From the NCBI GenBank assembly GCA_008974985.1, contig BFAS01000036.1, positions 1-40,995 of the forward strand: a stretch of 40,995 nucleotides of DNA, in the 5' to 3' direction. The notes under the pieces were generated by a model. That model was not told where the DNA came from. It did no database searches and was given only the letters and a program-made list of their open reading frames with translations. The stretch is from a bacterium MnTg02 (GTDB lineage: Bacteria > Pseudomonadota > Alphaproteobacteria > Rhizobiales > BFAS01). Position numbers and translations under genes: made by a program. Positions 1 to 40,995 of this stretch are shown one piece after another; position 1 is the stretch's first letter, and each line of letters begins with the position of its first letter.

Positions 1-273
1 GAAAACGGTGGATGTGTGAACGCCGACTTTTTCGAATACGCGGCCATGCATCAGCGACATGACACCACCGCCGCCATCAGCGCCGGTATGGTCCGTCCGG
101 CTCCATGGATCGCGTTTGAAACGGCCGGGTGAGCGATCGGCAAGCGGCCCATTCACGTCGTCTTCAAGCTCTTCGAAGGCGATACAAATGCGATCACGAA
201 GGTCCTCAAACCAGATCTTGGCACGTTCTTTTTTCGTGTCCAGATCCAATGTTTCGCCGTTTGGTGTCGTCAT
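1..273 (-). CDS. hemF: Oxygen-dependent coproporphyrinogen III oxidase, N-terminal part (runs off the window start)
   Basis: Reverse-strand translation from ATG at 273: [38 protein letters not shown]...[25 protein letters not shown]; the [21 protein letters not shown] motif is typical of HemF. Confidence 0.9.
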
Positions 274-794
274 GACTAGGATCGTCTTTCCTGAGAACGG
301 TTGTTTTCTTGTGCAACGTTCGCTCCAGCGTCCCGGTTTGCCGGATTACCACGTCCGCCGAATTGCCCGCAATTCAAATTCATTTCAAATGATTCCGTAT
401 CCGCCTTAGCAGGCCCAACGTCGAGAGGCGATGCCACTGAACCGCGAGAGTAAGTTTTTCCTGCGGATCGGCTTGCGGGCGTTTAGAGCTGACCTTATTT
501 GATTTTGCAATGTGACGCCTTGAACCAATTTGGTTCTCTGCGCGACAGACCTTGTAGAGTGCGAAGTTCTGTCGAGCGCCATTATTCCGTCCCAGTCCTT
601 TGTCTTAAAGGCGGGCTGAACTCGAACTGGAGAGTGTTTATAATGATAATGACCGCTTTTCGCATTTGAATAGCGGCACACCTTAGCCAGAGATTGCGAG
701 ACCTTAGAGGGTCTCATCGCTCGGATGCGTGTCGCTTTTCGTTGAATTCGCCTATTTGAACGAATTGTCCGCACGAAATGTCTGGAGCGACATT

Positions 795-2636
795 ATGTTT
801 CGCTGGTTTGAAAACTTAATCGATCCCTTTAAAACGAACGACGGCGCACAGCCGCCGCAAAGCTTGCTCGGATTCTATTGGTATTATGTCCGGCAAGTGC
901 GGTTGGTATTTCTGGCCGCGATGGCCACGGGATTTCTCGCCGCTATCGTCGAGGTGTCGCTCTTTGCGTTTCTCGGCCAGATCGTCGATATGGTCAAGGA
1001 CGCGCAGGATACAGCCACATTCTTCGAGGTTCATGGAAATGTGCTGTTGCTGATGGCGCTGGTCGCCTTGGTCGGCCGTCCGATCCTGTTCTTCTTTCAC
1101 AATCTGACCGTTGATCAAGCGATCAATCCCGGCTTTACAAATCTCATCCGCTGGCAAACCCACCGCTATGTGTCGCGGCAGAGCTTGTCTTTTTTCAACA
1201 ATGACTTTGCCGGGCGCATCGCCAGTAAGATTATGCAGACGGGGCCGTCTCTCAGGGAATCTGTCGTGCAGTCGGTCGATGCGCTGTGGTTCGTTTGCAT
1301 TTATACGGTGAGCGCGCTGGCGCTTTTCGTGCAGCTCGACATGCGTCTGGCGTTGCCGCTTTTCATTTGGATTTTCGCATTTTCCGGCGTGCTTGTATTC
1401 TTCGTGCCGCGTATCAAGAACCGCTCCACCAAGGCCTCTGAATCGCGTTCAACGCTCACCGGGCGGATTGTCGACAGTTACACGAATATTCTGACTCTGA
1501 AGCTGTTCGCCAACACCGAGCTTGAGGACAATTATACACGCTCAGCGATGGCTGATTTGGTCGACAAATTCCGCTTACTGGCGCGCATGATTACGGTGAT
1601 GGATTTTGCGGTCTGGACGGTGAACGGTTTTCTCATTGTCGGTACCTCGGGGCTTGCGCTCTGGCTCTGGAGCAAAGGGCTGATCACCGTTGGCGCCATT
1701 GCGCTCGCCGTAGCGCTGGTCATCCGCATCAACAATATGGCTGGCTGGATCATGTGGGTCGTGACCGGCATTTTCGAGAATATCGGCAGGGTGCAGGAAG
1801 GTATGGAAACCATATCGCTGCCTCACGGCGTCGTGGATGCGCCTGCGGCCAAGCAGCTTATTGTCCCGGATGGCGAGATCCGCTACGACGCGATCCGTTT
1901 TCACTATGGCCGGGATGCAGGCGTCATTGACGATCTTTCGCTGACCATCAAGCCAGGTGAGCGGGTGGGGCTCGTCGGCCGTTCAGGCGCGGGAAAGTCG
2001 ACGCTCGTCAATTTGTTGTTCCGCTTCTATGACCTTGAGCGCGGACGGATTTTGATCGATGGTCAAGACATCGCGAACGTCACGCAGGACAGCCTGCGCG
2101 CCGCGATCGGCATGGTGACACAGGACACGTCTCTTCTGCACCGCTCAGTTATGGAGAACATTCTGTATGGCCGTCCCGACGCCAGCGAGGCCGAGGCGAT
2201 TGCCGCCGCGAAGCAGGCCCATGCTCACGAGTTTATCCTCGATCTGGAAGATTTATATGGGCGAAAAGGCTATGACGCGCAGGTGGGCGAGCGCGGGGTC
2301 AAGCTCTCCGGCGGGCAGCGCCAACGCGTGGCCATCGCCCGGGTGCTTCTCAAGGATGCCCCAATCTTGATCCTCGACGAGGCCACGTCAGCCTTGGATT
2401 CGGAAGTCGAGGCGGCAATCCAGGAGCAGTTTTATACGCTCATGGAAGGCAAAACCGTGATCGCCATCGCCCATAGGCTGTCAACGATTTCGGCGATGGA
2501 CCGGCTGATCATTATGGATGAAGGCCGGATTATCGAGGAAGGCAGTCATGACGAGCTGGTGAAGCGGGGCGGCCTTTACGCGCAGCTCTGGGCGCGCCAA
2601 TCCGGAGGTTTTCTGCCTCACGAGACGGCGGCTTAG
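795..2636 (+). CDS. ABC transporter, fused permease and ATP-binding protein (MsbA/multidrug exporter-like)
   Basis: N-terminal TM region, Walker A GRSGAGKST, signature LSGGQRQRVAIAR, Walker B ILILDEATSALD. The ORF opens at 729 but MFRWFENLIDPF at 795 is the more likely start. Confidence 0.9.
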   Translation: MFRWFENLIDPFKTNDGAQPPQSLLGFYWYYVRQVRLVFLAAMATGFLAAIVEVSLFAFLGQIVDMVKDAQDTATFFEVHGNVLLLMALVALVGRPILFFFHNLTVDQAINPGFTNLIRWQTHRYVSRQSLSFFNNDFAGRIASKIMQTGPSLRESVVQSVDALWFVCIYTVSALALFVQLDMRLALPLFIWIFAFSGVLVFFVPRIKNRSTKASESRSTLTGRIVDSYTNILTLKLFANTELEDNYTRSAMADLVDKFRLLARMITVMDFAVWTVNGFLIVGTSGLALWLWSKGLITVGAIALAVALVIRINNMAGWIMWVVTGIFENIGRVQEGMETISLPHGVVDAPAAKQLIVPDGEIRYDAIRFHYGRDAGVIDDLSLTIKPGERVGLVGRSGAGKSTLVNLLFRFYDLERGRILIDGQDIANVTQDSLRAAIGMVTQDTSLLHRSVMENILYGRPDASEAEAIAAAKQAHAHEFILDLEDLYGRKGYDAQVGERGVKLSGGQRQRVAIARVLLKDAPILILDEATSALDSEVEAAIQEQFYTLMEGKTVIAIAHRLSTISAMDRLIIMDEGRIIEEGSHDELVKRGGLYAQLWARQSGGFLPHETAA

Positions 2637-2705
2637 GGCCAATGCTTCAAAGCGGAGTAGAGGGGGCATGGAATCAAGGCTTAAAGGCTTTGGACACCAT
2701 GCTCC

Positions 2706-3347
2706 TTAAGCCGTTGCGGCCATCCGTTTTCTGCGCCAGCCCGCAAAGCCCATAAGAGAGAGGGCTGAACCGAAGAGCCAGAAGGCAGCGGGGAGGGGGA
2801 CGGCAGCGAGATTTCCATAGAGGGTGATGTGGCTGACGCCTTTTAGATTATCATTGTTTAAATTAGTGAAAGGAGACACAAAAGTGCCAGTTGTCTCGCT
2901 GGCTTCTGTGTCTTCCAAAATCTGATAGGCAACATAGGCATCCGGACTGACATTTTGATTGCCATCTTTGAAGATAAGCGCGATCGTGGAGTATGTATCC
3001 CAGACAACGTTGTCGATTGACCACCTGCCGCCAACAAGTTCTTGCGGGATTTCCGAATTCAAAACAATATTGTCGATCATCAGCGCACCCTCTGAACCAG
3101 GAAAACTCTCGACCTTATTAATTTCAGTCCAGCCGTTGCTTAAACTAAACAAATTGTCATCGTCTAGTTGAGTATCACTGTCATTAGCGCCCGTAGCTCC
3201 AATTTGACAGCCGACATGATTAGTGATCGCGGCGAAGATACTGGCCGAACAGACTGCTGCGACCGCTGGCCCAGACCAGGAAACGGCGAGGAAGACTGCC
3301 GCCATCGCAGCGATCGAACGAAAAAGCGTATAGATTGAACCCGCCAT
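2706..3347 (-). CDS. Exported protein with VPLPA/PEP-CTERM-type sorting signal
   Basis: N-terminal signal peptide-like segment; C-terminus AVPLPAAFWLFGSALSLMGFAGWRRKRMAATA (VPLPA motif, TM helix, basic cluster). Confidence 0.8.
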   Translation of the reverse strand: MAGSIYTLFRSIAAMAAVFLAVSWSGPAVAAVCSASIFAAITNHVGCQIGATGANDSDTQLDDDNLFSLSNGWTEINKVESFPGSEGALMIDNIVLNSEIPQELVGGRWSIDNVVWDTYSTIALIFKDGNQNVSPDAYVAYQILEDTEASETTGTFVSPFTNLNNDNLKGVSHITLYGNLAAVPLPAAFWLFGSALSLMGFAGWRRKRMAATA

Positions 3348-3619
3348 AACGCACCCCGCAAATTGCGCCTTTTATTCTGAATAGCCATACATCCGGCCGG
3401 TAAATAGTCAATAAGACCGATCGGAGCAGAATTCCATTTCGCTCATGTTATGCACAGAACGAAACAGTTTATGTTTTCTTGAGTGTGTTGACGCATGAGC
3501 TGAATGCCGGCGCAATTATCGTATATCTGCCGGGTTTCCAATGACAAATGTGCTGACTTTGCAGATATTGTGAGCCGCTTGATGCTTTTTCCAACCGGCA
3601 CGTGGAAGGTGGACCAACT

Positions 3620-4399
3620 ATGGCCTCTCATTGGCAGCGCGCCTGGATAACCGGCGCAAGTATGGGGATCGGCCGTGAGATGGCTTTGCTGTTGGCCGAA
3701 AAAAAAGTTCACGTCGCTCTTTCGGCGCGGTCGAAAGATAAGCTCAACGCAATGGCGCAAAACTCCGACCGGCTTTCCGCATTTCCGCTCGATGTCACGG
3801 ATCGGGCCGCGGTCGGCGCGACTGTTGGTCAAATCGAGCAGGATGTCGGACCGCTTGATCTTGCCATTTTGAATGCCGGGATTTTGGAGTTTGTTGAATT
3901 AGACAATTTCGATGCCTCGATTTTCGAACAGGCCATGCGCGTCAATTATTTGGGCGTAATTTATGCTCTTGAGGCTTTGCTCCCGCGAATGATTGAACGC
4001 GGTGCCGGGCACATCGTGCTGATTGGGTCCGTGTCGGGATATCGAGGAATGCCGAAGGCGGCCGCCTATGGGCCGACAAAGGCGGCTCTTATTAACTTGG
4101 CAGAATCCCTGAAATTGGATGCCGAACCTTATGGCATAAAAATCAGTATCGTCAATCCGGGTTACGTTGATACGCCGATGACTGAAAAAAACGATTTCGA
4201 GATGCCGTTCATCATCAGCGCGGAGAAAGCCGCGCGCAAGATCATCTCGGGGCTTGAGCGAGACAAATTCGAGATCGCCTTTCCCGTCCGGCTTGTCCGG
4301 CCGATGCGCATGCTTCGCCGTCTGCCCGACGGGTTGTTCTTTTGGATTGTCCGTAGGTTCATTGCCAAAATGTGGGAAGCGCCGCCGGAGCAAAAATAA
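3620..4399 (+). CDS. SDR family NAD(P)-dependent oxidoreductase
   Basis: TGASMGIGREMA nucleotide-binding motif, LNAG, YGPTKAA (YxxxK) active site. ATG at 3620 preceded by GGAAGGTGGA. Confidence 0.88.
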   Translation: MASHWQRAWITGASMGIGREMALLLAEKKVHVALSARSKDKLNAMAQNSDRLSAFPLDVTDRAAVGATVGQIEQDVGPLDLAILNAGILEFVELDNFDASIFEQAMRVNYLGVIYALEALLPRMIERGAGHIVLIGSVSGYRGMPKAAAYGPTKAALINLAESLKLDAEPYGIKISIVNPGYVDTPMTEKNDFEMPFIISAEKAARKIISGLERDKFEIAFPVRLVRPMRMLRRLPDGLFFWIVRRFIAKMWEAPPEQK

Positions 4400-4493
4400 G
4401 AAGCGCCGTTAGGACGCATTTATTGCGGCGTCACAATTTAGTATGTCTTGAGGCGATATCGCCAAGCCAGCGGAAATTGCGGAGATCAGAGCG

Positions 4494-5864
4494 TTGAACG
4501 TATCCTTCTTTCAAGAATTGCTCACGACTATCGCCGATCGGGGACGGTCCTTGATCGATCTGTCGATTGGACCGTTAAGCGGCAGCGGCGATGACACGAT
4601 TGAGGATCTCTCGCGGGCGCTCATTACGAGCCTCGGTGAAGCCTCGGGCGTTGCTTTGGCAGCCAAGGTTCTCGAGAGCTACAAGCAGTTGGACGAACGG
4701 GGGAAACGGAATTTCTTTCACGTCCTCGCAACGGAGTTTATCCCGCGGCAAGAAGATGTTGCCGCAGCGGCGGGCATCTATTTGGATGATCCAACGCCGC
4801 AGCATATGGAAGCTTTGTCCGAGGCTGTCGCCTCGCCCCGCCAGGAGTTCTTCAGACGTCTCAATCTCGCGCCGGGCGCAACAGCGGAGATTGTTTGCCT
4901 CAGGACCGATCTGCAGCAGCTTATAAAGGACGATCCTGAGTTAAGACTTGTCGACAAGGATCTGGTTCATCTTCTGGCCTCTTGGTTCAATCGGGGCTTT
5001 CTCGTTTTGCAGCGCATCGATTGGTCGACGCCTGCTTCAATCCTTGAGAAGATTATTGCCTATGAGGCCGTTCATGAGATCCAGGGCTGGGAGGATTTGC
5101 GCCGCCGGCTCGATCCGGCCGACCGGCGGTGTTATGCGTTCTTTCATCCCTCGCTGGTCGATGAACCGTTGATTTTCGTCGAGGTTGCACTAACGCACGA
5201 TATTCCAAACTCCATCCAAACTTTGCTCGAGCAGGAACGGAAGACGGATATTGATGGCAAACCTCCGACGACGGCTGTTTTTTACTCGATTTCTAACTGC
5301 CAAGAGGGTCTTGCCGGTATTTCCTTCGGCAACTTTTTGATCAAGCAGCTTGTTGGCGATCTCTCCAAGGAGATACCGACGTTAAAGTCCTTCGTGACGC
5401 TTTCGCCGATTCCTGGCTTTTCGCGCTGGCTGTCAGGTCTACAGGCCGACGAGGGTTCCGAATTATTGAGCCATGATGACCGGGATTTTATAAAGACGCT
5501 CAAAAAGGGTGACTGGCTGGAAGATTCAGATCTAAATACCGTTGCTAAAGGGTTTTTATTGCCGCTTGTTGCCCATTATTTTTTGTTCGCCCAAGATTTG
5601 AACGGGCGGCCTTGGGATCCCGTGGCACGTTTTCATTTAGGCAATGGAGCGCGGTTGGAGCGGATCAATTGGCTCGGAGACATTTCCGCCAAAGGTCTTG
5701 GCGAATCATACAGTTTGATGGTGAATTATCTTTACGATATCAACGACATTGAGAGAAACCACGAAGCTTATATCAATGAGCGCACCGTGATCGCGGCAAA
5801 AGCCGTCCATTCACTCCTAGGCGCGTTGAGCAAACCCAAAGCGCTGGCAACGATCAATGAATGA
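4494..5864 (+). CDS. matA: Malonyl-CoA decarboxylase
   Basis: RRCYAFFHPSLVDEPLIFVEVALT and MCD C-terminal blocks; TTG start; overlaps the downstream malonyl-CoA synthetase gene by 8 nt. Confidence 0.85.
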   Translation: MNVSFFQELLTTIADRGRSLIDLSIGPLSGSGDDTIEDLSRALITSLGEASGVALAAKVLESYKQLDERGKRNFFHVLATEFIPRQEDVAAAAGIYLDDPTPQHMEALSEAVASPRQEFFRRLNLAPGATAEIVCLRTDLQQLIKDDPELRLVDKDLVHLLASWFNRGFLVLQRIDWSTPASILEKIIAYEAVHEIQGWEDLRRRLDPADRRCYAFFHPSLVDEPLIFVEVALTHDIPNSIQTLLEQERKTDIDGKPPTTAVFYSISNCQEGLAGISFGNFLIKQLVGDLSKEIPTLKSFVTLSPIPGFSRWLSGLQADEGSELLSHDDRDFIKTLKKGDWLEDSDLNTVAKGFLLPLVAHYFLFAQDLNGRPWDPVARFHLGNGARLERINWLGDISAKGLGESYSLMVNYLYDINDIERNHEAYINERTVIAAKAVHSLLGALSKPKALATINE

Positions 5865-7377
5865 GAATGTTTACGCGAAGCTGACCCAAGACATTGGTGA
5901 CGGCAACCGTCCGTTTCTATTGTGCGAGGGCGGCCGTGAAATCGCCTACCGGGCATTTGATGAGGAAACAGCGCGATTTGCAAATGCGCTCATCGCGCTT
6001 GGCGTCACGCCAGGTGACCGTGTTGCTGCCCAAGTGCAGAAGAGCCCCGAGGCGCTTATGCTCTATTTCGCGACGCTGCGGGTAGGAGCTGCCTTTTTGC
6101 CGCTGAATACAGCCTATACGGCACGTGAGCTGCGATATTTCTTGGGCGATGCCGAACCGGTCCTGATGGTTTGCAATCCAGCCGATCGTGAGGGCATCAA
6201 CAGTTTGGCCCAAGAGACGGGAGTTAAACAGGTCGAAACCCTTGGGCCTGATGGCGACGGCAGTCTTATGGAACGCGTTTCCTCTCAATCGCCAGAATTT
6301 GAAACGGTTGCCCGTGAAGGGGATGATCTCGCGGCTATTCTCTACACATCCGGAACGACTGGCCGATCAAAAGGAGCGATGCTCACCCACCGCAATCTGA
6401 CGTCGAATGCCGAGGCGTTGAAAGAGTTCTGGCGCTTTACATCCGACGATAGGCTGCTTCATGCGCTTCCGATTTTTCATACTCATGGATTGTTCACGGC
6501 AACCAATACGCTCATGCTTGCAGGCGGATCGATGGTCTTTCTGCCGCGGTTCGATGCCGAACGCGTAATCGAATTGCTTGGCCAGGCGACATCAATGATG
6601 GCTGTCCCAACCTTTTATAGCCGCCTTCTGCAGCAGCCGGATTTCACCCGCGAACGCGTCAGCCATATGCGCGTGTTTATTTCGGGTTCCGCGCCGCTGT
6701 CATCCGAGATCTATGCGGAATTTAAGGAGCGGACGGGTTACGCCATTCTTGAGCGGTATGGCATGACGGAAACGGGCATGAATACGTCTAATCCTTATGA
6801 TGGAGATCGCCGGTCTGGAACGGTCGGATTGCCGTTGCCAGGTGTTGAGATCCGTATCGCGGACCCCGAGACCGGTGAGCCGCTTCCTCAAGGCAATGTG
6901 GGGATGATCGAAATTCGTGGGCCCAATGTCTTTAAGGGCTATTGGCGGATGCCCGAAAAGACCAAGGAAGAGATGCGCGCCGATGGCTTTTTTGTTTCAG
7001 GCGATCTCGGTCTGCTCGACGATAGGGGCTATGTGCATATCGTTGGCCGGGAGAAGGATCTCATTATTACCGGAGGGTTCAATGTCTATCCCGCCGAGGT
7101 GGAGGCGGCGATCGACGCGCTCCCCGGTGTCGTGGAATCGGCCGTGATCGGTGTTGCGCACCCGGATTTCGGCGAAGGCGTCACGGCGGTTGTCGCCGCT
7201 CTATCCGCTGAAGACGTCGATGAGGACGATATTCTTTTCGCGCTCGGCAGTGAGCTTGCCGGTTTTAAGCAACCTAAGCGGGTCTTTGTGGTCGATGCGC
7301 TTCCGAGAAACAGCATGGGCAAGATCCAAAAAAATGAGCTGAGAGAACGCTTTAAGGATGCTTATAGCGGGGGGTGA
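5857..7377 (+). CDS. matB: Malonyl-CoA synthetase (MatB-like, ANL superfamily)
   Basis: YTSGTTGRSKGAMLTHRN, YGMTETGM, SGDLG, PRNSMGKIQK motifs; adjacent to malonyl-CoA decarboxylase. Confidence 0.88.
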   Translation: MNENVYAKLTQDIGDGNRPFLLCEGGREIAYRAFDEETARFANALIALGVTPGDRVAAQVQKSPEALMLYFATLRVGAAFLPLNTAYTARELRYFLGDAEPVLMVCNPADREGINSLAQETGVKQVETLGPDGDGSLMERVSSQSPEFETVAREGDDLAAILYTSGTTGRSKGAMLTHRNLTSNAEALKEFWRFTSDDRLLHALPIFHTHGLFTATNTLMLAGGSMVFLPRFDAERVIELLGQATSMMAVPTFYSRLLQQPDFTRERVSHMRVFISGSAPLSSEIYAEFKERTGYAILERYGMTETGMNTSNPYDGDRRSGTVGLPLPGVEIRIADPETGEPLPQGNVGMIEIRGPNVFKGYWRMPEKTKEEMRADGFFVSGDLGLLDDRGYVHIVGREKDLIITGGFNVYPAEVEAAIDALPGVVESAVIGVAHPDFGEGVTAVVAALSAEDVDEDDILFALGSELAGFKQPKRVFVVDALPRNSMGKIQKNELRERFKDAYSGG

Positions 7378-7555
7378 AAACGCGTTAGGCAACCCCAGAA
7401 CAAGTCGGTTAGATAAATAAATTTTTGATACGGCCTCGCAAATAGAAAATACTTCTAATATATTCGGCTTACATTGCGACCTATTGAAATATTATACTAA
7501 TTTGATATTATAATGCCTACAGCGAAAAACACTTATTCAGCGATCCTCAACGGTC

Positions 7556-8302
7556 ATGACTACCGATCAAACCAACAACGGCAAGCGTGCGCCACGTGAT
7601 GAGTGCCTGCAAAATTTGAGGCTGCATTTTGGGCATCTGAATGGGCGAGCTGTTCTCGAGCCATTGCTCAGGGATGTTTTCAAAGGCCGTGTTGCGGCTT
7701 GGTCCTCGTTTGGCGCTGAGTCTGCTGTTTTGCTGCATATGATTTCAAACGTAGATCCTGGAACGCCCATATTGTTCGTCGACACGGGCAAGCTTTTTCC
7801 TGAGACATTGGCCTATAGGGACCGGCTGATCGCCAATCTCGGCCTGACCGGCGTTAGGACACTATCGCAGGAAAAGGCAGAGCAGGAGCGGTTGGATCGG
7901 GATGGAATGCTTTGGCAGACGGATCCCGATACGTGCTGTGCGATACGCAAGGTTGCACCATTGGCGGGCAACCTCACGCCGTTCGCGGCGCTCATCACAG
8001 GACGTAAGCGCTATCAAGCTGCCACACGGTCATCCCTGCAGGTGATCGAGCAGGTCGATGGGTGCATTAAAATAAATCCACTCGCAGGCTGGTCCGAGGA
8101 TCGTGTCCGCACCTATATGTCCGAACATGATTTGCCGGATCATCCGCTTGTTTGGTCCGGTTATCTTTCAATCGGATGTGCACCATGCACGATGTCCGTT
8201 AAGTCTGGCGAGCATGCACGCACTGGGCGATGGCGCGGCCGCGAAAAGACCGAATGCGGTATTCATTTTGCCGGCGGGCGTTCCGTCGGGCAAAATGCGT
8301 GA
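7556..8302 (+). CDS. cysH: Adenylyl-sulfate (APS)-type reductase of the CysH family
   Basis: AWSSFGAESAVLLHM PP-loop motif, DTCCAIRKVAPL (CC) and GCAPCT (CxxC) iron-sulfur ligands, ECGIHF catalytic motif. Confidence 0.88.
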   Translation: MTTDQTNNGKRAPRDECLQNLRLHFGHLNGRAVLEPLLRDVFKGRVAAWSSFGAESAVLLHMISNVDPGTPILFVDTGKLFPETLAYRDRLIANLGLTGVRTLSQEKAEQERLDRDGMLWQTDPDTCCAIRKVAPLAGNLTPFAALITGRKRYQAATRSSLQVIEQVDGCIKINPLAGWSEDRVRTYMSEHDLPDHPLVWSGYLSIGCAPCTMSVKSGEHARTGRWRGREKTECGIHFAGGRSVGQNA

Positions 8303-8461
8303 CGTTTTATACTCTCTGATATTGATACTGTTTGGTAATCGGTTGCGTGTCGCCGCTGGCCATGCAGAATCGGCGCCGTCGTTTCAAACCCGGCAACAGT
8401 TGCGCCCAATAATGCGCGGTTAAGGCCATAGGGTGAAGATTGCAGAGTATGAGGTGCGGAT

Positions 8462-9487
8462 ATGCGTTGGCGTGGACGGCGAGAAAGCTCGAATGTTGAA
8501 GATCGGCGCGGCGAGTCAACTGGCGCTGGATTTCCGTTTCCGTTTCCGGGACGGCGAGGCCGCCGCATCAGATTTCCGATGCCGCGCAGTCGGCGAGCGC
8601 GCCGTGGCGGCGGCATTGGGCTATTTGGAATTTTGATTGTCTTTGGAGCGATGCTGTTCCTAGGCATCGATCCACGGTTGCTCTTGCAAGGCGGGTCACC
8701 CGGCGCTGGGCCCCAGCAGCCCGGCCGGTTGCCGAGGATCGAGATGCCGGACCTGCCAAATATTGACGCGCGCTCGAACTCATCAAAACGGACGCGGCTT
8801 CCCGGCTCTGGAACACGGCCCCGGACGAGTGGCTCGGCAGGTTCAGATCCCGTCAAATCCTTCGTATCCGTTGTGTTTGCCGATACGGAGGATGTTTGGA
8901 ATGCTCTGTTCAAGCAGTTTGGCCGTCCCTATAGCGAGCCCAAATTGGTTCTCTTTGATCATGCCATCCGTTCAGGATGCGGACAGGGCCTGTCGGCAAT
9001 GGGTCCGTTCTATTGCCCGCTGGACCGCAAGGTGTATATCGATCTGAGTTTTTTCCGCGAGTTGAAAGAAAAGTTCAAGGCCCCTGGCGATTTTGCCCAG
9101 GCCTATGTTCTCGCTCACGAAGTTGGCCACCATGTTCAGACCCTGCTGGGGATTTCGAAAAAAGTGCAACGGGCGAAGGCGCAGGTTGGAAAGAGAGACG
9201 CAAACCGCCTGCAAGTCATGATGGAACTTCAAGCGGATTGCCTCGCTGGTCTGTGGGCGAAACATGCTGACAAAGCCAAAAATATACTCGAGCAGGGAGA
9301 TATTGATGAGGCATTGAGGGCTGCAACAGCGATTGGCGATGATCGGATTCAGCGGCGGACGACCGGCTTCGTCGTCCCGGATTCCTTTACTCATGGGTCT
9401 TCGAAGCAGCGGGTTCGCTGGTTCAAGACCGGCTTCAAGGCCGGATCGCTCAAAGCATGCGACACCTTTAACGCGCCGGAACTTTAG
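8462..9487 (+). CDS. Neutral zinc metallopeptidase (YpfJ family)
   Basis: N-terminal MRWRGRRESSNVEDRRG, single TM, HEVGHHVQTLLGI zinc-binding motif, ELQADCLAGLWA. Confidence 0.88.
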   Translation: MRWRGRRESSNVEDRRGESTGAGFPFPFPGRRGRRIRFPMPRSRRARRGGGIGLFGILIVFGAMLFLGIDPRLLLQGGSPGAGPQQPGRLPRIEMPDLPNIDARSNSSKRTRLPGSGTRPRTSGSAGSDPVKSFVSVVFADTEDVWNALFKQFGRPYSEPKLVLFDHAIRSGCGQGLSAMGPFYCPLDRKVYIDLSFFRELKEKFKAPGDFAQAYVLAHEVGHHVQTLLGISKKVQRAKAQVGKRDANRLQVMMELQADCLAGLWAKHADKAKNILEQGDIDEALRAATAIGDDRIQRRTTGFVVPDSFTHGSSKQRVRWFKTGFKAGSLKACDTFNAPEL

Positions 9488-9612
9488 AGCGTTATCGGTT
9501 CCGATTGAAACAGAACCACGCCCCATCTCTTTGTTTAACGATGATCTTTTCCGAAAACCGGTTTGCATCCCGCCTTCCCGGGGACATGCTTTTCAGGATT
9601 AGCTTTAGCGCG
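9485..9612 (+). repeat. REP-like intergenic repeat, copy A
   Basis: TAGAGCGTTATCGGTTCCGATTGAAACAGAACC...CTCTTTGTTTAACG...TTTTCCGAAAACCGGTTTGCATCCCGCCTTCCCGGGGACATGCTTTTC; inverted match to copy C. Confidence 0.65.
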
Positions 9613-10001
9613 TCAGAGCACGTCTTCTTCGACAGGAAACTCTCAGTCTGCGGCAATTCCCGCTCCAAACTTGCACTATGGTTAATGGGCGCGAACACCG
9701 TCCGGACAGGCGGAATTCGAGACATAGCAATAGAGGTTCCGTTGCGCTGAGCTGTGTCTTTCAGTGGATGGATTTTTGCCTCGATCGAATTTTTCGTGCC
9801 GTTCTACGCCACGCGTGAACGCTCGGATTAAATTTGGCTATTGCGAATAATTCAACGAGCCGTTGAAAAAGGGTCGTCCGCCTGCGTAAGATGAGGCTGT
9901 TTAGTCCTTGAAACACGTAGAATGGTAATTCAGGGCGCGTCCAACAATGAAAAGCTGGTGATCCCATAGCGGGCCAGTATAAGGATTTAGGGAGTTAGCC
10001 T

Positions 10002-11234
10002 ATGGTCATTTCCAACAGATTCGTATTGGCTGCCGTGGCGGCCGTCGCCGCGATCGCGGCGCCAAGCATCGCCTTTGCGGCGCCCTGCGGTACGATAACG
10101 CTCGGTTCGGCGATTTCGTTCACGGGCAAATATTCCACCAATGGCATTCACGCCAAGAACGGCTACGACATCGCCGTCAAGCGCGTCAACGAGATGGGTG
10201 GCGTGAAAATCGGTGGTAAGTGCTACAATCTCGCGGTCAAATATTATGACGATGAGTCAACTCCGGCCCGTACCGCGCAATTGCTTGAGCGTCTGATTAA
10301 GCAGGACGGCATCAAATATATGCTTGGGCCATATAGCTCGGCAACGACGAAGGCCGCCGCACCGGTCATCGAGAAATATAAGATACCGATGGTCGAGGCC
10401 GAGGGTGCATCACGCTCCCTCTTTAACAAGGGTTATAAATATCTGTTCTGCGTCATTTCGACGTCGGAGCAGTATTTAGCGAGTTCTATCGCGCTCGCAG
10501 CCGAAATTGCCAAAAAAATGGGCAAGAAACCGGGCGATGTCAAAGTTGCGATGGCGTTTGAAAACGATCCGTTCTCTCTGGATGTGCGCGCCGGTGTGAT
10601 TGATGACATTAAGAAGCATGGTCTGAAAATCGTTATTGACGACAAGCTTCCCCGGGATCTCTCTGACATGTCGGCGACGCTCACAAAGGTAAGAGCGTTA
10701 AAACCCGATCTGCTTCTCATTTCCGGTCACTCCAAGGGTGCAGCCACCGCTGGTCGCCAGATTGCGGAAATGAAGATCGACACACCGATGATTGCGCTCA
10801 CGCACTGTGAAGCCGCGAAGATCGTTAAAAAGTATGGCGGCGCTGTTAATGGTTTTCTGTGTCCGACGCAGTGGGCCGAAACTTTGAGCTACAAGGGCAA
10901 ATATTTCGGAACAGCAGCGGAATATGACAAGCTCTTCAAGGCGACTTACGACGGTTACAAGAACGTTCCTTATCAGGCAGCCCAGGCGTCAGCCGCGGTG
11001 CTGGTTTGGAAAGAAGGCTTCGAAGCGGCCGGTTCTCTTGACACCGAAAAAGTTCGCGATGCGCTCGCAGCGACAAAGATGCAGACCTTCTATGGCAACA
11101 TCAAGTTTTCGAAGGCCGGCAACAATATCGCCAAGCCCATGGTGCTCCGCCAGATTCAAGATGGAAAATTTAATGTGGTAGCGCCCGCTAAATGGGCCTC
11201 GCATAAAGTCGTCTATCCGCGTATGGCGAAATAG
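10002..11234 (+). CDS. ABC transporter substrate-binding protein (branched-chain amino acid/LivK type)
   Basis: Signal peptide and periplasmic-binding type I fold blocks (GSAISFTGKYSTNGIHAKNGYDIAVKRVNEMGG); first of a five-gene Liv-type cluster. Confidence 0.88.
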   Translation: MVISNRFVLAAVAAVAAIAAPSIAFAAPCGTITLGSAISFTGKYSTNGIHAKNGYDIAVKRVNEMGGVKIGGKCYNLAVKYYDDESTPARTAQLLERLIKQDGIKYMLGPYSSATTKAAAPVIEKYKIPMVEAEGASRSLFNKGYKYLFCVISTSEQYLASSIALAAEIAKKMGKKPGDVKVAMAFENDPFSLDVRAGVIDDIKKHGLKIVIDDKLPRDLSDMSATLTKVRALKPDLLLISGHSKGAATAGRQIAEMKIDTPMIALTHCEAAKIVKKYGGAVNGFLCPTQWAETLSYKGKYFGTAAEYDKLFKATYDGYKNVPYQAAQASAAVLVWKEGFEAAGSLDTEKVRDALAATKMQTFYGNIKFSKAGNNIAKPMVLRQIQDGKFNVVAPAKWASHKVVYPRMAK

Positions 11235-11332
11235 CGGCTGTTCGACACGACAATGACAAATGCCGCCGTCTCTGCGCACAATCAGAGGCGGCGGCAAATT
11301 TAAATTCATTCACTTAAGCCGGACCTGCAGCC

Positions 11333-12235
11333 ATGTTAGACAACCTCAATTTGTTGGCACTTGCACCGCTACTCAACATACAACTTTTGCTTGATGGGAT
11401 TTTTATCGGCGCGATCTTTGCACTCGCCGGTTACGGTCTAGCCCTCGTTTGGGGCGTGATGAACGTGAAAAACCTATGCCAAGGCGAGTACGTCATCATG
11501 GGCGGGTATTTCGCTTGGTATGCAGGTACAATCGGAATTCATCCAATCCTTGCAATGCCCGTTGCCGTCGTGGTGATGTTTGGGTTCGGCTGGGTGATCT
11601 ACCGGGTTATTATCTCCAGAGTGGTGGACAAGGACATGTTTACCTCTCTGCTGGCAACATTCGGTCTCGCTATCGTCATCCAGCAAGGGCTCAATCTTGC
11701 ATTTGGCCCAGAGGTTCAAATTGCGCAATCTGGTTTGGAAACGCGGAGCTTTTTCGATGGTGCCGTAACCGTCTCGGAGATTAGGTTTGTATCTTTCGTG
11801 ATTTGTTGTGTGCTCGCGTCCCTTATCGTGCTTTTCATGAAGAACAGCCGCATGGGTCAGGCGATCCGCGCCACGGCGCAGGATGCGCGGGCTGCACGTG
11901 TCATGGGGATCGATACCGACCGCGTTTATGCGTTCACCTATGCCCTAAATTGTGCCATATGCGCCGCCGCCGGCGTCTTGATCTCAATGATCTGGGTGAT
12001 ACAGCCCTTCTATGGGCTCACGCATTCTATTCGGTCATTTGTGATTGTTACCGCCGCAGGGTTCGGGAATTTGCCGGGCGTTATCTTGGCGGCCTTCGGC
12101 ATCGGTGTTGCTGAACAATTTGGCGGGTTCATACTCGGCGCCGAACTTCAACAAGCCACGGTCGTCGGCATCCTTCTTCTTGTTCTGATTTGGCGGCAGG
12201 CACTCATGAGCCGCCGGAGGCAGGCATTGGCATGA
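11333..12235 (+). CDS. Branched-chain amino acid ABC transporter permease (LivH-like)
   Basis: Hydrophobic; GLALVWGVMNVKNLCQGEYVIMGGYFAWY and LivH-type C-terminal blocks; position in operon. Confidence 0.9.
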   Translation: MLDNLNLLALAPLLNIQLLLDGIFIGAIFALAGYGLALVWGVMNVKNLCQGEYVIMGGYFAWYAGTIGIHPILAMPVAVVVMFGFGWVIYRVIISRVVDKDMFTSLLATFGLAIVIQQGLNLAFGPEVQIAQSGLETRSFFDGAVTVSEIRFVSFVICCVLASLIVLFMKNSRMGQAIRATAQDARAARVMGIDTDRVYAFTYALNCAICAAAGVLISMIWVIQPFYGLTHSIRSFVIVTAAGFGNLPGVILAAFGIGVAEQFGGFILGAELQQATVVGILLLVLIWRQALMSRRRQALA

Positions 12236-13365
12236 CAACAGATACGACAACAGCAAGCTTGGCCGTTCGAGAAGCGGCAAGTGGAACCGCGCGCCGCAGG
12301 ATTACGCGCAACGACGTAATGATGTATGCCGCAATCCTCGTTTTCGGTATCGTCGCGCCCATCATCTTTCCCAATTACACGTACCAAATCGCTGTCCTCT
12401 GGCTGATGGTGCTGTTCGCTCAGACCTGGGACTTAGTGGGCGGCCAGATGGGATATAACTCGCTCGGTAATATCTTCTTCTTCGGCGCTGGCATGTATAT
12501 CTGCACGGTGACGCAAATTGGGCTGTTCACCGATGTTGGAGCCTATACGTCATCATCGGATGGCGGACAGTTCGAATTCAGCACGGAACAATATTACATC
12601 GGTGTTGCGGTAGGGCTGGTGCTGGCCGCGATTGGTGCATCTGTGTTGGCGGTCATGCTTGGGTGGATCGTATTTGGCCTCCGGGGCCCCTATTTTGCGA
12701 TCGGAACGCTGGGCATAGCACTTGGGGCAGGCGAGCTCGTCGGCGCCTGGGAGTGGGTCGGCGGCGGTGGCGGAATCCCAATACCCGTTTATCCAGGCAG
12801 CGGCGATGGCAAGGCCTTCTTCTATTATGCGCTCTGTTTTGGGACGGCGGTTGCCACGTTCGCCTTTCTCAAATGGCTTTATTCGACACGGTTCGGCCTG
12901 GCCATCAACGCCATACGGGATGACGAGGAAAAGGCCGAGGCGATGGGGATCCACACGCTCCGCCACAAGACGGTGGCCTGGGCGATCTCGGCGTTTTTTC
13001 TGGGCATCGCCGGCGGTCTTTTCGGCAATATGACCGGCTTTATAGAACCGCTCGAAGTTGCTTTTCCGGTGATAACGTTTGGCATCTTCATGGTCGCCAT
13101 GGCGCTGCTCGGCGGCAAGGGCACCATGTGGGGACCGGTCCTCGGCGCTGTTCTATTTCATATCATCAAGGAAACCACTTGGACCTATTTCCTTGGCTGG
13201 CAGTGGGTTGCTCTGGGCGTGATTATTATCCTCAATATCATGTTCTTCCAGCAGGGTATCGTCGGGTGGATGCAAGAAAAATGGCCGGATCTTTTCGGTA
13301 TTGAGGTTGACCGCTCTTTGGTGGCCGACACGGCAGATGACAGAGCCAGAGGGCGAGGCGTGTGA
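12232..13365 (+). CDS. Branched-chain amino acid ABC transporter permease (LivM-like)
   Basis: Hydrophobic; LRGPYFAIGTLGIA, FGLAINAIRDDEEKAEAMGI; ORF opens at 12190 but ATG at 12232 overlaps the upstream stop (ATGA). Confidence 0.9.
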   Translation: MTTDTTTASLAVREAASGTARRRITRNDVMMYAAILVFGIVAPIIFPNYTYQIAVLWLMVLFAQTWDLVGGQMGYNSLGNIFFFGAGMYICTVTQIGLFTDVGAYTSSSDGGQFEFSTEQYYIGVAVGLVLAAIGASVLAVMLGWIVFGLRGPYFAIGTLGIALGAGELVGAWEWVGGGGGIPIPVYPGSGDGKAFFYYALCFGTAVATFAFLKWLYSTRFGLAINAIRDDEEKAEAMGIHTLRHKTVAWAISAFFLGIAGGLFGNMTGFIEPLEVAFPVITFGIFMVAMALLGGKGTMWGPVLGAVLFHIIKETTWTYFLGWQWVALGVIIILNIMFFQQGIVGWMQEKWPDLFGIEVDRSLVADTADDRARGRGV

Positions 13366-14105
13366 GTAACCTGATTGAAGTTCGCGGTGTGACGAAAACC
13401 TTCGGCGGTGTCGTCGCAAACCGGGATATCTCAATCGATGTGGCGCCCGGCCAGATCACAGGATTAATTGGGCCGAACGGTTCGGGAAAGACGACGCTCT
13501 TCAATTCGATCGTCGGTTATCATCCGATCGATGAAGGATCAATCAAGTTCAAGGGCAAAGAGATTTCGAAATTGCGCGTGCAGCAGATTGCACGCCTCGG
13601 AATGGTCCGGACCTTTCAGCAGACGCGGATCTACGGCAAACTGAGCGGCATCAACAATATGCTGATTTCCGTGCCGCACAGGAATGCTTCATTTGGCGAT
13701 ATGTTCAGACCGTATGGGCATGAGCACCGGGAGAGGGCTGAACATTTGCTCGAATTTGTCGGCCTCTATCAAAAGCGTAAATTGCCATCTGGCGATCTTT
13801 CTTTCGGTCAGCAAAAGCTTCTTGAATTTGCAATGGCGCTCATGAACGAGCCGGAGATTCTCCTTCTCGACGAACCGACGGCGGGTATTAATCCCACACT
13901 TATCAATGGGCTCATCGACCGGCTCAAACGGGCAAATTCGGAATTTGGGATTACGCTGTTCGTGATTGAACATAATATGCGTGTCATCATGAATTTGGCT
14001 CACGAAATTTACTGCCTGGCTCATGGTGAGCTTCTTGCGTCGGGCCCGCCAGAGAAAATCCAAAATGATCAACGCGTCATTGACGCCTATCTTGGAGCGC
14101 ATTGA
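13362..14105 (+). CDS. Branched-chain amino acid ABC transporter ATP-binding protein (LivG-like)
   Basis: Walker A GPNGSGKTT, LSFGQQKLLE, LLLDEPTAGINP; GTG start overlapping upstream stop. Confidence 0.9.
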   Translation: MSNLIEVRGVTKTFGGVVANRDISIDVAPGQITGLIGPNGSGKTTLFNSIVGYHPIDEGSIKFKGKEISKLRVQQIARLGMVRTFQQTRIYGKLSGINNMLISVPHRNASFGDMFRPYGHEHRERAEHLLEFVGLYQKRKLPSGDLSFGQQKLLEFAMALMNEPEILLLDEPTAGINPTLINGLIDRLKRANSEFGITLFVIEHNMRVIMNLAHEIYCLAHGELLASGPPEKIQNDQRVIDAYLGAH

Positions 14106-15022
14106 ACGTGGACACATCGGGCAAAACCGCTGTCGAGCAAAATAAGAGTGCGGAGACGAGCTCGCAAGAAGCAGCAGGCGGTTACCATCAAGGTTCGGTC
14201 GAAACGGTCATTTCCGTCGAAGAGGTGACGCGGCAAGCCGCCGCAATTGCCGAGGAAATTTCAATCGACCGGCTCGATGCCCTTGCCGGTAAAGATGCAT
14301 TCTTGTCGATTGAAAATCTTCGTTGCGGCTACGGAAAGATGGAGATCATTCACGATTTTGATCTCAGGGTCGGGCGCAAACAATCTCTCTGCCTCATCGG
14401 TCCAAACGGCGCAGGCAAGTCCACGATCCTGCATGCAATCTTTGGGTTTAATAATATTTTTTCCGGGAAAATCCGGGTTGGAGACGGAGAAGACAAGGTC
14501 GATGTGACCGGATTGTCGTCGAGCGACAAGCTCAAGCGGGCGGGTATCGCCTATATTCTCCAGGACAAATCTGTCTTCCCAGGTATGACGGTCGAGGAAA
14601 ACCTCTGGATGGGCGGCTATTTGATGGATTCGTCCGACGACGCCAAGGAGGCGGCGGAGCGCGTATTCGAAAAATATCCACGGCTCGCACAGCGCCGGAA
14701 ACATCAAGCAAAAGTGCTATCGGGCGGCGAGCGCCGGCTGTTGGAGATATCGCGTGCGTTGGTGATGAATCCTGAGGTGCTGCTTGTGGACGAGCCGTCC
14801 ATCGGTCTAGAGCCCCGTTTCATCGATATGGTTTTCGAAATCCTTCACGATCTGCAGCATGTCGAAGAGAAAACCATCATCATGGTCGAGCAAAACGCGA
14901 AAAAGGGGCTCGAATTCGCGGATATCGGCTATGTTCTGGTCAATGGGGAATTGGCCAAAGCCGGTACGGGCGACGATCTCCTCGCCGACCCGGATGTCGG
15001 CCGCTTGTTCCTGGGCGGTTAG
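14102..15022 (+). CDS. Branched-chain amino acid ABC transporter ATP-binding protein (LivF-like) with N-terminal extension
   Basis: GPNGAGKST, LSGGERRLLEI, LLVDEPSIGLEP; core begins near residue 68 (FLSIENLRCGYG). Confidence 0.88.
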   Translation: MNVDTSGKTAVEQNKSAETSSQEAAGGYHQGSVETVISVEEVTRQAAAIAEEISIDRLDALAGKDAFLSIENLRCGYGKMEIIHDFDLRVGRKQSLCLIGPNGAGKSTILHAIFGFNNIFSGKIRVGDGEDKVDVTGLSSSDKLKRAGIAYILQDKSVFPGMTVEENLWMGGYLMDSSDDAKEAAERVFEKYPRLAQRRKHQAKVLSGGERRLLEISRALVMNPEVLLVDEPSIGLEPRFIDMVFEILHDLQHVEEKTIIMVEQNAKKGLEFADIGYVLVNGELAKAGTGDDLLADPDVGRLFLGG

Positions 15023-15093
15023 GGTTCCGATGTTCTTGATGGGATGGAGCCCGACAGCTTAGGCGGGATAAGTCTATTCACGCAGCAAATTGG

Positions 15094-16035
15094 CTAGAGC
15101 GACTTACCCGCAAATATCGTTGCTTTGCAAAAGGATTTCCCGGCCTGTATCCGCACGCAGAGTCGAATGGCTTCCGCGGCATTCGTGAACGGCCCGGCGA
15201 TGAGCTGAAAGGCTGTCTTGTTCGCTGCCGGTTCCTTGAGATAGCGCCCTTCGAGTTCCGAGAGATATGTGGCATAGCGTGCGCGAATGATGTTCCACTC
15301 GGAGCGAACCATATCGATAGAATTTCCGGATCCAAGATGGACGCCAAATATGATGCGGTTTGCCATAGGCCGCATCGCAACCATTAACACCGGCGGGCGC
15401 TCAGATGTGTCTCCAAATCCGCTATCCGGTAGAGGGACGGTGCGGACGTTGATCCCCGGTGGCAATGCGGCGACGTGTTTTGGATTTTGACTGCCGCCGG
15501 TCATTTTCTTGGTCAGCTTCGCGGAAGAGATGGCCGAACGGGCGCTTGGTGCCGGTAGTGCAGCAGTTGTGAGGGGGCTGAAATTGACTCCAAGTCCGGC
15601 AATTTTCTTGTTGATCTTGTTGGTATTGGTTTCGACCGTTTCCAGCCGCAACATCAACGCGTTGACTTGCTCCCGAACCTCTTGAACATCGATCCGGAAT
15701 GTGGAGGCGCTTCGGTTTGCAAGTTCCGCAATTGCCTCGGCTCGCGATTGACGGAGATCGGATTGCGGTGCGGTGAGTGCAATCGTTTGTGAACCGGCTA
15801 GGTAAAGTTCTTTGGTGTGTGCCCCGGACAATGCAGAGAGTGCGAAACCCGCAATATAGAGCATTGCGCCGGTCGCTAGCCCGGCCCAAGTGGCCATATA
15901 AATCACGTGAATACGGGAAAGCGAGCGCAAGTGTCGCGATGCCGCTCCCATAATAGTCCCCGCTTCCTGGAACGCCACGTAACACAGGACACAATACAGT
16001 CCGACTAGCGTCCGTTTGAGCCCACCGATTTTCAA
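15094..16035 (-). CDS. Membrane-anchored protein with coiled coil and C-terminal SPOR-like domain
   Basis: TM segment (IHVIYMATWAGLATGAMLYIAGFAL), heptad-like helix, C-terminus FQLIAGPFTNAAEAIRLCVRIQAGKSFCKATIF resembling SPOR. Confidence 0.7.
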   Translation of the reverse strand: MKIGGLKRTLVGLYCVLCYVAFQEAGTIMGAASRHLRSLSRIHVIYMATWAGLATGAMLYIAGFALSALSGAHTKELYLAGSQTIALTAPQSDLRQSRAEAIAELANRSASTFRIDVQEVREQVNALMLRLETVETNTNKINKKIAGLGVNFSPLTTAALPAPSARSAISSAKLTKKMTGGSQNPKHVAALPPGINVRTVPLPDSGFGDTSERPPVLMVAMRPMANRIIFGVHLGSGNSIDMVRSEWNIIRARYATYLSELEGRYLKEPAANKTAFQLIAGPFTNAAEAIRLCVRIQAGKSFCKATIFAGKSL

Positions 16036-16278
16036 ATATGGCGGGAGCTTGTCTGAGTCGTGTTATGGGGTCAATTGATCGTGTCAGGTACACAGGAATT
16101 TCGTTTTTTCTGAACGGCTTGGCATCAAATTTTATTGCGCCACCGATATCGCCACTATGGTTTTGAGCGTCGGCTTGATCTAGAATTGACCGTAAGAACG
16201 CGCGGTGACTATCATATTTGTCAGAGTTGGTGGCGAATGCGTGCTGAAGGTCAATAGGGCCTAGGGTCTTTTCGTTTT

Positions 16279-16366
16279 TGATTGAATCAAAAGCAGACCC
16301 CAGTTCTTTGATTTTAAGTGCTTCTTATCGGAAAACCGGTTTCCACTTTATCCGGAAGCACTCTAG
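16279..16366 (+). repeat. REP-like intergenic repeat, copy B
   Basis: TTGATTGAATCAAAAGCAGACCCCAGTTCTTTGATTTTAAGTGCTTCTTATCGGAAAACCGGTTTCCACTTTATCCGGAAGCACTCTAG. Confidence 0.65.
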
Positions 16367-16406
16367 AAGGCGGTCTTGGAAATTCAACCGAACAGCAAAA
16401 AGTGAG

Positions 16407-17777
16407 ATGACAAACACCTCATTGCTCACGCTCGTCTTGGCGGCCGGTCAAGGCACGCGTATGAAGTCTCGTCTGCCCAAAGTCCTTCATGCTCTGGCTG
16501 GCCGATCGATGCTCGGGCACGTCATGGAAACGGCGAAAGCGGCGGGAGCAGTCAAAAATGCCCTTGTCGTTGCTCCGCAGATGGACGCGGTTCGCGATTA
16601 TGCGCTCCAGTTTGATCCCAACACGCAAATATTTGTTCAAGACCCGCGGCTTGGCACAGCCCATGCGGTGCTGGCGGCGCGTCAGGCGATTGATGATTTT
16701 CAAGGCCATGTCATTGTACTCTACGGCGACACGCCACTGCTAACGACACAGACGCTGGAGCGGATGAGTGCCGCCCTCGAGGCAGGGGCCGGTGTCGCCA
16801 TACTGGGTTTCGACGCGGATGACCCATCTGGCTATGGGCGATTGCTGATGGATGGCAATGGTGAGCTCTCAGCCATTCGCGAGCATAGGGATGCGAGCCC
16901 AGAAGAGCGGAAGATCACATTTTGTAATTCAGGCGTTATCGGCTTTCGAAGCGATATTATGCTCGGTCTTCTCGATCGAATTGGAAACAGCAATGCCAAG
17001 GGTGAATATTACCTTACCGATGCTGTCGAGATTGCCCGCTCCGATGGTATCAAACGATCGACTGTGACCTGCGACGAGCAAGAAGTGCTTGGCATCAACA
17101 CCCGTCGCCAGCTCGCGGCGGCGGAGGCTCTGCTGCAAAGCAGTTTGCGCATCGCTGTCATGGATGGCGGCGCGACGCTCATCGATCCGGATAGCGTCCA
17201 TTTGAGCTTTGACACGGAAATCGGCCAAGACGTTCTGATTGAGCCGAACGTCTTCTTCGGTCCGGGCGTTAGAGTGGAGGACGGCGTGGTCATTCATGGA
17301 TTTTGCCACATGGAAAACGCCCGCATTGGACCCGGAGCTGAAATTGGCCCCTATGCACGGCTGCGTCCGGGCGCCGATCTGGGTGAAAGCGTTAAGATTG
17401 GAAATTTCGTCGAGGTGAAAAAGTCCGTCATCGAGCGTGGCGCGAAGGTCAACCATTTAACCTATATTGGCGATGCGCGCGTTGGCAGCGGTGCTAATGT
17501 CGGAGCTGGGACGATCATCTGCAATTATGATGGCTTCCACAAGCATCAAACGGATATTGGTGCTGGGGCATTCATTGGTTCGAACAGTGCGTTGATCGCA
17601 CCTATTAATATTGGCGACGGGGCTTATATCGGATCGGGCAGCGTCGTCAGCAAGGATGTCCCGGCGAATTCGCTCGTTGTCACTCGTGCGCCACGAACGG
17701 AGCGAGAGGATTGGGCGCTGAAATTCCGGGCGCACAATGAGAGAATTGCAGCAAAGAAACGCAATAGTGCGAAATAG
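16407..17777 (+). CDS. glmU: Bifunctional UDP-N-acetylglucosamine pyrophosphorylase/glucosamine-1-phosphate N-acetyltransferase
   Basis: LVLAAGQGTRMKSRLPKVLHALAG; left-handed beta-helix hexapeptides; start at ATG 16407 (ORF opens at 16278). Confidence 0.96.
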   Translation: MTNTSLLTLVLAAGQGTRMKSRLPKVLHALAGRSMLGHVMETAKAAGAVKNALVVAPQMDAVRDYALQFDPNTQIFVQDPRLGTAHAVLAARQAIDDFQGHVIVLYGDTPLLTTQTLERMSAALEAGAGVAILGFDADDPSGYGRLLMDGNGELSAIREHRDASPEERKITFCNSGVIGFRSDIMLGLLDRIGNSNAKGEYYLTDAVEIARSDGIKRSTVTCDEQEVLGINTRRQLAAAEALLQSSLRIAVMDGGATLIDPDSVHLSFDTEIGQDVLIEPNVFFGPGVRVEDGVVIHGFCHMENARIGPGAEIGPYARLRPGADLGESVKIGNFVEVKKSVIERGAKVNHLTYIGDARVGSGANVGAGTIICNYDGFHKHQTDIGAGAFIGSNSALIAPINIGDGAYIGSGSVVSKDVPANSLVVTRAPRTEREDWALKFRAHNERIAAKKRNSAK

Positions 17778-17938
17778 CTCGTGATTTGCGTCATCGGCGC
17801 TTTGCCGATAACTCGGCAAGAGGTGTTATTTGGCGCCACCAGAGCAGGAAGCGCAAAAGGGGTTGCTGATTTTGCGACAAGATCATGCTGAAGAATAATG
17901 ATAGAGCGAATATTCGATCCCAACAGACACGGCTCTCG

Positions 17939-18031
17939 CTCTAGCGCATTTCCAGGAAAAGCATGTCCCCGCGAAGGCGGGGATGTGTCCGGTTTTCCGC
18001 CCGGCAAATGCTTAAAAACTACGGGCTCTAG
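17939..18031 (-). repeat. REP-like intergenic repeat, copy C (with GC-rich internal hairpin)
   Basis: CTCTAGCGCATTTCCAGGAAAAGCATGTCCCCGCGAAGGCGGGGATGTGTCCGGTTTTCCGCCCGGCAAATGCTTAAAAACTACGGGCTCTAG. Confidence 0.7.
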
Positions 18032-18060
18032 ACAACAGACTCGCTAAAGGATTTTGGGGT

Positions 18061-19881
18061 ATGTGTGGGATTGTCGGAATTATCGGTCAGGACGCTGTGG
18101 CGCCGGCCATTCTGGATGCTCTCAAGCGCCTCGAATATCGCGGTTATGATTCAGCGGGTATTTCAACCCTGGAAGGCGGCCGGCTCGACCGCCGACGGTC
18201 GGAGGGCAAACTCCGAAATTTGGAAAATCGTCTTGCCGAGGAACCCTTGAGCGGCAATATCGGTATAGGGCACACACGCTGGGCCACTCACGGCGCGCCG
18301 ACGGAGAATAATGCCCATCCGCATATGACCGATAAGGTCTCTGTGGTCCATAATGGAATTATCGAAAACTTTCAAGAACTGCGCGACAGTCTGATAGGGC
18401 GCGGGGTGCGCTTTACGACAGACACAGACACCGAAGTCATTGCTCATTTGATCAGCGCGGAGATTAAGGCGGGACTTGATCCTCAGAAAGCTGTCCATAA
18501 GTGTTTGGAACAACTCAGAGGTGCCTTCGCCTTAGCTATTATCTTCGATGGGGAAGACGACCTCATGATCGCAGCGCGGCAAGGCAGTCCCTTGGCAATC
18601 GGCTATGGCGATGGCGAAATGTATTTGGGCTCCGACGCAATAGCGCTTGCGCCGTTTACGGATTCAATTACCTACCTCGATGATGGCGATTTGGCTGTTC
18701 TTACGCGGCGTGGCGTGACGGTGTTCAATCGCGAAGGGAGCAACGTGACCCGTCCGGTTTTGAAATCCGTGGGAACGACGTTTCTTGTCGATAAAGGCAA
18801 TCACCGTCACTTTATGTCGAAGGAGATCCACGAACAGCCAGAGGTCGTCAGCCATACATTGGCGCACTATCTCAATATTGCAGAGGGGCGTGTCGAGCTT
18901 CCCGATATCGGAATCGATCTAAAGTCGTTGAAGCGTGTCAGCATCTCAGCTTGCGGTACAGCCTATTATGCTGGCCTCGTTGCCAAATATTGGTTGGAGC
19001 GCTGGGCGTCGCTGCCAGTGGAAATCGATATCGCTTCCGAATTCCGCTACCGGAATGTACCGCTCGAGCCGGGCGGGCTCGCCTTATTTGTTTCGCAATC
19101 CGGTGAGACGGCGGATACGCTCGCAACGCTTCGCTATTGCCGCGAAAAAGAGCAAAATGTCGTGTCGATCGTTAATGTTCAGGGGTCCTCGATCGCGCGG
19201 GAATCCGATGCCATATTGCCAACACTTGGCGGCCCGGAGATTGGCGTCGCGTCGACGAAGGCATTTACCTGTCAGATGACGGTGCTGGCCTGCCTCACGA
19301 TTGCGATCGGCCGGGCACGCGGGCATATCGATGAAGCTCTGGAGCGAGAGCTTGTCGATGCGCTCATGGAGGTTCCGCGTCATATTTCGACAATATTGCG
19401 GAATGAAAGCGTTTACGTAAATCTCGCGCAGTCCTTATCGAGAGCCAAGGACGTTCTTTATTTGGGGCGGGGCATCAACTATCCGATTGCCCTTGAGGGC
19501 GCATTAAAGCTTAAAGAGATTTCATACATTCATGCGGAAGGCTACGCGGCCGGCGAACTCAAACATGGCCCAATTGCCCTTATCGACGAAACGATGCCGG
19601 TCATTGTTGTCGCGCCGGTGGACGAACTTTACGAGAAAACAATATCGAATATGCAAGAAGTCGCCGCCCGCGGCGGGCAAATTATCCTGCTGACTGATTC
19701 GGAATCCGCGGCGAAAGATTGCAAGACGATGGCGACAATCCAAATCCCCAAGGCACATTCCTTTACGAATCCACTGATTTACGCGGTTCCAGTGCAGCTT
19801 CTGGCCTATCATGTTGCGGTTTTTATGGGGACAGATGTGGATCAACCGCGGAATCTCGCGAAATCCGTGACTGTGGAGTAG
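18061..19881 (+). CDS. glmS: Glutamine-fructose-6-phosphate aminotransferase (isomerizing)
   Basis: MCGIVGIIG N-terminus, SIS domains, C-terminal DQPRNLAKSVTVE. Confidence 0.97.
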   Translation: MCGIVGIIGQDAVAPAILDALKRLEYRGYDSAGISTLEGGRLDRRRSEGKLRNLENRLAEEPLSGNIGIGHTRWATHGAPTENNAHPHMTDKVSVVHNGIIENFQELRDSLIGRGVRFTTDTDTEVIAHLISAEIKAGLDPQKAVHKCLEQLRGAFALAIIFDGEDDLMIAARQGSPLAIGYGDGEMYLGSDAIALAPFTDSITYLDDGDLAVLTRRGVTVFNREGSNVTRPVLKSVGTTFLVDKGNHRHFMSKEIHEQPEVVSHTLAHYLNIAEGRVELPDIGIDLKSLKRVSISACGTAYYAGLVAKYWLERWASLPVEIDIASEFRYRNVPLEPGGLALFVSQSGETADTLATLRYCREKEQNVVSIVNVQGSSIARESDAILPTLGGPEIGVASTKAFTCQMTVLACLTIAIGRARGHIDEALERELVDALMEVPRHISTILRNESVYVNLAQSLSRAKDVLYLGRGINYPIALEGALKLKEISYIHAEGYAAGELKHGPIALIDETMPVIVVAPVDELYEKTISNMQEVAARGGQIILLTDSESAAKDCKTMATIQIPKAHSFTNPLIYAVPVQLLAYHVAVFMGTDVDQPRNLAKSVTVE

Positions 19882-20008
19882 TAAAAGTGGCATATCGTTG
19901 GTCAAGGATCTGCCTGATTTGTATGCTGGATTTGTAGGTTCATTGATTCGGCAGGTGAGCCAGCATTCATCAGACGCTATAGTCACGAAACGCTATAAAG
20001 CGATTGAA

Positions 20009-21214
20009 ATGAACACTCTGCGAATTTCGACAACTGTAATCACAATTGGTGTCCTGCTTGCTATTGGGACAGTGCCAACTCTTGGCCAGTCCAAGCTCGT
20101 CGCTGACAGTGCGTTGGCGACCGGCAATAAGGAGTTAGCAGCCGGCAATTACGCGAAAGCGATTAGTGCCTTTACCAAATCCATGACGTCAGAGTCTCTG
20201 TCGACGACGGCACTTGCCAAAGTGCTTTATCAACGTGGCGCAGCCTATCGGAATGACGGCAAACCAGCGCACGCCATTGCTGATCTTACGAAAGCGCTTT
20301 GGCTTAAGAAATTGTCGCCGAAAGATCGTAGCGAAGCTTTGCGCAACCGGTCGCTCGCATACAAAGCTGTTGGCCAGAAGCGGCAAGCGGCTTCGGACTT
20401 AAAACGGGCCGGAAGTCGTCAAACGGCAAGCAAGCCAACGCAAAGCAAACCAACACCGCATTCGCAAAAAAAGGCGGCAAACGGCAGTTGGCAAACGGCT
20501 GTTGCTAGTCAGCCCGCTAAATCAGAGAATAAGGCGTCGAAAACCCGCAAACGTGGCCTAGCAGGATTTATTAGGAAACTGCGATCGCGCGGGAAAGATC
20601 AGCCAAGTGCAACCGCTGTGAAGCCCGCACCTGCGGCGAAAACAGCGTCTGCGTCGCGTTCTGTTTCGAAGACAAAACCAAGCGCGGGAGCGACTGTCAG
20701 CGCGACCAATCCCACGCCGTCCGGTTGGCAGACCGATGTTGCCAAACCGAGCAAACGGAGAGTTTTTGGTTTGGCTTCGCGTGAAGAGCTGTCTTCTGCA
20801 TTTCCTTCGATCTCGACGTTTGACTCCGATGCGCCACAAAGCAGAAACGCCCGCCGCACCCGGACCTCTAAGGTTTCAGCCAAACGCAGTGCCGCTGTTT
20901 CCGGCGGCACCTGGACCGGATCCACGAAAGTCGCAGCGGTCAGCCCTCCCAAAACGACCGCGAACGATCTGTTCACGGGATATCGTATTCAATTGGCGGC
21001 CGTTTCATCCAAAACAGATGCAAAGCAGACTTGGCGTCAGCTGGTCGCCAAGCACAGGACTCTTTTAACCGGGTGGGATCCTGAGTTTCGAAATGTTGCT
21101 GATGGCGGTGCGTATGGCGTCCAGATCGGCCCATTCGCGGACAAGGATGAAACGCAGGCGCTCTGCAAATCGTTCAAAAAGAGCGGTTTGGACTGCTTCA
21201 TCGTCTCGCGCTGA
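20009..21214 (+). CDS. TPR-repeat and SPOR-domain exported protein
   Basis: Signal peptide, TPR-like repeats (AAGNYAKAISAFTKS..., YRNDGKPAHAIADLTKAL), low-complexity basic linker, C-terminal SPOR (YRIQLAAVSSKTDAKQTWRQL...GVQIGPFADKDETQALCKSFKKSGLDCFIV). Confidence 0.78.
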   Translation: MNTLRISTTVITIGVLLAIGTVPTLGQSKLVADSALATGNKELAAGNYAKAISAFTKSMTSESLSTTALAKVLYQRGAAYRNDGKPAHAIADLTKALWLKKLSPKDRSEALRNRSLAYKAVGQKRQAASDLKRAGSRQTASKPTQSKPTPHSQKKAANGSWQTAVASQPAKSENKASKTRKRGLAGFIRKLRSRGKDQPSATAVKPAPAAKTASASRSVSKTKPSAGATVSATNPTPSGWQTDVAKPSKRRVFGLASREELSSAFPSISTFDSDAPQSRNARRTRTSKVSAKRSAAVSGGTWTGSTKVAAVSPPKTTANDLFTGYRIQLAAVSSKTDAKQTWRQLVAKHRTLLTGWDPEFRNVADGGAYGVQIGPFADKDETQALCKSFKKSGLDCFIVSR

Positions 21215-21425
21215 TTTGGAATTGCGTGCGATTAATCCAATTGCCTGTGTGCTGATAATTTTTTCCTGAGATAAGCTATTCTAGAGCCCTTTCAGAGAAT
21301 TCAGAGCCATTCTGACGGATAGAGACGTTCTGACGGATTAAGGGCCTGTTAGCCATTCGGTTAGTGACCGTTCACTGTTTTCGGTTATCCTTGAATCCTG
21401 CTTAAAAAGAATTAGGTCACTTCGG

Positions 21426-22265
21426 ATGGGTACCAAGAAAGATCAAGAAAAGTCACCAGCTAAAGGCGGGCGCGGCCAATCCGGACGAAATGAGGACCAG
21501 CCTGCCAGCCTGGCTAAGCTTGCCGAACGCACCGAGGATACCGCCGAGCCTGGTGTCAGCACGCGATTGCGCAACTATTTTTTCACCGGTTTGATCGTTG
21601 TCGGCCCCGTCAGTATCACGCTTTATATCGTCTGGTGGTTCGTCAATTTGATTGATAACTGGGTGAAACCGCTGCTCCCAGCCATCTACAATCCAGACAC
21701 CTATTTTCAGATTTCGATCCCCGGAATTGGTTTGGTGTTCGCCATTTTCGGCTTGATGATTATCGGAGCACTCACGGCAAACCTGTTTGGCCGGACATTG
21801 CTGAGCTATGGCGAAATGCTGCTTGGCCGTATGCCGGTTGTCCGCAATGTGTACCGGGCCCTCAAACAAATTTTCGAAACCATTCTGTCCCAAAGCAGTG
21901 GCAGTTTTCAACAGGTGGGACTGATCGAGTATCCGCGCAAAGGGCTTTATGCTGTGGTCTTCGTTTCGAAGGCGACGGAAGGCGAGATCGCCGCAAAAAC
22001 CCAAAATGACGACTTGGTGAGCGTATTTCTGCCAACGACACCTAATCCGACATCCGGCTATCTTCTGTTTGTCCCGAAGAAAGACGTCATCGTGCTTGAT
22101 ATGAGCGTTGAGGACGCCGCGAAGATGGTCATTTCGGCAGGTCTCGTGGAGCCGGACGTTCAGACCAAACTTCATAAGCTCGCCGAAGAGCGTCGGCCGA
22201 AGCGCCGCAATGGCCGGACGCACAAGAAGGAACAGGAAAATGTTCCCAAAGCCGAAGCTAGTTGA
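21426..22265 (+). CDS. DUF502 family membrane protein
   Basis: Two TM segments, PVSITLYIVWWFVNLIDNWVKPLLP, GRMPVVRNVYRALKQIFET, FLPTTPNPTSGYLLFVPKKDV. Confidence 0.9.
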   Translation: MGTKKDQEKSPAKGGRGQSGRNEDQPASLAKLAERTEDTAEPGVSTRLRNYFFTGLIVVGPVSITLYIVWWFVNLIDNWVKPLLPAIYNPDTYFQISIPGIGLVFAIFGLMIIGALTANLFGRTLLSYGEMLLGRMPVVRNVYRALKQIFETILSQSSGSFQQVGLIEYPRKGLYAVVFVSKATEGEIAAKTQNDDLVSVFLPTTPNPTSGYLLFVPKKDVIVLDMSVEDAAKMVISAGLVEPDVQTKLHKLAEERRPKRRNGRTHKKEQENVPKAEAS

Positions 22266-22274
22266 GTTGCTAAA

Positions 22275-22345
22275 ACTCTAGCTCTTTGTTTTTACGCATT
22301 TTCCGGGCGCAAAACCGCGCATACTTTTCCTGAAAATGCTCTAGG
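22275..22345 (+). repeat. REP-like intergenic repeat, copy D (lacking the GC-rich internal hairpin)
   Basis: AACTCTAGCTCTTTGTTTTTACGCATTTTCCGGGCGCAAAACCGCGCATACTTTTCCTGAAAATGCTCTAGG; reverse complement aligns with copy C minus its CCCCGCGAAGGCGGGG module. Confidence 0.7.
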
Positions 22346-24449
22346 CTTGAAACAGCCGGATCGCCTCATCGCATTCGAAAAGATATAGAAGAAGCCGGAG
22401 CGCTTCGCCTCGCGCGGTGGAGAAGGTGGGGTCTTGCTCGAGGATGAGTTTGGCGTCATCGCGGGCGACGCTTAAGAGGTCCTCAAAACCCGGCACGTTC
22501 GCCAGTTGAAATTCCGGTATACCACTTTGCCGCGTGCCGAGAACCTCGCCGCCCCCACGCAACCGCAAATCCTCTTCGGCAATGAGAAATCCATCGTCCG
22601 TTTGCCGCATGATTTCAAGCCGGGAGCGCGCTGTCTCGCTCAAATTCGATTGATAGAGCAATAAGCATGTCGATTGTGCTTCACCCCGTCCGACCCTGCC
22701 GCGCAACTGATGCAATTGCGCCAGTCCAAAACACTCTGCGTGCTCAATCACCATCACCGACGCATTGGACACGTCGACGCCGACCTCGATAACGGTCGTA
22801 GACACCAATATGGAAAGCTCACCGGCGGCGAATGCGGCCATCACCGTATCCTTTTCGGTGCCTTTCAATTGCCCATGCACAAGGCCGACGGCTGAGCCAA
22901 AACGTTGTTTCAAATGGGCGTAGCGCTCCTCCGCAGCGGCCAAGTCAATTTTTTGCGACCCTTCCACCAACGGACATACCCAATAAATTTGGGCGTCTTC
23001 GCCCATCGCCCGGCCAACGGCGCTCAATACGTCCTCGAGCCGATCATGAGGGATAGCGACGGTTTTGATTGCTTTACGGCCCGCCGGCTTTTCCGTGAGT
23101 TTGGAGACGTCCATATCCCCATAGTGAGTGAGAAGCAGCGTGCGGGGGATTGGAGTTGCTGTCATCACCAACACATTTGCACCCCCGCCACGGCCCTTGC
23201 TTTGCAAGGCAAGCCGTTGATGAACGCCGAAACGATGTTGCTCGTCGATCACCGCCAAGGCGAGATCCTTGAATTCAACGTCGTGCTGAAAGAGGGCGTG
23301 GGTGCCGATAAGAATATCAATCTTGCCCTCGGCGAGCAGTGTCAGGATCTGCCTGCGGCTCACGCCTTTCTCCCGGCCAGTGAGGAGGGCGAGCCGAAGA
23401 CCGGCCTGATCCGCCCAGGGCTGAAGCGTGTTGAGGTGCTGGCGGGCAAGGACCTCTGTCGGCACCATGAGGGCTGCCTGGGCGCCGGCTTCAACTGCAA
23501 TGGCCATTGCCATTAGGGAGACGACAGTTTTGCCGCTTCCGACGTCACCTTGGAGAAGTCTCAACATCCGATGGGGCGCAGCGATATCGGCGGCAATCTC
23601 CTTCAGCGTCTCTTCCTGAGATGCGGTCAGCGCGAAGGGGAGCGTCTTGAGAATTTTCGCGCGGATATGGCCATCGCCTTCCAGAGCGCGTCCGGCCTCT
23701 TTTTTAAGTGTTGAGCGGACGATCGCGAGTGCAAGCTGGTTGGCGAGAAGCTCGTCATAGGCGAGACGCTGGCGCGGCGGCGCCACCGGAGAAATATCCG
23801 CTTCGTCCTCAGGGCGATGCAGTGCGGTGAGCGACGCGTTTATGTCCGCCCAACCCATTTTTTTGAGCCAAGCGGCGTCTTGCCATTCCGGCAGTTTGGG
23901 CAGTTTTGCAAGGGCTTGCTGAAGTGCTTTTCCAAGAATTTTGCCGGAGAGACCGGCGGTGAGCGGGTAAACCGGCTCGATCAATGGCAACGTCTCGAAC
24001 TCATCCGCATCAACAATATAGTCAGGATGCGGCATTTGCAGTTGATCGCCATAACGCTCGACACGGCCGCTGACATAGCGCAGCGCGCCAACCGGCAGAG
24101 TCTTGGTGAGATAGCGTTTGTCGCCATGGAAGAAAATCAGGTCGAGACGGCCGGACTCATCCTCACATTGAATCCGATAAGGTGCCCGGCTGCGGCCGTG
24201 CGGTGCCTTATGCTTCAAAATCTGGACAGCCAGCGTGGCGATTTGTCCCGGAAAAGCGCCCGCAATTTTTGGTTGATGACGCCGGTCAATGACACCCGTC
24301 GGCATATGCCATAATAGATTGAGTATATGTGGGGTGTGGCCTTCGGCGGGCATGTTGAAAAGTTTTTTGAGCAATACGGAAAAGCGCGGCCCTATCCCGT
24401 CGAGAGTGACCGCGTCGGCAAATAATGGATTAAGAATGGAAGGCCGCAT
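22341..24449 (-). CDS. recG: ATP-dependent DNA helicase RecG
   Basis: LLQGDVGSGKTVVSLMAM, DEQHRFGVHQR, MTATPIPRTL, QLRGRVGRGEAQS. Likely start ATG at 24449 (ORF opens at 24536). Confidence 0.95.
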   Translation of the reverse strand: MRPSILNPLFADAVTLDGIGPRFSVLLKKLFNMPAEGHTPHILNLLWHMPTGVIDRRHQPKIAGAFPGQIATLAVQILKHKAPHGRSRAPYRIQCEDESGRLDLIFFHGDKRYLTKTLPVGALRYVSGRVERYGDQLQMPHPDYIVDADEFETLPLIEPVYPLTAGLSGKILGKALQQALAKLPKLPEWQDAAWLKKMGWADINASLTALHRPEDEADISPVAPPRQRLAYDELLANQLALAIVRSTLKKEAGRALEGDGHIRAKILKTLPFALTASQEETLKEIAADIAAPHRMLRLLQGDVGSGKTVVSLMAMAIAVEAGAQAALMVPTEVLARQHLNTLQPWADQAGLRLALLTGREKGVSRRQILTLLAEGKIDILIGTHALFQHDVEFKDLALAVIDEQHRFGVHQRLALQSKGRGGGANVLVMTATPIPRTLLLTHYGDMDVSKLTEKPAGRKAIKTVAIPHDRLEDVLSAVGRAMGEDAQIYWVCPLVEGSQKIDLAAAEERYAHLKQRFGSAVGLVHGQLKGTEKDTVMAAFAAGELSILVSTTVIEVGVDVSNASVMVIEHAECFGLAQLHQLRGRVGRGEAQSTCLLLYQSNLSETARSRLEIMRQTDDGFLIAEEDLRLRGGGEVLGTRQSGIPEFQLANVPGFEDLLSVARDDAKLILEQDPTFSTARGEALRLLLYLFECDEAIRLFQA

Positions 24450-24636
24450 AGTAGGGCGAGCGGGTAATCGAAAACATTGGTTGAAATTGGTCCGGCATTC
24501 CGGCCGGGTGGGACGCGTTAGGACACAATGACACAAGCTAAACTAGAAGGCTGACAGAGCCCCTTCAGGTCATTATATCATGTGCAGGAGAGGGTGCAGC
24601 CTGAAAACCATAAAGGCTTCTGTAAAATCTAACGGA

Positions 24637-24912
24637 ATGACCAGCGATGCCGATTCATTGATAATCCGCCGCCGACGGGCATTTTACCGTGCCTTTTATC
24701 GTGGCACCAAGGAGATGGATTGGATGCTGGGCCGTTTCGCGGAGGCGGAGTTGCAATCGATGGGCGTGGATGACCTGGGATCATTCGAAAAATTGCTTGC
24801 TTTGCCGGATCCGGATGTCGAGAAATGGCTCATAAATGATCAAAAAGGGGGCGATCAGGATCTCCAGGCAATCGTTAAACGAGTTCGCCGTTTCCACGGA
24901 TTGGAAACTTGA
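24637..24912 (+). CDS. sdhE: FAD assembly factor SdhE (succinate dehydrogenase assembly factor 2)
   Basis: RRRRAFYRAFYRGTKEMDWMLGRFAE...LPDPDVEKWL; between recG and mfd, a recurrent alphaproteobacterial arrangement. Confidence 0.9.
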   Translation: MTSDADSLIIRRRRAFYRAFYRGTKEMDWMLGRFAEAELQSMGVDDLGSFEKLLALPDPDVEKWLINDQKGGDQDLQAIVKRVRRFHGLET

Positions 24913-24958
24913 GCGGGTGTGGCCGGAATGTGGGGCATCGTCAAATATTGGTTGAGCA

Positions 24959-27900
24959 ATGAGTGTTGAAGCGAGCGGTGACCGCACCATGGCGTCGGGA
25001 CGGGTGGAGGGCGCGAAACATATGATCCTGGCCGGAGTCCCGGAAGGATTGGACGCACTTGTCCTTGCTGATCTCGTCCGCAATGAGGAGCAAACAGAAG
25101 CGGGCAAAGCCGCTGTACTTCTTCATATTGCAAGGGACGATAAACGCCTCGCATCGCTCAGAGCATGTCTCAAATTTTTTGCGCCTGGCGTTCGCATCAT
25201 CAGTTTTCCGGCTTGGGACTGTGTCCCTTATGACCGCGTGTCGCCGAACGCCGAGATTTCCGGCCGCCGTATTGCCGCGTTGGCACAGCTTGCGAATAAT
25301 CGCCGGAAACAACCTCTCATCGTTCTAAGCACTGTGAATGCTGTTTTGCAACGCGTACCGCCAAGGGAAACCATCTGTTCTGCCATGTTGCGTCTCAAGC
25401 CCGGCGACGTGACGGGCATGGATGCCCTTGTCCAACGCCTTCAAGCAAGTGGATTTTTGCGCACCGGGACCGTCATGGAACTGGGCGAATTCGCCGTTCG
25501 CGGTGGCATTCTCGATATCTTCCCGCCAGGGCGGGGACGCCCAGTGCGGCTGGATTTTTTCGGCGATACGCTGGAATCGATCCGTGCCTTCGACCCGGCG
25601 ACGCAGCGCACCAGCAGCGCGGTCGAAAAATTAACTCTGCTGCCGGTCTCAGAAATTCCCGGCGGTGGGGATGTGGTGAGCCGTTTCAGGTTACGTTATG
25701 TGGAACTGTTTGGCACGGTGACGCGAGAAGATCCGCTCTATCAAGCGATATCAACCGGGGCCCGTTACCAGGGTGCGGAACATTGGCTGCCGCTTTTCTA
25801 CGAAAAGCTTGAAACCATTTTCGACTATATTCCGGGCGCGACGGTGACCTTCGATCACCTCGCAGAGGATGCGAGAGCGCGCCGTCTCGAACAGGTGCGG
25901 GATCATTATGAGGCGCGGGTTGACGCGCTTGAGCAAAATTCGTTTGGGGCGCCGCCCTATAACCCGGTTCCACCGCAAGATCTTTTTCTTGAGGACCATG
26001 AGTGGAGCTCACTTCTTGAGACCAAGCCGGTCCGCTTCTTTACCGCGTTCGAGGTGCCGGACAAGACCGGTGGTCTTGACGTGATGTCTTTTAAGGGCCG
26101 TCAGGGTAGGGCGTTCGCGGCGGAGCGCAAGACGGATGCCGCTCAAGTTTTCGATGCAGTGACCCGGCATATTCGCGACTTGCAAGCCGCGGGCAAGCAG
26201 GTGGTTATCGCATGTTGGTCGGCGGGGGCTCGGGAACGGTTGAAGGCGCTCTTGGCGGATCATGGTGCTCCTGAAGGGCAACTGGTCGAGTCATGGCAGG
26301 AGGTCTTAAAATTACCGGCTACGCAACTCGCATTTGCTGTGCTTGGCGTTGAGACAGGGTTTGAAACACCGAATTTTGCAATTATCGGCGAGCAAGACAT
26401 TCTGGGCGATCGGCTCATCCGGCGACGGCGCCGCGCCAAACGTGGCAGCGAAGTCTTGTCGGAAGTGGCAAGTCTCGGCGTTGGCGATCTTGTTGTTCAC
26501 GCTGATCACGGGATCGGCCGCTTCGAGGGCCTTAAAGCCATCGAGGCGGCGGGCGCTCCCCACGATTGCCTGGAGCTTATTTATCACGGCGGTGACCGGC
26601 TCTATTTGCCGGTTGAGAATATCGAGCTTTTGACGCGCTATGGCAGCGACGACACTGGCGCCCAACTTGACCGGCTTGGCGGCAGCGGTTGGCAAAGCCG
26701 CAAGGCAAGGCTGAAACAACGCATTCGCAATATGGCGGAAAAACTTCTCAAGGTCGCCGCCGCGCGCGCGTTGCGGGAAGCACCGGTGATGACGCCGCCG
26801 GACGGGCTTTACCAGGAGTTTTGCGCGCGTTTTCCCTACGAGGAAACCGAGGACCAGGAGACGAGCATCGCGGCGGTGCTTGACGATTTGGCGGCCGGTC
26901 GGCCGATGGATCGTCTGATCTGTGGTGATGTTGGCTTCGGCAAAACCGAAGTTGCCCTTCGATCCGCGCTCGTGTCGGTTATGGCGGGCAAGCAGGTTGC
27001 TGTTGTCGTGCCGACGACCTTGCTTGCGCGCCAGCACACGCAAACCTTTTTAGAGCGGTTTCAAGGTTTGCCAGTGCGTATCGCGCAAGTCTCCCGATTG
27101 GTATCGGCCCGTGATCTTGCCACAGCGAAGAAGGATATCGCATCGGGCGAACTCGATATTGTGATCGGCACCCACGCACTTCTCGGCAAATCGATCAAAT
27201 TCGCAGATCTTGGATTGCTGATTATCGACGAGGAGCAGCATTTCGGTGTGCAGCATAAGGAAAGTCTGAAACAAATGCGCGAGGACATTCATGTCCTGAC
27301 GTTGACGGCGACGCCAATTCCCCGGACCTTGCAATTGGCGCTCTCGGGCGTTCGTGAACTCTCGCTGATAACGACGCCGCCCGTGGACCGGTTGGCTGTC
27401 CGCACGTTCGTTACACCGTTTGATCCTGTCATTTTGCGCGAAGCCCTGCTGCGTGAGCGCTATCGCGGCGGACAGAGCTTCTTCGTGTGTCCGCGCATTT
27501 CGGATCTGGATGAAGCAAGCGCCTTCCTCACCGAACATGTGCCTGAATTGAAAGTAGCGCGGGTGCATGGAAAAATCGCGCCCGGTGAGCTTGAGGACGT
27601 CATGAATGCATTTTACGACCGGTCGTATGATGTCCTTTTGTCCACGACGATCGTTGAATCGGGGCTGGATATTCCGACGGCGAATACGCTGATCGTCTAC
27701 CGGGCGGATATGTTCGGCTTAGCGCAGCTCTATCAATTACGGGGCCGTGTTGGCCGGTCCAAAATCCGGGCTTACGCGTTTTTCACAATTCCGGCGAATG
27801 CGAAATTGACGCCTACGGCCGAAAAGCGGCTCAAAGTTTTGCAATCGCTGGATACGCTTGGCGCGGGGTTCTCGCTGGCCAGTCACGACATGGATATTCG

Positions 27901-28498
27901 CGGTTCCGGAAATCTGCTGGGGGAGGAGCAATCTGGCCATATCAAGGAGGTCGGCTTCGAGCTTTACCAGTCGATGCTTGAGGATGCCGTCGCGGCACTT
28001 CGGGGCGGCGATGGTTTGCAGGCCGAGGATCAATGGTCGCCGCAAATTGCCATTGGAACATCTGTGTTGATTCCGGAAAAATATGTTCCCGATCTGCAGT
28101 CGCGCCTCGGTCTTTACCGGCGTCTCTCAAAGATCGAAACGGGAGAGGATATTGAGGAATTTGCGGCGGAGTTGGTCGATAGGTTTGGTGCGCTGCCCGA
28201 AGAGGTCAGACATCTGCTTGATATTGTGCGCATTAAGAGCCTTTGCCGGCAAGCCGGTGTTGAGCAGGTCGACGCTGGTCCAAAGGGTGCGGTCTTCACC
28301 TTTAGAAATAAGAGCTTTGCCAACCCCGAAGGCTTGATCGCCTTGGTGATGGAGAGCCCGGATGTTGTCAAAATTCAACCGGATCACAAGCTGATATTCA
28401 GGGCGAATTGGGAGACGTCCGACGAGCGTCTTGAGGGTACGCGGCTCCTCGTTAAGCGTCTGGCGGACATCGCTAGTGGTGCGAAATGCGCTGCGTAA
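24959..28498 (+). CDS. mfd: Transcription-repair coupling factor
   Basis: GDVGFGKTEVALRSA, DEEQHFGVQHKE, LTATPIPRTLQ, QLRGRVGRS, 1179 aa. Confidence 0.97.
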   Translation: MSVEASGDRTMASGRVEGAKHMILAGVPEGLDALVLADLVRNEEQTEAGKAAVLLHIARDDKRLASLRACLKFFAPGVRIISFPAWDCVPYDRVSPNAEISGRRIAALAQLANNRRKQPLIVLSTVNAVLQRVPPRETICSAMLRLKPGDVTGMDALVQRLQASGFLRTGTVMELGEFAVRGGILDIFPPGRGRPVRLDFFGDTLESIRAFDPATQRTSSAVEKLTLLPVSEIPGGGDVVSRFRLRYVELFGTVTREDPLYQAISTGARYQGAEHWLPLFYEKLETIFDYIPGATVTFDHLAEDARARRLEQVRDHYEARVDALEQNSFGAPPYNPVPPQDLFLEDHEWSSLLETKPVRFFTAFEVPDKTGGLDVMSFKGRQGRAFAAERKTDAAQVFDAVTRHIRDLQAAGKQVVIACWSAGARERLKALLADHGAPEGQLVESWQEVLKLPATQLAFAVLGVETGFETPNFAIIGEQDILGDRLIRRRRRAKRGSEVLSEVASLGVGDLVVHADHGIGRFEGLKAIEAAGAPHDCLELIYHGGDRLYLPVENIELLTRYGSDDTGAQLDRLGGSGWQSRKARLKQRIRNMAEKLLKVAAARALREAPVMTPPDGLYQEFCARFPYEETEDQETSIAAVLDDLAAGRPMDRLICGDVGFGKTEVALRSALVSVMAGKQVAVVVPTTLLARQHTQTFLERFQGLPVRIAQVSRLVSARDLATAKKDIASGELDIVIGTHALLGKSIKFADLGLLIIDEEQHFGVQHKESLKQMREDIHVLTLTATPIPRTLQLALSGVRELSLITTPPVDRLAVRTFVTPFDPVILREALLRERYRGGQSFFVCPRISDLDEASAFLTEHVPELKVARVHGKIAPGELEDVMNAFYDRSYDVLLSTTIVESGLDIPTANTLIVYRADMFGLAQLYQLRGRVGRSKIRAYAFFTIPANAKLTPTAEKRLKVLQSLDTLGAGFSLASHDMDIRGSGNLLGEEQSGHIKEVGFELYQSMLEDAVAALRGGDGLQAEDQWSPQIAIGTSVLIPEKYVPDLQSRLGLYRRLSKIETGEDIEEFAAELVDRFGALPEEVRHLLDIVRIKSLCRQAGVEQVDAGPKGAVFTFRNKSFANPEGLIALVMESPDVVKIQPDHKLIFRANWETSDERLEGTRLLVKRLADIASGAKCAA

Positions 28499-28520
28499 GC
28501 GGCGAATGAGAGTCTGACTG

Positions 28521-29183
28521 TTATTCCGCCGCGCCTTGCTGCGCTTGCTCTGCTGTAATTTGCGTTATCGCCTCGGCAAGGCCTTCCGCGGGCTGAGCAC
28601 CGTTAATCAGGCCCGCATTGGCGATGATAAAGGCAGGCACTCCGCCGATGCCGAGCTTGTGGGCTTCCTCCACTTCGCGTTTGACATCCTCTAAATCCAC
28701 ATCGCTTTGAAGCTTTTGGCAAACCTCATCGCTGTCCAAACCCACATCGCGAGCCGCGCCTGCGAGCACGTCTTTATCGCCAATATCTGCGCCCTCGACA
28801 AAGATGAGCGAGAAGAGCCTCTCAGCGACCTCATTTTGTTTGTTTTCAAGCGTCGCCCAGCGAATGACCCGGTGCGAATCGAGCGTATTGGGAGACTTGC
28901 GAATCTTATCGAAGGCAAAAGCGATGCCTTCCTCAGCACCCGCTTGCTCAACGCGCGCATAGACTTTCTTGGCGCCTTCCTCTCCAAATTTGCGGGTTAA
29001 ATAAAGCTGCCGGTCGATTCCCTCGGGTGGGATCGTGGCATCCAACTGGAACGGATGCCAAAAAATTTCCCTATCGGGCTGGCCCAATATCTCAAGGGCG
29101 CGCTCCAGCCGCCGCTTTCCGATGAAGCACCAGGGACACAATGTGTCCGAGACAATGTCAATGCGAAGCTTTTTTGCAGTCAC
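28521..29183 (-). CDS. DsbA family oxidoreductase (FrnE-like)
   Basis: DTLCPWCFIGKRRLERAL, GIGGVPAFII; GTG start preceded by GGGAGGTGA. Confidence 0.88.
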   Translation of the reverse strand: MTAKKLRIDIVSDTLCPWCFIGKRRLERALEILGQPDREIFWHPFQLDATIPPEGIDRQLYLTRKFGEEGAKKVYARVEQAGAEEGIAFAFDKIRKSPNTLDSHRVIRWATLENKQNEVAERLFSLIFVEGADIGDKDVLAGAARDVGLDSDEVCQKLQSDVDLEDVKREVEEAHKLGIGGVPAFIIANAGLINGAQPAEGLAEAITQITAEQAQQGAAE

Positions 29184-29213
29184 GGGTCGTCACCTCCCAA
29201 CGAGGGCACAATA

Positions 29214-29338
29214 CCAAAGGAAATTATGTTTGACTCATAATTTCCTTTGGCAAGCGCGACTGCGCGGCCCGCACCTTATGGGTGGTCAAGCCTGCGCGGC
29301 GCCTGAACGCCCATCGGTCATTCTCAATGACCGGATGG
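29214..29338. other. Structured dispersed element, copy 1: 15-bp perfect hairpin plus conserved core plus terminal hairpin (candidate ncRNA or palindromic mobile element)
   Basis: CCAAAGGAAATTATG-tttgact-CATAATTTCCTTTGG followed by CAAGCGCGACTGCGCGGCCCGC...GGTCAAGCCTGCGCGGCGCCTGAACGCCCATCGGTCATTctcAATGACCGGATGG; core shared with 40062-40181. Confidence 0.8.
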
Positions 29339-29415
29339 AATAAAGCGAGCATTGGGGCCGCATGCAAGAGCGGAATGTATCCGTTGGCGGTCTTGTGAGG
29401 CGCTTGGCTGTATAT

Positions 29416-30756
29416 TTAAGCGAGAGCCGCCGACCAGGCTCTTTCAATCAGACGCGCGGGCGTATCGCCGAATTCGTACCCTGCGACGCCTGTACACAGG
29501 TTCACATTGACGGGGGCATGATGACCTTCGATCGCGAATTCAGTGTAATGAATGACACTGGCAATTCGTTTTACGGCGTTCATTGCGAATTCCGGAGGTG
29601 TATCCGGCAGGACAACGACGAACTTGTGCCCGGCATACCGGGTTGCCAAATCCTCGCCCCGGACCAGATAGCCAATCACTTCGCCAATTTGCCGGATCAC
29701 CCTGTCGCCGCCTGCATAGCCCATCAGAGCATTGATTTGCTCTATATTCTGAATGGCGAAGGAGGCGATGCTAAATGTCTGACTGGTCCGCTCCGTATCG
29801 GCGATGATCTGCGCGAGATGTTCGAGAAGAAAGCCGCGATTATAAAGACCGGTCAGCGCATCGTTTGTCGCGAAATGCTTGGCGGCTGAGTAGACATGGC
29901 GAAGCGTGTCGCGAAATCTCAGTTCGCGAATAAGCATCACAGTCCGCAATTCGAGTTCATTGGCCAGAACGGGTTTGAATAGAATATCCGTAACGCCGCA
30001 CCCGTAAGCTTCCTGCGGATTGTCCAATACAGACTTCTCCGCGAGTAGCAACACCGGCACATTGAACATCCGCGAATTGCGGCGCAGCTCTGCGACAAAT
30101 TCCAGACAGGCTGAAGGATTGGCGCCAACATCCATTAATATCGTGTCGAATTTCTCGCGCGAGAGATAATCCATCGCGGTAGAAAAAGAGAGTGCGCCGA
30201 CCAGGGTTGCTTTTTTCGACAAAGCATTTTCAGCCATTCCATAGCTTGACGCATCGCCGAGGAACAAAACCTTGGCATTGTCGATTTGCCGTGGAGGGGT
30301 GACGGGTTCCGGAGCATCGACACCATATTTAGCCGACGTATTCAGACGGCGGATAAGCTCCTCGTGCATGGTATTGAGGCGCACAAGGGCTTTGACGCGG
30401 TGACAGATTTGCGCGGATTGTATCGGCCCGAGCAACAAATCATCGATGGCCGTTAGTTCGCTATTGATGTTCAGCTCGCGACTGCCGCCGATCAGCATAA
30501 TGCGCATACGGCTTGCGAGCGTGCTGTCTTTAAGGGTTTGAGCAAGGGCCAGAAAGGAACGCGGATTATTCTGCGCTTCGATCGAATCCATGTTCAAGAT
30601 AACGACATCAGGCCGCCGCCGCCCAGTAAGTTCGGCGGCGCTTTGAGTGATGTCGCCGGTATAACTTTCGAAGCCCTTTTCATGAAGGGCGCTCGCAATG
30701 TCCTCTTGAGCGGGCTTCGAGTCGCCGACAATGAGTACGCGAGCCGCACTGTTCAT
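29416..30756 (-). CDS. PopA/PleD-like protein: two receiver domains plus degenerate GGDEF domain with retained I-site
   Basis: REC1 VLIVGDSKPAQED...VVILNMDS; REC2 ...DTILMDVG...LFKP; GGDEF entry NDALTGLYNR; signature RGEDLATRYAGHKF instead of RxxDxxxRYGGEEF. Confidence 0.8.
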   Translation of the reverse strand: MNSAARVLIVGDSKPAQEDIASALHEKGFESYTGDITQSAAELTGRRRPDVVILNMDSIEAQNNPRSFLALAQTLKDSTLASRMRIMLIGGSRELNINSELTAIDDLLLGPIQSAQICHRVKALVRLNTMHEELIRRLNTSAKYGVDAPEPVTPPRQIDNAKVLFLGDASSYGMAENALSKKATLVGALSFSTAMDYLSREKFDTILMDVGANPSACLEFVAELRRNSRMFNVPVLLLAEKSVLDNPQEAYGCGVTDILFKPVLANELELRTVMLIRELRFRDTLRHVYSAAKHFATNDALTGLYNRGFLLEHLAQIIADTERTSQTFSIASFAIQNIEQINALMGYAGGDRVIRQIGEVIGYLVRGEDLATRYAGHKFVVVLPDTPPEFAMNAVKRIASVIHYTEFAIEGHHAPVNVNLCTGVAGYEFGDTPARLIERAWSAALA

Positions 30757-30918
30757 GGCTGTAGGTTCCCCCCATTTTCGGATCTCAATCTTTTTGAGCC
30801 CGGAAGCTTAATAACCCATTAACCAACATGAAGATGGCGGCGGCGAGTTCGAAAAATTGATCGGATTTTCGAACTCATCACCGTCAATACGCCATGGCTA
30901 AAAACCTGGAAAAGGGCT

Positions 30919-32577
30919 CTAAATTTGTTGGAGAAGGGCGTCGCGACGCACATGGCCGCATTCGTCACGCGGAATTTGCCGCACCAAAACAATCTGTTCC
31001 GGCTGCTTGAAGGGGGCGACATTGCGATTCTCTAGGTAGGATTTGAGCGCTTGCAACGACGGAGAAGCGCCTGGTGCCGGAACTGCCGCCGCTAAAATAC
31101 GCTTGCCCATGACCGGGTCGTCAACCACGAATACCGCGGCGTCATCGAAACCGTCATATCCGGCATAGAGCAAATCCAATTCTTCTTCGCGCAACACTGT
31201 CCCGCCATGATAGATGACGGCATGCGGCGGTGCGCAGAGAGCGCTATTTGCTGCATCCTCGACAAGTGTGCAGCGAATGCCGGTGTGCACCCATGGGTTG
31301 GATGAGTTGCGCGAGATATGACCCAATTGCGTCAACGTTGCGCTGTTGGGTACGGAAAGGCCCCGTATATAGAGTGAACCGGCCATCGCCCTGCTATTTG
31401 ATCCTGTATCTTGAATGCGGCCACGCACGCGTGTTTCCAGCAGCACCAGAGGGCCATGCTGGCCATCCAGGGAGTGAACGCCGCCAAGCTCGAGAGCAGC
31501 CGGGTTTGCGCCTGCATGGCGGGCCGTGATGTGACAGGCCATGTCATTCAGATTGCGGATATCATAGACCGGAACAGGCGGCGTTTCGGACGCTATCGCG
31601 ATTGTTGTGTTGGCTTCCGGCCAGCCAACGGAACCGAGACGCGTTAATTCCAGCTCGCCGGATACAAGCGCACCATCTCTCAGCAAAGTCTCGGCGATGG
31701 GAGCCGGTAGGGCCGTATAGCTTATCTCTTCATCGCAAAGTTGCCGGAGGAAGCCGTCGTAATCGAATGGATGGTGCTGACTAAGATGGGTGCCCGAGAG
31801 TAGCCACGGGACAAAAAGGCCGGTGATACCGACAATATTCGTAAGCGGATAGGGATTGAGGAGGCGGTCCGCTATTGTCACATCGGCGGCGAGAACATGC
31901 TGCAGGCCGGCCGCAATCAATTCGCGGTGGGACCATAGGACCGGTTTGAAGCCATCCGATGTGACGGTCCATAAGACCAGAGCGACATCATCCAAATCAT
32001 TCTCGGGAAACTCATTGAAGATGTCCAAGTCAGTTGAATATGAGATGGTTGGATCAAACAGGTCCGATATAGGTGTCTGGCCATCTGCCAAATTAGTGCC
32101 AACGCCATAGATAAAGCGGACATTCACATGACGAGCCGCCAGTGCGCACATCATGTCGCCATGGCTGTATCCGGCAAACTCATGGACGGATATGATCCCT
32201 TTGACGGGCATATGCACCAGTGCTTGCTCAATCTCGTGGGCGCGCCACAGCATAGATACTGGGCAGGCGATGAGCCCGGCCCTCATGGCACCAAGTATAG
32301 CGAGGGGAAGCTCGGCTGTATTTGGCAGCTGAATAGCGATCGCGTCACCCGGTTTCAGCCCGTGAGTAAGAAACCGCCTGGCGAGTTGGTCGACAATGAC
32401 GTCAATGCTCCGGTAATCCAGCCAAGCCGGGCAGCCAAGTTGATATTCGGCGCTTACTGCCGCGTTTGAGAGAGCAGAGGCTTCAGGATGCTGGGCCGCC
32501 CAAAAGCGCAGAAGTTCGTCAAGCGTCCGCTGCTCCGCTACGTGCGCGGGTTCTGGATGAGTTGAATCTGTTGACAT
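30919..32577 (-). CDS. AMP-binding (ANL superfamily) domain protein with degenerate catalytic motifs
   Basis: Overall acyl-CoA ligase-like layout (LKPGDAIAIQLPNTAELPLAILGAMRAGLIACPVSMLWR..., C-terminal LKSYLENRNVAPFKQPEQIVLVRQIPRDECGHVRRDAL), but P-loop and catalytic Lys motifs are altered. Confidence 0.75.
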   Translation of the reverse strand: MSTDSTHPEPAHVAEQRTLDELLRFWAAQHPEASALSNAAVSAEYQLGCPAWLDYRSIDVIVDQLARRFLTHGLKPGDAIAIQLPNTAELPLAILGAMRAGLIACPVSMLWRAHEIEQALVHMPVKGIISVHEFAGYSHGDMMCALAARHVNVRFIYGVGTNLADGQTPISDLFDPTISYSTDLDIFNEFPENDLDDVALVLWTVTSDGFKPVLWSHRELIAAGLQHVLAADVTIADRLLNPYPLTNIVGITGLFVPWLLSGTHLSQHHPFDYDGFLRQLCDEEISYTALPAPIAETLLRDGALVSGELELTRLGSVGWPEANTTIAIASETPPVPVYDIRNLNDMACHITARHAGANPAALELGGVHSLDGQHGPLVLLETRVRGRIQDTGSNSRAMAGSLYIRGLSVPNSATLTQLGHISRNSSNPWVHTGIRCTLVEDAANSALCAPPHAVIYHGGTVLREEELDLLYAGYDGFDDAAVFVVDDPVMGKRILAAAVPAPGASPSLQALKSYLENRNVAPFKQPEQIVLVRQIPRDECGHVRRDALLQQI

Positions 32578-32654
32578 GTCCCCTGCTATGCCGCCGCTGC
32601 CATGCCTCGGTTTTTGCCACTACAGTCTTTTAGGCTTTATCGGGCGGGCTGGCC

Positions 32655-34439
32655 CTAGGGCCTTGCCTCTGCCCACCACGAATCGAGCCGATAGCCGTAT
32701 AATGATGCTTTATCAGGATGGCGCAAATGATTCCAGCGCGCCACCCACTGGCGCGGCAAGTGGAACAGCGGCAGGACGTAGCGGCCGGACAGCAGAACCC
32801 GGTCGAGAGCTCTGACGGCGGAAACGAATTGAGTCCGGTTTTTTGCTGCGAGCAAGGCGTGGATCATGGCATCGACGGCGGGGCTTTGAATGCCGGCAAA
32901 GTTGAATGTGCCCTCGGTTGCCGCGGCTTTGCTGCTCCATCGGAAATTCTGCTCGTTTCCTGGTGAAAGAGAAGCCGTCCAGTGATTTTGGATCATGTCG
33001 AAATCATAGGAGGTCTTGCGCCGCTGATATTGTGATGAGTCCACCTGGCGAATCTCGGCCTCTATGCCTGCTCGCTTAAGGGCGCGGGCAAAACTCAAGA
33101 GCAAACGCTCCTGGGCGCGTGTCGCGGCGAGGATTTCAAACCGGAAAGGTTTTTGGCTGGCTTTGTGGATAAGTTTGCCACCCTTGAGCACAAAGCCCGC
33201 ATTCTCGAAAAGAGCGAGCGCTTGACGCAGGTTCCTCCGATTTCGGCCGGTTCCGCTGCTGACGGGCGCTTTATGTGTTCCGTTCAGAACGTCGGGATCG
33301 ACCTCATTAGCAAAGGCGGCCAAAAGTTTGCGTTCATAATCGTCCGCCGGCCGGCCATGAGAGGACAGCTCAGAACGGGAGAAATAGCTCTGCGTGCGTG
33401 AATAGAGCCCGTGATAAAGGTTTTTGTTCATCCACTCGAAATCGAAGAGCAGGGTGATGGCTTTGCGCACGCGCTTGTCGGCGAAAATCGGCCGGCGCGT
33501 ATTGAACACAAGCGCCGACATGCCGGCCGGGATCGCCAGATCAAATTGTTCCTTTTCGACGCGCCCATCCTTCGCGGCCGGAAAATCATAAGCCAACGAC
33601 CATTGTCCGGGATCGGTTTCGGAGCGGATGTCAATTAGACCCTTCTTGAACCCCTCGAAAAGTGAATTGCTGTCGCGGTAATAGTCGAAACGGATTTCGT
33701 CAAAATTGAACCGGCCGCGATTGGCCGGGATGCTATGTCCCCAATAATTCGGATTTCGGCGGTAGGCGATGCGCATGCCTGGATCGATCTTGTCAACCAG
33801 ATAGGGGCCGCTGCCGATGGGTGCTGTTAGGCTCGTTTTTTCAAACGACTCTGGGCTGACATGGCGTTTCGGCAGGATCGGCATCAGGCCCATAATCAGC
33901 GGCATTTCCCGGTCGCCATCCGCGCTGAAGTGAAATTTGATTGTGTCGCTGCCGATCCTCTCGATCCGCGCGACCTTAGCGTAATAAAACCGGTGATTGG
34001 GGCGCCCTTTGTCGCGCAGCAGCGCGTGGGAGAAAACCACATCGTCTACCGTTACCGGCGTGCCATCCGAAAAAGCTGCTTCCTTGCGCAGCGTAAACGA
34101 TACCCAACTTCGATCATCGGGTGTCTCGACGGTTTCGGCCAGCAGGCCATAGAGCGAGAAGGGTTCGTCGAATGCGCGCGCCATCAGGCTTTCATAGACA
34201 TAGCCGCGAATTCCGGCCGCCGAGACGCCTTTGATGATGAGCGGATTGAGGCTGTCGAAACTGCCAACAGCCGCAAGATTTAAGCGCCCGCCCTTGGGCG
34301 CGGCTGGATTGACATAGGAGAAGTGTTTGAAGCCGGGGCCGTGCTTGAGAGAACCATGCATGGCGATCCCGTGCGCGGGCTCGGCCGTGGCGGGACTTGC
34401 AAAAAGCACAAGCGCGGCAATGGCGAAGAGGTATCTCAT
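32655..34439 (-). CDS. Extracellular solute-binding protein, peptide/YejA-like (SBP family 5)
   Basis: Signal peptide; FDSLNPLIIKGVSAAG, WVSFTLRKEAAFSDGTPVTVDDVVFS, YRRNPNYWG, VRKAITLLFDFEWMNKNLYHGLYSRTQSYF. Confidence 0.88.
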   Translation of the reverse strand: MRYLFAIAALVLFASPATAEPAHGIAMHGSLKHGPGFKHFSYVNPAAPKGGRLNLAAVGSFDSLNPLIIKGVSAAGIRGYVYESLMARAFDEPFSLYGLLAETVETPDDRSWVSFTLRKEAAFSDGTPVTVDDVVFSHALLRDKGRPNHRFYYAKVARIERIGSDTIKFHFSADGDREMPLIMGLMPILPKRHVSPESFEKTSLTAPIGSGPYLVDKIDPGMRIAYRRNPNYWGHSIPANRGRFNFDEIRFDYYRDSNSLFEGFKKGLIDIRSETDPGQWSLAYDFPAAKDGRVEKEQFDLAIPAGMSALVFNTRRPIFADKRVRKAITLLFDFEWMNKNLYHGLYSRTQSYFSRSELSSHGRPADDYERKLLAAFANEVDPDVLNGTHKAPVSSGTGRNRRNLRQALALFENAGFVLKGGKLIHKASQKPFRFEILAATRAQERLLLSFARALKRAGIEAEIRQVDSSQYQRRKTSYDFDMIQNHWTASLSPGNEQNFRWSSKAAATEGTFNFAGIQSPAVDAMIHALLAAKNRTQFVSAVRALDRVLLSGRYVLPLFHLPRQWVARWNHLRHPDKASLYGYRLDSWWAEARP

Positions 34440-34871
34440 TGGCTCTTCTTACCTGTGTACAATTCGAAAAAACGTGCCCCTATTCACGATTTTTCTGTGT
34501 CAAATAATCTTGAGCAAATCACCGCGAAAGATTTTTTCCCGGCAAAAAATCAGGCCGTTCGTGCGTCCGGAGATCCTATTCAAATTCTCTCGGTTGCGTC
34601 TAGTCTGCCTGAATTATCAAAGACATATCATAGCTAGCATCAACGCCAATCCAGTCGAGATAATGACATTCACGGCCCGCGTGGGCGATCGATTTTTGCG
34701 CCGGCGTCAAAGTGTCTTTGGTGTCACGGTCGGTGGATTTGGGATTAAGACATGGCGTATGTTAGATTAATCGCCACGTGAATGCCGCAATTCGATGCAT
34801 TTGAGCGCGCTAAACAGCGCCATGAGGTGCACTAATTTAGTATTGAGAGGGCAGAGCTCCGGGCTCTGGCT

Positions 34872-35687
34872 ATGAAAGGTTTTATCTTCATGTTGACGAC
34901 ACTGAGGCTAGGAATGACAAAGCGGCCGCCCTCAGCGAGGAGTTGCCTGACACGAGCTGCATTGATGGTTCTGTTGCTTGTTCCTTTCGCGAGTACTGTG
35001 CATGCACAAAAGGCCGCGAAGGGAAAACAGGATAAGAGTCCCGCTCAGAAGATCAGCAAGCCATCTTGGATAAAGATATGTCCCAAGCAGGAAAAAGACT
35101 TCAAGGTTTGCATTGTGCAGGTCGATGGCTTGAACTCAATTACAGGGCAACCTTATTCGCCCGTATCCGTTGAGATCGTTTTAAAGGGCAAGGAACAGAA
35201 GACGCAGCTCATAGCCAGTTTCCAGCACATTATGCCGGCGATTGTTTCTGTGACGGATAAGAAGACAAAAAAGAAAAGAAACGTGCTTAGAGCGTCAGCG
35301 CCGAGAATTAGGATACAAGCGGGTGTTCGCTATCAGATCGACAAACAGAAATACGTCGATATGAAATTCTTATGGTGCGACCAAGTTGGATGCCTTGCCG
35401 GAGGGGAGGCAAAGGACGATCTCGTCAAGAGTTTGAAAAACGGCAAAATCATTGTTGTTGCCATCATGAACAACGAACGGCTCATGCCCGTACCTGTCCC
35501 ACTTAAAGGTTTCAAAGAGGCTTTTGACGGTCCGCCGTTGGAGATCAAGGCGTTTCAGAAAAGAATTCAAGCGCGTATTCAACAATTCAGAATTGCAGCT
35601 GCATCTGCGCAGAAAAGGGCGAAAGCAAATGCGGCGGCAGCGGCGGCAGCGGCGGCAAAAGCAGGGACAACGGTGAAGAAGAAGTAG
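34872..35687 (+). CDS. Invasion-associated locus B (IalB)-like protein
   Basis: Signal peptide; WIKICPKQEKDFKVCIVQVDGL, RIQAGVRYQIDKQKYVDMKFLWCDQVGCLAGGEA; Ala/Lys-rich tail. Confidence 0.78.
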   Translation: MKGFIFMLTTLRLGMTKRPPSARSCLTRAALMVLLLVPFASTVHAQKAAKGKQDKSPAQKISKPSWIKICPKQEKDFKVCIVQVDGLNSITGQPYSPVSVEIVLKGKEQKTQLIASFQHIMPAIVSVTDKKTKKKRNVLRASAPRIRIQAGVRYQIDKQKYVDMKFLWCDQVGCLAGGEAKDDLVKSLKNGKIIVVAIMNNERLMPVPVPLKGFKEAFDGPPLEIKAFQKRIQARIQQFRIAAASAQKRAKANAAAAAAAAAKAGTTVKKK

Positions 35688-35875
35688 GGTAGGCTGAAAT
35701 ATTGGTCTGGCTGCTTCGAAAATATAGAAGCGGCCAGACATTTATGGAATGGCTGGTTTGTGTGAGGCCGTTCCAGCAAGCGGCGCGTGCCAGCCGCGCA
35801 CGGCAATTCCAGAAAAAGCGCTATCCCTCAGCGATCAATTATTCGTATGTCCACCGACGTTTGCTGCTGCCGGGT

Positions 35876-36208
35876 TCAATGTTCCTGTACAAAACGAAAT
35901 CGATAGATTCCGCCATCGAGGTCATCGAACAGCTCAGAAACTTGCGGATGCCGGACTGGCTCGCCGGAAAAGTCCGGAATGAGATTTTGTTCCGAAACAT
36001 AGGCGATATATTCCGTGTCGTCATTCTCGGCGAGGAGATGATAGTAAGGTTGATCCTTGGCTGGCCGGACTTCCTCAGGAATCGAAAGCCACCAATCATC
36101 GGTATTGCTGAACGTCGGATCGACGTCGAAAACAACACCGCGAAAGGCATAGATCCGGTGCTTGACGACTTGACCCAGTTGGTATTTGGCTATTTTGTTG
36201 TTTTCCAT
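35876..36208 (-). CDS. hspQ: Heat shock protein HspQ (hemimethylated DNA-binding/YccV-like)
   Basis: KYQLGQVVKHRIYAFRGVVFDVDPTFSNTDDWWLSIPEEVRPAKDQPYYHLLAENDDTEYIAYVSEQNLIPD; ORF opens at 36223, MENNK at 36208 is plausible. Confidence 0.88.
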   Translation of the reverse strand: MENNKIAKYQLGQVVKHRIYAFRGVVFDVDPTFSNTDDWWLSIPEEVRPAKDQPYYHLLAENDDTEYIAYVSEQNLIPDFSGEPVRHPQVSELFDDLDGGIYRFRFVQEH

Positions 36209-36317
36209 AATACGCACGACCATAAAAGCAGCAAAGGCATCTTAATGCGATATCATGGTGTTTGGCCAAACCGCAATAGTAATTTGACGTAATCGCTCAT
36301 CAAATGCCGGTGCGGTA

Positions 36318-37343
36318 CTAACCGTCTTTCTCGCGCACGAGATTTGCCAAATCGACGATGACTTTGGCCTGCTTCCAAGTCGCGTCATCTTGCATTTTGC
36401 CGTCAATCATGACAGCTCCTGTGCCATCCGGCATCGCTTCCAGAATCCTCTCCGCAAATTCGATTTCTTGGGCTTCGGGGCTGAAAACCCGCCTCGCAAT
36501 CTCGATTTGGCTCGGGTGAAGGGACCACGCACCAACGCACCCTTGCAGGAACGCATTGCGGAACTGCGCCTCGCAGGCGTCGGCGTCAGCAAAATCTCCG
36601 AATGGTCCGTAAAATGGCTTGAGGCCATAAGAGACACAGGCGTCGACCATGCGTCCAATCGTGTAGTGCCAAAGATCTTGTTGAACGAATTGACGCTCAC
36701 CATTCTGAGGCGCGTCCGTCAGCACGCCATAGAACGGGTGACCGCCGCCAACGCGCGTGGTTTTCATACCGCGTGAGGCCGCAAGATCCGCCGGACCAAG
36801 ACTCATCCCATGCATCCGCGGGCTTGCCGCTGCGATCGCCTCAACATTCTTAACGCCTTCCGCCGTTTCGAGAATGGCATGAATGAGGATGGGTTTTGCA
36901 ATATCGTGCCGCGCCTCAAGTTGGGCCAAGAGTTGATCGAGATAGTGAATATCCCAAGGCCCTTCGACCATAGGCAACATGATCACATCCAACGCGTTTC
37001 CGGCTGCGGCGACAATCTCGCTCACATCATCGAGAGCCCAGGGACTTTTCAAACTGTTGATACGTGTCCAAAGAGATGTCGCGCCGAATTGGTGCGATTG
37101 GGCGATCTCGATAAAACCCTTGCGTGCCGCCTCCTTGGCGTCGGCGGGAATTGCGTCCTCCAGATTACCAAGCAGGACGTCAACCTGACCGATGAGGTTT
37201 GGTATCTTTGCTTTAATTTTGTCGATATGGGGCGGGATGAAATGGATCATGCGCTCAAGCCGCACCGGCAGTTGCCTCAGGGGCTGAGGCGCGCCGATGG
37301 TCAAAGGGTCATAGAAGCGGGAGGGGGACTTCTGAGTCGGCAT
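36318..37343 (-). CDS. HpcH/HpaI aldolase/citrate lyase family protein, malyl-CoA lyase-like
   Basis: [93 protein letters not shown]. Confidence 0.85.
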
Positions 37344-37380
37344 GTTTCAATCCTTTAATTTATGGTTGCGCGTGCAGCGT

Positions 37381-38280
37381 TTATGACCAACGCCTATTTG
37401 ACCACATCCACTGCTCCGGATATTCGCGGATCCACTCCTCAAACTGCTTATGCATTGCGGCAGTTATCACACGAACATCCTCTTGCGGGTCATCGGTTCG
37501 CGGCACTTTGAGTTCTTTGATCTCGACCGCGAATTGGCACTTATTGTCTTTTCGCACACAGCGTCCCATCCACATTCGGGCGCCAAGGCGCCGCGCGAGC
37601 ATGGCGGGAAAGGGCGTCGATGGTGCGGGATGGCCAAAAAACGGCACGTCAATGCCTTTCTTTTCGTAAAGATCACATAGAAAGCCGAGCCTGCCCCCTT
37701 GGCGCAGATAACTGCCGATCATGCGGGCGGTATCGTGCCCGGCGAGGTTTCCCTTCATCTTGCCTTTTGCAAAGAGGCCGCCGGGGTATAGCTCGGTCCG
37801 CATACTGCGCAAATAAAGATCGACGAACGGGTTCTTAACCAGACGGTAGACGGCGGCCGGTTTGGTCCCCGCTCTGGCCATCGGCCACATGGAGAGTTCC
37901 CAATTGCCCGTATGAAGCGACACACAGATTGCTGGTCCCATTTTTGATTTATAGCGTTTGAGCACATACTCCGTCCTATTCTCGATCCGCTCCGGCTGTT
38001 TCAGGAGGCGGTCGAGCTGCATCGTTTCGGCCATCACGCGGCCGAGGTTAGCCCACATATCAAGTGCAATCTGCTCTCGTTCCTCAGGGGTCTTTTCAGG
38101 ATAAGCGCGCGCCAGATTATCAAGGGCCCGGCGATGCCGTCTGCCGCGTGGGGCAAGCACGCGCCAGGTGCGTGCGGAAATCGCCACGGCCATATCCAGG
38201 GGAAATAGTCTGACGAACTCAATAATGGCTCTGAGAGCAAAATATTCGAGCCTGTAGCGAAGAAGGAGAAGTGGACTCAT
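37381..38280 (-). CDS. Lysophospholipid/lipid A acyltransferase family protein (LpxL/HtrB-like)
   Basis: LHTGNWE (HX4E) acyltransferase motif, length and C-terminal YPEQWMWSNRRW. Confidence 0.88.
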   Translation of the reverse strand: MSPLLLLRYRLEYFALRAIIEFVRLFPLDMAVAISARTWRVLAPRGRRHRRALDNLARAYPEKTPEEREQIALDMWANLGRVMAETMQLDRLLKQPERIENRTEYVLKRYKSKMGPAICVSLHTGNWELSMWPMARAGTKPAAVYRLVKNPFVDLYLRSMRTELYPGGLFAKGKMKGNLAGHDTARMIGSYLRQGGRLGFLCDLYEKKGIDVPFFGHPAPSTPFPAMLARRLGARMWMGRCVRKDNKCQFAVEIKELKVPRTDDPQEDVRVITAAMHKQFEEWIREYPEQWMWSNRRWS

Positions 38281-38454
38281 AAGTGGGGTCCTATGATCTG
38301 AACAAATCGCATCCCGTTTGGTGCTCCGGGAAAAGGCAGGCGTTAACTCGTATGTTACTCTGGTAGGTTACTGGGGCTGGATGGGCTCTGTTGGCAAGCC
38401 AAAAGCAGTCCGTCAAGTGCGCTTGTACTGCAGCCGGGCAGCTTTGAGCTCTTT

Positions 38455-38607
38455 GCCTGAACTTTATTCGTGTTTGGCCTGAACTTTATTCGTGTTTGGC
38501 CTGAACTTTATTCGTGTTTGGCCTGAACTTTATTCGTGTTTGGCCTGAACTTTATTCATGTTTGGCCTGAACTTTATTCATGTTTGGCCTGAACTTATTC
38601 ATGTTTG
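38455..38607. repeat. Tandem repeat, 22-bp unit GCCTGAACTTTATTC[G/A]TGTTTG, 7 copies (last copy 21 bp)
   Basis: Copies at 38455, 38477, 38499, 38521, 38543, 38565 and 38587; copies 1-4 carry TTCGTG, 5-7 carry TTCATG; copy 7 lacks one T. Confidence 0.97.
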
Positions 38608-39887
38608 GACGGTGCTGACGCCGCATCCTGCATATGGCCCGGTGGCGTTTTTGGCATCGATGGCGCCAAGCCCTGACGCATGACAAAACGGCGCAACGGT
38701 GCGACGGCATTCAAGAGGTGAAGTCCAATGGTGCGGGCTGCCTGAACGGGGAGAAAACCAGAGAGCAAGCTGCGGTTGAGGAGGTCGACAGCCGCCGACC
38801 GGCTCCAGACGTCACCGCGCCGCCCAAAGCTATAGGCCTGCATGACGCCGCCGCCGCCAATATCGCTGCCGGTGCGTTGCGCTTCTGCTACGCAGTCAGT
38901 CAGTTGAACGATATCCCGAAATCCGAGATTCAAACCCTGGGCGCCGATGGGTGGCAGCACATGAGCGGCTTCACCAACGAGAGCGATACGCCGGCGGGCG
39001 AATGTCTTTGCGGTAAGGCCGGTGAGTGGAAAGGCCGCCCGGCTGCCGACAGCGACGACATCGCCGAGCAAGCCGTGAAGGCGGCTCTCGATGGCGCGGG
39101 CAAATTCCTCATCATCGAGGCGCATTAGGCGCTGGGCTTCGGCGGGTGTTTCAACCCAAACGAGGCTGGAATCGCGGTCGGGAAGGGGAACGGTCGTGAA
39201 CGGTCCGCTCGGCCTGTGAAATTCGGTCGAGACGTTTCGATGGTCGAGCGTGTGGGTAAAATTACAAGCGAGCGCCGTTTGCTCATAGGTCCAATTGACC
39301 GTTTCGACATTGGCGGCCGTGCGGGTGGGCGACTTGCGGCCATCAGCGCCGACGACCAGCAAGGCTTCGATTTCCTCGCCCTCGGCCGTTTCAAGGCGCA
39401 CGCACTTGGGTTGGGGCGTGATCGCGGTTACTGCCTCGGTCGCAATATGGCGCGCACGCGGTTGATTATCAAATTGGCGGTAGAGTGCGCTCACCAAGGC
39501 GCTATTTGGAACATTATATCCGAATGCCTCCAGACCGAGTTCAGAAGCGCGAAATTCGGTATCCGGTGCGCGAATGAGCCGGCCGGTATCGTCGATGATG
39601 CGGATGGCTTCAAGGGGAGCGGCGGCGGCGCAGCAAGATTTCCCTGTTCCGATTGAGTCGAGAAATTCGATCGAACCGGATAACAAGGCCGCCGTCCGTG
39701 TGTCTGGATTTGTGGCACTGGGCTTCGGTGTAGGTCCAGTACAGACGGTTTCCAAACCGAGGCCGGCGAGCGCCAGAGCGGCGGCAAGGCCGGTCGGACC
39801 CGTTCCAACGACGGCCACATCAACTGAATGAGTTGTATCGCGCCGAGCAAAGCCTATCTTGTCTTTATGTGCTGGTTGGTCTGCCAT
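38595..39887 (-). CDS. UbiH/UbiF/VisC/COQ6 family FAD-dependent hydroxylase
   Basis: VDVAVVGTGPTGLAAALALAG, VVGADGRKSPTR, RIALVGEAAHVLPPIGAQGLNLGFRD. Confidence 0.9.
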   Translation of the reverse strand: MADQPAHKDKIGFARRDTTHSVDVAVVGTGPTGLAAALALAGLGLETVCTGPTPKPSATNPDTRTAALLSGSIEFLDSIGTGKSCCAAAAPLEAIRIIDDTGRLIRAPDTEFRASELGLEAFGYNVPNSALVSALYRQFDNQPRARHIATEAVTAITPQPKCVRLETAEGEEIEALLVVGADGRKSPTRTAANVETVNWTYEQTALACNFTHTLDHRNVSTEFHRPSGPFTTVPLPDRDSSLVWVETPAEAQRLMRLDDEEFARAIESRLHGLLGDVVAVGSRAAFPLTGLTAKTFARRRIALVGEAAHVLPPIGAQGLNLGFRDIVQLTDCVAEAQRTGSDIGGGGVMQAYSFGRRGDVWSRSAAVDLLNRSLLSGFLPVQAARTIGLHLLNAVAPLRRFVMRQGLAPSMPKTPPGHMQDAASAPSKHE

Positions 39888-40061
39888 AGAGGCAATTATA
39901 GCGCTTAAATCCCGATCGCGACATGCGGTGGATGATAGCAGTACCGGGACAGTCCGGCTGGCTAACGTTGCGCCGCTGAATAGGACCGGGTTTGAGCCGT
40001 ATAAACCTGTCAGTAATGCGTGCTTGCCGTGGCATGGCGCAGGATAATGTGGGGCTTTACA

Positions 40062-40181
40062 CCAATAGTCCTTGAGGCAAACTCAAGGACTATTGGCAAG
40101 CGCGACTGCGTGGTCCGCGCCAAATGGCGGTCAAGCCTGCGTGGCGCTTGAACGCCCATCGGTTATTTCTAATGATCGATG
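40062..40181. other. Structured dispersed element, copy 2
   Basis: CCAATAGTCCTTGAG-gcaaa-CTCAAGGACTATTGG followed by CAAGCGCGACTGCGTGGTCCGC...GGTCAAGCCTGCGTGGCGCTTGAACGCCCATCGGTTATTtctAATGATCGATG. Confidence 0.8.
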
Positions 40182-40203
40182 TATTAGACAATTGGAGGTC
40201 TGC

Positions 40204-40995
40204 ATGTCTCCCGAGGTGACATCGTTTTTCGATTCCGCGACGAATACGATCAGTCATATCGTTCGCGACCCATCGTCCAATGCGTGTGCGATCATTGATT
40301 CTGTACTTGATTATGATCCAGTCTCAGGAAAAAGGAGTACGGAAAGCGCCGAGAAATTGCTGCAATTTCTCACAGACAATAGTCTCGAACTGCAATGGAT
40401 CTTGGAAACCCATGTTCATGCGGACCATCTCACCGCCGCCCCCTATATCAAAAAGCAAGCTGGCGGCAAGATTGCCATCGGCAATCATATTTCGAGTGTG
40501 CAAAAGGCTTGGAACAGCATTTTTAACTACAAGGACGGGCTTGAAACCGATCCAAGCGTTTTCGACCACCTTCTCGAAGATGGTGAGACATTTACCATCG
40601 GCAATTTGAGTGCCTTAGTGATGTACACGCCAGGCCATACGAGCGTCGACGTAACCTACGTTATTGGCGATGCCGCATTTGTCGGGGATACGCTATTTAT
40701 GCCGGATTATGGGACAGCACGTGCCGATTTTCCAGGTGGTGACGCCAGGGCAATGTATCAATCGATCCAAAAAATATTGTCGCTTCCAGACGAAACACGG
40801 CTCTTTATGTGCCACGATTATTTGCCGAAAGAAGGCCGCGATGACTACAAATGGGTCACGACGGTTGGCGAGGAAAAAAACAATATCTTGGTCTCCGGCC
40901 GGAGCGAAGAGGAATTTGTCGCCGAGCGCCAGGAGCGCGACAAAAACCTGGCAACGCCCACGCTTCTTTATGCCTCGCTGCAGGTGAATATCCGG
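40204..40995 (+). CDS. MBL-fold metallo-hydrolase (persulfide dioxygenase/Blh-like), truncated by the window end
   Basis: ETHVHADHLTAAPYIKK, TPGHTSVDVTYVIGDAAFVGDTLFMPDYGTARADFPGG; no stop codon before the window end; RBS TTGGAGG upstream. Confidence 0.88.
   Translation, partial: MSPEVTSFFDSATNTISHIVRDPSSNACAIIDSVLDYDPVSGKRSTESAEKLLQFLTDNSLELQWILETHVHADHLTAAPYIKKQAGGKIAIGNHISSVQKAWNSIFNYKDGLETDPSVFDHLLEDGETFTIGNLSALVMYTPGHTSVDVTYVIGDAAFVGDTLFMPDYGTARADFPGGDARAMYQSIQKILSLPDETRLFMCHDYLPKEGRDDYKWVTTVGEEKNNILVSGRSEEEFVAERQERDKNLATPTLLYASLQVNIR

Follow-up and report, generated by a model that had tools for sequence, protein, structure and literature searches.

A MITE-like element family with a 22-nt pseudoknot motif in the core, present in about 170 copies in the alphaproteobacterium MnTg02

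Introduction

Small palindromic repeats are usually regarded as DNA debris that matters only at its ends. Bacterial MITEs such as ERIC, NEMIS/Correia, RUP, Nezha and the MITEs of Coxiella (PMC5896051) are short and non-coding, occur in many intergenic copies and combine terminal inverted repeats and a small target duplication with strong hairpins, and the elements described here resemble them in all these respects. They differ from bacterial MITEs in that the core is more conserved than the ends, in that the duplication is TNA and no partner IS was found, and in that the pseudoknot in the core is common to unrelated elements in other phyla and to ssDNA phages. The MITE character itself is of a known kind; what is new is the shared pseudoknot core, an interior of 22 nt that is better conserved than the ends around it.

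REP sequences and REPINs with GTAG or CGTC tags are likewise high-copy palindromic repeats located mostly outside genes, and CGTC-type REPs are common in Alphaproteobacteria (PMC3733652). However, REPs are single tagged hairpins of 20-40 bp without a duplication (PMC3733652), whereas the element in MnTg02 is a 125-bp multi-hairpin structure with terminal repeats and a TNA duplication. The CGTC and GTAG REP families were ruled out, as both structure and duplication differ.

Two kinds of structured motif are also similar. STAXI (RF01728) is a small pseudoknot found in DNA-handling and mobile contexts for which action as RNA or as ssDNA is undecided (PMC2864571); at E values up to 10, the STAXI model matched nothing in four element-rich genomes. 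MRSC-65-2 and other mobile or repeat candidates (PMC11109978) are likewise structured motifs in many copies with inconsistent orientation, presumed to be selfish; MRSC-65-2 is one long stem with UYCCGG repeats and without a pseudoknot. Two surveys, in the parts covered here, describe other motifs and not this one, and searching for the motif as text in six forms returned no paper in the literature searched. The suggestion of a sequence-only reading of this DNA that the element might be novel agrees with the absence of any Rfam 15 family above the gathering threshold on the element (window and 14 loci), and permissive Rfam searches gave weak matches only, mostly to hairpin-like miRNA models.

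Results and discussion

Two elements in the window

The window is the whole stretch of DNA that was analysed, 40,995 nucleotides of contig BFAS01000036.1 of MnTg02 (GCA_008974985.1). The sequence-only reading had reported two perfect 15-bp stems with CCAA and TTGG ends, each joined to a common core, and both were found where it had placed them. The elements are present in the ranges it gave and extend beyond them, to 29212-29340 and 40060-40183. The reading missed the hairpin at the 3' end of the element and included neither the terminal inverted repeats and the TNA duplication nor the pseudoknot, where conservation is highest. The features of the two copies are as follows.

29212-29340, + strand: copy 1, whole element, TACCAA...GATGGAA
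29214-29250, + strand: copy 1, 5' hairpin S1, type A, bearing the left terminal repeat
29254-29265, + strand: copy 1, core hairpin H-I, GCGC-GACT-GCGC
29271-29286, + strand: copy 1, core hairpin H-II (region)
29289-29310, + strand: copy 1, predicted 22-nt pseudoknot motif, with a T-to-C change leaving S2 with one C.A mismatch
29312-29340, + strand: copy 1, 3' hairpin S3 and right terminal repeat
40057-40059, no strand: copy 2, left target-site duplication TTA
40060-40183, + strand: copy 2, whole element, CACCAA...GATGTA
40062-40096, + strand: copy 2, 5' hairpin S1, type B
40100-40111, + strand: copy 2, core hairpin H-I, GCGC-GACT-GCGT
40116-40131, + strand: copy 2, core hairpin H-II (region)
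40134-40155, + strand: copy 2, intact predicted 22-nt pseudoknot motif AGCC-T-GCGT-GGC-GCTTGA-ACGC
40157-40183, + strand: copy 2, 3' hairpin S3 and right terminal repeat
40184-40186, no strand: copy 2, right target-site duplication TTA

From 5' to 3', the element consists of hairpin S1, a core comprising H-I, H-II and the 22-nt motif (AGCCTGCGTGGCGCYTGAACGC), and hairpin S3. Copy 2 has a clean TTA on either side, and the flanks of copy 1 (CAA left, TAA right) are a decayed TNA duplication. Copy 1 is located downstream of a GGDEF gene and just upstream of a DsbA-like gene, to which it is antisense, and copy 2 immediately precedes the ribosome-binding site of a gene with a metallo-beta-lactamase fold. 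Both elements are far from chance, given that the core 13-mer with at most one mismatch had 177 matches in the genome versus 9 for its reversed control and that the single-strand folding z-scores of the elements are about -6 to -8.

Copy number and mobility

The 3.6-Mb genome contains about 170 copies of the element family (at least 150). The sequence-only reading had named many copies as what would support it, and a search of its own genome with copy 1 recovered some forty further ones, the core alone yielding more. Once extracted, aligned and bounded, the copies run from TACCAA to GATGGTA, and most are 122-136 bp. They are short, numerous and without coding capacity, and most of 112 copies carry the terminal inverted repeats TACCAAWGG (5') and CCGATGGTA (3'). 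Among the 112 copies in which both ends were located, TNA stands on either side of 67, of which 57 have the same middle base left and right when 24 would be expected (p about 2e-16), as in a target-site duplication. Adjacent units of tandem copies have one TNA in common. The TACCAA...GATGGTA ends together with the 3-bp TNA target-site duplication identify the elements as non-autonomous mobile DNA elements that are MITE-like; judged by the defining features, it qualifies as a MITE, the missing partner excepted. The palindromic mobile element that had been offered as one option is thereby supported by ends, duplication and copies.

Within the IS5 family, the IS1031 group is known to duplicate TNA at its target. 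The likeness to that group concerns the 3-bp duplication, and no transposase with TACCAA ends was found here. The genome has four DDE_Tnp_1 matches, none with TACC ends, and the core-less end-like sites that were sampled were only degenerate remnants or solo ends, with no autonomous element among them. A transposase duplicating TNA, as in the IS1031 group, probably moved the elements in trans.

Several altered arrangements were seen. Head-to-tail tandem arrays of two to four elements are found in this genome (loci L028, L017, L113, L341, and L342) and in others (L204, L212, and L226), and internal-deletion forms occur in MnTg02. Locus L439 has a solo 3' palindrome, TACCATCGGTCAGTCATAATGCCCGATGGTA, at about 926-978 with TCA on either side, as if it had moved alone. 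Loci L134 and L137 (G026) have the same TACCAAAGG and CCGATGGTA ends and a TGA duplication around another interior that lacks the pseudoknot, which indicates that ends and core are separable modules.

Genomic context

In this genome, element sites were convergent, codirectional or divergent in 47, 29 and 5 cases, versus 10, 38 and 21 for element-free neighbouring gaps. Based on gene calls from a home-made codon score and on comparison gaps that are neighbours of elements, convergent placement has an odds ratio of 8 (p 4e-8), and copies avoid promoters. Such strong placement and the very stable hairpins would suit domesticated 3'-end signals kept by the host as bidirectional terminators or RNA stabilisers. 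We consider this improbable, as promoter depletion through selection against harmful insertions would by itself give much the same pattern, elements in other genomes have little such bias, U-tracts are absent, and a simple terminator does not need a conserved pseudoknot. The orientation of the elements relative to genes is mixed, with no consistent direction, and this together with the small placement bias in other genomes makes a role for one host gene unlikely. No replichore or GC-skew orientation bias was found; GC-skew orientation was dropped as a candidate signal, since the effect was weak and its sign differed between two data sets.

Fold of the core

That the core has compensatory changes, as noted earlier from the two window copies, is supported; they are seen in H-I and in both stems of the pseudoknot. 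Pairing in H-I is 100%, and three of its four pairs have double changes. The hairpin GGCG(CYTGAA)CGCC that had also been proposed has to be replaced, since this stretch is the second half of the pseudoknot and its final CC is not conserved outside this genome. The motif comprises pseudoknot stem S1 (GCC/GGC), a one-base loop, pseudoknot stem S2 (GCGU/ACGC) and a six-base loop NNNUGA, with loop lengths of 1, 0 and 6. The UGA of the last loop is nearly invariant, and the consensus reads A-GSC-Y-NCGN-GSC-NNNUGA-NCGN. Because the two stems cross and each has compensatory double changes, the 22-nt motif is predicted from comparative evidence to fold as an H-type pseudoknot.

In pseudoknot stem S1, GGC/GCC has replaced GCC/GGC in Caenispirillum salinarum (L317, L318, and L320) and, separately, in Acidimicrobiales (L391, L392, and L399). 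Starting from GCGU/ACGC, S2 has become GCGC/GCGC in Asticcacaulis (L306, L366, L371, and L376), CCGU/ACGG in Acidimicrobiales (L297, L358, and L398) and ACGU/ACGU in bacterium SZUA-149, with a G.U intermediate in L408. Across 55 distinct 22-mers, 95.8% of pseudoknot cells pair and 13 cells are double-changed versus 2.4 in shuffles (0 of 500); shared descent inflates these counts, several compensations nonetheless being in separate lineages. Pairing was used in part to place one of the 55 rows (L389), on which none of the compensations named above depends. The initial invariance of the 22-mer was a result of exact searching, and the compensated forms come from model matches for which identity was not required.

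The reverse complement of the motif (29289-29310, 40134-40155) resembles a stretch of bacterial 16S rRNA, GCGTAAAGCGCACGCAGGC, at around positions 567-588 in E. coli numbering. This assembly has no 16S rRNA. We think that the resemblance is due to chance, as the compensated variants of the motif would lose the 16S match.

Constraint on core and ends

A plain MITE should need, and conserve, only its ends. Here, the strongest constraint is on the interior, the pseudoknot being more constrained than the ends. The part of the pseudoknot used to find copies (GCCTGCGTGGCGC) has a biased conservation within the genome, which leaves TGAAC alone as the fair comparison. In 127 copies from this genome, TGAAC has 0.8 departures from the majority per site versus 13 per site in S3 and the 3' end, and is therefore about 16-fold less diverged (p about 4e-22). 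Counts of alleles seen once per column were so saturated that they could not tell host-level and element-level selection apart.

Outer stems

The claim that conserved pairing accompanies a changing outer stem is supported, although the changes fall into two main subfamilies and rarer types and do not amount to a guide that is hypervariable from copy to copy. Hairpin S1 is CCAAAGGAAATTATG in type A and CCAATGGTCCTTGAG in type B, the latter often bearing an asymmetric insertion that makes an imperfect long form, and further types such as CCAAGTTTCAATGAG are rare. The perfect pairing of the window stems extends only in part to the additional copies (n = 121), with all 15 pairs formed in 22 and at least 13 of 15 in 69.

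The sequence-only reading had offered a novel ncRNA in which the variable stem would act as a specificity or target region, and a conserved core with varying stems is indeed seen here and in other genomes. We now regard this as very improbable: the stems are subfamilies spread by transposition, specific to the subfamily and not to the copy, elsewhere pairing alone suffices, and the best-conserved part is the pseudoknot of the core. G.T and A.C mismatches over S1 and S3 are equally frequent (59 to 53), so the outer stems carry no RNA-strand signature in this genome. Their pairing looks like a DNA-level property, through either quasipalindrome correction or selection on the palindrome, and a guide RNA thus gains no support from it.

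It is possible, though not probable, that the arms of S1 match through a mutational mechanism, quasipalindrome correction by template switching, and not through selection on pairing. The arms of type B covary, with 23 Watson-Crick double changes versus about 4 doubles of any kind expected, they do so without G.T/A.C asymmetry, and insertions in both arms, such as GGGTCC/GGACCC, occur. However, this mechanism fails for the covarying stems of the pseudoknot, which cross and have only 3-4 bp, and for the replacement of whole stems between lineages; moreover, some double changes are inherited within subfamilies.

Distribution in other bacteria and phages

The 22-mer was present in 7 of 398 genomes of the same order, from five families and including MnTg02, while the reversed control was never found. 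An exact 23-mer, a form that excludes most copies of the MnTg02 family, occurs in 75 contigs of GTDB genomes. Carriers include Caenispirillum, Geminicoccaceae, Kiloniellaceae, Rhodovibrionaceae, Asticcacaulis and Marinicaulis as well as MAGs labelled Acidimicrobiales, Hydrogenedentota and Planctomycetota, whose contig labels may be wrong. Covariance-model searches gave 43 copies in Rhodobium orientis, 69 in C. salinarum, 31 in Asticcacaulis benevestitus, 32 in bacterium SZUA-149 and 19 in an Acidimicrobiales MAG (whose label may be wrong). Judged by eye, the C. salinarum copies likewise have TACC ends and TNA flanks. From one lineage to another, and often from copy to copy in the same genome, the hairpins around the motif are wholly different, yet most are near-perfect. 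The motif is also found in non-coding or intergenic regions of Microviridae that otherwise share little sequence.

We consider it fairly probable that the elements are a non-autonomous mobile family of about 125 bp with a single-strand-folding core of two hairpins and the 22-nt H-type pseudoknot, the latter being an old module that probably binds a conserved factor. The pseudoknot would be common to unrelated multi-copy elements and ssDNA phages, and the outer hairpins would need nothing but pairing. Formed in RNA or in single-stranded DNA, the pseudoknot would most likely bind a widely conserved cellular factor, and the binding would help the element to spread or persist and would be of no service to one host gene. 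More tentatively, the 22-nt pseudoknot may be a hitherto undescribed pan-phylum structural module of single strands, either RNA or ssDNA, and ssDNA phages and unrelated selfish elements may each have kept it for its binding of one universal cellular factor or for an activity of its own.

Action of the pseudoknot as single-stranded DNA and not as an RNA element, for example in signalling priming, replication or single-strand transposition, appears rather unlikely to us. It would be consistent with the motif in ssDNA microviruses, the mixed orientation relative to genes, the lack of a G.T over A.C excess in the outer arms and the GCGAAGC or C-GAA-G loops of several flanking hairpins, loops that are very stable as DNA. 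On the other hand, it sits poorly with the missing replichore or GC-skew bias and with the G.U cells of H-I, which have no A.C counterpart, while pseudoknot variants lean likewise, not decisively. DDE-type TNA duplications do not need single strands either.

Recurrence and constraint point to an undescribed interaction on which many selfish elements may rely, as Alphaproteobacteria, Acidimicrobiales and microviruses all have the pseudoknot, with compensatory changes, and the surrounding hairpins are replaced wholesale. The motif is small enough for direct structure and binding studies and can serve directly as an annotation model for hundreds of repeats that lack an explanation.

Other settings of the motif were observed. 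A second architecture in several alphaproteobacterial MAGs (L189, L191, L199, L226, L252, and L262) has the order GGACGC, a perfect variable stem, AAGGAC(T/A)AGCGCC ATTGA GGCGCGC and the pseudoknot. In Acidimicrobiales (L205, L219, L236, L239, and L256), a CCCC-GGGG hairpin is located downstream of the pseudoknot, followed by a long stem that is specific to the copy and has AAAATCGCGGCGGAGCCGCT as its conserved apex. Among Microviridae, the motif is within long non-coding regions of ON840045 (L270, about 701-724) and PQ007300 (L271, about 701-723) and occurs in further records (OP549868 and relatives). Related viral phage contigs (L272-L275 and L277) bear AGCCTGCGTGGCAACTGAACGC, a loop variant found too in C. 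salinarum (L315). Part of the Acidimicrobiales apex, CGGCGGAGCCG, is also present 3' of the motif in microvirus L270.
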